37,546 bases of DNA from Desulfobacterales bacterium (GTDB lineage Bacteria > Desulfobacterota > Desulfobacteria > Desulfobacterales > Desulfosalsimonadaceae), in assembly GCA_025453995.1 (NCBI GenBank), contig JALOPH010000004.1, positions 1 through 37,546 of the forward strand, written 5' to 3'. Numbering within the stretch: the first letter of the stretch is position 1; every line of letters begins with the position of its first letter. A program made the translations under genes and the position numbers. The notes under the pieces are model-generated. The model saw only the letters and a program-made list of their open reading frames with translations, ran no database searches and had not been told where the DNA came from. This document shows, in pieces, positions 1 to 37,546 of this stretch.

Positions 1-447
1 GATAAGATTCACGTCAGGCTCATGATCTGTTTTGAAATGATCGGATACTTTTCAGATGAACCGGACAGTCAGGAGTTCCCCCTGCCGTTTTTGAGCCTCT
101 ATTACCCGTCCACCGGCAATTTTATCGCCATCGTGGATCAATTCTTCTCCACCCAGGCATGGAGGATGAAACGATGGATGGGCAAATCCGGAGACCTGCC
201 GGTCTATTCCATCAACGCGCCCAAGTGGCTGCCCGGAGTGGACTGGTCGGACCATATGAACTTCTGGAAACAGGGATATCCGGCGGTGATGATCACCGAT
301 ACGGCGTTTTACCGGAATAAGGCGTATCATTCCGCAGCCGACACGCCGGAAAAGCTCGATTATGATCGCATGGCCAAGGTAGTCGAGGGAGTTTATCGCT
401 ATGTGGCGCATCTGGCGGGTGACAAAGAACGCTCCAGCCAGCTTTAA
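1..447 (+). CDS. M28-family zinc aminopeptidase, C-terminal part (5' end outside window)
   Basis: The reading frame is open from the first base of the window, so this is the end of a longer gene; the ATG at 22 is probably an internal methionine. The sequence SDHMNFWKQGYPAVMITDTA, followed by a YHSAADTPEKLDY segment, is the typical end of M28 peptidases. The His of the YHS motif is the usual last metal ligand and the Asp of SDH a substrate-pocket residue. M28 enzymes remove N-terminal residues from peptides with two zinc ions. The metal-binding core lies upstream and cannot be checked. It is followed after 18 bp by a D-aminoacylase-like gene, so the two may be co-transcribed for peptide or amino-acid scavenging (inference). 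Confidence 0.85.
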   Translation, partial: DKIHVRLMICFEMIGYFSDEPDSQEFPLPFLSLYYPSTGNFIAIVDQFFSTQAWRMKRWMGKSGDLPVYSINAPKWLPGVDWSDHMNFWKQGYPAVMITDTAFYRNKAYHSAADTPEKLDYDRMAKVVEGVYRYVAHLAGDKERSSQL

Positions 448-465
448 TCAGTCAGGAGTAGGATT

Positions 466-2100
466 ATGGAACCACTGCTTATACAAAACGGCACCATCAT
501 CGACGGCACCGGAAATCCCGGTTTTAAAGGTCATCTTTTAATTGAGGGGAAAAGGATCCGTGAAGTCATCCGGGGCGGCGAAAACCCGCCCCAGGCAGGG
601 GCCATACTGGATGCTTCCGGCCAAATCGTGGCGCCGGGATTTATCGACATGCACTCCCATTCGGACTGGGCGATTCCCCTGCCGGATCATGACATCCCCC
701 TGAAATGCCTGCTGGAACAGGGAATAACCACCATTGTGGGCGGGAACTGCGGCTTTTCCCCGGCGCCGATTTCCCATCGAACCCGACGGCTGCTCGGGAT
801 GGATCATTTCAACCTCATGATCGACAAGCCCCTGGATTATTCGTGGAATTCAATGTCTGACTTTTTGGAAAAGGTGAAGCAGGCACGTCCCATTGTCAAC
901 ACCGCCCATCTGGTGGGTCACGGCTCCATCCGGTTTGCCCAGGCCGACACCCGCAGGGGGAAATTGACGGAAGACGAACTGGACAACTGTCTGGACATGC
1001 TGTTGTATTGCCTTGATGAAGGCGCCTGCGGCCTGAGCTTTGGGCTGGGATATGATCCGGGGATGTATTCGCCCGCAGAGGAAATCGAAGCATTCTGCAA
1101 AATCGCGGCCATGGTCAACAAGCCGGTGACGGTTCATTTAAAAGCGCTCTCCCGCATCTCCCCCACCTATCCGTTGACCTATTTAAAAGCCCATAATGTA
1201 AGGGCCCTGGCTGAAATGATCCGGATCGCCCAAAAGACCGGGGCTGCCCTTCAGGTCTCCCATCTGGTGTTTGTGGGAAAGCGAAGTTGGCCCACTGCGG
1301 AAAAATGTCTTAAGATGATTGAGACAGCCCGCAAGGACGGAATTGATATCATGTTTGACGCATTCCCCTATACCTGCGGCAACACCACCGTCAACGTGGT
1401 CTTGCCCTACTGGTTTCTGGCCAAACTGCCGGCCGCTTACCGGAGCTGGTGGTCTAAATTTCACCTGCGCGTGGAGCTTGCCGCCGGGTTTGCCCTGCTG
1501 GGTTTTTCCTATAAGGATTTTCAGCTTATGGACGCGGGTCCTGGCGGGTGGCATGAATTCAACGGCCACCGGTTTTTGGATATTGCCAGGGGAAAGGGGT
1601 TATCCGCATTCAACACAGTCTTAAGCTTAAGCGAAATCAGCAGTGGCCAGGCCGTGGTGCTGTTACACACATACAGCGGCGAACCTGGCAATGAAAAGGT
1701 CCTCGATGCGGTCCTGTCAAACGATCTCTGCCTGTTTGAGACAGATGCCTTAACCCGGTTCGGCGGCCACCCCAACCCTGCGGCCCTGGGAACTTTCCCC
1801 AAAATTCTGGGCCATTATGTCCGTGACCGGAACCTGATTCCTTTGGAGAATGCCGTCCGGAGAATGACCGGCGCGTCTGCGGAACGTTTTTTGATGAAGG
1901 ACCGGGGCGTACTCGCTGCCGGCAAAAAAGCCGACATCGTGGTGTTTGATCCGGACAGCATCGCCGAAACGCCCGCGGTCGATGCGAAACCCGCCGGAAG
2001 GCCCAAAGGAATATCCCATGTGTTCATCAACGGCGCGCACGCGGTCAAAGATGGCAATTATATCACTGATGTCCGGGCAGGCGAGGTGATACGGGTTTAA
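466..2100 (+). CDS. N-acyl-D-amino-acid deacylase-like amidohydrolase
   Basis: A 544-residue amidohydrolase-superfamily protein. The N-terminal beta-sandwich strand (LLIQNGTIIDGTGNPG) leads into GFIDMHSHSD, which carries the metal-binding H63-x-H65 pair. C95 in GGNCGFSP matches the metal-bridging cysteine typical of D-aminoacylases, and further conserved His residues occur in VHLKAL and QVSHLVF. The C-terminal ETDALTRFGGHPNPAALGTF block resembles the Asp/HPR...GTF region of the family. The family hydrolyses N-acyl-D-amino acids or related cyclic amides in the cytoplasm; no signal peptide is seen. The start is supported by AGGAG just upstream. The exact substrate cannot be told from sequence, and a dihydroorotase- or hydantoinase-like substrate remains possible. 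Confidence 0.85.
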   Translation: MEPLLIQNGTIIDGTGNPGFKGHLLIEGKRIREVIRGGENPPQAGAILDASGQIVAPGFIDMHSHSDWAIPLPDHDIPLKCLLEQGITTIVGGNCGFSPAPISHRTRRLLGMDHFNLMIDKPLDYSWNSMSDFLEKVKQARPIVNTAHLVGHGSIRFAQADTRRGKLTEDELDNCLDMLLYCLDEGACGLSFGLGYDPGMYSPAEEIEAFCKIAAMVNKPVTVHLKALSRISPTYPLTYLKAHNVRALAEMIRIAQKTGAALQVSHLVFVGKRSWPTAEKCLKMIETARKDGIDIMFDAFPYTCGNTTVNVVLPYWFLAKLPAAYRSWWSKFHLRVELAAGFALLGFSYKDFQLMDAGPGGWHEFNGHRFLDIARGKGLSAFNTVLSLSEISSGQAVVLLHTYSGEPGNEKVLDAVLSNDLCLFETDALTRFGGHPNPAALGTFPKILGHYVRDRNLIPLENAVRRMTGASAERFLMKDRGVLAAGKKADIVVFDPDSIAETPAVDAKPAGRPKGISHVFINGAHAVKDGNYITDVRAGEVIRV

Positions 2101-2112
2101 ATTAAAATCTAA

Positions 2113-2144
2113 AGAATCCAGGAGCCAGAATCCAGAATTCAGAA
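2113..2144. repeat. Short AGAATCCAG-type intergenic repeat
   Basis: The 61-bp gap between the amidohydrolase and the flavoprotein holds overlapping near-copies of AGAATCCAG, AGAATCCAGA and GAATTCAGAA. It looks like a low-complexity intergenic repeat rather than a regulatory site. No hairpin of note was seen. Confidence 0.4.
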
Positions 2145-2161
2145 AAGAGAAAAAATCACAC

Positions 2162-3355
2162 ATGAAAACCTATGATGTGGCTGTCATCGGCGGGGGGCCG
2201 TCAGGGGCTGTCGCCGCCATTCTCTGCGCCCGCAGCGGATTAAAGACCGTTCTGGTTGAAAAAAAAAGCCTGCCCAGGGCCAAAAGCTGCGCCGGCGGCC
2301 TGACAGCCCGATGCATCCGCCTGCTCCGTGATATCGATTGTTTCAATGACCAATTGCTTCAGAGAACCGTCAACCGGTTGATGATCTACTATCCCGATAA
2401 CCGCCAATTCTATGAACTCAAATCAAAAGAACATTGCCTTGGAACTGTGCTTCGGCCTGAGTTTGACATGGCGCTCACAGACCTTGCGATTCAGTCCGGC
2501 GCAGAATTTCGCGAGGCTGAATCTTTTACCGCTTATGAGCAAAAACCCTGTCGCTATCTTGCAATAAAAACAGAAATGTCCGATTTCGGCGCAAAAGTGC
2601 TTATCGGCGCAGACGGTTTCCACAGCCGGGTGCGCAAGCAGATGATATTCGAAATGGGGCTACCCATTTCAAAGCCCATGATGCTGGGCATCGAGTGCGA
2701 TATTTCAATGGATCAGGTCAGAAATTTATCCCCGGATCATTGCCATCTTTTTTTCAACATCAGCAAACATACCAATTACGGCTGGGCGTTTCCCAAAAAT
2801 GATATTTTCAATATCGGGCTTGTTCTTAACGGGGGAAACAGAAAAGAACCTTTCAGACCACCCCATCCGGTTCACCAGCTGAAATTTTTTCTGCAAAAAA
2901 TTTCAACAAAAGAAATCCAATGGGATCGGATCGGCGCCGCACCGATTCCCTTGTTTACAAATTCCCGAAAATCAATGATTCAAAAAGACAATGTCCTGCT
3001 GATCGGTGATGCAGCAGATTTTGCCGATGCATGGACCGGCGAGGGGATTTACTTTGGCGTCAAAAGCGCGATCCTGGCGCACAGGGCGATTCAAAACGCG
3101 CTGGCAAATGAAAAACCAATTGAATGTTTGTCAAGCTATTCAAAATTATGTAATAAGTTCATCTGCAGGGAGCTGAACATGTCTTATCGGGTATCGGAAA
3201 TGTTTAAAAAATTTCCATCCCTTTATGAGTATTTGCAATACCCCAGGGTCCGGCAATTGTTTGTTCCTCATACCCAGGGAGAAATCAGCTATCAAAAAGC
3301 GTTGATGAAAGCATTTTTAATTGTCTCTGGATATAAGCTTGGCTTGATTAAATAA
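2162..3355 (+). CDS. Geranylgeranyl-reductase-family FAD-dependent oxidoreductase
   Basis: A 397-residue flavoprotein. The N-terminus has the Rossmann motif G10-x-G12-x-x-G15 (AVIGGGPSGAVAA) with an acidic end of the second strand (VEKK). SCAGGLTARC follows, near where family members bind the flavin. TNYGWAFPK fits the (Y/F)xWxFPK substrate motif of geranylgeranyl reductases, and LLIGDAADFADAWTGEGI is the second FAD-binding stretch. Relatives reduce isoprenoid double bonds (archaeal lipids, chlorophyll or quinone side chains) or act on other lipids. In this background menaquinone or another isoprenoid is a plausible but unproven substrate. No gene nearby fixes the pathway. The start is an ATG 61 bp after the previous stop. 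Confidence 0.8.
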   Translation: MKTYDVAVIGGGPSGAVAAILCARSGLKTVLVEKKSLPRAKSCAGGLTARCIRLLRDIDCFNDQLLQRTVNRLMIYYPDNRQFYELKSKEHCLGTVLRPEFDMALTDLAIQSGAEFREAESFTAYEQKPCRYLAIKTEMSDFGAKVLIGADGFHSRVRKQMIFEMGLPISKPMMLGIECDISMDQVRNLSPDHCHLFFNISKHTNYGWAFPKNDIFNIGLVLNGGNRKEPFRPPHPVHQLKFFLQKISTKEIQWDRIGAAPIPLFTNSRKSMIQKDNVLLIGDAADFADAWTGEGIYFGVKSAILAHRAIQNALANEKPIECLSSYSKLCNKFICRELNMSYRVSEMFKKFPSLYEYLQYPRVRQLFVPHTQGEISYQKALMKAFLIVSGYKLGLIK

Positions 3356-3362
3356 TTTTCTT

Positions 3363-3383
3363 AATCCCTTTAAAAGGGGTTTT
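3363..3383 (+). terminator. Possible weak terminator after the flavoprotein gene
   Basis: Eight bases after the stop codon, AATCCCTT and AAGGGGTT can pair (nine pairs with one G-U) around a three-base loop, followed by a short T run. The stem is modest and the T tract short, so termination is plausible but unproven. Confidence 0.4.
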
Positions 3384-3428
3384 GACATATATCTATCGAA
3401 AACGCATTGAAATTCTTATTTGTTCACA

Positions 3429-3524
3429 ATTAACAATGATCAATTCACAATTGACCATTTTGTTGCTGGAGTTTGACCAAAAACCCAATTGTGAATAGTC
3501 AATTGTGAATTGATAATTGTTAAT
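3429..3524. repeat. AT-rich inverted repeat, 27-bp arms
   Basis: Arms 3429-3455 and 3498-3524 match at 26 of 27 positions as inverted repeats and share the core CAATTCACAATTGAC. They flank a 42-bp centre. The same AATTGTCAATTG-type words recur near 15.4-15.5 kb, so this is a dispersed repeat family and not only a terminator. Confidence 0.75.
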
Positions 3525-3579
3525 GAAAAAGCATGCCCCGGACATGAACCGGGGGCTGGGATGAGGGGGGACCACGATC

Positions 3580-4272
3580 ATGGTGAATAAACCATTTATC
3601 AAAACCGGGTATTTAGGGTTGGCCGTCATTGCCATGAGTATTGCGCTGCTCTTTGTCTTCCCATCCAAAGCGCCGTCGTTGCCGGAAGGGTTCATGACGC
3701 CGATTATTGCTTTTGAATTCATTCAATCTCCGGATGAAGTGTTTCAGATGTTTGGCGGAAACGATCTTGCCGCCCGAACCACAATGAAGGATGCCATGGA
3801 TCTCGGCAACCGCCTGGATTATGTATACATGATCCTGTACTCCATGTTTCTGCTGCTGTTCTCTGTAACTTGTAAAAAGATTACCCGAAATCCATATTAT
3901 TTTGCCGGCGCAGGGATTGCCCTTGTGGTGCTGGCCGGAGATGCCATGGAGAACATCCAGCTGCTCGGCATCACGGCCAATCTTTCAGCCGGTGATATCA
4001 CGCCCTACCTGGAGCCGCTTTATCTATTCACATGGATCAAATGGGGCGGGATAGCTATGATATTTCTGGTTCTTTTTCCCTGGTTCCTGAGGGGCGGCCT
4101 GTACTCAAAAATTATCGGGGCCACTGGCATCATCAGTTTTATACTGGGCTTTGCCGCTTTTCTGAACCGATCCGTCATCAATGAAATCTTTGCATTGTCT
4201 GTTGCCGTCATGTTTATTCTGATGATCATTTACTGCTTTACATTTAAGGCTCAAACCAGAGGCCATGTATAA
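3580..4272 (+). CDS. Conserved-type integral membrane protein, six predicted helices
   Basis: I do not recognise the family. The 230-residue protein is almost entirely hydrophobic, with about six membrane segments: near residues 8-26, 85-105, 107-130, 148-170, 175-196 and 199-220. A soluble loop of about 55 residues lies between the first two. No catalytic motif is visible. GAGGGGGGA upstream is a strong ribosome-binding site for the ATG at 3580. Its last 8 bases overlap the start of the serine hydrolase gene, implying translational coupling. The pair may work together at the inner membrane (inference). Confidence 0.7.
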   Translation: MVNKPFIKTGYLGLAVIAMSIALLFVFPSKAPSLPEGFMTPIIAFEFIQSPDEVFQMFGGNDLAARTTMKDAMDLGNRLDYVYMILYSMFLLLFSVTCKKITRNPYYFAGAGIALVVLAGDAMENIQLLGITANLSAGDITPYLEPLYLFTWIKWGGIAMIFLVLFPWFLRGGLYSKIIGATGIISFILGFAAFLNRSVINEIFALSVAVMFILMIIYCFTFKAQTRGHV

Positions 4273-5611
4273 TTACCTCAAATCCAAAATCAACCGGTCC
4301 ATTCGTATCCCCAAGGATATTTCAGGGGTGACGACGTTCAATCCTGGGGATGAATCTCCGCCCTCGGATGCCGGCATGACAAAAAAAGAAGCGGCTGCCA
4401 TCTGGGCCGGCGTAGAAGATCTGTATCGCACCGGCGTATATCCGGGGATATCTTTCTGCCTGAGGCGCAAGGGACAGGTGGTCTTAAACAGGGCCATCGG
4501 CCACAGCCGCGGCAACGGCTACGGAGATCCCCCGGATGCGGCCAAAATCCTTATGACTCCGGACACCCCGGTCTGCCAGTTTTCAGCGTCCAAGGCCATC
4601 ACCGCCATGATGATCCATCTGCTGGTGGAGCGTGGAAAAATCCATCTGTCCGACCCGGTGGCCCATTATATCCCTGAGTTTGCGGCCAACGGCAAACACC
4701 ATATCACCATCTACCACCTGATCTCCCACCACGGCGGCATACCGGCCCCGCCGCCCGGTGTGGACCCTGAACTGCTGTTTGATCATGACGCGTTCATTGC
4801 GCTGCTGTGCGGCCAGAAACCATCCGCCGAAGGCGGCAAGCAGATGGCCTACCATGCCATCACCGGCGGCGCCATCATGGGTGAAATCATCCGCCGGGTC
4901 ACCGGTGAAGACATCCGGACGCTGCTGCGAAAAACGGTTCAAAAGCCCCTGGGGTTCAAATATTTCAGCTACGGTTTGCCGGATAAACAGATCCCAAAGA
5001 TCGCTGTCAATTACGACACCGGCTGGCCCCTGGTTTTTCCCGTCTCCTATCTCGCCAAACGCGCATTGAGCGTGCCCTGGGGGGAGGTGGTGCGCATATC
5101 CAACGACCCAAGGTTCATGCAGGTCATCATCCCGGCCGCCAACCTGGTGGCCACGGCAGACGAAATGTCTCAATTTTTTCAGCTGATGCTAAACGGCGGG
5201 GAGTTAAACGGGGTGCGGATTTTCGATCCGCTCACCATCAAACGGGCCGTCGCGGCCGCAGACGCCATGAAGCTGGACGGAACCATGGTGGTTCCCATGC
5301 GCTACAGCCCGGGCATGATGCTGGGCGCATCCCCCATCGGCATGTGGGGGCCTTATTCCGAATCCGCCTACGGCCATGTGGGATTCATCCATATCCTCTG
5401 CTGGGCGGACCCGGCAAGGGATATTGCGGTGTCGTTGCAAACCACAGGCAAACCGCTGGTGGGCCCCCATCTGATGGCCCTGGCCAGGCTATTGCTCATC
5501 ATCGGCCGGAACTGCAAAATCAAGCCGGGTTTTCATCAGGCAGTCCAGGCCAACGGCGCCCTGCTGGTGCCGCTTCAGAATATGCTGAAACGACTGCTGT
5601 TGGATTTATAA
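4265..5611 (+). CDS. Beta-lactamase-fold serine hydrolase / family VIII-type esterase
   Basis: A 448-residue protein of the class C beta-lactamase fold. The nucleophile motif is S107-A-S-K110 (QFSASKAITAMM). Y196 in AYHAITGGAIMGEIIRRVTG is the second catalytic motif in the Y-H-A form common in family VIII esterases, rather than the Y-S-N of beta-lactamases. GHVGFIHILCWADP near the C-terminus stands in for the KTG box. ISHHGGIPAP is another family block. Members are carboxylesterases, D-amino peptidases or penicillin-binding-protein relatives. No clear signal peptide is seen. The ATG overlaps the preceding membrane-protein gene by 8 bp. A true beta-lactamase role is unlikely. Confidence 0.85.
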   Translation: MYNYLKSKINRSIRIPKDISGVTTFNPGDESPPSDAGMTKKEAAAIWAGVEDLYRTGVYPGISFCLRRKGQVVLNRAIGHSRGNGYGDPPDAAKILMTPDTPVCQFSASKAITAMMIHLLVERGKIHLSDPVAHYIPEFAANGKHHITIYHLISHHGGIPAPPPGVDPELLFDHDAFIALLCGQKPSAEGGKQMAYHAITGGAIMGEIIRRVTGEDIRTLLRKTVQKPLGFKYFSYGLPDKQIPKIAVNYDTGWPLVFPVSYLAKRALSVPWGEVVRISNDPRFMQVIIPAANLVATADEMSQFFQLMLNGGELNGVRIFDPLTIKRAVAAADAMKLDGTMVVPMRYSPGMMLGASPIGMWGPYSESAYGHVGFIHILCWADPARDIAVSLQTTGKPLVGPHLMALARLLLIIGRNCKIKPGFHQAVQANGALLVPLQNMLKRLLLDL

Positions 5612-5652
5612 CTCAGCGCCACAAATTCAGAGCCGCGAACCTGGGCCGAGCG

Positions 5653-5684
5653 TTCGACTGAGCTCACGCCGAAGTCCTGTCGAA
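5653..5684. repeat. TTCGAC...GTCGAA intergenic palindrome
   Basis: Inverted arms TTCGAC (5653-5658) and GTCGAA (5679-5684) sit in the gap before the sigma gene, within TGAGCTCA-containing sequence. This resembles a common bacterial extragenic palindrome. It could also help terminate the esterase transcript. Confidence 0.4.
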
Positions 5685-5721
5685 GTCAGGGAGCGGGTAT
5701 ATGGCGCATGAAAAATTTTCC

Positions 5722-5749
5722 GGAACTTTTAACGATAACAATTGTCTAA
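5722..5749 (+). promoter_or_regulatory. ECF-type promoter of the sigma factor gene (probable autoregulation)
   Basis: GGAACTT (5722-5728), a 15-bp spacer and GTCTAA (5744-5749) match the shape of RpoE-type ECF promoters (GGAACTT, then TC-rich -10). The same two words with the same spacing occur before the VIT/VWA gene at 7709-7736. The agreement makes chance unlikely and suggests that the sigma factor encoded just downstream recognises both. The transcription start would fall at or just after the ATG at 5754. Confidence 0.7.
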
Positions 5750-5753
5750 TTTG

Positions 5754-6359
5754 ATGAATAAAGGGCCGATCCCTCTTCGCGACACAGACGCTGACAATGA
5801 ATTGGTCCGCACGGCAGCCGGCGGCGACCGGCAGGCGTTTGACGATCTGGTGCGCCGTCACCAGGACCGGGTCTTCAATCTGTGTTTATGGTTTTTAGGC
5901 GATTATGATGAGGCCGACGACATGGCCCAGGAAGTATTCATCAAAGCATTCCGGTCGCTGAAATCATTTAGGTTTGAGGCGAAATTCTCCACCTGGCTCT
6001 ACCGGATCACGGTGAATACCTGCAAAAACCGTGCGACCTCTTTGGAATACCGGCTGAAAAAATGGACGGACCGGCTGGATGCCGGGGATGTGAATCCCGG
6101 CGATGCGGCGGCTGAAGATCAGCGCATTCAAGCGGCTTCGCCCCAGGATCAGTTGGAGCAAAAAGAAAACATCCAACAGATTCGAAAGGCGATCAACGGG
6201 CTTTCCGGCGATAAAAAAACTGTTGTGGTGCTTCGGGACATGGAGGGCATGGCTTATGATGAGATTGCCAGAATTACCGGAATGACCATGGGTACTGTGA
6301 AATCCAAGCTGGCCAGGGCCAGGGCAGAGTTACTGATCTACTTGAAGGATGTCATATGA
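5754..6359 (+). CDS. ECF (extracytoplasmic function) RNA polymerase sigma factor
   Basis: A sigma-70-family regulator of about 201 residues. The region 2 segment runs from FDDLVRRHQDRVFNLCLWF through DEADDMAQEVFIKAFRSLKSF to FSTWLYRITVNTCKNR. The region 4 helix-turn-helix is LSGDKKTVVVLRDMEGMAYD followed by EIARITGMTMGTVKSKLARA. A charged linker of about 50 residues joins them. Region 1.1 and region 3 are absent, as in ECF factors. A TTG at 5742 is in frame, but it lies inside the proposed -10 element, so the ATG at 5754 is preferred. No Shine-Dalgarno site precedes it, so translation may be leaderless. The anti-sigma gene lies 158 bp downstream. Confidence 0.9.
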   Translation: MNKGPIPLRDTDADNELVRTAAGGDRQAFDDLVRRHQDRVFNLCLWFLGDYDEADDMAQEVFIKAFRSLKSFRFEAKFSTWLYRITVNTCKNRATSLEYRLKKWTDRLDAGDVNPGDAAAEDQRIQAASPQDQLEQKENIQQIRKAINGLSGDKKTVVVLRDMEGMAYDEIARITGMTMGTVKSKLARARAELLIYLKDVI

Positions 6360-6394
6360 ATAGGTCTTTCCCATTCCAAAAAAATCTCCCCTGT

Positions 6395-6442
6395 CCCCTC
6401 TTTTGCCAAAGAGGGGTAAAAGTCCCCCTTTTGAAAGGGGGA
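6395..6442. repeat. Two adjacent G/C-block hairpins between sigma and anti-sigma genes
   Basis: Hairpin one pairs CCCCTCTTT (6395-6403) with AAAGAGGGG (6408-6416) across a 4-base loop. Hairpin two pairs TCCCCCTTT (6423-6431) with AAAGGGGGA (6434-6442) across 2 bases. They lie between the sigma stop and the anti-sigma start and could attenuate read-through, lowering anti-sigma relative to sigma (inference). A related hairpin occurs at 33420-33449, so they also belong to a dispersed palindrome family. Confidence 0.65.
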
Positions 6443-6517
6443 TTTAGGGGGATTTCAGTTGTCACTGACAATGTTATAGAATTGATATGAACTTTAACAA
6501 AAGGTTGTTTTCTCATA

Positions 6518-7612
6518 ATGAAATGCTCTGATGTTGAAAAGCATTTATCTGAATATATTGATGGTGAAGCGCCTCAAACTGCACGCCTTGAGATAGAAAT
6601 CCATCTTGAAGAATGCGCTCACTGCATGAAAAAATTTCATTCGGTGAAATCAATGGCAAATCATCTGGGCCAAATGCCCAAAGCCGCTGCACCGCCTGAT
6701 TTTATCAAACGCCTGCATGACCGGATTGAAAAAGAAACCCCGCCGAACAAATTACGGGATTTTTTCCTGGCGCCACTTAGAATCAGGCTCCCCCTGGAAC
6801 TGGCCACCGCCGCGGCCCTGGGCATCCTTATATTTTTTATTGTCCGGCCGATGAATCAGAAGGAAACCTTCAACCATCCGGCGGAAGAAAACTTCGCTTT
6901 AGAAAAAAAAGCCGATTCCCGATCCGGCAAACATCCGGCGGACCAACGTCTCGAAAGGCTGCATGAAGAGGCCCCGGCTACTCAACCAAAGGCCGAATCC
7001 GTCAAAGACGAAGCCGCCCCGCCGCCTGCATTGTCTGATAAAAAGCAAGAGATCAGCCGTGCAAATGAACAAGGCGCACAATCCATGCAGCCAAAGCCGG
7101 CCAAATCAACGGATGCTGAATCCGAAACCGCCGCGCTCAGAGAAATATCAGGGCCGCCGCCTATTGAAATATCACTTGTCATATCAACTGAAAGACAGAC
7201 GGCGGCGGCCATTCAGGAATCCGCCCGAGCGCCGGCTGATCATATGGCAGGGGCCTCAACCGAATTTGCTGAAAAAAAATCCATGGCGCTTTCCTCAGCC
7301 GCCGCGCCCAAACGGGAAAAAGCAGAACAGGATGCCGAACCCGCATCTGCCCCGGCTGAGCCGCCATCTGCCGACAACATCGAAAAAGAAATCGGCGGAT
7401 TGCTCGATGTCATGGGCGGAAAAGTCATTGAAACACAATACGATGAAGGCTATCGGCCTAAATCCATGAAAATTGAAATTCCCTCATTCAAATATAAAGA
7501 ATTTATCCATCAGCTCCACCAAGTCGGCGACTTTGAATCCCCGCCCCTCAGAATCCACCCTCTTGGCGATCAACCCATTCAAATCACGATCCTGTTTTTG
7601 AGCCAGCCTTAA
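6518..7612 (+). CDS. Zinc-finger (ZAS) anti-sigma factor, membrane-anchored
   Basis: A 364-residue partner of the ECF sigma factor. The N-terminal zinc-binding anti-sigma domain has C3 and H29-x3-C33-x2-C36 (HLEECAHCMKKF). A transmembrane helix lies near residues 92-111 (LATAAALGILIFFIVRP). A long Ala/Pro/Glu/Lys-rich segment of about 170 residues, probably periplasmic and disordered, follows. It ends in a compact domain near residues 290-364 (IGGLLDVMGGKVIETQYDEG onwards) that loosely resembles DUF4349-like sensor domains. By family knowledge the cytosolic zinc domain holds the sigma factor until an envelope signal acts on the periplasmic part. It is followed by a strong terminator, so the VIT/VWA gene needs its own promoter. 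Confidence 0.85.
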   Translation: MKCSDVEKHLSEYIDGEAPQTARLEIEIHLEECAHCMKKFHSVKSMANHLGQMPKAAAPPDFIKRLHDRIEKETPPNKLRDFFLAPLRIRLPLELATAAALGILIFFIVRPMNQKETFNHPAEENFALEKKADSRSGKHPADQRLERLHEEAPATQPKAESVKDEAAPPPALSDKKQEISRANEQGAQSMQPKPAKSTDAESETAALREISGPPPIEISLVISTERQTAAAIQESARAPADHMAGASTEFAEKKSMALSSAAAPKREKAEQDAEPASAPAEPPSADNIEKEIGGLLDVMGGKVIETQYDEGYRPKSMKIEIPSFKYKEFIHQLHQVGDFESPPLRIHPLGDQPIQITILFLSQP

Positions 7613-7642
7613 TCGGCTCAAAAAATACAAGTTGCCCATTTT

Positions 7643-7680
7643 CCCTCGGAGGAGAAATCCTCCGAGGGTTTATATTTTTT
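7643..7680 (+). terminator. Strong intrinsic terminator after the anti-sigma gene
   Basis: A perfect 11-bp stem, CCCTCGGAGGA (7643-7653) with TCCTCCGAGGG (7658-7668), is closed by a GAAA tetraloop. It is followed by TTTATATTTTTT. It lies 30 bp after the anti-sigma stop codon and separates this unit from the VIT/VWA gene. Confidence 0.9.
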
Positions 7681-7708
7681 GTTAAAAAAATTTTTTGAAA
7701 AAAATATG

Positions 7709-7736
7709 GGAACTTTTTTGCCTCCTTCCTGTCTAA
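7709..7736 (+). promoter_or_regulatory. ECF-type promoter of the VIT/VWA gene
   Basis: GGAACTT (7709-7715), 15 bp, GTCTAA (7731-7736): the same words and spacing as before the sigma gene. The leader would start near 7743 and be about 70 nt long. TGTCT and AGACA (7730-7734 and 7739-7743) form a small dyad over the -10 end. A perfect palindrome GAAACGGCCGTTTC lies in the leader at 7753-7766. Either may be an additional control site (inference). Confidence 0.75.
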
Positions 7737-7815
7737 ACAGACAAAAGAACACGAAACGGCCGTTTCAAAACTTAACCGAAAAAATTTAAATTTGATTGTC
7801 AAAAGGAGGCAGCCC

Positions 7816-10191
7816 ATGAAGCTTAAACCAATCATTATAATCCATTTCATACTTGTTTGTTTCTTTATTGGAATACCATCTACTGTAATAGCCGCTGATT
7901 CTAAAAATCCTGAGGACCAGACCGGCGCACCGTATTTTTTCGTCCATTCCCAGGACCCGGAAATCGATGCCCTGCCGCTTAAATCAACCGATGTCAAGGT
8001 CCATATTGCCGGCGTGATCGCCGATGTGACGGTGATCCAGGAATACCAGAACCAGGGGCAAAAACCTTTGGAAGCCGTTTATGTGTTCCCGGCGTCCACC
8101 CGGGCGGCGGTCTACGGCATGACCATGCGCATCGGCGAGCGGACGATTGTCGCAAAAATTGACGAGCGATCGGCGGCCCGCCAATCCTATGAAGAGGCCA
8201 AAAATGCAGGCCAGAGCGCTTCCCTGCTGGAGCAGCAGCGGCCCAACGTGTTTCAGATGAACGTGGCCAATATCCTGCCCGGAGATATTATCAAGGTGGA
8301 GCTGAAATACACCGAGCTTCTGATCCCAAAAGACGCGGTGTATGAATTCGTTTATCCCACGGTGGTGGGCCCCCGCTACACCGGCCCCCAGGGCGATTTC
8401 CAAAAACCGGCTGAGAACTGGACGCAAAATCCTTGTCTGCATGAAGGCGAACCGGCAAAAACCACCCTTGGGATCGATGTCCATATCAATGCCGGGCTTC
8501 CCATTGCCAAAGTTTCCTGCGACACGCACAAAACCAACATCAACTTTGACGGTAAAAACGCTGCGACCGTTAATCTGAACGCTTCTGAAAAATTTTCCGG
8601 AAACAAGGATTTCATCATCAAATACCAGCTCGCCGGCGGCAGGATCGAATCCGGCCTGCTCCTTTATGAAGGCGAAAAGGAAAATTTCTTCCTTTTGATG
8701 ATGCAGCCTCCCGAAAAGATCAAAGCGTCTGCGATCCCGCCCCGTGAATATGTTTTTATCGTGGATATATCCGGGTCCATGCACGGGTTTCCTTTAGATA
8801 CATCCAAGGCTCTCTTGAAAAACCTCATCGGCAGCTTAAGGCCCGCCGACCGGTTTAATGTGCTGCTGTTTGCCGGAAGCGCCGCCATGATGGCCGAGCA
8901 TTCCCTTCCGGCCACCAGCCAAAACATCCAGAAAGCCATACAGGTCATTGAGCAGCAGCAGGGAGGCGGCGGAACCGAGCTGCTGCCGGCCATGCGAAAA
9001 GCCCTGGACATGAAAGGCGCCGAAGGCGTTTCAAGAACCCTTGTCATCGCCACGGACGGATATGTGACCGTGGAAAAGGAGACCTTTGATCTGACCCGCT
9101 CCCGGCTGGGGGATGCCAATCTGTTTGCATTCGGCATCGGATCATCCGTCAACCGTTTTCTCATCGAAGGCATGGCCCGGGCCGGCATGGGTGAGCCCTT
9201 TATCGTCACCCGGCCCGAGGACGCGTCCCATCAGGCTGAAAAATTTAAAAATTTGATCCAGACGCCGGCGCTGACGGACATCCATGTCAATTATGGAAAA
9301 TTTAAAGTCTTCGACGTTGAACCCCCTTCTATCCCGGATCTGTTTGCCAACCGGCCGGTGATCGTGTTCGGCAAATACACCGGGAAAGCATCCGGCAGCA
9401 TCACCCTGTCCGGAACAACCGGCGAAAAGCCTTATGAATTCAAAGTTGATCTTAAAGACATCCAGGCAGATCCCCGAAATTCGGCCCTCAGATATTTATG
9501 GGCGAGGCACCGGATCGCCGTGCTGGCCGATGACAATGCATTAAGCGCCGATGACGCCCGCGCAAAAGAAGCAACCCGGCTGGGACTGGATTATAACCTG
9601 CTCACCGAATACACCTCTTTTGTGGCTATTGATTCGCTCAAGCGAACCGACGGCAAAGAAACCACCACGGTCAAGCAGCCCCTGCCCCTGCCTGAAGGGG
9701 TATCTGATTATGCGGTGGGGAATGCGGCTTCCAAATCCATGGCCATGATGCAGACGGCGCCGATGCCGGGACAGGCTATGGGGCGCGGACTTAATGAAAC
9801 CAAAGAACGGACAGGCCCGCCGGCTGAATTGGAAAAAGATGAAGCGGCTGTTGATTTGAAGATCGCGCTCAAGCATGTAGCTGCGCCCCAAGGGATCTTA
9901 ATGGAGATTTTGCGCACAACAATCGAGCCACTTAATGCGAAAATCCTGAGCTGCCTTGAAAATGCAAATCAGGATCTCTCCACCCTGAACGGCTGCCTTA
10001 ACTTAAACGTCCAGGTTGATCAAAACGGTCATGTGCTGAAGGTGACCATAGATGAAAAAAACGGCTCAATTTCCGATGAGTTGAAAACCTGCATCACCAC
10101 CCTTTATCAAACATTGACGCTGCCTGCATCATCGGACATATCGGCATATAACCTTGAAATAATATATGAAATTCGACATTCAAAATCATAG
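7816..10191 (+). CDS. Secreted VIT / von Willebrand factor A protein with AgmX/PglI-like C-terminal domain
   Basis: A 791-residue exported protein. The start at 7816 follows AAGGAGG at 7803-7809 and gives a clear signal peptide (MKLKPIIIIHFILVCFFIG to VIAA); the TTG at 7792 would include the ribosome site. A VIT domain (about residues 35-160) contains VTVIQEYQNQG, YVFPAS and LLEQQRPNVFQMNVANILPG. The VWA domain (about 310-480) has an intact metal site: DISGS, T in GGGTELLPA and D in ATDGYV. The last 100 residues (ILSCLENANQDL, VQVDQNGHVLKVTI, LKTCI, LPASS) resemble the AgmX/PglI C-terminal domain with paired cysteines. No LPXTG motif or C-terminal membrane anchor is seen. It is probably the output of the neighbouring ECF sigma factor. 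Confidence 0.85.
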   Translation: MKLKPIIIIHFILVCFFIGIPSTVIAADSKNPEDQTGAPYFFVHSQDPEIDALPLKSTDVKVHIAGVIADVTVIQEYQNQGQKPLEAVYVFPASTRAAVYGMTMRIGERTIVAKIDERSAARQSYEEAKNAGQSASLLEQQRPNVFQMNVANILPGDIIKVELKYTELLIPKDAVYEFVYPTVVGPRYTGPQGDFQKPAENWTQNPCLHEGEPAKTTLGIDVHINAGLPIAKVSCDTHKTNINFDGKNAATVNLNASEKFSGNKDFIIKYQLAGGRIESGLLLYEGEKENFFLLMMQPPEKIKASAIPPREYVFIVDISGSMHGFPLDTSKALLKNLIGSLRPADRFNVLLFAGSAAMMAEHSLPATSQNIQKAIQVIEQQQGGGGTELLPAMRKALDMKGAEGVSRTLVIATDGYVTVEKETFDLTRSRLGDANLFAFGIGSSVNRFLIEGMARAGMGEPFIVTRPEDASHQAEKFKNLIQTPALTDIHVNYGKFKVFDVEPPSIPDLFANRPVIVFGKYTGKASGSITLSGTTGEKPYEFKVDLKDIQADPRNSALRYLWARHRIAVLADDNALSADDARAKEATRLGLDYNLLTEYTSFVAIDSLKRTDGKETTTVKQPLPLPEGVSDYAVGNAASKSMAMMQTAPMPGQAMGRGLNETKERTGPPAELEKDEAAVDLKIALKHVAAPQGILMEILRTTIEPLNAKILSCLENANQDLSTLNGCLNLNVQVDQNGHVLKVTIDEKNGSISDELKTCITTLYQTLTLPASSDISAYNLEIIYEIRHSKS

Positions 10192-10209
10192 TAAATCATA
10201 AGCATCATA

Positions 10210-10250
10210 TTGTTTCTCCCCCTTGTTCCGGGGGAGAAACAATTAAACCA
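10210..10250 (+). terminator. Intrinsic terminator after the VIT/VWA gene
   Basis: A perfect 13-bp stem pairs TTGTTTCTCCCCC (10210-10222) with GGGGGAGAAACAA (10230-10242) around a 7-base loop, 18 bp after the stop codon. The following T tract is interrupted (TTAAACCATTTTT), so efficiency is uncertain. Confidence 0.75.
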
Positions 10251-10354
10251 TTTTTATTATTTCCAGATGCATATCTATATGGTATGTCTTGCGGGGATGA
10301 AATTTCTGTCCGGGAAATCTATTTTAAACACAATATCAAACAAGGATTTCAATA

Positions 10355-11566
10355 ATGATCTGGGAACTCAAAAAAAAATTGTATCGTTCAAAACAGCAAG
10401 TCATGAAAATCGCCGCCATGGTTATCCCCATCCCCGAGCCCGAGCTTTTAACCGGAGCCGGAAGCGTTAAAAAGCTGGCTGACAAAATCAAGGAAAAGGG
10501 ACTCAAACATGTTTTAGTGGTTACTGACAAAGTTCTGATGAGCCTGAAAGTCCCTGCAGTTCTTCTGGAATCCCTTGACCAAAAAGGAATCAAGTACACC
10601 ATATATGATAATGTTCAGCCCAACCCGACCATTGAAAATGTGGAAAATGGAAGGGCCATTTATAAGGCAAACAAATGCGACGGGCTTGTCGCGTTCGGCG
10701 GCGGATCGCCCATTGACTGCGCCAAAGTCATCGGCGCCCGGCTCTCCAACCCCTATTTTTCCGTACGAGCCATGAAGGGGCTGTTTAAGGTGTTTTTGCC
10801 GATTCCTCCTTTGTTCTGCGTGCCCACAACAGCCGGCACCGGTTCTGAAACCACCGTGGCCGCGGTTATTTCCGACCCCGGCACCCATGAAAAATTCGCT
10901 ATCAATGATTTAAAGCTCATCCCCAAAATCGCCGTCTTAGACCCGGAACTCATGGTGGGATTGCCCCCTCACATCACCTCCACCACGGGCATGGACGCAT
11001 TAACCCATGCCGTTGAAGCCTATATCGGGTTAAACGGCACCCCATTCACCGATGAAAAAGCCGAGCAAGCCACGAAGCTGATTTTTGAAAACCTGGAACA
11101 AGCATATAAAAATGGCGCTGACCTTAAAGCGCGAAACAACATGGCCCTTGCCTCATATTACGCGGGCGCCGCATTCACGAGGGCGTACGTGGGATACGTC
11201 CATGCCATCGCCCACAATATGGGCGGGCTCTACGGAGTGCCCCACGGACTGGCCAATGCGGTTATTCTGCCATATGTTCTGGAATTCTGCCGCAAGGGCG
11301 CTGAGAAAAAACTTGCAGCTCTGGCCATTGCCGGCTGCATTGGAAAAAAAGGAGAGCCCGTTGAGGAATTGTCGCATCGGTTCATTGAAAAGATCAAAAC
11401 CATAAACAAAAATATGAAAATCCCCACCTTTATTAAAGAGCTAAAAGAAAAAGACATCCCCCTGATCGCCCAGCGGGCGATAAACGAAGCTCATCCGGAT
11501 TATCCCGTGCCGGTGATCATGACCCTTGAGGAATGCGAGACGCTGGTCCGGAAGCTGTTGCCGTAA
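10355..11566 (+). CDS. Iron-containing (group III) alcohol dehydrogenase
   Basis: A 403-residue NAD(P)-dependent dehydrogenase. The nucleotide-binding motif GGGSPIDCAK lies near residue 115 and PTTAGTGSETT follows. The metal ligands line up with FucO: D214-x3-H218 (MDALTH), H283 (GYVHAIAH) and H297 (GVPHG). The family interconverts alcohols and aldehydes or ketones (for example 1,3-propanediol, butanol or lactaldehyde reduction). The true substrate is not evident and the gene stands alone between two terminator-like or promoter regions. AAGGA about 8 bp before the ATG at 10355 supports this start; an alternative ATG lies at 10385. Confidence 0.9.
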   Translation: MIWELKKKLYRSKQQVMKIAAMVIPIPEPELLTGAGSVKKLADKIKEKGLKHVLVVTDKVLMSLKVPAVLLESLDQKGIKYTIYDNVQPNPTIENVENGRAIYKANKCDGLVAFGGGSPIDCAKVIGARLSNPYFSVRAMKGLFKVFLPIPPLFCVPTTAGTGSETTVAAVISDPGTHEKFAINDLKLIPKIAVLDPELMVGLPPHITSTTGMDALTHAVEAYIGLNGTPFTDEKAEQATKLIFENLEQAYKNGADLKARNNMALASYYAGAAFTRAYVGYVHAIAHNMGGLYGVPHGLANAVILPYVLEFCRKGAEKKLAALAIAGCIGKKGEPVEELSHRFIEKIKTINKNMKIPTFIKELKEKDIPLIAQRAINEAHPDYPVPVIMTLEECETLVRKLLP

Positions 11567-11607
11567 TTGGCAGGTTCATGGATTTAATTTTGGCCGCACC
11601 TATCTAT

Positions 11608-11655
11608 TTGACATGCCATTCAATGTGGATTACTATAGCTATAAAATACCACATT
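11608..11655 (+). promoter_or_regulatory. Promoter and 34-bp symmetric operator of the MazEF-like module
   Basis: TTGACA (11608-11613) and TACTAT (11631-11636) are spaced by 17 bp. Overlapping the -10 is a palindrome from 11622 to 11655: outer arms AATGTGG and CCACATT lie symmetrically, 5 bp each side of the core TATAGCTATA. It ends next to the ribosome site. Such an arrangement is typical of autorepression by a ribbon-helix-helix antitoxin or toxin-antitoxin complex. Confidence 0.75.
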
Positions 11656-11668
11656 ACGGAGACGTGAT

Positions 11669-11902
11669 ATGAGAACTATTCAGATGACCCTTGATGATAA
11701 TCTTGTGAAAGCGGTCGATCGTGTTTCAAAGGAACTCCGAACAAGCCGTTCCGCATTCACAAGAAAAGCGCTGCAAGACGCCCTTATTCGTTATAAACTT
11801 GAGCAACAAGAACGCAAGCACCGCCTGGGGTACGAACAAAACCCGATTGAAACTGATGAATTTTCGAGTTGGGAAACTGAGCAGGTTTGGGGTGACGAAT
11901 GA
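11669..11902 (+). CDS. Ribbon-helix-helix antitoxin (MazE-like)
   Basis: A 77-residue protein. The N-terminus MRTIQMTLDDNLVKAVDRVS followed by RTSRSAFTRKALQDAL is the beta-strand plus two-helix ribbon-helix-helix fold used for DNA binding. The acidic tail (ETDEFSSWETEQVWGDE) is the kind of flexible segment that wraps and blocks a MazF toxin. A ribosome site ACGGAG precedes the ATG. Its stop codon overlaps the toxin start (ATGA), so translation is coupled. It probably represses its own promoter at the palindrome just upstream. Confidence 0.85.
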   Translation: MRTIQMTLDDNLVKAVDRVSKELRTSRSAFTRKALQDALIRYKLEQQERKHRLGYEQNPIETDEFSSWETEQVWGDE

Positions 11903-12210
11903 AGCACGGCGAAATACGTTGGTATAAATTCATGTCGCCGGATAAAAAACGGCCTGTCCTTATCCTGACTCGGAATTCCGTGTTGGAATATTTGGGGGAG
12001 GTTACCATCGCGCCCATTACGACTACGGTGCGTGATATCCCATCCGAAGTGTTTCTCTCAATGGCTGACGGCATGCCCCAGAATTGTGCTGTCAATTGTG
12101 ACCATTTGCAGACTGTTTCCAAGAGTAAAATCGGAACTCTGATCACATCTTTGCCCCGCACAAAAATGTTAGAGGTTGCAAGGGCAATCCGCTTTGCGCT
12201 CGATATTTAA
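11899..12210 (+). CDS. MazF/PemK-family endoribonuclease toxin
   Basis: A 103-residue protein with the family's blocks: HGEIRWYKF, KKRPVLILTRN, GEVTIAPITTTVRDIPSEVF and NCAVNCDHLQTVSKSKIG. MazF toxins cleave mRNA at short motifs and stop growth when the antitoxin is lost. The length is normal and no disruption is visible, so the pair looks intact. It overlaps the antitoxin gene by 4 bp. The cleavage specificity cannot be predicted. Confidence 0.9.
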   Translation: MKHGEIRWYKFMSPDKKRPVLILTRNSVLEYLGEVTIAPITTTVRDIPSEVFLSMADGMPQNCAVNCDHLQTVSKSKIGTLITSLPRTKMLEVARAIRFALDI

Positions 12211-12619
12211 AATTAAAAGTGCAAAATAGCGCCGATAGGGGGATAAATTTGTGCAGATGAAGGGGTCAGACCTACACTCTTGACAAAATTAATTTTCTTT
12301 GTGCCAACAGGACCATAGGATTCGCTGACAAAGGAAGCGCATCATCCATGTGGCATGAGAAGCATCCCAACGATCGATTGTCGCAATGTTCATATTCCTG
12401 GCACTATATGGATTTTCATGGTGAATCCAGCCACACGCCCTGACAATCATCGATCGGTTGAAAAAATTGATTCACTATCCGGCCGCATTGGAAGATTCTG
12501 GAGAAGATAGCATTTTTGTGGGTGAATGACTCAACCGATGCACCCTTCGACATTGCGCAGGACAGGCTTCCTTTGTCAGCGCATCCTATGACCCTACCCA
12601 CTAAAGAAAGATAAACCAA
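12211..12619. other. Gene-free stretch holding a REP-like sequence and an inverted-repeat element
   Basis: This 409-bp gap between the MazF-like toxin and the DUF2283 gene has no credible coding frame. It contains AGGGGTCAGACCTACACTCT (12261-12280) leading into TTGACA. From memory this resembles sequences seen beside REP-associated tyrosine transposases. A 12-bp AT palindrome (12285-12296) and the 277-bp inverted-repeat-bounded element described separately follow. Confidence 0.6.
12314..12590. mobile_element. 277-bp MITE-like element with 25-bp terminal inverted repeats
   Basis: Arms 12314-12338 and 12566-12590 are inverted copies matching at 24 of 25 bases; each arm includes CTGACAAAGGAAGC or its complement. 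The interior has secondary partial symmetry: CGATCGAT near 12370 and ATCGATCGG near 12450. There is no transposase gene and no obvious target-site duplication. This is consistent with a miniature inverted-repeat element or a large structured palindrome. A family assignment is not possible from sequence alone. Confidence 0.55.
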
Positions 12620-12844
12620 ATGAGAGTCCATTATGATAATGAAGTTGACGCCGTATATATCAAGTTGGGGAATCAGAAACCCGATGGGGTCGTTGAAATT
12701 TCAGAAGGGGTTAATTTAGATACAACCTCTGAAAATAAAATAGTCGGCATCGAAATCCTTAACGCTTCCAAGAAGATGAATATCAAAACGATCCTTTCCT
12801 ATGAGCTTGAACTTGACCAGGATTTGATTAAGAAATCAGCATAG
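12620..12844 (+). CDS. DUF2283 family protein
   Basis: A 74-residue protein with the DUF2283 pattern: MRVHYDNEVDAVYIKLGNQK, then VVEISEGVNLD and IVGIEILNASKKM. The function is unknown. From general knowledge these genes often sit next to DUF4258 genes in pairs that look like toxin-antitoxin modules. No DUF4258 partner is present here; the space upstream is the inverted-repeat element. The ribosome site is weak (AAAGAAAG, rather far from the ATG). Confidence 0.75.
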   Translation: MRVHYDNEVDAVYIKLGNQKPDGVVEISEGVNLDTTSENKIVGIEILNASKKMNIKTILSYELELDQDLIKKSA

Positions 12845-12853
12845 GCAAAAAAC

Positions 12854-12969
12854 GTCTAAAACCGTTCAATCAACTTATCGATCAGAAACGAGCTTTCCCG
12901 CATGGCCTGCTCGCCAAATGGCCCGAACCATTGGGCGATGGTCTTAAATTCCGAAGTTATTTTTTCCTT
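12854..12969. repeat. Direct repeat of the tyrA 3' end (copy 1; copy 2 at 13594-13709)
   Basis: The sequence at 12854-12969 recurs at 13594-13709 with a constant offset of 740 bp and no gaps. The two copies bracket the HigBA-like pair almost exactly. Copy 2 is the 3' end of the intact tyrA. The layout suggests that the toxin-antitoxin pair entered, or was left behind, through recombination at the end of tyrA. Confidence 0.85.
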
Positions 12970-12978
12970 CCTTGACAT
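12856..12978 (-). pseudogene. In-frame 40-codon relic of tyrA (start region joined to last 32 codons)
   Basis: On the minus strand, ATG at 12978 opens MSRKEKIT and runs into SEFKTIAQWFGPFGEQAMRE, then SSFLIDKLIERF and TAG. The last 32 residues are identical to the C-terminus of the resident TyrA, yet 9 codons plus the stop differ, all silently. The bases before and at the ATG (ATACAAAATG) also match the start of the resident tyrA. The relic is therefore best read as a tyrA with a large internal deletion that kept the frame. It descends from a gene that was under selection. Whether it is translated is unknown. Confidence 0.75.
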
Positions 12979-13000
12979 TTTGTATTCCATAGGATACATA
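12972..13000 (+). promoter_or_regulatory. Putative promoter and operator of the HigBA-like module
   Basis: TTGACA (12972-12977), 17 bp, TACATA (12995-13000), six bases before the toxin ATG. The arms TGTAT and ATACA (12981-12985 and 12994-12998) form a dyad across the -10 region, a likely autoregulatory site. The -35 lies on the opposite strand over the relic's start codon, so the promoter seems to have formed from the old tyrA start region. The -10 is a weak match and the short leader is unusual. Confidence 0.5.
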
Positions 13001-13005
13001 TAACC

Positions 13006-13296
13006 ATGATTGAAATCCGCCAGACCGATGTATTTTCAAAGTGGCTGAGTTCGTTGAAGGATCGCCAAGCACGGGCGCGAATTCAAACTCGAATTGACCG
13101 ATTACAACTTGGCTTGCTCGGCGATATAAAATCCATCGGCAAAGGTGCATTTGAATTTCGGATCAATTATGGCCCAGGATACCGCGTATATTTTATACAG
13201 AAAGGACAGGAACTTGTGATCCTGCTTGCAGGTGGCGACAAGGGCTCACAGGATCGAGACATAAAAACAGCGCTTAAACTGGCGCGCGATTTATAG
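13006..13296 (+). CDS. RelE/ParE-superfamily toxin (HigB-like, phage Gp49-like group)
   Basis: A 96-residue protein. MIEIRQTDVFSKWLSSLKD, ARIQTRIDRLQLG, GAFEFRINYGPGYRVYFIQK and LLAGGDKGSQDRDIKTALKL are the usual blocks of the addiction-module killer family in which the toxin gene comes first. Such toxins are usually ribosome-dependent mRNA endonucleases. It is followed after 9 bp by the antidote gene. The length is typical and no damage is visible. Confidence 0.88.
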   Translation: MIEIRQTDVFSKWLSSLKDRQARARIQTRIDRLQLGLLGDIKSIGKGAFEFRINYGPGYRVYFIQKGQELVILLAGGDKGSQDRDIKTALKLARDL

Positions 13297-13305
13297 GGGG
13301 TTGAC

Positions 13306-13599
13306 ATGGCAAAAACCAAAACCCGACGATATGACGCTGCGGAATATTTGGAAACCCCGGAGGATATGGCCGCTTATCTGGAAGCAGCCCTGGAGGATGG
13401 CGAACCTGCTGTGATTGTGCAAGCCCTGGGAGCTATTGCACGCGCCCGTGGCATGTCTCAAATCGCACGGGACACGGGTTTGGGACGCGAAAGCCTTTAT
13501 AAGGCGCTTTCGCCCGAAGGCAACCCGGAGTTTGCCACTGTATTAAAAGTAGTCCGGGCGCTGGGGATTAAGCTTCACGCTGAGGCAGAAACCGTTTAA
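13306..13599 (+). CDS. Helix-turn-helix antidote protein (HigA-like)
   Basis: A 97-residue protein. A leader segment (YDAAEYLETPEDMAAYLEAA) precedes an XRE-like helix-turn-helix: GMSQIARDTGLGRESLYKAL, then PEFATVLKVVRALGIKL. It matches the addiction-module antidote family normally found just after the toxin above. It should neutralise the toxin and repress the shared promoter. GGGG sits a few bases before the ATG. Its stop codon shares the bases TTAA with the stop codon of the convergent tyrA gene, consistent with the module joining exactly at the end of tyrA. Confidence 0.88.
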   Translation: MAKTKTRRYDAAEYLETPEDMAAYLEAALEDGEPAVIVQALGAIARARGMSQIARDTGLGRESLYKALSPEGNPEFATVLKVVRALGIKLHAEAETV

Positions 13600-14738
13600 A
13601 ACCGCTCAATCAGTTTATCAATCAAAAACGAGCTTTCCCGCATGGCCTGTTCGCCGAACGGCCCGAACCATTGGGCGATGGTCTTAAATTCTGAAATAAA
13701 ATTTTCCTTATCCCCGGTTTCCAGCATGGCCAGGTTTTCATTGAGGCTGGCCACATAATCTTTCAAAAGCCTCCGGCGCTCCGGGGAGGCAAAAATGATC
13801 TCGGCATACAGGGCCGCGTCCTGGGCGAACAACCGGCCCACCATGCCCAGTTCCAGCCGATAGATGGGGCTTGAGAACTCCAGGGTCCGGGACAGCGCCA
13901 CATTTTTTCCTGCCAGGAACCTGCCGAATGAGAACGTGGCAAAATGCCGCAATGCCTGGACAATGGCCATGATCTCATCGTGTTCTTCCGGGGTGGAAGT
14001 GACAATCACCGACCCCCAGGCCGCAAACTGATCCAGCACCCACTGGCAGGCCTCAGGGTCCCTGCCCGGTGTGGCCACCACAATCTGCTTGTCCAGACTC
14101 GCCGGCGTGGGCCCGAACAAGGGGTGAAGCCCCAGCACAGGGCCCGGATGGGCCTCAAGCATGGCGTCTAAAGGGATTTTCTTGATGCTGGTGATATCGG
14201 CCAGCACCGCGTTTTGGGGGATATATGGCGTGACTTTCCGGATGATATCGGGCGTCACATCAATGGGAACCGATATCATGACCAGATCCACGCCGCTGCA
14301 ATGCCTTTCAATATCCGGCCATTGCTTTCTCCCCATGAGCCGGACCTCATAACCTGCTCCGGAAAACCATTTCTCAAAATACCGGCCCATCTCTCCGGTT
14401 CCGCCCACGATCAGCACAGTGCCTCCGGCCCGCACGCCGGCTCTGGCCATCTGGCCGCTCTGCTCCACCCGGGACTGCCTCAACATAATCCGGAAAACCT
14501 CTTCCACATAATCCGGGTCAAGCCCGGCTGCTTTGGCCTGCTGCCGACGGGCGGATATCAAATCCTCTTCACGGGCCGGATGATACACCGGCAGATGATG
14601 GGCTTTTTTCAACGCCACCACCCGGTTGACCTGATCCTGGCGCTTTGACAGCAGCGCCACCACCTGCTGGTCGATGGCGTCAATTTGAGATCTCATCCGG
14701 TCGAGATCTTTTTGATACTGGTTAGAATCATCTGGCAT
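13596..14738 (-). CDS. tyrA: Chorismate mutase / prephenate dehydrogenase (T-protein)
   Basis: A 380-residue bifunctional enzyme of tyrosine synthesis. The N-terminal chorismate mutase domain (about residues 10-90) contains DRMRSQIDAIDQQVVALLSK. The Rossmann motif V111-GGTGEMG begins the prephenate dehydrogenase. LHPLFGPTPASLDKQIVVAT and EEHDEIMAIVQALRHFATFS are very close to the enteric TyrA blocks; the His of EEHD corresponds to a conserved family residue. It converts chorismate to prephenate and then to 4-hydroxyphenylpyruvate using NAD. AAGGAAAA precedes the ATG. The 3' end is duplicated as the relic at 12856-12978. Confidence 0.95.
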   Translation of the reverse strand: MPDDSNQYQKDLDRMRSQIDAIDQQVVALLSKRQDQVNRVVALKKAHHLPVYHPAREEDLISARRQQAKAAGLDPDYVEEVFRIMLRQSRVEQSGQMARAGVRAGGTVLIVGGTGEMGRYFEKWFSGAGYEVRLMGRKQWPDIERHCSGVDLVMISVPIDVTPDIIRKVTPYIPQNAVLADITSIKKIPLDAMLEAHPGPVLGLHPLFGPTPASLDKQIVVATPGRDPEACQWVLDQFAAWGSVIVTSTPEEHDEIMAIVQALRHFATFSFGRFLAGKNVALSRTLEFSSPIYRLELGMVGRLFAQDAALYAEIIFASPERRRLLKDYVASLNENLAMLETGDKENFISEFKTIAQWFGPFGEQAMRESSFLIDKLIERF

Positions 14739-14759
14739 TTTGTATTTTCCTTTTTTAAT

Positions 14760-15152
14760 TTATCCAAGCACCACTGTCAGCGGAATCACATGCAGGTTTT
14801 TCGAAATTTCCCTGGTGTTGCCGAGCTTCCATTCCACAACTTTTCCATGGCCGTCCATCATTTGGCCTATCTTTTCCACCACGCCCCTGACATCAATGAC
14901 CGGATGGCGCGAAAATACCTGGGGCAGGCCGTAGGTGAGGTTGCAGGCAAGGCATTTTCCCGGACGCTGGGTCAGGTGAAATTCAAATCGCAGCTCATTG
15001 CCTGCATGGCCTCCAAAAACCAGCCGGATGTCATAAGCGCCTTCAGAACTGTCGCCGTAAAGCGCGTCGAAAAATTTATCCGCCCGGTTATTGGGAAAAA
15101 TGCGGGTCAAATTTTCCTTTGAAAAAAGTTTATCAAAATTTGTTTTATCCAT
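14760..15152 (-). CDS. Conserved small protein of unknown function, upstream of tyrA
   Basis: I do not recognise a characterised family. The protein is about 130 residues from the preferred ATG at 15152 (MDKTNFDKLFSKENLTRIFP); an in-frame ATG at 15176 lies inside the preceding gene. Its most striking block is QRPGKCLACNLTYGLPQVFS followed by RHPVI, with a Cys-x-x-Cys pair that could bind metal or be redox active. From memory, relatives in sulfate reducers sometimes carry a misleading eukaryotic homeobox name; nothing here supports a homeodomain. It overlaps the upstream small gene by 8 bp and lies 21 bp before tyrA, so it is probably in one operon. Confidence 0.7.
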   Translation of the reverse strand: MDKTNFDKLFSKENLTRIFPNNRADKFFDALYGDSSEGAYDIRLVFGGHAGNELRFEFHLTQRPGKCLACNLTYGLPQVFSRHPVIDVRGVVEKIGQMMDGHGKVVEWKLGNTREISKNLHVIPLTVVLG

Positions 15153-15411
15153 GGGTTTCCTGATCGTTGAATTCATCCTTCATGATGATAATTTTTTCAA
15201 TTCGCGAAGACAATTCCGAGCACCAGGGCACGGATTCCAGCCAGAAGCGCTTGAAATCGAAAAAGTCAACGCCCATTTGTCTATTGCCCGTTTCCGCCAG
15301 AAAGCACTTCAGATACTCTATGGTAACCCCCTCGGCGCTTTCCGGATCCGGCTTTGATTTCTCGAGCTCGGAAAGCAGCGAGAGGATTTCGTTTTTGCAT
15401 TCACGATTCAC
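15145..15411 (-). CDS. Small hypothetical protein, 88 residues
   Basis: No recognised domain. The protein is mostly helical and charged (ECKNEILSLLSELEKSKPD, FFDFKRFWLESVPWCSELSS), with three cysteines and no membrane segment. The only start in frame is a GTG at 15411, which lies inside the AT-rich repeat at 15399-15502, and no good ribosome site is visible. The 8-bp overlap with the next gene supports it as a real coupled gene. It may work with the following small protein. Confidence 0.6.
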   Translation of the reverse strand: MNRECKNEILSLLSELEKSKPDPESAEGVTIEYLKCFLAETGNRQMGVDFFDFKRFWLESVPWCSELSSRIEKIIIMKDEFNDQETHG

Positions 15412-15502
15412 AATTATCCATTATCCATTCACAATTTATTAAATCAACCCATGAGAAAAACCAATTGAGAATTGCTAATTGTCAATTGAGAATTGTCAAT
15501 TT
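15399..15502. repeat. AT-rich repeat cluster, AATTGTCAATTG / ATTCACAATT family
   Basis: ATTCACAATT, CCATTATCCATTC, AATTGAGAATTG and TCAATTGAGAATTGTCAATT words alternate in inverted orientation. The words match those of the inverted repeat at 3429-3524. The cluster occupies the space between the alpha/beta hydrolase and the small gene and supplies the latter's GTG start. Confidence 0.6.
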
Positions 15503-15526
15503 GGATTTATAAATTAACATTCACGA

Positions 15527-16480
15527 TTAACTCCTGTCCCGCATCCACCCCGCCACATCCGGCCACACCTCTGTCCGGGCCTCCTTGCTCACGATCATGC
15601 CCACATGGTCGTAATCTTTTGAAAACCGGTAATTTCTCCCCAGGATGATAAATATTTTGTCCCGGCTGCCATAGAGATCATGGATGATTTTACACCCTTC
15701 GGCAGGATCATTCTTATCCTTCGCCGCGGCAAAGGTTATGACCGGGACCTCGATCTCCTTGATTCCATCCCAGTAGGGTTTTCCTTCTGAATCCGTCCAT
15801 TTGCCAAAAAGTTTCTTCCACCGGATGGTCTCAAGGATCACGCCGGCCGGCTCGATTTCCGGCCCCAGGCCCAGCTTCGGGGCCGGCAGATGCCCGATGG
15901 CATTCATGAGAAAACGGATGCTCCAGACAACCGGCGGGATTTTGAGATATCGGTCCCCAAGGCTGATCTGGCTGCCGAAAGTTGCCATTCCTTTGACTCT
16001 TTCATGCATAAGCCATTTCATGCTCATGGCCGCAATCATGTATAATCCGCCGAAGGAATGGCCGATCCAGAAGGCCGAAGCCTCTGTATCGTCAAACACA
16101 TATTCCTGGATGGCCGGCAGGTCATACCGTATCTGGTCCTCTGCAGTCATGCGGGAAAACGAATCGCCTTTGGGCGACAACCCGTGCCCGCGCAACTCCG
16201 GAATCCAGACATCAAACCCCTGGTCCGCCAGATAGGCGCCCATGCCGATCCCTTTGGACGACACCCAGAAACTCCGGGTGCAGTATGTCCCATGGACCAG
16301 AATCACGGGATATGGGTAGACGGCATCGCCCCTGGGCCTGATCCGGCTGACGGCAAGTTGTGCGCCATCAGCCGCCCATGTGCGGTGAACATCCACCCGC
16401 ACGCCGCCCAGAACATGATGTTCCGGTTTAATCTTTTTTCTTTGTTTCGCGGATTGCATATTTTTTAAGTAAATGTTCAA
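15527..16480 (-). CDS. Alpha/beta-fold hydrolase
   Basis: A 317-residue hydrolase. VILVHGTYCTRSFW is the oxyanion-hole strand and WIPELRGHGLSP follows it. The nucleophile elbow is G-H-S-F-G-G (FWIGHSFGGLYMIA). VITFAAAKDKNDP holds the likely acid, and DHVGMIVS the likely catalytic His. Lipases, esterases and acyltransferases share this fold; the substrate is unknown. No signal peptide is present. It heads the minus-strand group with the two small genes and tyrA, although the repeat-filled gap may mark a break. The start could be the ATG at 16480 or a later methionine. Confidence 0.85.
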   Translation of the reverse strand: MNIYLKNMQSAKQRKKIKPEHHVLGGVRVDVHRTWAADGAQLAVSRIRPRGDAVYPYPVILVHGTYCTRSFWVSSKGIGMGAYLADQGFDVWIPELRGHGLSPKGDSFSRMTAEDQIRYDLPAIQEYVFDDTEASAFWIGHSFGGLYMIAAMSMKWLMHERVKGMATFGSQISLGDRYLKIPPVVWSIRFLMNAIGHLPAPKLGLGPEIEPAGVILETIRWKKLFGKWTDSEGKPYWDGIKEIEVPVITFAAAKDKNDPAEGCKIIHDLYGSRDKIFIILGRNYRFSKDYDHVGMIVSKEARTEVWPDVAGWMRDRS

Positions 16481-16515
16481 CTATCCGAATTTGGTTTAAA
16501 AACATATCACTTGTC

Positions 16516-16543
16516 TTGACAATTTCAGCGATCAAAATATAAT
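16516..16543 (+). promoter_or_regulatory. Near-perfect sigma-70 promoter of recN
   Basis: TTGACA (16516-16521), 16 bp, TATAAT (16538-16543). Both hexamers are the full consensus. The -10 overlaps an upstream ATG at 16542, so that codon cannot begin translation from this promoter. This supports the recN start at 16584. No LexA-type box is evident. Confidence 0.8.
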
Positions 16544-16583
16544 GAACGCGACATTGAATCAATTAAATTATCCCATTACCAGA

Positions 16584-18317
16584 ATGCTTTGCGAACTGTC
16601 GATTAAAAACTTCGCCATTATTGATGATTTGACCATTGATTTCAAGGATGGAATGACCGTGTTTTCCGGCGAGACCGGTGCGGGCAAATCGATCATCTTA
16701 AATGCCGTCAATCTGCTTCTGGGAGGGCGGGCCACCTCCAGAATGATCCGAACCGGAGCCCAGTCGGCGGAACTTGAAGCCATGTTTTATATCCGGAAAA
16801 ACAGCGGCGCTGATAAAGCGCTCAAGGACCAGGGGTATGAGGCATCCGACGAACTGCTGATCCGCAGGATCATATCCCATAATGACCGGCATCGCGTTTA
16901 TATCAACGGCAAATTGGCCACCATGCAGCAATTGACCGAGGTGACCCGGGATCTTGCGGTCATCGCGGGTCAGCACGAACATCAGCGCCTGCTGGATGAA
17001 TCCCAGCACCTGATGATTTTGGATCAGTTCGGCGGCCTGCTGGGACTTCGTGAAAAGGTGGATGCATGCTTCCATGAAATGATCCCGATGATTCAAAAGC
17101 TGGAGCACTTGACCCAATGCCAAAATAAGCAGAAAGAGCATATGGAACTGCTCTCCTTCCAAAAAAAGGAAATCCGGTCCGCCGGCATCGCTCCGGGTGA
17201 GGATGATGCGCTCAAACAGGAGAGGCTTAGATTGAAAAATGCCGAAATCCTGCACCAGACCGCATGGGGGGCTGCGGAAGCTCTTTACGGCGGCGATGGG
17301 GCCATCGCGGGAAAAATCGGGGATATCCGCAAGCAGATTGAGAAAGTTGCCGCCATTGATACCCAACTTTCGGGTAGCGCCACAGAGCTTTCCGACATCG
17401 CCTTTCGGCTTGAAGATGTGGGACGGAATCTCCAATCCTATGCAGACGGGATTCTGTTTGATGAGAGGCGCCTGGAGGAAATCGAGGCCCGGCTTGATTT
17501 TTTAAACCGGCTGAAGCACAAATACGGCCAGACGCTTGCTGACGTGAATCAGCGTCTGATTGACATTGAAACGGAACTCTCAACCCTTGAAAATCTCTCT
17601 GACGCAATTGTTGAGGTCGAAGGACGACTGGCAGGCTGCCGCAAAACATTTATTGAACTTTGTGCCGAATTGTCTGAAAAACGCCGGTCGGCGGCCGGGA
17701 CCCTGACCCGCAGACTCGAGTCGGAACTGAGCCTGTTGAAAATGCCCAGAACAAAGTCGGACATGGAGTTTATTGCAAACACCCCTTCCAAAACATCTTC
17801 ACCCCAGCTGGTTCATGACGGTGTCCTGATGACGGAAACCGGCGCCGAACAGGCGCGTTTTTTGATATCACCCAACGTGGGCGAAGCGCTCAAACCATTG
17901 TCCAGCATCGCGTCCGGCGGCGAATTGTCCCGGGTGATCCTTGCGCTGAAAACCATTCTGTCCGGACCGGACGTCACGACCCTGATCTTTGACGAAGTGG
18001 ATGCAGGCATCGGCGGAGAGGCCTCGGAAATGGTGGGTAAAAAACTCTCCGACCTTTCCCTCCGCCATCAGGTCATATGCATCACTCATTTGGCCCAAAT
18101 TGCCAAATTCGCCCGCCACCACTATAAGATATCCAAACAGGAAGATCAGGGGCGAACCTTTACCCGGATTTCCATTCTCAATAATAAAGACAGACTGGAA
18201 GAAACCGCCCGGATGATCGGCGGCGCAACCATTACCCAAACAACTCGCGATCATGCAAGAGAGATGCTGAAAATCTGCCAATCCAAAACCCCGGTGAAAA
18301 GCAGAGCCCGGCCATAA
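16584..18317 (+). CDS. recN: DNA repair protein RecN (SMC-like ATPase)
   Basis: A protein of about 577 residues in double-strand break repair. The start at 16584 gives the standard N-terminus MLCELSIKNFAIIDDLTIDF; 14 more upstream codons exist but overlap the -10 promoter box. Walker A is GETGAGKS (about 30-37). A long coiled-coil middle follows. The ABC signature is SGGELSR (about 443) and Walker B TLIFDEVDAGIGG (about 465). QICITHLAQIAK-type residues close the ATPase. RecN binds DNA ends and supports RecA-dependent repair in the cytoplasm. The length fits the family. Confidence 0.95.
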   Translation: MLCELSIKNFAIIDDLTIDFKDGMTVFSGETGAGKSIILNAVNLLLGGRATSRMIRTGAQSAELEAMFYIRKNSGADKALKDQGYEASDELLIRRIISHNDRHRVYINGKLATMQQLTEVTRDLAVIAGQHEHQRLLDESQHLMILDQFGGLLGLREKVDACFHEMIPMIQKLEHLTQCQNKQKEHMELLSFQKKEIRSAGIAPGEDDALKQERLRLKNAEILHQTAWGAAEALYGGDGAIAGKIGDIRKQIEKVAAIDTQLSGSATELSDIAFRLEDVGRNLQSYADGILFDERRLEEIEARLDFLNRLKHKYGQTLADVNQRLIDIETELSTLENLSDAIVEVEGRLAGCRKTFIELCAELSEKRRSAAGTLTRRLESELSLLKMPRTKSDMEFIANTPSKTSSPQLVHDGVLMTETGAEQARFLISPNVGEALKPLSSIASGGELSRVILALKTILSGPDVTTLIFDEVDAGIGGEASEMVGKKLSDLSLRHQVICITHLAQIAKFARHHYKISKQEDQGRTFTRISILNNKDRLEETARMIGGATITQTTRDHAREMLKICQSKTPVKSRARP

Positions 18318-18376
18318 CAACACACATTTTTTGGAATTCAATGGGAGTAATATCTTTTACTTGAACATCGACGCGC

Positions 18377-18407
18377 CTTCAGATAGGAGAGGTTGCTTTG
18401 TCTGAAG
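18377..18407 (+). promoter_or_regulatory. Small hairpin in the gltA leader
   Basis: CTTCAGA (18377-18383) and TCTGAAG (18401-18407) can pair around a 17-base loop, 57 bp before the gltA start. No T tract follows. It may be a leader structure or an operator; no promoter words were clear around it. Confidence 0.35.
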
Positions 18408-18463
18408 AATTATCATAAATTTTAATCACTATATCCAAATTTTAAATGACAGGGATAAGGACC

Positions 18464-19753
18464 ATGAACGATTACGCAACATTAACCATCGGCGAAAAAA
18501 CATTGAAACTGCCGGTCATCATCGGCACAGAAGGCGAAAAGGCCGTTGATATCCGGGGGCTGCGGCAGGAGACGGGGTTTATCACCTATGATCCGGGTTT
18601 TGCCAATACCGGGTCTTGTAAAAGCGCCATCACCTTTATGGACGGCGAAAAAGGGATTTTGCGCTACCGGGGGATTCCCATTGAACAGCTTGCGGAGGAA
18701 TCCTCGTTTGTGGAAACCTCCTACCTGGTCATCAACGGCAAGCTGCCCACCCCTGAGGAACTCACCCGGACCAGCGTGATGTTAAACGACCACTCCCTGG
18801 TTCACGAGGACATGCAGATTTTTTATCAGAATTTCCCCCGGGCCTCCCACCCCATGGGCATTCTGTCGGCCATGGTCAATGCTTTGAGGAGTTTTTATCC
18901 TGAACTGATGAACACCGACGAGGGATTTGAAATCACGTTTTTACGGCTGCTTTCCAAAGTCCGTACCCTGGCGGCCATGTCCTATAAGATTTCGAGGGGC
19001 CATAAGGTGATCTATCCCCGGCCGGATTACACCTATTGCGCCAACTTCCTTCACATGATGTTCGACAGTCCGGTCAAGCCTTATGTGCTCGACCGGGACC
19101 TGGTCAAGGCCCTGAATGTGTTCTGGATTCTGCATGCCGACCATGAGCAGAACTGCTCCACAGCCGCAGTCCGGACTGTAGGAAGCGGCCGGGCGAATAT
19201 TTATGCCTCCCTATCCGCCGGCATTGCGGCATTATGGGGGCCTTTACACGGCGGCGCCAACCAGAAGGTCATTGAAATGCTCACGGACATTCATGAAAAA
19301 GGGCTTAGAGTTTCCGATCTGGTGGCGCGGGCAAAAGATAAAAAAGATCCTTACCGGCTGATGGGCTTCGGCCATCGGGTGTATAAAACCTACGATCCCA
19401 GAGCAAAAATCATGAAGCAGGTATGCGACACGGTTCTTTCAAAAATGGAGATCAAGGACCCGCTGCTTGATATCGCCAAACAGCTTGAAGAAATTGCGCT
19501 CAGCGACTCCTATTTTATTGATCACAATCTGTACCCGAATGTGGATTTTTACAGCGGCATCCTGCTGCGTGCCATGGGCATACCGCTCAACATGTTCACC
19601 GTGATGTTCGCCATCGGACGGCTGCCCGGCTGGATCGCCCAGTGGAAGGAGAACCTTGACGACCCGGATCAGAAAATTACCCGGCCCCGGCAGATTTATA
19701 CCGGGCAGAATCAGGCCGATTATCTGCCCATGGCTTTGCGGAAAAAATCATGA
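18464..19753 (+). CDS. gltA: Citrate synthase
   Basis: A 429-residue citrate synthase of the E. coli type. The start at 18464 (MNDYATLTIGEKTLKLPVII) is preferred because ATAAGG precedes it; the frame extends 18 bp further up. The active-site residues line up with E. coli H264, H305 and D362: H262 (PLHGGANQ), H304 (MGFGHRVY) and D361 (NVDFYSG). LHADHEQNCSTAAVRTVGS is another family block. It condenses acetyl-CoA and oxaloacetate, feeding the TCA cycle or glutamate synthesis. It converges on the acyl-CoA synthetase operon with a shared terminator. Confidence 0.96.
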   Translation: MNDYATLTIGEKTLKLPVIIGTEGEKAVDIRGLRQETGFITYDPGFANTGSCKSAITFMDGEKGILRYRGIPIEQLAEESSFVETSYLVINGKLPTPEELTRTSVMLNDHSLVHEDMQIFYQNFPRASHPMGILSAMVNALRSFYPELMNTDEGFEITFLRLLSKVRTLAAMSYKISRGHKVIYPRPDYTYCANFLHMMFDSPVKPYVLDRDLVKALNVFWILHADHEQNCSTAAVRTVGSGRANIYASLSAGIAALWGPLHGGANQKVIEMLTDIHEKGLRVSDLVARAKDKKDPYRLMGFGHRVYKTYDPRAKIMKQVCDTVLSKMEIKDPLLDIAKQLEEIALSDSYFIDHNLYPNVDFYSGILLRAMGIPLNMFTVMFAIGRLPGWIAQWKENLDDPDQKITRPRQIYTGQNQADYLPMALRKKS

Positions 19754-19785
19754 GCTAAAAAATCATAAACCGCTCATGATTTTTT
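19742..19785. terminator. Bidirectional terminator shared by gltA and the acyl-CoA synthetase genes
   Basis: AAAAAATCATGAGC (19742-19755) and GCTCATGATTTTTT (19772-19785) are perfect 14-bp inverted repeats. Read either way, the stem ends in a T run. The left arm includes the last codons and stop of gltA; the right arm lies in the last codons of the convergent gene. Confidence 0.85.
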
Positions 19786-21220
19786 CCCTTAACTTCACAT
19801 ACCGCACCATGGCCGCCAATGCGCGGGCGGCACGGGTGGGGCTGGGGAGGACCACGATACCTTTGTCCTGCAAATTGGCGACAAACTGATTTTCGCGGTT
19901 ATAAAATGAAAACCCGATGCAGGGTTTGGGGTGGCTTTTAATCATGTCAACGACCGACTGACTTTGCTCATCGATAAATTTCCTGGATTCTTGAACTGCC
20001 TCCTCACCGATAATGCCGAATCCTTCCATGGCCCGGATCACTGATTTTTCAGACATCAAAAAATACATGAGCATGGCATCGGAATTTTCATCATCCAGAA
20101 GGATCTTTGGAATCTGTGTGAAATAATCCATGCTTTTTTTCGTATAGGTGATGTCCACGGGGTTTGCAGCGCTGGCCGTATGGGGCATATAAGGGGACAG
20201 CTTATCAAGAGTCTCTGCCGAAATCGGCGGCAATACCAGCCCGGCCCGGCTGCACGCATCGGCCGCCACCGCGCCGGGGCCTCCGGAATGGGTCTGAATC
20301 AGCACCCGGTTTCCCGCGGGTTTCGGAACAGCGCCAAGGCACCAGCAGAAATCAAAGAGCTCTTCAATGGAAAACGCCCGGATCACGCCGCTCTGGGCAA
20401 AAACCCCGTCATAGAGCCTGTCAGGTCCGGACAATGCGCCGGTATGGGACAGGCTGGCCTTCCGGCCTGCTTCTGAACCGCCGACATAATAAGCCACAAT
20501 GGGCTTGTGCGGCACAATGGACCGGGCCATGTCGATAAATTCACGCCCCCGCCGGATGGTCTCAACATATAGCCCGATGACTTTGGTGCGGGGGCAGGCG
20601 CCCAGATATTCCAGACAGTCCACAAGATCAATGTTGGCCTCATTTCCCACACTGATGCCGGCGGAGAATGCCTGACCGAACTGGATCAGATAGTCAAACA
20701 TCTGAGTGATGAAACTCCCGCTCTGGGACGCCACGCCGATAAACCCGGACTCTCTTGGACACGGAAGAAATGTGGCATTGAATTTATGATGGGGGTTGGC
20801 CACACCAATGCAGTTGGGGCCGAGAAACCGTATGCCATGCCTGTTCGCAATCCCGCAAATCTGTTCCTCAAGGGCTGCCCCGTCACCGCCCACCTCCTTG
20901 AACCCGCCCGACACCACAATGGCGCGCCGGATGCCTTTGCGGCCGCAGGCTTCCAAAGCTTCTGGCACGATACGGGTCGGGAGAACCATTAGCGCAAGCT
21001 CCGGTATCTCCGGCAAATCCTCAACCGACGCATAAGCAGGAAGCCCCTTGACCGATTTTTCCGTCAGATGCACCGGATAGATGTTCCCCTCAAACCCCAG
21101 AGACATAATGGAGGTCAGCAGGTTGGTTCCCATGCTGGCATACTTGTTGGATGCGCCAAACACGGCCAGGCTTTTGGGATTGATGATGGGATACAGCGCT
21201 GTCTGCTCAATGGGCCGCAT
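19763..21220 (-). CDS. ADP-forming acyl-CoA synthetase, alpha (CoA-binding/ligase) subunit
   Basis: A 485-residue protein with a CoA-binding Rossmann domain (NPKSLAVFGASNKYASMGTN), a succinyl-CoA-synthetase-like ligase domain (IRFLGPNCIGVANP, VASQSGSF) and a third flavodoxin-like domain. The SHTGALSG segment holds the His expected to carry phosphate during catalysis. With the ATP-grasp subunit it should convert acyl-CoA, ADP and phosphate to acid, CoA and ATP. This is an energy-saving step in fermentative and sulfate-reducing metabolism. The gene overlaps the beta-subunit gene by 14 bp. The specific acyl group is unknown. Confidence 0.88.
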   Translation of the reverse strand: MRPIEQTALYPIINPKSLAVFGASNKYASMGTNLLTSIMSLGFEGNIYPVHLTEKSVKGLPAYASVEDLPEIPELALMVLPTRIVPEALEACGRKGIRRAIVVSGGFKEVGGDGAALEEQICGIANRHGIRFLGPNCIGVANPHHKFNATFLPCPRESGFIGVASQSGSFITQMFDYLIQFGQAFSAGISVGNEANIDLVDCLEYLGACPRTKVIGLYVETIRRGREFIDMARSIVPHKPIVAYYVGGSEAGRKASLSHTGALSGPDRLYDGVFAQSGVIRAFSIEELFDFCWCLGAVPKPAGNRVLIQTHSGGPGAVAADACSRAGLVLPPISAETLDKLSPYMPHTASAANPVDITYTKKSMDYFTQIPKILLDDENSDAMLMYFLMSEKSVIRAMEGFGIIGEEAVQESRKFIDEQSQSVVDMIKSHPKPCIGFSFYNRENQFVANLQDKGIVVLPSPTRAARALAAMVRYVKLREKIMSGL

Positions 21221-21902
21221 GATTGCCTCCTTTGAGCACCACCAGGGCGTCCACTGCCTTTATTTGACCGGCAGAATTGATCTTCATCGGATTGATGTCT
21301 ATTTCTGCTATTTCCGGGTGCGCAATTCCTATTTCACCCAACCCTGTCAGGGCCCTGCAGATGGCGTTCATGTCCACAGCCCTTTCCCCTCTAAAATCAT
21401 CCAGCAACTCACGGCATCTGAGCTCTTCGGCCATTTCCCGCGCCTCCGCCATGTCAAAGGGCACCACCCGCACCACGACATCATTTAAAATTTCGGTCAT
21501 CACGCCGCCCAGTCCCAGCATGATACAGGGGCCAAATTGAGGCTCCCGGCTCATGCCGAAAACCAGTTCCCGCATGCCGGGGATCATTTCCTGGACAAGG
21601 ACGCCTTCAAGCCCGATCGGCATGGCCGACATGATCCGGACATAAGCCGCGGCCACATCGCTTAGGGATCTTAGATTAAGCTCGATAACCCCGGATTCGC
21701 TTTTGTGAATCAAATCGGCGCTGCAGGCTTTGAGCGCCACCGGATACCCTATTTTCTCAGCAGCAGCTTTGGCTTCATCAATTGATTGAACCAAAAATTC
21801 GACAGTAGTGGGAATCCCGTATTCGGCCAGGAAGAGCTTGGACTGATGTTCGGATAATGCCCGCTGACCCCGATCCAGCGCTGATTTTATTATTTTATTC
21901 AT
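21207..21902 (-). CDS. ADP-forming acyl-CoA synthetase, beta (ATP-grasp) subunit
   Basis: A 231-residue ATP-grasp protein. The N-terminus has LSEHQSKLFLAEYGIPTTVE. GYPVALKACSADLIHKSESG is the nucleotide-binding block. GVLVQEMIPGMRELVFGMSR and FGPCIMLGLGGVMTEILNDV follow, and EIDINPMKI lies near the end. This is the beta half of the acetyl- or acyl-CoA synthetase (ADP-forming) described for the next gene. I chose ATG 21902, with GGAG three bases before; a GTG at 21911 is also in frame and would turn that site into coding sequence. Confidence 0.87.
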   Translation of the reverse strand: MNKIIKSALDRGQRALSEHQSKLFLAEYGIPTTVEFLVQSIDEAKAAAEKIGYPVALKACSADLIHKSESGVIELNLRSLSDVAAAYVRIMSAMPIGLEGVLVQEMIPGMRELVFGMSREPQFGPCIMLGLGGVMTEILNDVVVRVVPFDMAEAREMAEELRCRELLDDFRGERAVDMNAICRALTGLGEIGIAHPEIAEIDINPMKINSAGQIKAVDALVVLKGGNHAAH

Positions 21903-21940
21903 AAGCTCCACTTTCTAGTAAACTTTCGATACACATCTTT

Positions 21941-22038
21941 TTCTCATACTCGTACTCCTACTCGTACTTGTACTCAGCTTTTTCAATGCTTCGAGTACGA
22001 GTACGAGAACCGTCCTGAAAAATCGAGACTGAGTACAA
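21941..22038. repeat. TACTCG hexamer repeats forming nested inverted repeats
   Basis: Five tandem imperfect copies of TACTCG occupy 21947-21976, and GAGTACGAGTACGAG appears at 21993-22007. Arms 21941-21957 and 21993-22009 pair at 16 of 17 bases. TTGTACTCAG (21968-21977) and CTGAGTACAA (22029-22038) form a second perfect pair. The block fills the gap between the synthetase operon and the metallo-hydrolase gene. Confidence 0.75.
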
Positions 22039-22054
22039 TAAACCTTCTTAAAAG

Positions 22055-23026
22055 TTACACCAAACCAAACGTAATCACCGGGTCTTCGCTCTGTCGGCGG
22101 ATCTTGCCCCTGCGCTCCAGGTACCTTAAATGGGATATGGCCTCGCCTGTGGCAAACCATTTCTGGGCCACCGGGAATGTGTCCCAGGAGTCGGCTTCAA
22201 TATCCCAGGTCATTTGAGATGCGGTTTCAAAGGCCGTTATTGGCGATTTTTTTTCCAAAAGCCTGAGAATTTCCTCAAGCCGATGTTCATGGTGATGCTT
22301 GAGTTCATCAATCCGTTCCGTATAATTTTCAAACAGGCGCCGGTGGCCCGGCAGCACGCGATCCACCTTCAAATGGTAGATTTTATCCAGACTGCTGATA
22401 TAATCCCCCAGTGGATCGCCGTCTTCCCACCAGCATTGGATGTTGGGCGTGATATCCGACAGCAGATGATCCCCTGCTATCAGAAACCGCGCCGACGGCT
22501 CATGCAAACACATATGACCGTGGGTGTGGCCGGGCGTCTGAATGCAGGAAAAACGGTATCCTCCGATTTCAAGAACGTCATCATCATTTAATATATTGAG
22601 TGAGGGCGTCCATCTGCTCCCATATTTAAACCCCGGATGCTGGTGCAGGGCCGAGCGCAGGATCTCTTCCGGGAAACCGCTCCTGGCGCCATATTGAATC
22701 ATGGGTTCAAACCCCTGCCAGTGCTCGATGATTTCAGCATCCGGACGGTTGAAATAAATTTTTGTGTTTTCTGTCACCAGCTCTGAGAGCAGCCCGAAAT
22801 GATCGGCATGTAAATGGGTGATAAAAATATCAAGCGTATCCAGGCTGACATTCAATGCCTTCAGCCCCTCCATCATGGCGGATTTGCACACATCCCGGTT
22901 GAGCCCCGTGTCAACGACCAGGTTGCGGGCGCCGCCCTTGATGACGTATGAATTCAAATATTTCAGCGGACTTTCGGGCAGAGGGATCTTCAGGCGATAC
23001 AGATTCGGATATATTTCTTCCTGCAT
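22055..23026 (-). CDS. Metallo-beta-lactamase-fold hydrolase
   Basis: A 323-residue MBL-fold protein. The metal motif is H-L-H-A-D-H (DIFITHLHADHFG), with further ligands in the CIQTPGHTHGHMCL, IAGDHLLSD and LPGHR blocks. The C-terminal 80 residues look like a winged-helix add-on (ITAFETASQMTWDI, AISHLRYLERRGKIRR), as in the LACTB2-like / glyoxalase-II-like group. Members cleave thioesters, lactones or nucleic acids, so the role is open. AAAGGAAT precedes the ATG. A TetR-like operator lies about 30 bp upstream, hinting at regulation with acyl-CoA metabolism. Confidence 0.85.
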   Translation of the reverse strand: MQEEIYPNLYRLKIPLPESPLKYLNSYVIKGGARNLVVDTGLNRDVCKSAMMEGLKALNVSLDTLDIFITHLHADHFGLLSELVTENTKIYFNRPDAEIIEHWQGFEPMIQYGARSGFPEEILRSALHQHPGFKYGSRWTPSLNILNDDDVLEIGGYRFSCIQTPGHTHGHMCLHEPSARFLIAGDHLLSDITPNIQCWWEDGDPLGDYISSLDKIYHLKVDRVLPGHRRLFENYTERIDELKHHHEHRLEEILRLLEKKSPITAFETASQMTWDIEADSWDTFPVAQKWFATGEAISHLRYLERRGKIRRQSEDPVITFGLV

Positions 23027-23054
23027 TTTTCATTCCTTTGCATGATTAAAAAAT

Positions 23055-23072
23055 AACGAACGCTCATTCGTT
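23055..23072. promoter_or_regulatory. Operator-like dyad, TetR-family style
   Basis: AACGAACGCTCATTCGTT is an imperfect palindrome (outer arms AACGAA and TTCGTT perfect). It has the form of many TetR/AcrR-type operators. It lies 28 bp upstream of the metallo-hydrolase gene and 133 bp before priA on the other strand. No TetR gene is in the window. Confidence 0.45.
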
Positions 23073-23205
23073 TTATCAAGTTGCCGATTCTACATCAGTA
23101 AATTTATTTTTCAACCCAATTTAATTTTATTCATCTTGAAACATTTTGATGCATGGATTATTTGAAATATAATTCCTTTCTAACCGACTCCAGAATGAAT
23201 GCAAC

Positions 23206-25641
23206 ATGAATAAAAATACCCATATTGAAATCGCCGTTCCGCTGCCGGTGCATAGCACCTATACGTATAAGGTGCCGGAACACCTTCAGCCGATGGTCGA
23301 AACAGGCAAGCGAGTTCTGGCTCCCTTCGGCCGGCGCAGGGTGACCGGCTATATCCTTGGCCCCGGCAACCTCGATGATGCCGCCGAGCTGAAGGAGATC
23401 ATCGAAATTCTTGATGAAGCCCCGCTTTTTCCGCCTGCCATGATCGCATTTTTTAAATGGATGGCCGACTATTATATTCACCCCCTCGGCGAGGTCATCA
23501 GCGAAGCGCTGCCGGCCGGCATCAATGTCAACGAGCGGGTCATGCTTCATATAACCGCTGCCGGCAAAAACGCGCTTGCCGGAAATGAACTGCCGCACGT
23601 TGAATGCGGCATATTGAATGCAATTCAAGCCACCGCTTGCAGCTTTCCGGACCTTTGTAAAAAACTCGGCCGGGAGATCTCAAGCCGCGCCATCGGCCGT
23701 ATGGAGGACAAGGGATTCCTCATCCGTAAACGCGAGATGCGCAAGGCCCAAACGCGGCCCAGGACAGAACGCTTTGTACGGCCCACCGAAGGTATCCTCC
23801 CTGATCCGCTTTCTGAAAAACAACAACTTATCATCAATGCGATCCGCGCTGAAGGCGAAATTTCCATCAAAGAATTGAATCTGCAGATCCCCGCCGCATC
23901 CAACCTGATCCGGACATTGGAAAAAAAAGGGCTTCTGACCCTGTTCAACCGAGAAGTTTATCGTGATCCTTTCGGAGACTCGGTCTGCGCGGATGCCCCG
24001 CCAAAACTCACGATAGAACAGCAGAGGGCGGTCTCTGAGGTGCGCTCATCCTTAGGCAAGGGTTTTGCGGCCTTTCTCCTGGCCGGCGTGACCGGAAGCG
24101 GAAAAACCGAAGTGTACATGCAGGCAGCGGCAGAGGCCCTTCAAAAAAATTGCACGGCGCTCATTCTTGTTCCTGAAATCGCTCTGACCACAGAAATGGA
24201 ACGGCGGTTCCGCGGCCGGTTCGGGGAATGCGTGGCCGTGCTTCACAGCGGCCTTTCAGCCGGTGAACGCCTGGATCAATGGAGACGGGCGGCCAACTCG
24301 GAATCTCCCATTGTCATCGGCGCCCGGTCGGCTATTTTCGCGCCCCTGTCCCGCCTGGGCCTGATCATTGTGGATGAAGAGCACGACACATCCTACAAAC
24401 AGGAAAGCCGGTTCCGGTACAATGCCAGGGACATGGCCATAGTCCGGGCCAGGCTGGAAGGCGCAGTGGTTTTGCTGGGGTCAGCGACTCCGTCAGTTCA
24501 TTCCATTTACAATGTCGCCACCCGGAAATTCCACGAGCTTAATCTTAAAAAACGGATTTATCAGCAGGATTTGCCGGAAGTCTGCATGGTGGATTTAAAA
24601 AAACACAAGGACTTTCGGGGCATCTGGCGGTTTATCACCCCGCTGCTGCATCAGGCCCTTAAAGAAACCCTTGAGCGAAAGGAACAGGCGCTCCTTTTTT
24701 TAAACCGCCGGGGCTTTGCCACCTATCCGGTGTGCGCCGGGTGCGGCCAACCGTTGAAATGCCGGCACTGCGACATGACGCTGACCCTTCATCAAAAGGC
24801 AAGCGTCTATAAATGCCACTTGTGCGGATTTCGCCAGCCGGCATCGTCCGTCTGCAAGGTCTGCGGGTCATCGGCCATCAAGCGTTTGGGCATGGGAACT
24901 GAAAAAATCGAGCAGGCGGTGAAAGCACTTTTCCCAAGCGCCCGGGTCGCCCGCATGGACAGGGACACCATCTCCCACCGTGATTCATTGATTAACATTT
25001 TGAAATCGCTGCGGAATCATGAAATAGACATTCTCATCGGCACACAGATGGTGGCCAAAGGGCATGATTTCCCCAAGATCACTTTAGTGGGGATCATCTG
25101 CGCGGACCTGTCCTTAAGCTTTCCTGATTTTCGGGCCGGAGAACTCACGTTCCAGGTTCTGGCCCAGGTGGCGGGACGGGCGGGACGGGGCGACCGGCCG
25201 GGACGGGTCATCCTCCAGACTTACAACCCGGACCATTTCAGCATCGAAACGGCAAAAACTCAGGATTTCATGGCTTTTTACAACCAGGAAATTTTTTTCC
25301 GCAAAACTTTCCGTTATCCACCATTCTCACGCATGATTCTCTTAAAAATTTCCGGAAGGGATGCGGAAAAGGCCAAGGATTTCGCTATAAAAGCCGGTCA
25401 GCTATGCCGGGAATTAAATAACCGGGACCCTCAGTTTCAAAATAAAATTGAAGTTCTCGGCCCCATCGAAGCCCCCCTGACGAGGATCGCCAAACATTAC
25501 CGGTGGCAGATTCTCATCAAATCACCCGGCGCGCAAGCGCTCCACCGTTTTGTCCGGAAACTGATTTTTGAGGAAGGGCTGGGAGCCTCCAGCCGGAAGG
25601 TCACCCTTGCGGTGGATGTGGATCCGTTTTTTATGATGTAA
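23206..25641 (+). CDS. priA: Primosomal replication protein N' (helicase PriA)
   Basis: An 811-residue helicase that restarts stalled replication forks. The N-terminal 3'-DNA-binding domain begins at IEIAVPLPVHSTYTYKVPEH. Walker A is AGVTGSGKTEVY (about residue 293), and the DEAH-box equivalent is VDEEHD (about 389). A cysteine-rich zinc-binding insertion, about residues 508-555, holds the pairs CAGC, CRHC, CHLC and CKVC. GMGTEKIEQAV and IGTQMVAKGHDFPKITLVGI are hallmark PriA helicase motifs, and QVAGRAGRGDRPG is motif VI. The length is at the upper end of normal. No strong ribosome site precedes the ATG, so the start is less sure than the gene. Confidence 0.96.
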   Translation: MNKNTHIEIAVPLPVHSTYTYKVPEHLQPMVETGKRVLAPFGRRRVTGYILGPGNLDDAAELKEIIEILDEAPLFPPAMIAFFKWMADYYIHPLGEVISEALPAGINVNERVMLHITAAGKNALAGNELPHVECGILNAIQATACSFPDLCKKLGREISSRAIGRMEDKGFLIRKREMRKAQTRPRTERFVRPTEGILPDPLSEKQQLIINAIRAEGEISIKELNLQIPAASNLIRTLEKKGLLTLFNREVYRDPFGDSVCADAPPKLTIEQQRAVSEVRSSLGKGFAAFLLAGVTGSGKTEVYMQAAAEALQKNCTALILVPEIALTTEMERRFRGRFGECVAVLHSGLSAGERLDQWRRAANSESPIVIGARSAIFAPLSRLGLIIVDEEHDTSYKQESRFRYNARDMAIVRARLEGAVVLLGSATPSVHSIYNVATRKFHELNLKKRIYQQDLPEVCMVDLKKHKDFRGIWRFITPLLHQALKETLERKEQALLFLNRRGFATYPVCAGCGQPLKCRHCDMTLTLHQKASVYKCHLCGFRQPASSVCKVCGSSAIKRLGMGTEKIEQAVKALFPSARVARMDRDTISHRDSLINILKSLRNHEIDILIGTQMVAKGHDFPKITLVGIICADLSLSFPDFRAGELTFQVLAQVAGRAGRGDRPGRVILQTYNPDHFSIETAKTQDFMAFYNQEIFFRKTFRYPPFSRMILLKISGRDAEKAKDFAIKAGQLCRELNNRDPQFQNKIEVLGPIEAPLTRIAKHYRWQILIKSPGAQALHRFVRKLIFEEGLGASSRKVTLAVDVDPFFMM

Positions 25642-25643
25642 TG

Positions 25644-25669
25644 ATAAATTCGATTAAAATCGAATTTAT
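25644..25669. terminator. Perfect 11-bp AT-rich palindrome after priA
   Basis: ATAAATTCGAT (25644-25654) and ATCGAATTTAT (25659-25669) pair perfectly around TAAA, starting 3 bp after the priA stop. There is no T tract, so it may be a weak terminator or mRNA 3' end. An operator for the protease gene is also possible. Confidence 0.45.
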
Positions 25670-25760
25670 GAGGATGACCGGCTAAAGGCCAAACTGAAGG
25701 AATGAGCATCGCATAAATAGAGATCAATATCATAAGATTGATCCGACAAAAGGACATAAA

Positions 25761-27104
25761 ATGGGAACCTACTTTAATGATGACATCTTGAAACATCGAA
25801 TGTATAGCCGGCGAGAATTTTTAGCATTATCCGCTGTCGCCTCAGCCGGTTTTTTGGCTGGATGTGCGGTCAATCCGGTCACCGGCCAGAATCAGTTGAT
25901 GCTGGTTTCAGAGGATTGGGAAATACAAGTGGATCGGCAAAACTCACCCCATCAATTCTCCACAGACTATGGAAAACTTCAGGATAACGCGCTGAATAAA
26001 TACCTTCAGCAGGTAGGCATGGCAATGGCCCCGCACACCCACCGTCCGCACATGCCTTATTCCTTTCAAGGGGTCAACGCGACCTATATCAACGCCTATG
26101 CCTTTCCCGGTGGAAGCATCGCGGCTACCCGGGGGATACTTCTCTCCCTTGAAAGTGAAGCCGAGCTTTCCTCGCTCCTCGGGCATGAAATGGGCCATGT
26201 GAACGCCCGGCACACGGCGCAGCAAATGTCCAAAGGATTGTTGACACAGGCTGTTGTGGGGGGAATCGCCGCTTATGCCGGCACCCAGGGGGAGGCGTAC
26301 GGCCAGATGGCAAACCAACTCGGCATGTTTGGCGCCGGCGCGCTTCTTGCCTCATACAGCCGCGACAATGAACGCGAAGCCGACCGTCTGGGCATGACCT
26401 ATATGACCCGGAGCGGATATGGTTCCGAAGGTTTCGTCAAACTCATGGCCATGCTCAACAGTCTTCATAAAGGAAACCTTGGCGCGGCTTCCCTGCTGTT
26501 TTCCACCCATCCCATGAGCCAGGAGAGATACGAATCTGCCATCAGCATGAAAAACAACGAATTTTCAAATTTTGCCTCCCAGCCGTTGTATAGGGAACGA
26601 TATATGGACCATACCGCGGGCCTCAGAAAGGACAAACCCGCCATCGATCTCTTCCAAAAGGCTGCTGATTCCATGGTCCAGGGGGCCTATGACCGGGCTG
26701 AAGCCTCTTTTGAACAAGGACTGAAACTCGCTCCGAATGATTATGCCGGGCTTGTCATGATGGCCAAATGCCAGATGATGCAAAAAAAGTACGATCAGGC
26801 CCTCCGATTTTCGGAAGCAGCCAAACAGGTGTATCCCCAGGAAGCCCAGGCAAACCACCTCAGCGGGCTCGCCAGAATCAGGCTGAAAAAATTCGATCAG
26901 GCGGTTGACGATTTCACCGCTTATGAATCCAAACTTCCCGGCAATCCGAACACTATTTTCTACAGAGGGTATGCGTATGAAGGGATGGGCAACCAGAAAA
27001 AAGCAGCCGATGATTATTACCGTTACCTCCAGCAGGTGAAAGAAGGCGACCAGGCCCGGTATGCCTATCAACGCCTGGTTCAGTGGGGGGCAATCTCACC
27101 TTAG
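25761..27104 (+). CDS. M48 metalloprotease lipoprotein with TPR tail (BepA-like)
   Basis: A 447-residue protein. The N-terminus carries a Tat-like motif S16-R-R-E-F-L, a hydrophobic stretch and the lipobox LAGC with C35, so it is probably an exported lipoprotein. The zinc motif is HEMGH (GHEMGHVNARHTAQQ, near 142) with the third ligand in DNEREADRLGM (near 203). FSTHPMSQERYE is another M48 block. The C-terminal 150 residues hold tetratricopeptide-like repeats (AYDRAEASFEQGLKLAPNDY). BepA-type proteases degrade or help assemble outer-membrane proteins such as LptD. AAAAGGAC precedes the ATG. Tat use is inferred from the motif alone. Confidence 0.9.
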   Translation: MGTYFNDDILKHRMYSRREFLALSAVASAGFLAGCAVNPVTGQNQLMLVSEDWEIQVDRQNSPHQFSTDYGKLQDNALNKYLQQVGMAMAPHTHRPHMPYSFQGVNATYINAYAFPGGSIAATRGILLSLESEAELSSLLGHEMGHVNARHTAQQMSKGLLTQAVVGGIAAYAGTQGEAYGQMANQLGMFGAGALLASYSRDNEREADRLGMTYMTRSGYGSEGFVKLMAMLNSLHKGNLGAASLLFSTHPMSQERYESAISMKNNEFSNFASQPLYRERYMDHTAGLRKDKPAIDLFQKAADSMVQGAYDRAEASFEQGLKLAPNDYAGLVMMAKCQMMQKKYDQALRFSEAAKQVYPQEAQANHLSGLARIRLKKFDQAVDDFTAYESKLPGNPNTIFYRGYAYEGMGNQKKAADDYYRYLQQVKEGDQARYAYQRLVQWGAISP

Positions 27105-27204
27105 TCCAAAATTTATCTTGTCAACCTCCCATGCTCCGGATAAATATTCATAAGTCAGCAAATCCCGCGATGGCAACAGCTTGAATAAAAGATGAGGTGA
27201 ACCC

Positions 27205-28980
27205 ATTCCGATCCTCTACATAGTCGCCGCAGCAGCAGGTCTTTTTTTTATCGTCTATCATACCTACGGCGCGTTTCTGGCAAAAAAGGTGTTTCGCATT
27301 GACAACGCCGGGATTACGCCGGCCATTGAGATGGAAGACGGCGTGGACTATGTGCCGGCTGAGCCCCGGTATCTCATGGGACAGCATTTCTCCGCCATTG
27401 CCGCGGCCGGGCCCATCACCGGGCCCATTCTGGCCGGCGTGATGTTCGGATGGGGGCCGGCCCTTATCTGGATCATCCTCGGCTCTATATTCATCGGCGG
27501 TGTGCACGACATGGGCGCGCTGGTGGCATCCATCCGGCACAAGGCCCGTTCCATCACTGAAATCGTCCGGGAAAACGTCTCTAACAGAGCCTATGTCCTG
27601 TTCATGGTTTTTGTCTGGATTACGCTGGTTTATATCATTGTTGCGTTTACCGATATCACCGCCAGTTCGTTTGTCGGGACGATCACGCTGGAAAACGGCG
27701 AGAAGGTCGGCGGCGGCGCCATTGCCGCGTCCTCTCTGCTCTATCTGGCGCTGCCCGTGTTCATGGGGCTTCTGCTGAAATATACCAGGCTCAACCTGAC
27801 CGGGGCGACGGCTCTATTCCTGCCCCTGGTGGGAGTTTCCATATGGTTTGGCAGATATATTCCCGTGGATCTGGACGTCATGCTGGGGATTTCGCCGGCG
27901 TCCGCCGTCAAATTATGGGATTTTCTGATTCTGGCCTATTGTTTTACCGCCTCCATTCTTCCCATGTGGATGCTGCTTCAGCCGAGGGGTCATTTGGGCG
28001 GATATTTTCTTTATGCGTCCCTCATTGCTTCAGGTATCGGCGTGATTTTCGGGGGCTTCACCATCCAATATCCGGCCTTTAACCGGCTTGACAGCGACTG
28101 GGGAGCCTTCTTTTTTCCCATGTTCCCCATTCTGTTCATCACCATCGCCTGCGGCGCTTGCTCCGGGTTTCACTCCCTGGTGGGTTCGGGCACAACATCA
28201 AAGCAGCTTAAAAGGGAAGGCGATTCAAAAATCATCGGATACGGCGCCATGCTGATTGAAGGCCTGTTGGCGGTGGTGGCCCTGGCCTGCGTCATGATGC
28301 TTGCCAAGGACAACCCGTTGACCGGAAAACCGCCGAATTATATTTATGCCATGGGCATCGGCCGGTTTCTGGAACTGATTCACATCCCCGCGGCGCTGGG
28401 CATATCCTTCGGGCTTATGGCGTTTACCACTTTTGTGTATGACACCCTGGATGTGGGCACCCGGCTGGGACGCTACATTATCGAAGAACTGACCGGGTGG
28501 CGCAACATGACGGGCAAAGGCTTCGCCGCCGCATTGACCGCGGGGGTACCGCTTCTGTTTGTCATGCAAAAGGCACTGGATGCCGGCGGGAATCCGATCC
28601 CGGCATGGCGTGTTTTCTGGAGTGTGTTCGGCGCGTCGAATCAACTCCTCGCAGCCCTTGCGCTGATCGGCATCACGGTCTGGCTTTTTAAAACATCCAA
28701 AAACCGTTATGTCTGGCTTGCCGCCTTTCTGCCGGCGGTCTGGATGTTTGCCATGAGTTCATGGGCACTGATGCGCATCATCATGGACGGTTGGCTTATA
28801 AATGGGGAGTTCATTTTGACATACGATCCGGTTATATATGCCGCCTTGATTCTGGTCGCGCTGGCGGCGCTGATGTTGCTGGAAACGACTGTTGCCATGA
28901 TCCGGGATCGACGTCACTCCGGCAGGAAGCTTCGGGATGAAAGGGCCGTGCAGGATGCGGATCCGAATAGTGCCTGCTGA
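27205..28980 (+). CDS. cstA: Carbon starvation protein CstA, probable ATT start
   Basis: A large inner-membrane transporter with more than a dozen helices; relatives import peptides or pyruvate. GPITGPILAGVMFGWGPALI, GGVHDMGALVASIRHKARSI and FGLMAFTTFVYDTLDVGTRL are hallmark CstA blocks. The usual first GTG or ATG (27289) would remove the first membrane helix. Extending the frame upstream recovers the family-like start PILYIVAAAAGLFFIVYHTY followed by GAFLAKKVF, then reaches a stop at 27193. The only good start there is ATT at 27205, five bases after GAGGTG. From it the protein is 591 residues. It may be co-transcribed with the protease. Confidence 0.9.
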   Translation: MPILYIVAAAAGLFFIVYHTYGAFLAKKVFRIDNAGITPAIEMEDGVDYVPAEPRYLMGQHFSAIAAAGPITGPILAGVMFGWGPALIWIILGSIFIGGVHDMGALVASIRHKARSITEIVRENVSNRAYVLFMVFVWITLVYIIVAFTDITASSFVGTITLENGEKVGGGAIAASSLLYLALPVFMGLLLKYTRLNLTGATALFLPLVGVSIWFGRYIPVDLDVMLGISPASAVKLWDFLILAYCFTASILPMWMLLQPRGHLGGYFLYASLIASGIGVIFGGFTIQYPAFNRLDSDWGAFFFPMFPILFITIACGACSGFHSLVGSGTTSKQLKREGDSKIIGYGAMLIEGLLAVVALACVMMLAKDNPLTGKPPNYIYAMGIGRFLELIHIPAALGISFGLMAFTTFVYDTLDVGTRLGRYIIEELTGWRNMTGKGFAAALTAGVPLLFVMQKALDAGGNPIPAWRVFWSVFGASNQLLAALALIGITVWLFKTSKNRYVWLAAFLPAVWMFAMSSWALMRIIMDGWLINGEFILTYDPVIYAALILVALAALMLLETTVAMIRDRRHSGRKLRDERAVQDADPNSAC

Positions 28981-28996
28981 GCGCCTTCTTTATCGT

Positions 28997-30994
28997 TCAT
29001 TCTGAATCTGCCAGTTCCCGGGCGATAGATTGAAACACTCCTTCAACTTCTAAAAAAGCATCCACCACATCCGGATCAAAATGCCGCCCCTTCAAATTGA
29101 GTATGATTTCACGGGCGGCCTCATGGGAAAAAGCAGATTTATACACCCGTTTGCTGATCAGCGCGTCATAAACATCGGCAAGGGCCATCAATCTGCCGGA
29201 CAATGGAATCGCGTCTCCCGCAAGCCCTAAAGGATAGCCGCTGCCATCCCATTTTTCATGATGGGATATGGCCATGTCATAGGCATATTTTAAATATGGA
29301 ATGTTGATTTTCTCCCCGAGCATTTTTTTCGACTTCTCTATTGTTTGACCGCCAATGAGCGTATGTGTCTTCATGATCTCAATTTCAGCGTCCGTGAGTT
29401 TCCCTGTTTTTCCCAGGATCCGGTCCGATATGCCGACCTTTCCAATATCATGCAGGGGGGCTGACTTATAAAGCAATTCGATCGCCTGGTCGTCCAGGTT
29501 TTTTCTGTGTTTCGCCAAACGGCTCAGGCGTCGCGCCAGCGCCCGGACATATCGTTGGGTTCTGAGAATATGATGGCCTGTTTCCTTATCCCGGGTCTCC
29601 ACCAGTGCGCTCAAACTGAGAATGGCTGCATCCTGGGACATGATCAGTTCCTGGCTTCGCTGCCGGACCTTCAACTCCTCAAGGCCATATTTGATGGTAT
29701 TCAACACTGCAAAATTGACCATTAATACGGACAACGGCAAAACGGGGGAAAGAAAAAGCCCAGAGAAGGACAACAGGCCATAAAATATGGCGCCAGTGGC
29801 CAGACCTGAAAAAACCGTGAACAAAAAACACCAGAGCGCGCCGCCGGCTCCAAGGGCCATTGAGGATAACAGTCCTGCTGCGGCCATGATTGCCAGTTCC
29901 GCTCCGGGAGCCCATGCCGGCCGCCTGATGAAACTCCCGGTCAGGATGCTGTCGACAATGCTGGCATGGACCTCCATGCCATGAGCCATTCTGTTCATGG
30001 GGGATAAATGCCAGTCGCCCATGCCGGTAGCCGTGACGCCGATAAAAACAATCTTGCCCGTAAATATGGCTGCTGATATCCGGCCGGAAAGGATATCGGC
30101 TGCAGACACATACGGAAAGGGGTTTTGCTCCCCCCTGTACCGGACCAGAATATAACCGTTGCAGTCCAGCGGAATCCCACGGTCTTTCCAGTCGATATGA
30201 TAACCGTCCAGCCCGGTTTCCACCTGTATCTGATCTTTGCCGAAGGACTGAATCAGACACGCCAATCCCAGTGACGGGTAAATCCTGCTTCTGTAATCCA
30301 TTATCAGCGGCACACGGCGGATCACGCCGTCGCCATCGGTTAACGCGTTGACAAACCCCGATGCCTCCACCGCGCTCATCAGAACCGGCAGGCTGCAAAT
30401 GACGTTTGCGGCCACAGGCAAATCACATTTCCCATCGCTGGCTTGCTGCCTGGTCGTATATTTCAGGTGATGAAGAACGCTTTCTGACGGCGCGCTGTTC
30501 CCGTTGAATATAAATTGATATCCCAAAACACTTGGTGTTGACCGAAGTGCGTTTGCAAAAATTTGATCATTTTCAGACTTGGGGCTGTAACGCGCCGCAT
30601 CTGAAAAAGGCATGCCCCTTTCACGAGCCATCTCATCGCATATAACCGACACGGAGGTACGGTCCGGTTCCGGGAATATCATGTCCAGCCCGATCCCGGC
30701 AGCTTCGTATTCCCCTATTTTTTGGATCAGCCGCGCGATGATGTATCTGGGCCAGGGCCACTGTCCAAATTCGGCAAGACTCTGATCATCAATCCCGACA
30801 ATAACCGGTATCTGGCTGGAAGGCGGATTGGGCAGAGCCCGCATCAGCATGTCATAGGATTTGTTATGGGAATAGTGTAAAGACGAGGGTGAAATTATGG
30901 AGAAAACGGCCAGCACCAGGGTGATCAGACAGCCATAAATAAAAAGTCTGATATTATCCGCGCCCGATTTTGTTGTCAGGTCTTTTAGACCCAA
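28997..30994 (-). CDS. CHASE2 sensor with HD-GYP c-di-GMP phosphodiesterase domain
   Basis: A 665-residue membrane signalling protein. One N-terminal helix (IYGCLITLVLAVFSII) precedes a large periplasmic CHASE2 domain (PVIVGIDDQSLAEFGQWPWP; KIVFIGVTATG). Three closely packed helices lie near residues 355-440. The C-terminal HD-GYP domain has H-D-I-G-K (near 515) and HHEKWDGSGYPLGL (near 582), with the full metal set, then DVYDALISKRVYK and GRHFDP. It should hydrolyse cyclic di-GMP in response to an envelope signal. CHASE2 is more often fused to adenylate cyclases. It is convergent with cstA (16 bp apart) and follows an OmpA lipoprotein and a FecR gene. Confidence 0.92.
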   Translation of the reverse strand: MGLKDLTTKSGADNIRLFIYGCLITLVLAVFSIISPSSLHYSHNKSYDMLMRALPNPPSSQIPVIVGIDDQSLAEFGQWPWPRYIIARLIQKIGEYEAAGIGLDMIFPEPDRTSVSVICDEMARERGMPFSDAARYSPKSENDQIFANALRSTPSVLGYQFIFNGNSAPSESVLHHLKYTTRQQASDGKCDLPVAANVICSLPVLMSAVEASGFVNALTDGDGVIRRVPLIMDYRSRIYPSLGLACLIQSFGKDQIQVETGLDGYHIDWKDRGIPLDCNGYILVRYRGEQNPFPYVSAADILSGRISAAIFTGKIVFIGVTATGMGDWHLSPMNRMAHGMEVHASIVDSILTGSFIRRPAWAPGAELAIMAAAGLLSSMALGAGGALWCFLFTVFSGLATGAIFYGLLSFSGLFLSPVLPLSVLMVNFAVLNTIKYGLEELKVRQRSQELIMSQDAAILSLSALVETRDKETGHHILRTQRYVRALARRLSRLAKHRKNLDDQAIELLYKSAPLHDIGKVGISDRILGKTGKLTDAEIEIMKTHTLIGGQTIEKSKKMLGEKINIPYLKYAYDMAISHHEKWDGSGYPLGLAGDAIPLSGRLMALADVYDALISKRVYKSAFSHEAAREIILNLKGRHFDPDVVDAFLEVEGVFQSIARELADSE

Positions 30995-31030
30995 AGGGAA
31001 CCATCCATCAATTGCTATTTTTCCCGTTTA

Positions 31031-31630
31031 TCAACGAACGATGACCTCCACGCGCCGATTGAGCGGTTCTGACACGCCATCTGGAGTGGGCACCACCGGG
31101 TTGCCTTCTCCATGGGAGTCAGTCGTGATATATCGTTCATCAATACCTTCTTTAACAATCAGCTCCTTAATATAAGCGGCTCTTTTTAATGAAAGATCGA
31201 GGTTGTATGCATCCTCGCCGGACCGGTCGGAATGGCCGTTTACGCTGATGTCAAATGATTTACGCTGTCTGATGGAACCGATGATTTTCGTTATAAGCAT
31301 TGCCGAATCCGGCAGCAGCTCCGTGCTGTCAATTTTAAAATATAGGACAAACTTCTCCGGCACGGGGGGTTCAGCATCCAACGCTTTGCCGAACATGGAA
31401 CGGATTTTCTCATCGCCGAACTTAGTCGCCGGAGCCGGGGCGTCTTTTTCGTTTTTTACAATCACAGCCTGACCGGATTCTGAAAGAAGCTGCTCACCGC
31501 CTTGGGTTTGCACTGCAACTTTACCGACATGGCCCTGGGGGTCCGGAACCAGAACCACGGTTGTACGGTGAGAGGCGCACCCGGCCAGAAGGCTGATAAG
31601 ACTTATGACTATGAAACAACGTTGAATCAT
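31031..31630 (-). CDS. OmpA-family peptidoglycan-binding lipoprotein
   Basis: A 199-residue protein. The signal ends in the lipobox L-L-A-G-C18, so it is predicted to be lipid-anchored. The C-terminal OmpA domain (about residues 90-199) includes LYFKIDSTELLPDSA, VNGHSDRSGEDAYNLDLSLK and NRRVEVIVR; the Asp of GHSD and the Arg of RRVEV are the usual peptidoglycan-binding residues. It would link an outer- or inner-membrane lipoprotein to the cell wall. The gene lies between the FecR and CHASE2/HD-GYP genes with short gaps, suggesting a joint envelope function. Confidence 0.9.
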   Translation of the reverse strand: MIQRCFIVISLISLLAGCASHRTTVVLVPDPQGHVGKVAVQTQGGEQLLSESGQAVIVKNEKDAPAPATKFGDEKIRSMFGKALDAEPPVPEKFVLYFKIDSTELLPDSAMLITKIIGSIRQRKSFDISVNGHSDRSGEDAYNLDLSLKRAAYIKELIVKEGIDERYITTDSHGEGNPVVPTPDGVSEPLNRRVEVIVR

Positions 31631-31662
31631 ACTATAACCCCCTATCCATATCAGAAAATCGA

Positions 31663-32109
31663 TTACCCCTTGACTTCAATGAGCATCTTGGTGCCGCGCA
31701 CAGCTATAATGCTTGAAGGCGTCTCCAGTTTGATGGAATCGGGCGACAGTTTTCCAATGGCGCCGGAAATATAAACAAACGTCCCTTTAATCATTTTCAT
31801 GAGCATGGAAAATTTTTCATCCTTGGGCTCAAACACATATTCCATGATGCTGAGTTTACTTTCAGGGCCCAGGGAAATAATGGAATCGTCACGGAAAATG
31901 ATGCCCGCAGACCCTGAGGCAGGAGTCTGGATAATATCTCCTTGAAATACGGGCATGCCGATACTCGCTGGGATCGACTGTCCGCCCCTCAAGACCAGCA
32001 CATCCCCCTCTAAAGTTTTAATGCTTCCTACCGGTGATTCTGCCCCCTGGGATAGCGCGGGAAACAGCAAGCATAAAATCAAAATACATAAATATGGCTT
32101 CATCTTCAT
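31663..32109 (-). CDS. Secreted FecR-domain protein
   Basis: A 148-residue exported protein from the ATG at 32109, which follows AAGGAG; the upstream in-frame TTG at 32154 is less likely. The signal peptide is MKMKPYLCILILCLLFPALS then QGAE. The FecR core has PVGSIKTLEGDVLVLRGGQS and GDIIQTPASGSAGIIFRDDS followed by SKLSIMEYVFEP. Stand-alone FecR proteins occur with OmpA lipoproteins and CHASE2 enzymes in several phyla, and their role is unclear. The iron-sensing role of FecR in E. coli should not be assumed. It is the first gene of this minus-strand group. Confidence 0.88.
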   Translation of the reverse strand: MKMKPYLCILILCLLFPALSQGAESPVGSIKTLEGDVLVLRGGQSIPASIGMPVFQGDIIQTPASGSAGIIFRDDSIISLGPESKLSIMEYVFEPKDEKFSMLMKMIKGTFVYISGAIGKLSPDSIKLETPSSIIAVRGTKMLIEVKG

Positions 32110-32193
32110 GGAAGGCTCCTTAACAATCTGATTTTTCATGAAACTATGAACCAAAAATCATACAAAGTCAATGCCAAACCTATTATGAATCCT

Positions 32194-32424
32194 ATGGCGT
32201 TTACCACTTTTGTATATAACTCGCTGGATGTGGGCACCCGGCTGGGTCGTCACATTATCGAAGAATTGACCGGATGGCGTAATTCAGCAGGTAAAGGGTT
32301 TGCCTCCGCTTTGACCGCGGGGGTGCCGCTTCTGTTTGTCATGCAAAAGGTCCTGGATGCCAGCGGAAATCCAATCCCGGCATGGCGTCTTTTCTGGAGC
32401 GTGTTCGGCTCATCCCATCAACTG
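32194..32424 (+). pseudogene. Truncated duplicate of an internal cstA segment
   Basis: The 231 bp align without gaps to cstA 28417-28647 (offset 3777). The translation MAFTTFVYNSLDVGTRLGRH and following differs from CstA at about 11 of 77 residues, mostly conservative, while many more bases differ. The frame is still open but runs out into the antisense of mazG at about 32430. It has no CstA N-terminal helices and no C-terminus. It is a remnant of a diverged second cstA copy, left between the FecR and mazG genes. Confidence 0.85.
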
Positions 32425-32436
32425 TTTAAGGAGCGT

Positions 32437-33213
32437 TTATCCGATTTTATTTTTTGCCCCCTCCCAGATCTCATCCTTTTCCTTCATGGGCATATCCGCC
32501 AAACGGATGCCGCGGGCTTTGGCGGCTTTTTCAATTTCAAAAAACCGGCGGGTGAATTTCCGGTTGGTCTTGCGCAGAGCGGCTTCGGGGTCCACATGAA
32601 GCAGCCGGGCCAGGTTGACCACGGAAAAAATCAAATCACCGATTTCATTTGTAATTTTTTCATTATCCCCTGATTCCATGGCATCGGCCAATTCCGCCTG
32701 CTCCTCGTCAATTTTGAGCAAAACCTCTTCAGGAGCTTCCCAGTCAAATCCCACCCGGCTGACTGTGGACTGGATTTTGTGGGCCTGGAGCAGGGCCGGG
32801 AGCGACTCTGGAATCCCTGATAATATGGATTTCCGCTCCTGTTTGCCGTTTTCCTTTTTTTTGAGCTTCTCCCAGTTCCGGATGACTTCCTTGGAATCGC
32901 GGACAGTCACATCTCCAAATACATGGGGATGCCGGTGAATCAGTTTATCGCACAGGTGAGTAATTACTTCGGAAAGGGTGAATTCCTGATTGTCTTTTGC
33001 GATGGCGCTGTGAAACACCACCTGGAGAAGCACATCCCCGAGCTCTTCGGCCATGGATTCCGGGTCTCCGGATTCAACGGCGTCAGCCAGCTCATAGGCT
33101 TCCTCAATCAGGTGTTTCATGATGCTTTTGTGATCCTGCTCGGCGTCCCAGGGACACCCGCCCGGTCCCCGGAGCTTTTCCATGATCTGTATTAGCTGGT
33201 CAAATTCGTCCAT
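32437..33213 (-). CDS. mazG: Nucleoside triphosphate pyrophosphohydrolase MazG
   Basis: A 258-residue protein with two MazG domains. The first has RGPGGCPWDAEQDHKSIMKH, then LIEEAYELADAVESGDPESM and AEELGDVLLQVVFHSAIA, with the EExxE and ExxD metal residues. The second (about 165-230) repeats it in weaker form (KIDEEQAELADAMESGDNEK, ITNEIGDLIFSVVNLARLL). MazG cleaves NTPs to NMPs and pyrophosphate, which cleans damaged nucleotides and can lower ppGpp. The length matches the E. coli protein. Despite its name it is not linked to the MazEF-like pair here, about 20 kb away. Confidence 0.95.
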   Translation of the reverse strand: MDEFDQLIQIMEKLRGPGGCPWDAEQDHKSIMKHLIEEAYELADAVESGDPESMAEELGDVLLQVVFHSAIAKDNQEFTLSEVITHLCDKLIHRHPHVFGDVTVRDSKEVIRNWEKLKKKENGKQERKSILSGIPESLPALLQAHKIQSTVSRVGFDWEAPEEVLLKIDEEQAELADAMESGDNEKITNEIGDLIFSVVNLARLLHVDPEAALRKTNRKFTRRFFEIEKAAKARGIRLADMPMKEKDEIWEGAKNKIG

Positions 33214-33325
33214 AATTTTTTCGGCCTATCCTTTAAATTTGGTTGAATATGGTTTTCCGGGCACATCATCTTATCTGAATTTTTCAGCGATCCAGATGGA
33301 GGACCGAAAAAATATCTGAAAAATA

Positions 33326-33354
33326 TTGACAAAACCATGCTGAATTATTATTTT
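33326..33354 (+). promoter_or_regulatory. Putative sigma-70 promoter of the ABC operon
   Basis: TTGACA (33326-33331), 17 bp, TATTTT (33349-33354). The -35 is the full consensus. Transcription from here would give a leader of about 220 nt containing the hairpin at 33420-33449. Confidence 0.5.
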
Positions 33355-33419
33355 TTGCTCCAACAGCGATCCTTGAACGACTTGCCAGCGTTTAAGCGAG
33401 TGCTGCATAAACTCCCCCT

Positions 33420-33449
33420 GAATTCCCCCTTTATTGCAAGGGGGAATTC
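33420..33449 (+). repeat. CCCCCTT hairpin in the ABC operon leader
   Basis: GAATTCCCCCTT (33420-33431) and AAGGGGGAATTC (33438-33449) pair perfectly over 12 bp around a 6-base loop. It belongs to the same palindrome family as 6395-6442. A leader attenuator is possible, but no long T tract follows. Confidence 0.6.
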
Positions 33450-33582
33450 AATTTATAGCGCTCCCCTTGCGGAGGTCAACTTAAAAAAAGCAGAAATATC
33501 AGAACCAAAAAATTTCAGCTAACAATGGTTTGCCTCAACATTTTACAACCCATCGGCATCAAAAACACATGAGGAGAAAAAA

Positions 33583-34533
33583 ATGATTCATGTAGAGAAT
33601 CTGACCAAGTATTATGATCATTTCTGTGCTGTGGATCAGATCAGTTTCGACATCAGCAAAGGAGAAGTGGTCGGACTGCTGGGCCCCAACGGCGCCGGCA
33701 AAACCACCACATTAAAAATGCTCACCGGCTTTTTTCAGCCCAGCGCCGGTCAGATCCGTATCAAAGACTTATCCATTGACGACCACCCCCTTGAAATCAA
33801 GCAGATGATCGGCTACCTGCCGGAATCATCTCCTTTTTATAAAGGGATGCTGGTCTATGACTATCTGGAATATGTCTCAAGAATCCGGGGCGTCAGCGAC
33901 AGCGACCGGCACCCCAGGTTAAAATATCTCGCCGAACTCTGCGGGTTGAAGGACATCATGCACAAAGCCATCGGCGAACTTTCCAAAGGCTTAAATCAGC
34001 GGGTGGGCCTGGCCCACGCCATGATGAATGACCCGGAATTCCTTGTCTTGGATGAACCCACCCAGGGGCTTGACCCCAACCAGATCGTTGAAATCAGAAA
34101 CATCATCCGCAAGATCGGAAAGGAAAAAACCATCCTCTTTTCCACCCACATCCTCAGTGAAGCAGAAGCCACCTGCGACCGCATCATCATCATCAACAAG
34201 GGAAAAATCGTGGCCGACGGGGCCACCCAGGAACTCAAGCAGTCCGCGGGAAAAGAGACGCTGATCGACATTTCCCTGTTGAATGCCGAGTTCGCGGCTG
34301 TTGAAAAAGAATTGAGCGCTGTTGCCGGGGTTTCAAAAATTAAGCAAATCAGCCGCACCGACGACGGCATCCTGACCGTTAAAGCATCCTGCCGGTCTGA
34401 AACGGATCTGCGGGAGCCGATTTATCAAAAAATAAAAGCCGCCCCCTGGGTTCTCATGGAATTCAGACAGGAAACCCGGACCCTTGAAAACATATTCCGT
34501 GACCTTACCCGGCACGTCAGCAAGGAGAATTAA
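33583..34533 (+). CDS. ABC transporter ATPase, GldA-like
   Basis: A 316-residue ATPase. Walker A is GLLGPNGAGKTTTLKML (near residue 36), the signature is GELSKGLNQRVGLAHA and Walker B is LVLDEPTQGLDP, with H in FSTHILSEAE. A C-terminal extension of about 90 residues follows, as in ABC-2-type exporters. AGGAG lies 6-7 bases before the ATG. Together with the permease and the GldG-like protein it forms a three-gene operon. In Bacteroidetes the GldA/F/G set supports gliding. Elsewhere, as here, it is better seen as an exporter of unknown cargo. Confidence 0.9.
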   Translation: MIHVENLTKYYDHFCAVDQISFDISKGEVVGLLGPNGAGKTTTLKMLTGFFQPSAGQIRIKDLSIDDHPLEIKQMIGYLPESSPFYKGMLVYDYLEYVSRIRGVSDSDRHPRLKYLAELCGLKDIMHKAIGELSKGLNQRVGLAHAMMNDPEFLVLDEPTQGLDPNQIVEIRNIIRKIGKEKTILFSTHILSEAEATCDRIIIINKGKIVADGATQELKQSAGKETLIDISLLNAEFAAVEKELSAVAGVSKIKQISRTDDGILTVKASCRSETDLREPIYQKIKAAPWVLMEFRQETRTLENIFRDLTRHVSKEN

Positions 34534-34535
34534 CC

Positions 34536-35240
34536 ATGCGACAGTTTACCCATATTCTCAAAAAAGAATTCAAGGACTATTTCGTCTCACCCATCGCCTA
34601 TATTGTGATATCGATTTTTCTGATCGTCACGGGATGGTTTTTCTTTTCCACTTTTTTTCTTTACAACCAGGCCAGCATGCGAAATTTTTTCTCCCTGCTC
34701 CCCCTGGTATTCTCTTTTGTAATTCCCGCGGTCACCATGCGGCTGTTTTCAGAGGAGCTTCATGTGGGCTCCTATGAGATTCTGCTCACCCTGCCGGTGA
34801 CGTTTTCCGACATCATCATCGGCAAGTTCGCCGCCGGCGTGGCCATGACAGCAGCCATGCTGCTTCCCACCATCGCCTACCCGGTCTGCATTTCACTCAT
34901 CGGCGATCTGGACTGGGGGCCGGTCATCGGCGGCTATGTGGGCGCCCTTCTGCTTGGCGGAACTTTTTCCGCCATCGGACTGTTTGCATCGTCTGCCACC
35001 CACAACCAGATCATCGCCTTTATTTTCGGGGCTGCCATCTGCTTCACATTGACGCTGCTGGATAAAATGCTATTTTTCTTTCCGGAGGCCATTTTAAACA
35101 TCATCCAGTACCTGGGCGCAGACTCCCATTTTCAGAATATTTCTCGGGGAATCATCGATTCGCGAGACATCCTCTATTTTATCAGCGTGATGTTTGTCGG
35201 CCTGTACGCCACATACCTGTCCCTGATGAAAAAAGAGTAA
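34536..35240 (+). CDS. ABC-2-type permease, GldF-like
   Basis: A 234-residue inner-membrane protein with about six helices (IAYIVISIFLIVTGWFFFST; LLPLVFSFVIPAVTMRLFSE; AGVAMTAAMLLPTIAYPVCI; VGALLLGGTFSAIGLFASSA; FIFGAAICFTLTLLDKMLFF; ILYFISVMFVGLYATYLSLM). RLFSEELHVGSYEILLTLPV is the coupling motif typical of ABC-2 permeases. Its ATG follows the ATPase stop by 2 bp, with GGAG inside the end of the ATPase gene, so the two are coupled. Confidence 0.88.
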   Translation: MRQFTHILKKEFKDYFVSPIAYIVISIFLIVTGWFFFSTFFLYNQASMRNFFSLLPLVFSFVIPAVTMRLFSEELHVGSYEILLTLPVTFSDIIIGKFAAGVAMTAAMLLPTIAYPVCISLIGDLDWGPVIGGYVGALLLGGTFSAIGLFASSATHNQIIAFIFGAAICFTLTLLDKMLFFFPEAILNIIQYLGADSHFQNISRGIIDSRDILYFISVMFVGLYATYLSLMKKE

Positions 35241-35258
35241 TCACATAAGGAGATCACC

Positions 35259-37475
35259 ATGAAAGGCAAATTCCAAACGGACGCATATATCAAATTTCTC
35301 ATCTATCTTGCAGTCATCGTGCTGGTCAACATCGCCGGCCTGACCCTGTTCTTCAGGATCGATCTGACCGGGAACAGAATATACTCTCTGTCAGACGCCA
35401 GTAAAGCGGCTGTTTCAAATCTTTCCGAACCGCTGACCATCAATGTGTTTTTTACGGAAAACCTGCCCGCGCCCCACAACAGCACCCAGAGATATCTCAT
35501 GGACCTGCTGGAAGAATATGCGATCTACGCCAACAGGAATTTTAATTACCGGTTCTATGACGTAAGCCCCCAGGAGGAGGGCGTGAGCGAAAAAGCCATT
35601 GAAAACCGGAAACAGGCTGAAAATTACGGGATATTCCCCGTTGAAATCCGGGTGCTGGAGAAAGACGAAGTCAAATTCAAAAAAGCTTACATGGGCCTGG
35701 TGATGATCCACGGAGACCTCATTGAGCAGATTCCGGCCATCACCACCACCGACGGCCTCGAATACAAGCTGACCACCAACATTCAAAAACTCAACAATAA
35801 GATCAGCAAGCTGGCGGGATTGAAAGAAAAGGTCAACATCCAGCTCATCATGTCATCATCGCTCAATCAGGTGGCGCCGTTTATGGGATTAAGCGACTTG
35901 CCTAATCTTCCGGAAAAAGTCAAGGAAATCGTCCACAAGCTCAATGAAACGAATTACGGACAACTGAACTTCCAGTTTCTGGACCCGCCGGCGGACGCCA
36001 ATCTGGATGAAGTTTCGGACAAGTACAACGTGATGACCCTGAAATGGCCGGATATTTCCCAGAATAATATACCTGCAGGAGAGGGCGTCATCGGTCTGAC
36101 CATGGATTTTGCCGAGAAAAAAACATCCGTCCCGCTGCTCAACGTCATGCGGATTCCGATTTTCGGCACCCGCTACGAGCTGACCGAACCGGGCGCCCTT
36201 GAGGAGATGATCAATGAAAATATCGAAACCCTCATCGGGATCAACGAGGATATCGGCTATCTCGCCGACCACGGGACCCTTGCAATCCCCGACCCCATGA
36301 TGGGCATGCAGCAGCAGGAAGGGATCCGCAACTTCCAGGTGCTGCTCTCTGAAAACTACACCATCAAGCAGGTCAGCTTAACCAATGAAAACATTCCGGA
36401 GAGCTTAAACTGCCTGATCATTGCCCAGCCCACCGAAGCGTTTTCAGACTATGCGCTCTATCAGATTGACCAGGCCCTGATGCGGGGAACCAACCTGGCC
36501 ATCTTCACCGACGCATTTAAGGAAATCCCTCAACCGCCACAGCAGCAGTTTTCATTTAATATGGGGCCAAGCTATCAGCCGCTGAACACCGGACTTGAAA
36601 AACTGCTTAAGCATTATGGCGTTGAAGTAAAGCAAGCCTATGTCATGGACAAAAACTGCTTCAAACAGACGGTTCCCACCCGGTCCGGCGGGGGAGGTGA
36701 ACGCCCGATTTATTTTGCGCCGATTATCCAAAACGAAAATATCAACCATGACTTTGACTTTTTAAAAAACATTAAAGGGCTTGTCACCATCAACAACTCA
36801 CCGCTTGCTCTGGACCAGGATACCCTAAAAGACGGAAAACTCACCGCCCATCAGCTTTTTGCCTCATCCAAGGAATCCTGGGAAATGACAGGTAAAATTA
36901 ACTTAAACCCCATGTTCATCCAGCCACCGGAAAAAGAAGACAGCTTCAAGAGCATCCCCTTAGGATATCTGATTGAAGGTCAGTTCCAAAGCTATTTCAC
37001 CGGCAGAGAAATCCCGCAGAAAGAAGTCAAGGAATCGGAGGAATCAGATGAAGCATCCGATATCATGGAAACGGATGTGTCCGAGTCTGACGCAGAAAAA
37101 TCCAAAAAACCGGAGATGGATTTATCCAAAATCGAAAGCAAGGCGGAGTTTCTTCAGGCTGGGAAACCTGCAAAAATCTGCATCATCGGTTCATCTGCAT
37201 TGCTCAAGGACAATATGGTGGATACGGAAGGCAACAGCCCCAATGCCGCGTTTGTGTTAAACTTGGTGGATATGCTCAATCACCGGGAGAAAATCGCCGT
37301 TATGCGCAGCAAGACCCAGGCCTTTAATCCGCTGGACGACACGGACGTGGTGGTTAAAAATGCCATCAAGCTGTTTAATATCGCGGGCCTTCCGGTCCTG
37401 ATCGTTATTTTGGGCCTCCTGACGCTCTGGATGCGAAAAATCCGTCGGAAACGGATTCAATTGATGTTCCAATAA
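35259..37475 (+). CDS. GldG-like periplasmic ABC accessory protein
   Basis: A 738-residue protein with one helix near the N-terminus (FLIYLAVIVLVNIAGLTLFF) and one at the C-terminus (LPVLIVILGLLTLWMRKIRR). The large region between them should be periplasmic. The block NRIYSLSDASKAAVSNLSEP followed by INVFFTENLPAP is the GldG/ABC-type uncharacterised transport pattern. A Glu/Ser/Asp-rich loop lies near residues 585-625. AAGGAG lies 6-7 bases before the ATG. It is the third gene of the operon; a further gene begins 50 bp downstream. Confidence 0.88.
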   Translation: MKGKFQTDAYIKFLIYLAVIVLVNIAGLTLFFRIDLTGNRIYSLSDASKAAVSNLSEPLTINVFFTENLPAPHNSTQRYLMDLLEEYAIYANRNFNYRFYDVSPQEEGVSEKAIENRKQAENYGIFPVEIRVLEKDEVKFKKAYMGLVMIHGDLIEQIPAITTTDGLEYKLTTNIQKLNNKISKLAGLKEKVNIQLIMSSSLNQVAPFMGLSDLPNLPEKVKEIVHKLNETNYGQLNFQFLDPPADANLDEVSDKYNVMTLKWPDISQNNIPAGEGVIGLTMDFAEKKTSVPLLNVMRIPIFGTRYELTEPGALEEMINENIETLIGINEDIGYLADHGTLAIPDPMMGMQQQEGIRNFQVLLSENYTIKQVSLTNENIPESLNCLIIAQPTEAFSDYALYQIDQALMRGTNLAIFTDAFKEIPQPPQQQFSFNMGPSYQPLNTGLEKLLKHYGVEVKQAYVMDKNCFKQTVPTRSGGGGERPIYFAPIIQNENINHDFDFLKNIKGLVTINNSPLALDQDTLKDGKLTAHQLFASSKESWEMTGKINLNPMFIQPPEKEDSFKSIPLGYLIEGQFQSYFTGREIPQKEVKESEESDEASDIMETDVSESDAEKSKKPEMDLSKIESKAEFLQAGKPAKICIIGSSALLKDNMVDTEGNSPNAAFVLNLVDMLNHREKIAVMRSKTQAFNPLDDTDVVVKNAIKLFNIAGLPVLIVILGLLTLWMRKIRRKRIQLMFQ

Positions 37476-37497
37476 TTTTTTCTTGCAGAAAAAATTA
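37473..37497. repeat. AT-rich hairpin after the GldG-like gene
   Basis: TAATTTTTTC (37473-37482, including the stop codon) and GAAAAAATTA (37488-37497) pair perfectly over 10 bp around TTGCA. All but one pair are A-T, so it is a weak candidate for termination. A new gene start follows at 37526. Confidence 0.45.
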
Positions 37498-37525
37498 TAA
37501 CCCATTGAAAAATAAAGAGGAAGAA

Positions 37526-37546
37526 ATGAAGTCGAAAAAAGAATAT
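37526..37546 (+). CDS. Start of the next operon gene, cut by the window end
   Basis: ATG at 37526 follows AGAGGAAG and opens a lysine-rich N-terminus (MKSKKEY). Only seven codons are visible. In many such operons a DUF4340-type protein follows the GldG-like gene, so that is the expected content, by gene order alone. Confidence 0.5.

What the first reader, a model, noticed from the sequence alone, without database searches (positions are those of the whole stretch)
5722..7736. Two identical ECF promoters define a sigma / anti-sigma / VIT-VWA regulon
GGAACTT-N15-GTCTAA occurs at 5722-5749, just before the ECF sigma gene, and at 7709-7736, just before the VIT/VWA gene. I found no third match of this kind in the window. 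A strong terminator separates the anti-sigma gene from the VIT/VWA gene, so the latter needs its own promoter. The simplest reading is that the sigma factor activates itself and a secreted VIT/VWA protein. The system as a whole does not match one I know by name.
Basis: partly seen in the sequence, partly recalled or inferred. Interest (0 to 1): 0.8.

Follow-up and report, generated by a model that had tools for sequence, protein, structure and literature searches.

The report
Two-promoter sigma circuit for VIT/VWA protein
A bacterial stress-type sigma factor carries a start signal found exactly twice in its genome, before its own gene and before a secreted VIT/VWA protein gene, and this pairing is kept in about twenty related genomes, pointing to a very small dedicated envelope-response circuit.

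Summary
GGAACTT-N15-GTCTAA occurs at 5722-5749 and 7709-7736. These are the only two exact copies in the 3.65-Mb genome, where about 0.1 is expected by chance. A protein search found 21 orthologs of the sigma gene in the same order. All 21 have the motif directly upstream, and all 20 of those genomes with the full-length VIT/VWA gene have it there too. This includes three genomes in which the two genes have moved apart. Eight genomes that have the VIT/VWA gene but not the sigma have no copy. In one genus both promoters changed in parallel from GTCTAA to GTCTGA. The motif is the textbook RpoE (sigma-E) type, and the sigma is RpoE-like, but the membrane anti-sigma (zf-HC2/DUF2275-like) is not RseA. 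The VIT/VWA gene instead has an untranslated leader with an AGGAGG ribosome site. Not shown: transcript starts, sigma dependence, the signal, or what the VIT/VWA protein does. I rate this a new variant of a known kind.

The parts
5722..5749 (+). Promoter of the sigma gene: GGAACTT (-35), 15-nt spacer, GTCTAA (-10)
   Evidence: exact match; conserved in 21/21 sigma orthologs found by protein search
5754..6359 (+). RpoE-like ECF sigma factor, 201 aa; ATG is 4 nt after the -10 element, so a leaderless mRNA is predicted
   Evidence: Sigma70_r2 2.9e-18 and Sigma70_r4_2 1.2e-15; best NCBIfam RpoE TIGR02939, 147 bits, below its cut-off of 236; 4-5 nt gap in 21/21 genomes
6366..6465 (.). Interspersed repeat (at least 40 scored matches in the genome) lying between the sigma and anti-sigma genes; not at this junction in the relatives examined
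6518..7612 (+). Membrane anti-sigma factor, 364 aa: zinc-type anti-sigma domain (H29-C33-C36), one TM helix (~91-109), long disordered linker, C-terminal domain of predicted beta-alpha-beta-beta-alpha-beta order
   Evidence: zf-HC2 5.1e-10; DUF2275 in 5 of 8 orthologs; TM; AlphaFold2 model; N-terminal domain resembles RsiW/MucA/RslA
7643..7668 (+). Intrinsic-terminator-like hairpin between anti-sigma and VIT/VWA; not conserved in relatives
7709..7736 (+). Promoter of the VIT/VWA gene: GGAACTT-N15-GTCTAA
   Evidence: exact match; conserved in all 20 sigma-bearing genomes with the full-length gene
7801..7815 (+). AAAGGAGG-type ribosome binding site in the 79-nt leader of the VIT/VWA gene
   Evidence: caaaaggaggcagccc before ATG; the sigma gene has no room for one
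7816..10191 (+). VIT/VWA protein, 791 aa: signal peptide, VIT domain (55-165), VWA domain with intact MIDAS (DISGS, T387, D414), AgmX/PglI-like C-terminal tail with conserved cysteines C713 and C759
   Evidence: VIT 4.1e-36, VWA 1.4e-17; TIGR03788 440.8 bits below its 551.65 cut-off and AgmX/PglI tail 9.3e-6; invariant columns

Best explanation
This is a small, self-amplifying envelope-response circuit. An RpoE-like ECF sigma factor is held at the membrane by a one-TM anti-sigma whose cytoplasmic zinc-type domain binds it and whose periplasmic part carries a C-terminal sensor domain. A signal outside the inner membrane, most likely acting by proteolysis of the anti-sigma, frees the sigma. The free sigma then transcribes two units from the same promoter type: its own sigma/anti-sigma operon (positive autoregulation, predicted leaderless mRNA starting at or within a nucleotide or two of the ATG) and the secreted VIT/VWA protein (a leadered mRNA with a strong ribosome site). 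The VIT/VWA protein is the conserved, often only, output, probably a periplasmic or surface protein that binds a partner through its MIDAS site. Shown by comparative sequence: the two promoters, their conservation, and co-occurrence with the sigma. Inferred: sigma dependence, leaderless start, proteolytic release and the role of the VIT/VWA protein.
For: Only two exact motif copies in the genome, both here. A close strict pattern occurs two times in nearly every sigma-bearing genome, once before the sigma and once before the VIT/VWA gene, and 0 times in the 17 control genomes that appeared in neither the VIT nor the sigma tally. 21/21 sigma orthologs found by protein, not by motif, have the motif with a 4-5 nt gap to the start codon; 20/20 VIT/VWA genes in those genomes have it 9-184 nt upstream in most and about 350 nt in G231. 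Eight genomes with full-length VIT/VWA but no sigma have none (Fisher p 3e-7, not corrected for relatedness). Unlinked cases keep both motifs: G051 (63 kb apart), G005 and G115 (different contigs). Parallel GTCTGA in both promoters of G193 and G099. The motif-bearing VIT/VWA genes fall in one supported clade (98/92), and G127, inside it, lacks both sigma and motif. Flanking genes are not conserved beyond one relative in the same family, so sigma/anti-sigma/VIT is the conserved unit. The -35-binding region aligns to E. coli sigma-E (2h27), and the review PMC8103513 gives GGAACTT as the RpoE -35 target.
Against: No transcript start or mutant data. The genome is a 335-contig draft, 92% complete, so further sites may be missing. 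A relaxed promoter could reach more genes: G221 has two additional strict sites before a DUF4139 protein and another VIT protein. The -10-to-start distance is compatible with a start at the ATG but also with one a few bases inside it. The AlphaFold2 model of the VIT/VWA protein was useless (mean pLDDT 32), so its function rests on sequence families only. RseP-like metalloproteases exist in the genome, but they are universal and prove nothing.
Confidence: 0.87

Rival explanations
1. The two promoters are read by another RpoE-like ECF sigma of the same cell (such as the paralog on contig C26), and the adjacent sigma has other targets.
For: The genome has a second ECF, 33% identical, with its own related motif GAAACTT-N15-GTTTAA, and ECF promoters of this type resemble each other.
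Against: Genomes that hold 33-34% ECF paralogs but not this sigma (G001, G022, G030) have no motif copy. The motif tracks this sigma across the order. The paralog has a distinguishable -10 (GTTTAA).
Confidence: 0.05
2. A wider sigma-E-like regulon of tens of genes exists, and these two promoters are only its best-matching members.
For: There are two extra strict sites before secreted proteins in G221 and one more site in G073; 38 sites with 2 mismatches exist in the own genome.
Against: Most sigma-bearing genomes have exactly two strict sites. The 1-mismatch sites in the own genome precede no plausible gene, and the 2-mismatch count is below that of the reversed-pattern control (42 versus 189).
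Confidence: 0.25
3. The motifs are chance or merely copied DNA without promoter function.
For: Within the window alone, up-to-2-mismatch matches are not significant (7 of 100 shuffles reach 2).
Against: Conservation over many families of the order and three further same-phylum genomes, genome-wide rarity, persistence after unlinking, and unrelated spacers and flanks.
Confidence: 0.01

Closest known systems
RpoE (sigma-E, ECF02) / RseA / RseB envelope-stress system
   Same: Same promoter type (GGAACTT -35, GTCTAA -10, same spacing), RpoE-like sigma, one-TM anti-sigma with a periplasmic part, expected positive autoregulation.
   Different: Sigma scores far below the RpoE equivalog cut-off (147 versus 236 bits); anti-sigma has a zinc-type zf-HC2 domain and DUF2275-like part instead of RseA; no RseB gene beside it; apparently one or few targets instead of a large regulon; sigma mRNA predicted leaderless.
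TIGR03788 'marine proteobacterial sortase target protein' (VIT/VWA)
   Same: VIT plus VWA architecture, alignable over ~590 residues (E 8e-132).
   Different: Below the family cut-off (441 versus 552 bits), no LPXTG-type tail in the sequence, AgmX/PglI-like tail instead, no sortase among the flanking genes scanned, controlled by an ECF sigma.
ECF sigma with zinc-type class I anti-sigma (RsiW, RslA; MucA is a non-zinc relative)
   Same: N-terminal anti-sigma domain of the same fold, with the HxxxCxxC motif of the zinc type.
   Different: Long disordered linker and a C-terminal domain with only weak family (DUF2275, DUF4349) and weak fold matches.
PARP4 / inter-alpha-trypsin heavy-chain VIT-VWA modules
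   Same: Homologous VIT-VWA core (PARP4 1.4e-41 by profile).
   Different: Eukaryotic, unrelated context; no regulation by a sigma factor.

Membership tests
RpoE/RseA (ECF02) system | Promoter GGAACTT-N15-GTCTAA type | tested here: met
   RpoE -35 GGAACTT per PMC8103513
RpoE/RseA (ECF02) system | Sigma is an RpoE equivalog (TIGR02939 cut-off 236 bits) | tested here: not met
   147 bits
RpoE/RseA (ECF02) system | Anti-sigma of the RseA family with RseB next to it | tested here: not met
   only zf-HC2 (plus DUF2275 in orthologs); next gene is VIT/VWA
RpoE/RseA (ECF02) system | Release by DegS/RseP proteolysis | not testable with these tools
   M50 proteases exist in the genome but are universal
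ECF sigma factor | sigma2 and sigma4 domains only, with an adjacent anti-sigma and autoregulatory promoter | tested here: met
   autoregulation inferred from sequence only
TIGR03788 sortase-target VIT/VWA | Score above curated cut-off 551.65 | tested here: not met
   440.8 bits
TIGR03788 sortase-target VIT/VWA | C-terminal sorting signal and neighbouring sortase | tested here: not met
   C-terminus ...NLEIIYEIRHSKS has no LPXTG-type signal (sequence); no sortase among the flanking genes scanned
Leaderless mRNA (sigma gene) | Transcript begins at or next to the start codon | not testable with these tools
   -10 ends 4-5 nt before the start codon in 21/21 genomes; no RNA data

The most novel reading that the evidence does not exclude
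A dedicated one-output envelope sigma circuit. The VIT/VWA protein is the only conserved target and works together with the anti-sigma's periplasmic domain as part of the sensing loop (feedback), while the leaderless sigma mRNA lets the loop switch on when normal translation initiation is impaired.
Probability: 0.2. Interest if true: 0.75.

Novelty: new variant of a known kind. Interest (0 to 1): 0.55.

Why it matters
It gives a clear, testable wiring diagram for a bacterial VIT/VWA protein family of unknown role: which sigma makes it, from which promoter, together with which anti-sigma. The circuit has an unusually small regulon that can be read from sequence in many genomes, and a predicted leaderless autoregulated sigma gene kept at 4-5 nt spacing across an order. 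That makes it a good model for how an ECF sigma and its targets co-evolve.

Tried and rejected
Chance: rejected by genome-wide rarity and conservation. Terminator as a conserved reason for the second promoter: rejected, it is not kept in relatives. Named relatives by VIT protein in genome contigs: the peptide patterns found none; by sigma alignment the best are mostly RpoE of Gammaproteobacteria plus one close Deltaproteobacteria MAG, L151, that has the sigma/anti-sigma pair and a GTCAAA variant motif but no VIT next door. Structure of the VIT/VWA protein: single-sequence model unusable. Fold of the anti-sigma C-terminal domain: only middling matches to PulL/XcpY/PilO-type ferredoxin-like domains (Z about 5-6), not above background. 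Literature: the held library has no paper joining an ECF sigma with a VIT domain protein, and no hit for the literal motif string; most subscription papers are not held, so this is weak evidence of novelty. Sites in G041, G178, G196 and the third sites of G187 and G153 precede no plausible target.

Full report
Observation. GGAACTT-N15-GTCTAA is present exactly at 5722-5749 and 7709-7736, with no other window match at up to two mismatches. In the whole draft genome (3,651,685 bp) these are the only exact matches; base composition predicts about 0.10.

Parts. The sigma (5754-6359) is an RpoE-like ECF. The anti-sigma (6518-7612) has a zinc-type anti-sigma domain, one transmembrane helix, a long low-complexity linker and a C-terminal domain predicted as beta-alpha-beta-beta-alpha-beta with its first strand ahead of a disordered insert. 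The third gene (7816-10191) codes a signal peptide, VIT and VWA domains with MIDAS residues intact, and an AgmX/PglI-like tail with conserved cysteines.

Conservation of the two promoters. VIT/VWA orthologs were found in 31 of 98 relatives at a loose cut and in 63 of 389 genomes of the order at E <= 1e-150. The pattern GGAACNTT-N14-GTCTAW was then counted in 80 genomes and the sigma was sought by protein profile in the same 80. Twenty-one genomes have the sigma ortholog (at least 190 bits). In all 21 the sigma gene is preceded by GGAAC-N17-GTCT(A/G)(A/T), and in all 20 of these with the full-length VIT/VWA gene that gene is preceded by it as well. Most of these genomes contain exactly two strict copies. 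In G051 (63 kb apart), G005 and G115 (different contigs) the sigma and VIT genes are unlinked, yet both keep the motif. G193 and G099 carry GTCTGA in both promoters, a parallel change. Genomes with full-length VIT/VWA but no sigma (G053, G108, G111, G127, G150, G165, G197, G199) have no strict copy; nor do the 17 genomes in the set that appeared in neither the VIT nor the sigma tally. G221, G242 and G297 have the VIT motif but the contig ends before the sigma gene; G151, at 73% completeness, belongs to the genus in which the genes are unlinked. In a VIT/VWA tree the motif-bearing genes make one supported clade with few exceptions, one of which (G127) lacks the sigma too. Three genomes of the phylum outside the order also have the sigma with this promoter (found by motif, so biased), two of them with VIT/VWA and its motif.

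Leaderless sigma. In all 21 genomes the -10 element ends 4 or 5 nt before the sigma start codon (GTG in G099, ATG elsewhere). A transcript from this promoter would begin at or very near the start codon, with no room for a ribosome binding site. The VIT/VWA promoters instead lie 36-79 nt upstream in most genomes and leave an AAAGGAGG-type site. The leaderless start is an inference; no RNA data exist here. A start codon further downstream was not excluded by experiment, but the region between this ATG and the conserved domain is of similar length in all orthologs.

Terminator and operon. The hairpin at 7643-7668 is a good terminator-like site, but relatives G056 and G050 have almost no space there. 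In relatives the anti-sigma start overlaps or abuts the sigma stop. Here an interspersed repeat with dozens of genomic copies separates them by 158 nt.

Mechanism. Best reading: membrane anti-sigma releases the sigma on an envelope signal; sigma amplifies itself and makes VIT/VWA. Autoregulation and a release step follow from how ECF/class I anti-sigma pairs work (PMC8103513, PMC7406223). Which signal, which protease and what VIT/VWA does are not known. A G221 relative adds a DUF4139 protein and a second VIT protein to the set, which suggests the output is a family of secreted VIT-type proteins.

Relation to the known. The promoter is the sigma-E type (the full GGAACTT-N15-GTCTAA consensus is from my own knowledge of the E. 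coli and Salmonella literature; the -35 is confirmed in PMC8103513) and the sigma is closest to RpoE, so it works like a small RpoE circuit. It fails the RpoE equivalog score and has neither RseA nor RseB. The VIT/VWA protein falls below the TIGR03788 cut-off and lacks a sorting signal. No held paper joins an ECF sigma to a VIT protein.

Noticed in passing
window 6366-6465: Interspersed, hairpin-forming repeat with at least 40 scored matches in the genome, lying between the sigma and anti-sigma genes here; the same junction overlaps or abuts in relatives.
   Followed up: partly
L117 (G000:C26), L118 (G000:C212), L119 (G000:C235): A second ECF sigma in the same genome has a related motif GAAACTT-N15-GTTTAA 9 nt before its ATG, and the same motif precedes two genes for small exported proteins: a possible second small ECF regulon.
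   Followed up: partly
L277 3452-5075 and L278 2422-5534 (G221): Two extra strict motif sites before a DUF4139 protein and a VIT-TPR-DUF2135 protein: an expanded regulon in one relative.
   Followed up: partly
L062 8004-10337 (G036): The VIT/VWA gene of this relative has an in-frame TAA in the VWA region although the promoter and the rest are intact: a recent break or an assembly error.
   Followed up: no
L293, L294, L300, L303: In several relatives of one family the VIT/VWA leader or upstream region is filled by repeated TTCGACGTTCGATGTTC-like sequence that pushes the promoter up to about 740 nt from the gene.
   Followed up: no
L152 5962-5970 (Spirochaetes MAG): GTCTAA abuts the ATG of a 47% identical sigma with a similar anti-sigma, but no GGAAC stands at the right distance.
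   Followed up: no
window 2162-5611: The three genes upstream (geranylgeranyl-reductase-like, a 230-aa protein without family, beta-lactamase/LipE-like) are conserved in order next to the sigma in only one relative (G005, L114).
   Followed up: partly
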